From assembly GCA_017848205.1 (NCBI GenBank), contig JAGDDO010000494.1, positions 1-9,580 of the forward strand: DNA of 9,580 nt, given 5' to 3'. Below the pieces are notes generated by a model, which was given only the letters and a program-made list of their open reading frames with translations, was not told the DNA's origin and made no database searches. The position numbers were made by a program, and so were the translations under genes. The stretch's first letter is position 1; each line of letters starts with the position of its first letter. Positions 1 through 9,580 of the stretch are shown one piece after another. The DNA is from Oscillospiraceae bacterium (lineage in GTDB: Bacteria > Bacillota_A > Clostridia > Oscillospirales > Ruminococcaceae).

Positions 1-1
1 A

Positions 2-259
2 GCTATAGGATATACCTATAATTACTATATAAATAATCTTTACAAAAGTCCTGATATAAAGGTTATAGCAGTAGATGGTATAACGCCTGAAAACGAAAAT
101 CTCGTAAATAATAAATATCCTTTCGCATCAGCTTATTATGCAGTTATCCGTGCAGATGAACCTGAAAACAGTGAATACAGAAAACTTCGTGACTACATGC
201 TTACAGATGAAGGACAGGAGATAATCAGACTTGCTGGTTACTGCCCTGCAAACGGGTGA
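2..259 (+). CDS. PstS-like phosphate/anion ABC transporter substrate-binding protein, C-terminal part
   Basis: The window opens inside a gene; the open frame starting at base 2 encodes 85 residues and ends at TGA 257-259. The peptide contains IGYTYNYYI, a stretch KVIAVDGITPENENL, then YPFASAYYAVIR and LRDYMLTDEGQEIIRLAGYCP. This order (a GY-start strand, a V-DGI-P-EN segment, the YPF-YxV strand and a final helix 'L-D-M-L-x-x-x-GQxxI--AGY-P') is what I recognise as the C-terminal lobe of PstS-family periplasmic/lipoprotein binding proteins, which capture phosphate or related oxyanions for an ABC importer. The substrate cannot be deduced from this end alone. The next gene starts 4 bp after the stop, so the two are probably cotranscribed and translationally coupled. 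No pstC/A/B genes follow, so this may be an orphan or sensor-associated binding protein. Confidence 0.75.
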   Translation, partial: AIGYTYNYYINNLYKSPDIKVIAVDGITPENENLVNNKYPFASAYYAVIRADEPENSEYRKLRDYMLTDEGQEIIRLAGYCPANG

Positions 260-263
260 ACAT

Positions 264-773
264 ATGAATGAGTATATCAGAGATCTTATTAATGAAAAAG
301 ATGAAATAATAAGAGAATCAGAAATCAAAATACGCAACGCCGCCATGTTCAGAATGGTGGAACTTGCACTGATGGCTTTTTTACTGGCTTTGAGTTATAA
401 CAGTCAAACATTGAATTGCGACCGGATATTCACTGGATTAGGCACTGGCATTTATTTGCTTGTTTTATCAGTCCTTTTCGGCATCGATATGTTTCTGACG
501 ATTTTATGGATCTTGTGGAGAAAGATCTTCCTTACTCATTTCCTAATGTTCATTTTTCTCGGACTTTTCTTCTATTGGGGATGGGGAATTGCGCTGCTTG
601 CAGGCGGAGGCGCATGGGGGATCGTTATAGCATTATTTTTAGCAGCGAACATTTGGCTTATGAATTTTGTTCCATTTAAGATTTTCAGAGTAGAAAAGAA
701 AGCGATAAAAAAGGCCGAAAAGGAAAAGCAGTGTGTGCTGGATGAACTGCAGAATGAGGATGCGGGATTATAA
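264..773 (+). CDS. Small polytopic membrane protein of unknown function, coupled to the PstS-like gene
   Basis: A 169-residue protein is read from ATG 264. An upstream ATG at 231 lies inside the preceding gene; 264 is preferred because it follows the previous stop (257-259) by 4 bp and has a GGTGA just ahead, typical of translational coupling. Residues 1-28 are charged and helical. Hydrophobic stretches lie at about 29-45, 59-85, 90-107 and 114-136, so four or five membrane spans are likely. The tail (143-165, VEKKAIKKAEKEK onward) is strongly charged and probably a cytoplasmic coiled helix. The run GWGIALLAGGGAWGI is glycine-rich, as in packed membrane helices. I recognise no family. Its coupling to a binding protein suggests a partner in uptake or sensing, but that is inference. 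Transcription ends at the T-run hairpin 20 bp downstream. Confidence 0.75.
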   Translation: MNEYIRDLINEKDEIIRESEIKIRNAAMFRMVELALMAFLLALSYNSQTLNCDRIFTGLGTGIYLLVLSVLFGIDMFLTILWILWRKIFLTHFLMFIFLGLFFYWGWGIALLAGGGAWGIVIALFLAANIWLMNFVPFKIFRVEKKAIKKAEKEKQCVLDELQNEDAGL

Positions 774-793
774 AGATTGAGTATTGATTATTC

Positions 794-825
794 AGAGGAG
801 CGATTGATATTGCTTCTCTTTTTTT
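794..825 (+). terminator. Rho-independent terminator of the PstS-like operon
   Basis: AGAGGAGC (794-801) pairs with GCTTCTCT (812-819), with one G-U pair, and is followed by an unbroken T run (820-825). It lies 20 bp after the stop at 773. Confidence 0.8.
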
Positions 826-852
826 GTGGCAGATACTTTTCAGCGCTTACCG

Positions 853-928
853 AAAAGGTGAACCGGCCAGCTGACGCTGACCGGTTAATTTATAATTTTC
901 ATCTCGAACGAGATGAAAATCACCTTTT
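853..928. other. Multibranched inverted-repeat structure (three-way junction)
   Basis: The outer arms AAAAGGTG (853-860) and CACCTTTT (921-928) are perfectly complementary. They enclose two contiguous hairpins: AACCGG-c-CAGC / GCTG-a-CCGGTT (861-886), and ATTTTCATCTCG / CGAGATGAAAAT (895-920), a perfect 12+12 bp inverted repeat. Every base from 853 to 928, apart from loops, a C/A mismatch and an 8-nt linker, is in a stem. It could be a small structured RNA, a readthrough-stage 3' structure or a decayed palindromic element. No promoter of its own is evident. Confidence 0.6.
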
Positions 929-945
929 ATATTTTTGATTATTCA

Positions 946-973
946 GAGGGGTCGTAAAATGCTCCTCCTTTTT
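946..973 (+). terminator. Second terminator-like hairpin, repeat of the first
   Basis: GAGGGG (946-951) pairs with CTCCTC (962-967), with one G-U pair, followed by C and TTTTT (969-973). The upstream 15 bases TTGATTATTCAGAGG (935-949) repeat exactly those at 784-798 ahead of the first terminator. Confidence 0.6.
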
Positions 974-1021
974 AGTTAAGACGTTCTTAAGAAAATATTA
1001 AGCCACAATACTGCGGTTCTG

Positions 1022-1042
1022 TGTTATAATAATATCATAACA
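1022..1042 (+). promoter_or_regulatory. Extended -10 promoter inside a 21-bp palindrome (candidate operator) of the DUF218 gene
   Basis: TGtTATAAT (1022-1030) is a full extended -10 sequence, 37 bp before the start codon. No good -35 box is seen at 16-18 bp spacing. The same bases form half of a near-perfect palindrome, TGTTAT (1022-1027) with ATAACA (1037-1042); the inner ATA/TAT also pairs, leaving one mismatched pair and a central base. A repressor bound here would cover -10 and the transcription start. A separate inverted repeat TTAAGA/TCTTAA lies upstream at 976-990. Confidence 0.6.
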
Positions 1043-1067
1043 AAAATAAAAGAACGGAGAACCAGCA

Positions 1068-1826
1068 ATGCTTAAACTTATAATACTTGCCGCCGAGGTA
1101 TTTCTGCTTATACTGTTTATAATGCCTCTGCCGATAATAAATCCCGGAAATGTAACAGGAATACTGGTGTGTTCGCTGCTTATCGCGGTCACATTATTCC
1201 ACAAACCGTTTTTCGCAATGTTGAAAAACGTATGGTCAGGCGGCGGAGCAGGGCGCGGGGTCATAGTTGCAGCAGCATTGTTTATTACAGTCTGTGTACT
1301 CTATACAGGAGTGCTTTCCTTTAAAATGTACAAAGCAATGTCGAATGAACCTGAAAAGACGGAACTTATTGTTGTACTTGGTTGTCAGGTAAGAGGAGAA
1401 ACTCCTTCACGAATGCTCAGACACAGACTCGATACAGCTTACGAGGCTATGCAGAAACATCCGGATGCACTGTGCGTAGTCTCAGGAGGAAAGGGGAGCG
1501 ATGAACTTATTTCCGAAGCAGAGGCGATGCGCCGGTATCTTGTTGCAAAAGGTGCGGATGAAAGCAGGATCGTGATGGAGGATAAGTCAACAAATACTTT
1601 TGAAAATATCAGGTTTTCATTTGAACTTACCGATAAACTGGGATACGACCGCGACATTACCATAGTCACAGACGGCTATCACCAGTACCGCGCAGGACTG
1701 ATCGCCCGAAAGCAGGGGGCAGAGAGTGTAACAGCATACTCAGCGCCTACAGAGTTAAAGTTCCGGGCAACATACTGGGTGCGCGAGTGGCTCGGCCTCA
1801 GCAGATTCTTCGTCCTTGGAAGATAA
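1068..1826 (+). CDS. Membrane-anchored YdcF/SanA-family (DUF218) protein
   Basis: A 252-residue protein with ATG at 1068 and GGAG (1056-1059) 8 bp ahead. Residues 3-24, 29-46 and 65-85 are hydrophobic, giving two or three N-terminal membrane spans. The DUF218 domain occupies about 99-240. It has the diagnostic strand VVLGCQVRGETPS (102-114), a second glycine-rich strand VVSGGKGSDELISEAEAM (137-154), the EDKSTNTFEN block (171-180) and TDGYHQYRAG (201-210). In known members (E. coli YdcF, SanA) this Rossmann-like fold is linked to envelope integrity, and YdcF binds S-adenosylmethionine, but no reaction is established. The domain probably faces outside or lies on the membrane surface. It is monocistronic, with its own promoter. 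A palindromic repeat element begins 1-2 bases after the stop, in the place of a terminator. Confidence 0.88.
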   Translation: MLKLIILAAEVFLLILFIMPLPIINPGNVTGILVCSLLIAVTLFHKPFFAMLKNVWSGGGAGRGVIVAAALFITVCVLYTGVLSFKMYKAMSNEPEKTELIVVLGCQVRGETPSRMLRHRLDTAYEAMQKHPDALCVVSGGKGSDELISEAEAMRRYLVAKGADESRIVMEDKSTNTFENIRFSFELTDKLGYDRDITIVTDGYHQYRAGLIARKQGAESVTAYSAPTELKFRATYWVREWLGLSRFFVLGR

Positions 1827-1827
1827 T

Positions 1828-1918
1828 ATAAATCAGCGTGGGGTCCGGGGCGAAGCACCGCAATCTCCCCACCCGGAAATACGTCGAAGCAGTATTTCCG
1901 GTTTAATCAGTGGTGTCC
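1828..1918 (+). repeat. MITE-like palindromic element, 5'-truncated copy (copy A)
   Basis: From TAAATCAGCGTGGGG onward this matches the inner element at 6923-7030 almost base for base up to its end, with a one-base insertion near the right terminus. It lacks about the first 19 bases, including the left terminal repeat. Two hairpins are present: CGGGGC-GAA-GCaCCG within GTGGGG/CCCCAC arms (1839-1872), and GGAAATAC...GTATTTCC (1875-1899). Both have GAA loops, the second with mismatches next to its loop. The right end is followed by CTGA. It starts directly after the DUF218 gene's stop codon. Confidence 0.8.
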
Positions 1919-1942
1919 TGATATGTATGAGTTACTGAAAAT

Positions 1943-1982
1943 AAAAAACAGGGTGCTTTCAGAAAATTCCGGAAGCACCCTG
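1943..1982 (-). terminator. Terminator of gdhA
   Basis: On the minus strand CAGGGTGCTT (1982-1973) pairs perfectly over 10 bp with AAGCACCCTG (1958-1949) and is followed by six T (1948-1943). It is 48 bp beyond the gdhA stop. The plus strand reads CTTTTATAT after the same hairpin, so weak termination of the DUF218 transcript is also possible. Confidence 0.88.
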
Positions 1983-2030
1983 CTTTTATATGAGTTTATA
2001 CTGTCTGTTTAAGATAAGTGTGGCAGTTTA

Positions 2031-3460
<1,430 letters not shown>

Positions 3461-3470
3461 CACGAAAATA

Positions 3471-3499
3471 ATTATAAAATATCTCCGGAAAAAAATCAA
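3471..3499 (-). promoter_or_regulatory. Sigma-A promoter of gdhA
   Basis: On the minus strand TTGATT (3499-3494), 17 bp spacer, TATAAT (3476-3471). Predicted start is near 3464, leaving a leader of about 65 nt before ATG 3398. Confidence 0.85.
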
Positions 3500-3873
3500 G
3501 TAAAAAATCAGAAAAAAATTGAAAAACATGAAATTTTTCTGTCAGATATTAGAAATTCAGCCTCAGGCAAGTTGCAGGAAAATTATATCAGTGTTGCAAA
3601 TGTACGCAGATACGGGATTCAGAGCGCCTGGGCGGTTTAATCAATTAAATCCGATGTTTGCAGAATAAAGATTACAAAATGGTTACAAAATTTTGCAAGT
3701 CGGGAGTTCTCAACTTGCATGATTGGATTTTAAGGGAAATCAAGGAATTAAATAGAATTGTTTCCGTGCCGTGAACATGTGTTTTTTTATAGCTTCCGGA
3801 ATTCTTTCCTGACATGACTGCAAACTGTACATTATGTATGAGAGTAAAACCTGAAACGGCCTGAAAATTTTAC
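3500..3873. other. Gene-free intergenic region between the divergent gdhA and rnpB promoters
   Basis: I see no convincing gene in this A+T-rich stretch. It contains a hairpin TGCAAGT/ACTTGCA (3694-3719) with an inner GAG/CTC, a direct repeat TTACAAAAT (3672-3680 and 3683-3691) just before it, and a palindrome TTTAAT-CA-ATTAAA (3636-3649). The longest small reading frame noted (3679-3774, 31 codons) has no ribosome-binding site. Confidence 0.55.
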
Positions 3874-3902
3874 TTGACACCCGCTTTACAAATGTGTAAA
3901 AT
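3874..3902 (+). promoter_or_regulatory. Sigma-A promoter of rnpB
   Basis: Perfect -35 TTGACA (3874-3879), 17 bp spacer, -10 TAAAAT (3897-3902). Predicted start at about 3909-3911 coincides with the 5' strand of RNase P helix P1. Confidence 0.92.
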
Positions 3903-3911
3903 AGAATAGAT

Positions 3912-4250
3912 GAGTAAGCTGTACGGTAGCATGATCGCTTCAGGTCATGAGGAAAGTCCGGGCATCGCAGAGCGGGGCAGCTGCTAACGGCAGCCGGAGG
4001 CGACTCCAGGGCCAGTGCAACAGAGATATACCGCCGGTTTTACCGGTAAGGGTGGAAAGGCGAGGTAAGAGCTCACCAGAGTGCAGGAGACTGTACTGCT
4101 ATGTAAACCCTGTCCGATGCAACGTCTATTGGTACAGCCTGTCTTAACATCTGCTCGGTGGACAGTCTGTAATGACGGCTTGAGGCCTGCGGCGACGCAG
4201 GTCCTAGATAAATTACCGTACACGACAGAACCCGGCTTACAGGCTTACTC
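3912..4250 (+). ncRNA. rnpB: RNase P RNA, bacterial A type
   Basis: The catalytic RNA of ribonuclease P, which with the RnpA protein removes 5' leaders from tRNA precursors. The ends pair as helix P1: GAGTAAGCTG (from 3912) with CAGGCTTACTC (to 4250). The universal core is present: GAGGAAAGTCCGGGC (3949-3963, P4 5' side and CR-I), CCAGTGCAACAGAGA-type P10/11 region, GGTGGAAAGGCGAGGTAAGAGC, TGTAAACCC, and ACAGAACCCGGCTTAC (4225-4240, P4 3' side). About 339 nt, normal for the class. Boundaries are taken from P1 pairing and the promoter. No terminator is visible before the next gene (4287), so the 3' end probably arises by processing of a longer transcript. Confidence 0.96.
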
Positions 4251-4286
4251 ATTTTATTTGATTATATCCGGAAGGAAGAACATAAT

Positions 4287-4895
4287 TTGAGTAAAAAAAA
4301 GGTTGTCTGTATTTTTTCAGTCATAGCCGTTCTGGTTATCGGAGTGCTTGCAGGTCTCTACTTTATAGTTATTAAAAAGAATAATGAGACTGAATATGCG
4401 AAAACCAGAGAGGGAATGAAGATAATCGAGAACGCATCCATTCCGGGCGTTTCCGTGTTTGTTCCTGAAGACTATGTAAAGACTGATGATCAGGACATTA
4501 TAAAATACGTTAAGGACGAAAGAAAGACAGATGAAGGCACCGAATACGGCGCGCAGGTTTTTCTTACATCCGAAAAAGTTGACAATGACGTTGTGAACTA
4601 CGCTTATAACGCTGTCAGAAAATATGAAAACATAACCGATTCATTCAATATAAGAGAAGAAAGAGACGAGGAGATCGGCGGTGCTCCGGTTCATATCGTC
4701 CGCTTTGACTACGGCCTTTCGCTTGACAGTGGAAACAAAACATTTTCAGCTCTTTCCGCTTACATGTTAGGCAACGGCAGATCCTACGTTCTTACCTGTA
4801 TTTCCGGTTCCGATGATTTCCCTCAGTATGAAGAGGACTACAACAGAATATACAAAACAATGGCGCTCGTTGAAGAAAAAGTAAAATCGAATTAA
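4287..4895 (+). CDS. Membrane-anchored exported protein, possible PsbP/DcrB-like fold
   Basis: A 202-residue protein beginning at TTG 4287. The choice rests on AAGGA (4272-4276) ten bases upstream and on the N-terminus it gives, MSKKKVV followed by one hydrophobic segment (about 7-29), a classic signal anchor; the next in-frame ATG (codon 44) would remove it. The extracytoplasmic part starts IENASIPGVSVFVPEDYVKTDD (47-68) and ends GRSYVLTCISGSDDFPQYEEDYNRIYKTM (164-192). Such a 'well-behaved entry strand ... YVLT...Y--D--RI--TM' pattern resembles PsbP/DcrB-like proteins of Firmicutes, whose function is mostly unknown; this assignment is tentative. It lies 36 bp after rnpB with no terminator or clear promoter between, so it may be cotranscribed with that RNA. 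A repeat element and a strong terminator follow. Confidence 0.82.
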   Translation: MSKKKVVCIFSVIAVLVIGVLAGLYFIVIKKNNETEYAKTREGMKIIENASIPGVSVFVPEDYVKTDDQDIIKYVKDERKTDEGTEYGAQVFLTSEKVDNDVVNYAYNAVRKYENITDSFNIREERDEEIGGAPVHIVRFDYGLSLDSGNKTFSALSAYMLGNGRSYVLTCISGSDDFPQYEEDYNRIYKTMALVEEKVKSN

Positions 4896-4900
4896 TATTC

Positions 4901-4950
4901 GGAAACAGAGACTTCGCCCGTGCCTCACTGATTTATAAATAAATCAGTTC
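4901..4950 (-). repeat. MITE-like palindromic element, short degenerate copy (copy B)
   Basis: Read on the minus strand it starts GAACTGATTT, keeps ATAAATCAGTG, GGCACGGGCGAAG and the terminal CTGTTTCC, i.e. the left part, hairpin-1 core and right end of the 108-bp element, but only 50 bp long with the second hairpin lost. It lies 5 bp after the stop of the gene at 4287-4895. No target duplication is visible. Confidence 0.6.
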
Positions 4951-4962
4951 TTATAAAAAAAC

Positions 4963-5003
4963 ACAGTGACCGCAAAACGGATTTGCGGTCACTGTATTTT
5001 TTT
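4963..5003 (+). terminator. Strong terminator, probably bidirectional
   Basis: ACAGTGACCGCAAA (4963-4976) pairs perfectly over 14 bp with TTTGCGGTCACTGT (4982-4995), 5-nt loop, then A and seven T (4997-5003). The seven A at 4954-4960 give the minus strand a T run as well, so it can also end the converging CHAP gene transcript. Confidence 0.9.
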
Positions 5004-5051
5004 GGAGATCATCTATGACATAACTGTCAGTCATGTGAAAAAAGCTGTTTT

Positions 5052-5132
5052 GAAAACACTGATCAAACCGGGGAATACAGCGGGGCTTCGCCCCCGTGTC
5101 CCGCGATGATTTATGAATAGATCATCGTTTTC
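5052..5132 (-). repeat. MITE-like palindromic element, internally deleted copy (copy C)
   Basis: On the minus strand: GAAAACGATGATC at the left end, TTCATAAATCATCG, GGGACACGGGG, the GCGAAGC-closed hairpin, then GATCAGTGTTTTC at the right end. It is 81 bp and aligns with the 108-bp element except for a deletion of about 27 bp removing most of the second hairpin. The terminal repeats GAAAACgatGATC / GATCagtGTTTTC are well kept. The left end abuts the last codons of the CHAP gene and completes its stop codon. No clear target duplication remains. Confidence 0.75.
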
Positions 5133-6473
5133 TCAGGTGAATAATATCAGATCGAGAGAATTTATCACTCCGTCACCGTTTATGTCGAAGTCTGTGGTGT
5201 AATCAGCTTCAGGCAAAAGTAAAATGTAGTTTGTCAGGCTGTTTCTGAATTCACTGTTTCTGATAACCTCTTCGCCTTCCTCAGGCTCAGTTACTGTAAC
5301 ATCGAATGAAATACTGGAATATCCGTAAACAACGGTAACTGTCTGTTTTCCAGGTGCTGTGAAGTCGTAGAATGCAGTAAGCTTTGCGGTGTCAACATTT
5401 GCAATCTCACGGTTGTTGAGGAAAAACTTTATTCCGGAAAGATCAAGAAATTCATCAGTGTAGTACTCAGTCCTTGCTGCTGTACAGTCAAGTGAGAATA
5501 CTATGTTTCTTTCGACGGTGTTTAAGTCCGTGTCGCCGGTGATCCTTTTCAGATCCCAGAACTGGTCGTCAAGTGCTTCATATTCCGAAACAAATGCTTT
5601 TCCGTTTGAAAATGTGAGTACCTGATTTGTGTCTGCCGGATTACATATAGTATAAAGGTCGTTGATCTCAGTGAGAATGCTCCATTCAGTGTTTTCTGAA
5701 AAGTCGTTTTCAAGGAAGAAAACACCTTCTTCTGTTCTGGCAAGAACAAGATCTGAATAAACTGAACAGATCCTGTAATTACCGTCTTCAAGAGGTTCAA
5801 ATCTGAAGTTCTGGCGTACATCGGAAGAGTTTCTTGCATTTAATGCAGGATCCGCTTCGTCAGTGCGTGTAATAAAATCTTCTGAAAAACCGGATCTTAT
5901 TCTGAAAGCATCTCCGTAAAATCTGCCTTCAGTATCATCCGGGTAAATATATCCTAATAGTCTGTAGCCTCTGCTTTCCCATGTGGCATCAGACATTTCC
6001 TCGTAGCTTGTGAAAAGTGCGCCGCCGTACTGCGATTCAGAGATAAGAACTGTATTTCCGTCTTCCGAAACAGATTCTGCAACGGATACGTGTCCGGTGT
6101 AGTTGTCATACCTGTCAAAGCATTTTACCGAACCCGGCCTTGCTTCGCATCCGTACGAATAAGCGTGTGAATTTCTGTTTTCACCGTACCATCTGCCCGC
6201 ATTGTTGCGGCTGAGTGCCGGTGCTTCCCCTGTTATTTCAAATATGCGTCCCCACGCATAGGCTGTACAGTTAGGCATTTCACAGTGGAATGTGTTGTAC
6301 GGATTTTCGGTACTGTAGTAGTAGCGGTATTCCGGAGCTTCCTCGTTGTTTTCAGGAGCTTCAGTGCGGATCTCAAACTGTGTTTCATAAGCTGATACAG
6401 CCGGTGCAGCAGTGGAAAAAACGATTGCTGCAGATAAAAAAGAAGATAATACTGAACGTAAGTGAATGTCCAT
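5133..6473 (-). CDS. Secreted CHAP-domain peptidase/amidase with ricin-like, Ig-like and truncated dockerin regions
   Basis: A 446-residue exported protein. Signal peptide 1-28 (hydrophobic 8-24, cleavage after AVSA-28). The CHAP domain, about 56-178, shows the catalytic Cys69 in NCTAYAWGR, GCEARPGSVKCF (108-119) and TGHVSVAES with the catalytic His128; such NlpC/P60-like enzymes cut peptidoglycan peptides or amide bonds. Residues about 187-312 look like a ricin-type beta-trefoil (ENTEWSIL, YTICNPADTNQVLTF, DDQFWDLKRI). About 320-396 is a Big_3-like Ig domain (DEFLDLSGIKFF, APGKQTVTVVYGYSSISFDVTV). The C-terminus, DFDINGDGVINSLDLILFT, holds one intact calcium loop (Asp430, Asn432, Asp434, Asp441) of a dockerin; the preceding half-repeat is degenerate and the final helix is cut short at a repeat element. 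Start ATG 6473 has AAGGGA 10 bp upstream. Possible roles are cell-wall turnover or attachment to a scaffoldin. Confidence 0.85.
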   Translation of the reverse strand: MDIHLRSVLSSFLSAAIVFSTAAPAVSAYETQFEIRTEAPENNEEAPEYRYYYSTENPYNTFHCEMPNCTAYAWGRIFEITGEAPALSRNNAGRWYGENRNSHAYSYGCEARPGSVKCFDRYDNYTGHVSVAESVSEDGNTVLISESQYGGALFTSYEEMSDATWESRGYRLLGYIYPDDTEGRFYGDAFRIRSGFSEDFITRTDEADPALNARNSSDVRQNFRFEPLEDGNYRICSVYSDLVLARTEEGVFFLENDFSENTEWSILTEINDLYTICNPADTNQVLTFSNGKAFVSEYEALDDQFWDLKRITGDTDLNTVERNIVFSLDCTAARTEYYTDEFLDLSGIKFFLNNREIANVDTAKLTAFYDFTAPGKQTVTVVYGYSSISFDVTVTEPEEGEEVIRNSEFRNSLTNYILLLPEADYTTDFDINGDGVINSLDLILFT

Positions 6474-6520
6474 AATTTTTTAATCCCTTCGGTAAGTTTC
6501 TGTGGTGCGGATTTTTCTCA

Positions 6521-6571
6521 GAAAACGCTGAACGATATGTGGATCAGTTTTCTGATCGGATTGGCGTTTTC
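6521..6571. repeat. Short palindromic element with MITE-like ends in the CHAP gene leader (copy E)
   Basis: It begins GAAAACGCTGA, identical to the first 11 bases of the inner 108-bp element, and ends GCGTTTTC; an inner perfect repeat GATCAG-tttt-CTGATC lies at 6542-6557. The ends pair over 8 bp (GAAAACGC/GCGTTTTC). Flanks are CTCA and CTTA, close to the CTAA/TTAA duplications of the full copies. It has none of the GCGAAGC core, so it is either a deletion relic or a solo terminal-repeat pair. It is transcribed as the first part of the CHAP gene leader. Confidence 0.5.
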
Positions 6572-6582
6572 CTTATGTTCTT

Positions 6583-6611
6583 ATGATATACTTCTCCTAC
6601 GTATTTGTCAA
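6583..6611 (-). promoter_or_regulatory. Sigma-A promoter of the CHAP gene, with an overlapping inverted repeat
   Basis: Minus-strand TTGACA (6611-6606), 17 bp, TATCAT (6588-6583). Predicted start is near 6576, giving a leader of about 100 nt. The -35 box is one arm of a perfect 8+8 bp inverted repeat TTTGTCAA-taaca-TTGACAAA (6604-6624), a plausible repressor or activator site. Confidence 0.75.
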
Positions 6612-6624
6612 TAACATTGACAAA

Positions 6625-6826
6625 GTTCACATAAAATTTGTTTAAAACAACGGCTATGAACTATGCTAATTCAGCGATTGCACATAAATGAAATCATAAA
6701 ATATGGCATAGTTTCAGGTATTTGGGTTGTGGAAAACTCACAAAAACCTGACTGGCGATTTCTTGATTTCTGTGAACAGTTACCGAATAATAAACAGGGA
6801 GTTATTATATTTCACATGATGTTCCT
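6625..6826. other. Gene-free intergenic stretch
   Basis: I find no gene or RNA here. The only notable structure is a pair of perfect inverted repeats AACTATGC (6659-6666) and GCATAGTT (6706-6713) enclosing 39 bp of A+T-rich sequence, with a weaker TTGTG/CACAA pair near 6727-6745. Together with the element array up to 7050, the non-coding distance between the divergent genes is almost 700 bp. Confidence 0.5.
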
Positions 6827-6830
6827 TTAA

Positions 6831-7050
6831 GTGAAAGCTGATCTGTTCATAAATCAGCGCTGGGCCAGGGGCGAAGCCCCGCGGTCTCCCAAACAGGAAA
6901 TAGTGCAAAGCCTTATTTCTAAGAAAACGCTGAGTTATTCATAAATCAGCGTGGGGCACGGGGCGAAGCCCCGCAATCTCCCCACCCGGAAATACGGCGA
7001 AGCCGTATTTCCACTTTAATCAGTGTTTCCCTAATCTAATCAGTGTTTCC
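6831..7050 (+). mobile_element. MITE-like element, full-length outer copy (copy D1), split by a second copy
   Basis: The left part is 6831-6922 and the right part 7035-7050, together exactly 108 bp once the inner copy and one CTAA are removed. Its ends are GTGAAAGCTGAT and CTAATCAGTGTTTCC, imperfect terminal inverted repeats. It is flanked by TTAA on both sides (6827-6830, 7051-7054), a 4-bp target duplication. It carries the GGGGCGAAGCCCC hairpin; the second hairpin has several mismatches, as expected of an older copy. No protein is encoded. Confidence 0.85.
6923..7030 (+). mobile_element. MITE-like element, intact inner copy (copy D2)
   Basis: A 108-bp element, GAAAACGCTGA ... TCAGTGTTTCC, inserted in copy D1 and flanked by CTAA direct repeats (6919-6922, 7031-7034). 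Internal order: ACGCTGA/TCAGCGT arms (6927-6952); GTGGGG/CCCCAC arms (6951-6956, 6980-6985) enclosing CGGGGC-GAA-GCCCCG (6959-6973); then a perfect 11-bp stem GGAAATACGGC-GAA-GCCGTATTTCC (6988-7012). Both hairpins close with GCGAAGC, known as an exceptionally stable DNA mini-hairpin. It aligns without gaps to restored D1 with 22 differences by my count. It is non-coding, so it would need a transposase acting from elsewhere. Confidence 0.87.
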
Positions 7051-7085
7051 TTAACGGAAAATATGAGTTTTATTAGAATTTCATT

Positions 7086-7121
7086 AATTCAGTTGCATTT
7101 GTACGTAACTGAATTTATAAT
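7086..7121 (+). promoter_or_regulatory. Promoter with a 9+9 bp operator-like inverted repeat, lipoprotein/XRE operon
   Basis: -35 TTGCAT (7093-7098), 17 bp spacer, -10 TATAAT (7116-7121). The perfect arms AATTCAGTT (7086-7094) and AACTGAATT (7107-7115), 12 bp apart, overlap the -35 box and end directly against the -10. This is a typical place for repression. The DNA-binding protein encoded as second gene of the operon is the obvious candidate ligand, but that is inference. Confidence 0.78.
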
Positions 7122-7156
7122 AGATAACAGAGTTCAAAAAAAGAGAGGTATTCATT

Positions 7157-7894
7157 ATGACCGAAAACAAACGGCTTAAGCGGTCTGCAGCATTTCTTGC
7201 AGCTTTGCTTATGCTTTTGCCATGTGCCGGATGTTCCGGAAACAACGGCTCACAGGGCGGTGGAGGAAACGCTTCATCCGCATCAGACCAGAATAACGCT
7301 TCTTCGGTAAAGCTGCCGAAACGAGCTGCAAAGCTTACTGATGAGCAGAAAAAGGATGCGTCCGATAAAAATATTTCAGAAGAACGTTTCTGCACTGACA
7401 ATGAACAGATCACAAAAGTTGCCGAAGATCTTCTGAAGCAGTACTGTGACGGAATGACAGAAGCCGATCATGACAAGTGTTTTGATGTATTTCCGGCATT
7501 CTATAAAAAGGCAGTAGAAAAAGAAAACAGTGAATGCGGTGATACAAACGAGCAGTATATGCAAAGTATAAAGAAAGGCTTTGCAGATTCATACGGTGAT
7601 GATTTTTATATTTTCCCGACGGTAACTTCTGTGCTGCAGCTCAGTGATGAATCCCTTGAGGGGACCGAAGAAAGACTGAAAAAGTCATTTGGCGAAGATA
7701 TCAGCCTTGATGATCTTTACTATGTATACTTTAATGAGAATGTACGCGGATCAAAAAACAAATCTTCAGATGCACTCGAATTTTTCATTCTTGTGATGGA
7801 TGAAAACTGCTATCTTTACGATGATTACTATGAAACTGCTGATGAGGAAAATAACGGAGCAGTAAAAGAGCCAGAAGAAAAAGCGAACAGCTAA
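7157..7894 (+). CDS. Putative lipoprotein of unknown function
   Basis: A 245-residue protein from ATG 7157, with GAGAGG (7143-7148) 8 bp ahead. The N-terminus is basic (KRLKR), then hydrophobic AAFLAALLMLLP and CAGC with Cys26 as the likely lipidated residue; the lipobox is slightly off consensus, with Cys in place of Leu at -3. Residues 27-50 are a Gly/Ser/Asn linker, as in surface lipoproteins. The mature part is acidic and helical: LLKQYCDGMTEADHDKCFDVFPAFYKKAV (92-120) recalls the first helices of NTF2-like domains, and DDLYYVYFNENVRG and ALEFFILVMDENCYLYDDYY supply strands, but I cannot assign a family. The C-terminus is rich in Glu. It is followed 22 bp later by an XRE/membrane gene in the same operon, so it may be the external partner or the target of that regulator. 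Confidence 0.78.
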   Translation: MTENKRLKRSAAFLAALLMLLPCAGCSGNNGSQGGGGNASSASDQNNASSVKLPKRAAKLTDEQKKDASDKNISEERFCTDNEQITKVAEDLLKQYCDGMTEADHDKCFDVFPAFYKKAVEKENSECGDTNEQYMQSIKKGFADSYGDDFYIFPTVTSVLQLSDESLEGTEERLKKSFGEDISLDDLYYVYFNENVRGSKNKSSDALEFFILVMDENCYLYDDYYETADEENNGAVKEPEEKANS

Positions 7895-7916
7895 GGAATA
7901 AAAGGGGCAGAAGAAA

Positions 7917-8753
7917 ATGGACAAAACGATAGCAAACAAACTTATAGCATTAAGAAAACAGAACGGATTTTCTCAGGCAGATCTGGCAGCGAGACTCGGA
8001 ACTGATGTTCCGACCGTTGCCGGATGGGAGAGTGCAGATATCTCACCTGATACGGAAAATCTTCTTAAAATAGCAAGACTTTACGGAATTTCACTGGACA
8101 GGCTGTTTGAACTTAATTCAGATCCTGTGAATCAGCGCTCAGCCATCTCGCTTGACAAGAACGCAGGGGAGATATACCCGAATGGAGCGCCGCAGCCTGC
8201 AGCGACACAGGGCGCGCCTGCGGCACAGTATGCTGAACCTCAGGATATGAGCGGATATTTTAAGTATGAAACAGCAGATGAAAGCGCAGGCCTTCCGGCT
8301 GCTGTAAACGCCGCGGCTCCGTCTGCCGGAACGAATGACGGAAGTATCTCAGCGCTCAGTGACGTGATCGAAAAAATAGGAAAAGACGAAAAATTTTATA
8401 AAAACCTTATGAAGTTTCCGTATCCTGTTGCAGCAGCCGCTGCTTTTTTTGCCGGCGGTGCACTGTTTGATCTGTGGCATCCGCTGTGGATGCTTTTCCT
8501 GACGATACCGCTTTACTATACGACTATTGAAGCTATAAGAAAGAAAAATGCAAATATTTTCTGTTATCCGGTTTTTGTAACGCTCATGTATCTCATTTCC
8601 GGATTCATGTTTGATCTGTGGCATCCGGGCTGGCTTACTTTCCTTACGATACCGCTTTACTACTGGCTCATAAACGCCTACGGAATAGGTGTGCCGGACA
8701 ACGATGATGACGACGAAAACGGAAAGAAGAAAAAGAAAAGAAGGAAAAAATAA
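7917..8753 (+). CDS. XRE-type HTH protein fused to a duplicated membrane module
   Basis: A 278-residue protein from ATG 7917, with AAAGGGG (7901-7907) as ribosome-binding site. Residues 5-64 are a Cro/C1-type helix-turn-helix (IANKLIALRKQNGFSQADLA, then VPTVAGWE, ISPDTENLLKIARLYGISLDRLF). Residues 65-142 are an Ala/Pro/Gly-rich linker. The membrane part, about 168-256, consists of two copies of one unit: YPV...FDLWHPLWMLFLTIPLYY (169-201) and YPV...FDLWHPGWLTFLTIPLYY (217-249), exactly 48 residues apart. The tail is DNDDDDENG followed by KKKKKRRKK. This layout suggests a membrane-tethered regulator that reads a signal at or in the membrane and binds DNA near it, possibly the operon's own 7086-7115 repeat. 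No transcription terminator with a T run is obvious after the stop. Confidence 0.87.
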   Translation: MDKTIANKLIALRKQNGFSQADLAARLGTDVPTVAGWESADISPDTENLLKIARLYGISLDRLFELNSDPVNQRSAISLDKNAGEIYPNGAPQPAATQGAPAAQYAEPQDMSGYFKYETADESAGLPAAVNAAAPSAGTNDGSISALSDVIEKIGKDEKFYKNLMKFPYPVAAAAAFFAGGALFDLWHPLWMLFLTIPLYYTTIEAIRKKNANIFCYPVFVTLMYLISGFMFDLWHPGWLTFLTIPLYYWLINAYGIGVPDNDDDDENGKKKKKRRKK

Positions 8754-8877
8754 ACCGCGGTGAAGATGTGACAAGGGATTTCTTTTCGAAGGTACTCTTC
8801 GGAACGGGCAGAATGGACTAAAAGTCATCAAAAAGAGCTAAGTTTTATTTAATACCTGATAATTTTTCAGAAAACAA

Positions 8878-8906
8878 TTGCTTTTTCCGTATAATTCGGG
8901 TATAAT
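8878..8906 (+). promoter_or_regulatory. Sigma-A promoter of the aldolase gene
   Basis: TTGCTT (8878-8883), 17 bp spacer, TATAAT (8901-8906). Predicted start is near 8913, about 36 nt before the start codon. The stretch from 8754 to here shows only a short CGAAG/CTTCG hairpin and no gene. Confidence 0.85.
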
Positions 8907-8948
8907 TATAAAGGCTAAAAAATTTATTTCTTACGGAGGAATTTAATA

Positions 8949-9580
8949 ATGTTAGTTTCAGCTAAAGAAATGCTCGATAAAGCAAGAGCAGGCAAATACG
9001 CAGTAGGCCAGTTCAACATTAACAACCTTGAATGGACAAAGGCTATCCTTCTCACAGCAGAAGAACTCAAGAGCCCGGTAATCCTCGGTGTTTCTGAAGG
9101 TGCTGGTAAGTATATGTGCGGCTTCGAAACAGTTGCTGCTATGGTAGCTGCTATGGACAAGTCACTCGGAATCACAGTTCCTGTAGCACTTCACCTTGAC
9201 CACGGTTCATACGAAGGCTGCTACAAGTGCATCAAGGCAGGCTTCACATCAATCATGTTCGACGGTTCACACTTCCCAATCGACGAAAACGTTGCTAAGA
9301 CAACAGAACTTGTAAACGCAGCTCACCACCTCGGCCTTTCAATCGAAGCTGAAGTTGGTTCAATCGGCGGCGAAGAAGACGGCGTTATCGGTATGGGCGA
9401 ATGCGCAGATCCTAACGAATGCAAGCAGATCGCTGATCTCGGCGTAGACTTCCTTGCTGCAGGTATCGGTAACATCCACGGTAAGTATCCCGCTGACTGG
9501 CAGGGTCTTAACTTCGAGAGACTCGCTGAGATCAAGGAAGCTATCGGTGGCAAGCCTATGGTTCTCCACGGTGGTTCCGG
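8949..9580 (+). CDS. fba: Class II fructose-1,6-bisphosphate aldolase, N-terminal 210 residues (runs off the window)
   Basis: The frame is open from ATG 8949 to the window end, with GGAGGA (8935-8940) 8 bp ahead. Class II aldolases use a zinc ion to split fructose-1,6-bisphosphate into dihydroxyacetone phosphate and glyceraldehyde-3-phosphate in glycolysis, and work in reverse in gluconeogenesis; cytoplasmic. Visible landmarks are QFNINNLEW (21-29), LHLDHGSYE (81-89, catalytic Asp84 and zinc ligand His85), FDGSHFPIDENV (104-115), EAEVGSIGGEEDG (133-145, Glu135), GNIHGKYP (174-181, zinc ligand His177) and VLHGGSG (205 on, zinc ligand His207). The spacing fits the shorter, Bacillus-type class IIB enzymes of roughly 285-310 residues, so about 75-100 residues are missing. 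The strongly biased codon use fits a highly expressed glycolytic gene. It has its own promoter. Confidence 0.97.
   Translation, partial: MLVSAKEMLDKARAGKYAVGQFNINNLEWTKAILLTAEELKSPVILGVSEGAGKYMCGFETVAAMVAAMDKSLGITVPVALHLDHGSYEGCYKCIKAGFTSIMFDGSHFPIDENVAKTTELVNAAHHLGLSIEAEVGSIGGEEDGVIGMGECADPNECKQIADLGVDFLAAGIGNIHGKYPADWQGLNFERLAEIKEAIGGKPMVLHGGS

What the first reader, a model, noticed from the sequence alone, without database searches (positions are those of the whole stretch)
6827..7054. Nested insertion of one 108-bp MITE-like element into another, with two 4-bp target duplications
Removing 6923-7034 (inner element plus one CTAA) restores an outer element of exactly 108 bp that aligns without gaps to the inner 108-bp copy (22 mismatches by my count). 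The inner copy is flanked by CTAA and the outer by TTAA. Equal lengths, gapless alignment and clean duplications together show two separate transposition events of a non-autonomous element, the inner one younger and with better-paired hairpins. Ends are imperfect inverted repeats (GAAAACGCTGA / GGAAACACTGA). Which transposase moves it is unknown.
Basis: seen in the sequence. Interest (0 to 1): 0.82.

Follow-up and report, generated by a model that had tools for sequence, protein, structure and literature searches.

The report
Jumping DNA nested in its twin
A 108-letter DNA parasite of Ruminococcus bacteria has landed inside an older copy of itself, and its ends and landing sites match a complete jumping gene of the common IS5 family in a related strain, which probably supplies the enzyme that moves it.

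Summary
It belongs to a MITE family that is abundant in the window's genus. Of 163 copies with readable ends and flanks, 106 carry a perfect 4-bp duplication (re-paired flanks: mean 25.2, maximum 39), mostly YTAR. Two cross-species empty sites support mobility. Only 1 of 160 copies lies inside an ORF.

The open question, which transposase moves it, now has a strong candidate. Ruminococcus sp. HUN007 carries eleven nearly identical full-length copies of a 1224-bp IS5-family insertion sequence. Its ends match the MITE consensus ends at 17/18 and 15/18 bases, and it makes the same 4-bp YTAR duplications. It was not found in the window's nearest held genomes, so movement of the window copies by it is inferred.

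This is a new family of a known kind. Nesting is rare (one clear case in 192 joins); three head-to-tail pairs were seen. The less ordinary feature is paired, compensating change in the third hairpin.

The parts
6923..7030 (+). Inner (younger) 108-bp MITE copy
   Evidence: closest copy in the nearest genome G001 is 98% identical over positions 3-108
6919..6922 (.). Left CTAA duplication of the inner copy (inside the outer copy)
7031..7034 (.). Right CTAA duplication of the inner copy
6831..6922 (+). Left 92 bp of the outer (older) MITE copy
7035..7050 (+). Right 16 bp of the outer MITE copy
6827..6830 (.). Left TTAA duplication of the outer copy
7051..7054 (.). Right TTAA duplication of the outer copy
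6927..6952 (+). Hairpin 1 of the inner copy (left-end stem)
   Evidence: DNA fold; pair counts
6953..6983 (+). Hairpin 2 of the inner copy (GGGGCGAAGCCCC core)
6988..7012 (+). Hairpin 3 of the inner copy; the stem with compensating changes across the family
   Evidence: 66 of the 72 double-change cells fall in this stem
1827..1913 (+). Further copy, left end missing (profile positions 16-102)
   Evidence: E 2.2e-23; also present in G001
5070..5132 (-). Further copy lacking hairpin 3
   Evidence: profile hit 5070-5130, E 5.5e-11; sequence
4908..4948 (-). Remnant of a further copy (profile positions 5-48)
   Evidence: E 2.8e-4

Best explanation
The feature is two members of one MITE family, one inserted into the other. 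The family has about 18-bp imperfect terminal inverted repeats, no coding capacity, three hairpins and a usual length of 108-109 bp. It is most likely moved in trans by an IS5-family DDE transposase of the type carried by the 1224-bp insertion sequence of Ruminococcus sp. HUN007. Proposed steps: the transposase binds the shared ends, mobilises the element and joins it to a 4-bp staggered cut at YTAR; repair then duplicates the 4 bp. The outer copy entered TTAA between two genes and decayed; it carries CTAA where the family consensus has CCGA, and the inner copy used that CTAA. Shown: anatomy, duplications, dispersal, empty sites, and the match of ends and target with the IS. Inferred: that this transposase or a close relative acts on the MITE, the chemistry, and that the window's lineage had such an IS when the copies moved.
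For: Exact 108-bp restoration and both duplications. 106 of 163 copies with perfect 4-bp duplications, 84 of these 106 YTAR, versus 25.2 on re-pairing. Two empty sites. 1 of 160 copies inside an ORF versus 2178 of 3200 random positions. IS ends equal MITE consensus ends at 17/18 and 15/18; 9 of 10 distinct 1224-bp copies have a matching YTAR duplication; IS5-family assignment. A related IS with 43% identical transposase (G158) has other ends, so the end sequence is specific.
Against: 57 of 163 copies have no exact duplication. The IS was not found in G001 or G010 and the window's own genome is not held. Beyond the ends no long similarity between IS and MITE. The locus in G001 has an uninterrupted element ending at the same base but a rearranged left side, so it is not a clean pre-insertion site. 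At the better empty site several substitutions sit at the junction.
Confidence: 0.87

Rival explanations
1. The MITE family is real, but in the window's lineage it is moved by another, unseen transposase; the HUN007 IS5 element merely shares the ends by common descent.
For: The IS was not found in G001 or G010, which carry many copies. Similarity is confined to the ends.
Against: Same ends and same 4-bp YTAR target. The two PF01609 transposases of G001 do not have the MITE ends on both sides: none near L228, one weak match on one side of L229. No PF01609 match in G010 or G004. G001 and G010 are draft MAGs, in which multi-copy IS are often lost (general knowledge).
Confidence: 0.2
2. The arrangement is not nested: two neighbouring copies, the first truncated, with a short duplication of the right end by slippage or recombination.
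For: Head-to-tail pairs exist in L130, L153 and L185, and the last 16 bp after the inner copy resemble the inner copy's own end.
Against: The restored outer copy is exactly 108 bp, gapless, with TTAA on both sides, and CTAA stands on both sides of the inner copy. A single insertion explains all of this.
Confidence: 0.04
3. A structured RNA or REP-type regulatory repeat kept in place by selection, not a mobile element.
For: Strong hairpins, compensating changes in hairpin 3, and, of 104 copies with a neighbouring 3' ORF end, 77 lie within 100 bp of it.
Against: Target duplications and empty sites. No Rfam family at these copies at gathering threshold. A secondary role is not excluded.
Confidence: 0.03

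Closest known systems
IS5-family insertion sequence of Ruminococcus sp. HUN007 (331-aa transposase, NCBIfam NF033581)
   Same: Terminal repeats (17/18 and 15/18) and 4-bp YTAR target duplication
   Different: 1224 bp with a transposase gene; no long interior similarity to the MITE
IS5-linked MITEs described in archaea (PMC3852290) and in Porphyromonas gingivalis, with Neisseria ATR/ISNme1 mentioned (PMC4596501); passages seen
   Same: Short elements without genes that share essentially only their ends with an IS5-family partner
   Different: Other hosts, ends, lengths and target duplications; no relation by sequence was tested
RUP of Streptococcus pneumoniae (recalled: about 107 bp, IS630-type partner, TA target; only listings seen)
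   Same: Size, copy number and proposed movement in trans
   Different: Partner family and target differ (recalled)

Membership tests
MITE | Short element without a coding sequence of its own | tested here: met
   108 bp; no ORF of 80 aa or more is confined to it
MITE | Terminal inverted repeats | tested here: met
   Left and right consensus ends
MITE | Target-site duplication | tested here: met
   106 of 163 copies, 4 bp
MITE | High copy number and dispersal | tested here: met
   Exact end pattern 230 times in G001, 213 in G007, 90 in G010; control 0
MITE | Mobility seen as filled and empty sites | tested here: met
   Two sites among 182 joined-flank queries, 72 of which had any cross-genome hit
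MITE | Autonomous partner with the same ends | tested here: met
   HUN007 IS; not found in G001 or G010
MITE | Movement in trans by the partner's transposase | not testable with these tools
   Needs a transposition assay
IS5 family (partner element) | IS5-family transposase | tested here: met
   NF033581 306.9 bits, cut-off 140; PF01609 and PF05598 over cut-off
IS5 family (partner element) | 4-bp YTAR target duplication | tested here: met
   9 of 10 distinct 1224-bp copies; YTAR motif of IS5 from passages of PMC10359306
REP/REPIN moved by a RAYT | Insertion without target duplication (recalled feature) | tested here: not met
   4-bp duplications
REP/REPIN moved by a RAYT | Linked Y1-type transposase | not tested
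   No search for Y1 transposases was run

The most novel reading that the evidence does not exclude
The MITE's internal hairpins are actively maintained, by selection or by a hairpin-templated copying process. The third stem changes on both sides together in different subfamilies, so the element may act as a structured RNA near gene 3' ends, or may need a folded single-strand form, while it spreads with an IS5 transposase.
Probability: 0.25. Interest if true: 0.55.

Novelty: new member of a known kind. Interest (0 to 1): 0.4.

Why it matters
It gives this Ruminococcus group a defined, very abundant mobile repeat with a candidate enzyme, a target rule (YTAR) and filled and empty sites, so transposition becomes directly testable and insertions can serve as strain markers. 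The co-varying hairpin raises a testable question: why bacterial MITEs keep strong stem-loops.

Tried and rejected
Rejected: a purely structural RNA (only RNase P reached Rfam's gathering score in the window; duplications and empty sites speak for mobility). Carriage by plasmids or phages: no match to the element in either collection. A local autonomous element in RUG13497: the 1285-bp end-bounded segment of L165 holds a 327-aa ORF that by my reading is not a transposase (no family search was run on it), and the 609-bp segment of L148 holds no candidate by the same reading. Of the two PF01609 genes of G001, L228 has no MITE end and L229 one weak match on one side.

Using the nearest genome as a clean pre-insertion site failed: its locus has an uninterrupted element at the same right junction, but its left side is rearranged and by eye the element is less alike than the flanks, so descent from the same insertion is not proven. 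Of the junction-spanning rows, those of e151 and e159 carried large gaps and were not accepted as empty sites; the five rows of e78 are the window's outer copy against uninterrupted relatives. A weak second nested candidate, L156 (opposite-strand fragment, E 7e-5), was not pursued.

Rows dropped: 268 profile hits gave 239 unique, 195 near full length; 163 were kept after requiring both ends, 20-bp flanks and removing duplicates. The hairpin count used 154 sequences: the inner copy plus unique copies of 104-112 bp.

Literature: nine searches of the held library. From titles and abstract starts, none listed a paper on this element or on a Ruminococcus MITE; most subscription papers are not held, so absence from print is not established. 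I saw passages of four papers and read none whole.

Full report
Observation. Searches confirm every coordinate of the finding: the inner 108-bp copy with CTAA on both sides, the outer copy restored to 108 bp with TTAA on both sides, 22 mismatches and no gap. A profile of the family finds three more partial copies in the window, at 1827-1913, 4908-4948 and 5070-5130 (sequences).

The family. The window's own assembly is not held. The nearest held genome, G001, shares 36% of the window's sampled 31-letter words; by contig numbers and lengths it is the MAG RUG13497, titled uncultured Ruminococcus sp.. In G001 the end pattern TARGRAAACRCTGAT occurs 436 times with up to one mismatch, its reversed control 3 times. 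Without mismatch it occurs in 10 of 11 genomes of the genus; four have more than 50 places (G001 230, G007 213, G010 90, G004 55), the other seven between 0 and 7, and the control is 0 in all. These are counts of end patterns, so a complete copy can count twice. The family consensus matched 3 of 297 sampled genomes of the bacterial family at E 1e-6, all three of this genus (G007 was evidently not drawn in that sample, since it matches). An exact 29-base pattern over the GTDB species collection gave 114 stretches, all from RUG13497 or RGIG2815, a goat omasum MAG. There was no match in the plasmid or phage collections.

Mobility. Of 163 copies with both ends and flanks, 106 have the same 4 bp on both sides (25.2 on average after re-pairing the flanks, maximum 39); for 5 bp the count is 0. 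Of these 106, TTAA is 41, TTAG 22, CTAA 18 and CTAG 3, so 84 are YTAR. The other 57 do not match; some differ by one base, and at least one (L103) was missed because its end was called one base off. Joined flanks of 182 copies were compared with loci of other genomes: 72 had any cross-genome hit, and I accept two empty sites. L168 (RUG13497) against L136 (RGIG2815) aligns without a gap at 95.6% over 388 bases, although several substitutions lie right at the junction. L103 against L119 aligns at 83.6% over 171 query bases with 5 gap positions; its element is a shorter variant at TTAA. The held loci were chosen because they carry the element, so no rate of empty sites can be drawn from this. Only 1 of 160 copies lies wholly inside an ORF of 120 aa or more, against 2178 of 3200 random positions in the same loci.

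Candidate transposase. Eleven full-length copies and one 351-bp fragment are present. Nine of ten distinct 1224-bp copies have a matching YTAR duplication; the tenth reads TTAG/CTAG. An eleventh, 1225-bp copy (L043) also matches but seems to share its flanks with L040, so it is probably not independent. The 331-aa product is an IS5-family transposase: NF033581 at 306.9 bits against a cut-off of 140, with PF01609 and PF05598 over their cut-offs; NCBI names it so for HUN007. The IS ends match the MITE consensus ends at 17 of 18 and 15 of 18 positions; elsewhere only short chance-level matches were seen. Among segments bounded by such ends with identical YTAR flanks in the held loci, 95 are 106-110 bp and 11 are 1224-1225 bp, and the rest are scattered lengths (repeated loci not removed). 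A transposase 43% identical to it in another genus (G158) has different ends, with matching YTAR flanks in some copies.

Against this link: no match to the IS in G001 or G010 by transposase domain, protein or IS DNA, and none to PF01609 or NF033581 in G010. G011 holds a 249-bp stretch 75% identical to the IS, G005 a weak match to its first 85 bases, and the G011 locus has one MITE-like end. Both G001 and G010 are drafts, but the gap is real.

Nesting and tandem copies. Of 192 near-full copies excised in silico, one join restored a full element across the junction, the window; L156 is a weak second candidate. Three same-orientation pairs separated by about 4 bp were found, in L130, L153 and L185, and in HUN007 two IS copies are separated by 4 bp, a single TTAG. 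My reading: each insertion leaves YTAR on both sides, itself a fresh target, so tandem pairs are expected, whereas nesting needs a YTAR inside a copy. In the outer copy that site, CTAA, stands where the consensus has CCGA, two substitutions away.

Relative age. Inner and outer match the global consensus at 94 and 80 of 108 positions and keep 31 and 26 of 31 stem pairs; the closest copy to the inner one in G001 is 98% identical. In G001 one uninterrupted element ends at the same base beside the same flank, but its left side is rearranged, so I do not claim it is the same insertion.

Hairpins. In 154 aligned copies 94.8% of stem cells are paired, against a shuffled mean of 92.4%. There are 72 double-change cells, 66 of them in the third stem, against a shuffled mean of 9.8 (maximum 18) and 7-28 with slid partners. 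Subfamily descent inflates such counts, so this suggests, and does not prove, that the stem is maintained.

Known relatives. YTAR as the duplication motif of IS5 comes from passages of PMC10359306. IS5-linked MITEs sharing little but their ends with the IS are described in passages of PMC3852290 and PMC4596501. In the review PMC10969869 the words nested and Ruminococcus do not occur in the text held. The kind is known; this family appears new as far as nine library searches show.

Noticed in passing
window 5133-6473 (-) and 5070-5132 (-): A CHAP-domain protein with an Ig-like domain, a lectin-like beta-trefoil region and a dockerin-like tail (dockerin match below Pfam's cut-off). Its stop codon lies right at the start of a MITE copy and the dockerin match stops short of the profile's end, so the insertion may have trimmed the tail.
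   Followed up: partly
window 3911-4255: RNase P RNA, bacterial class A, 281.4 bits.
   Followed up: no
window 8464-8518 and 8608-8662: Internal 55-bp direct repeat, 85% identical, in the gene at 7917-8753, which has an N-terminal HTH domain.
   Followed up: no
window 1-974: Alignment with the nearest genome's contig starts at 975, and in that genome a MITE copy lies just beyond the break (L056 7732-7841), so a rearrangement may have happened at a MITE.
   Followed up: no
L004 and L196: In L004 the loop of the third hairpin reads in the opposite sense (GGCTTCGCC for GGCGAAGCC), as if the hairpin had flipped; L196 gives a similar reverse-strand match.
   Followed up: no
L197 409-1608: Two MITE copies about 1 kb apart with CTAA at both outer ends in HUN007, the layout of a composite transposon; it may be coincidence.
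   Followed up: no
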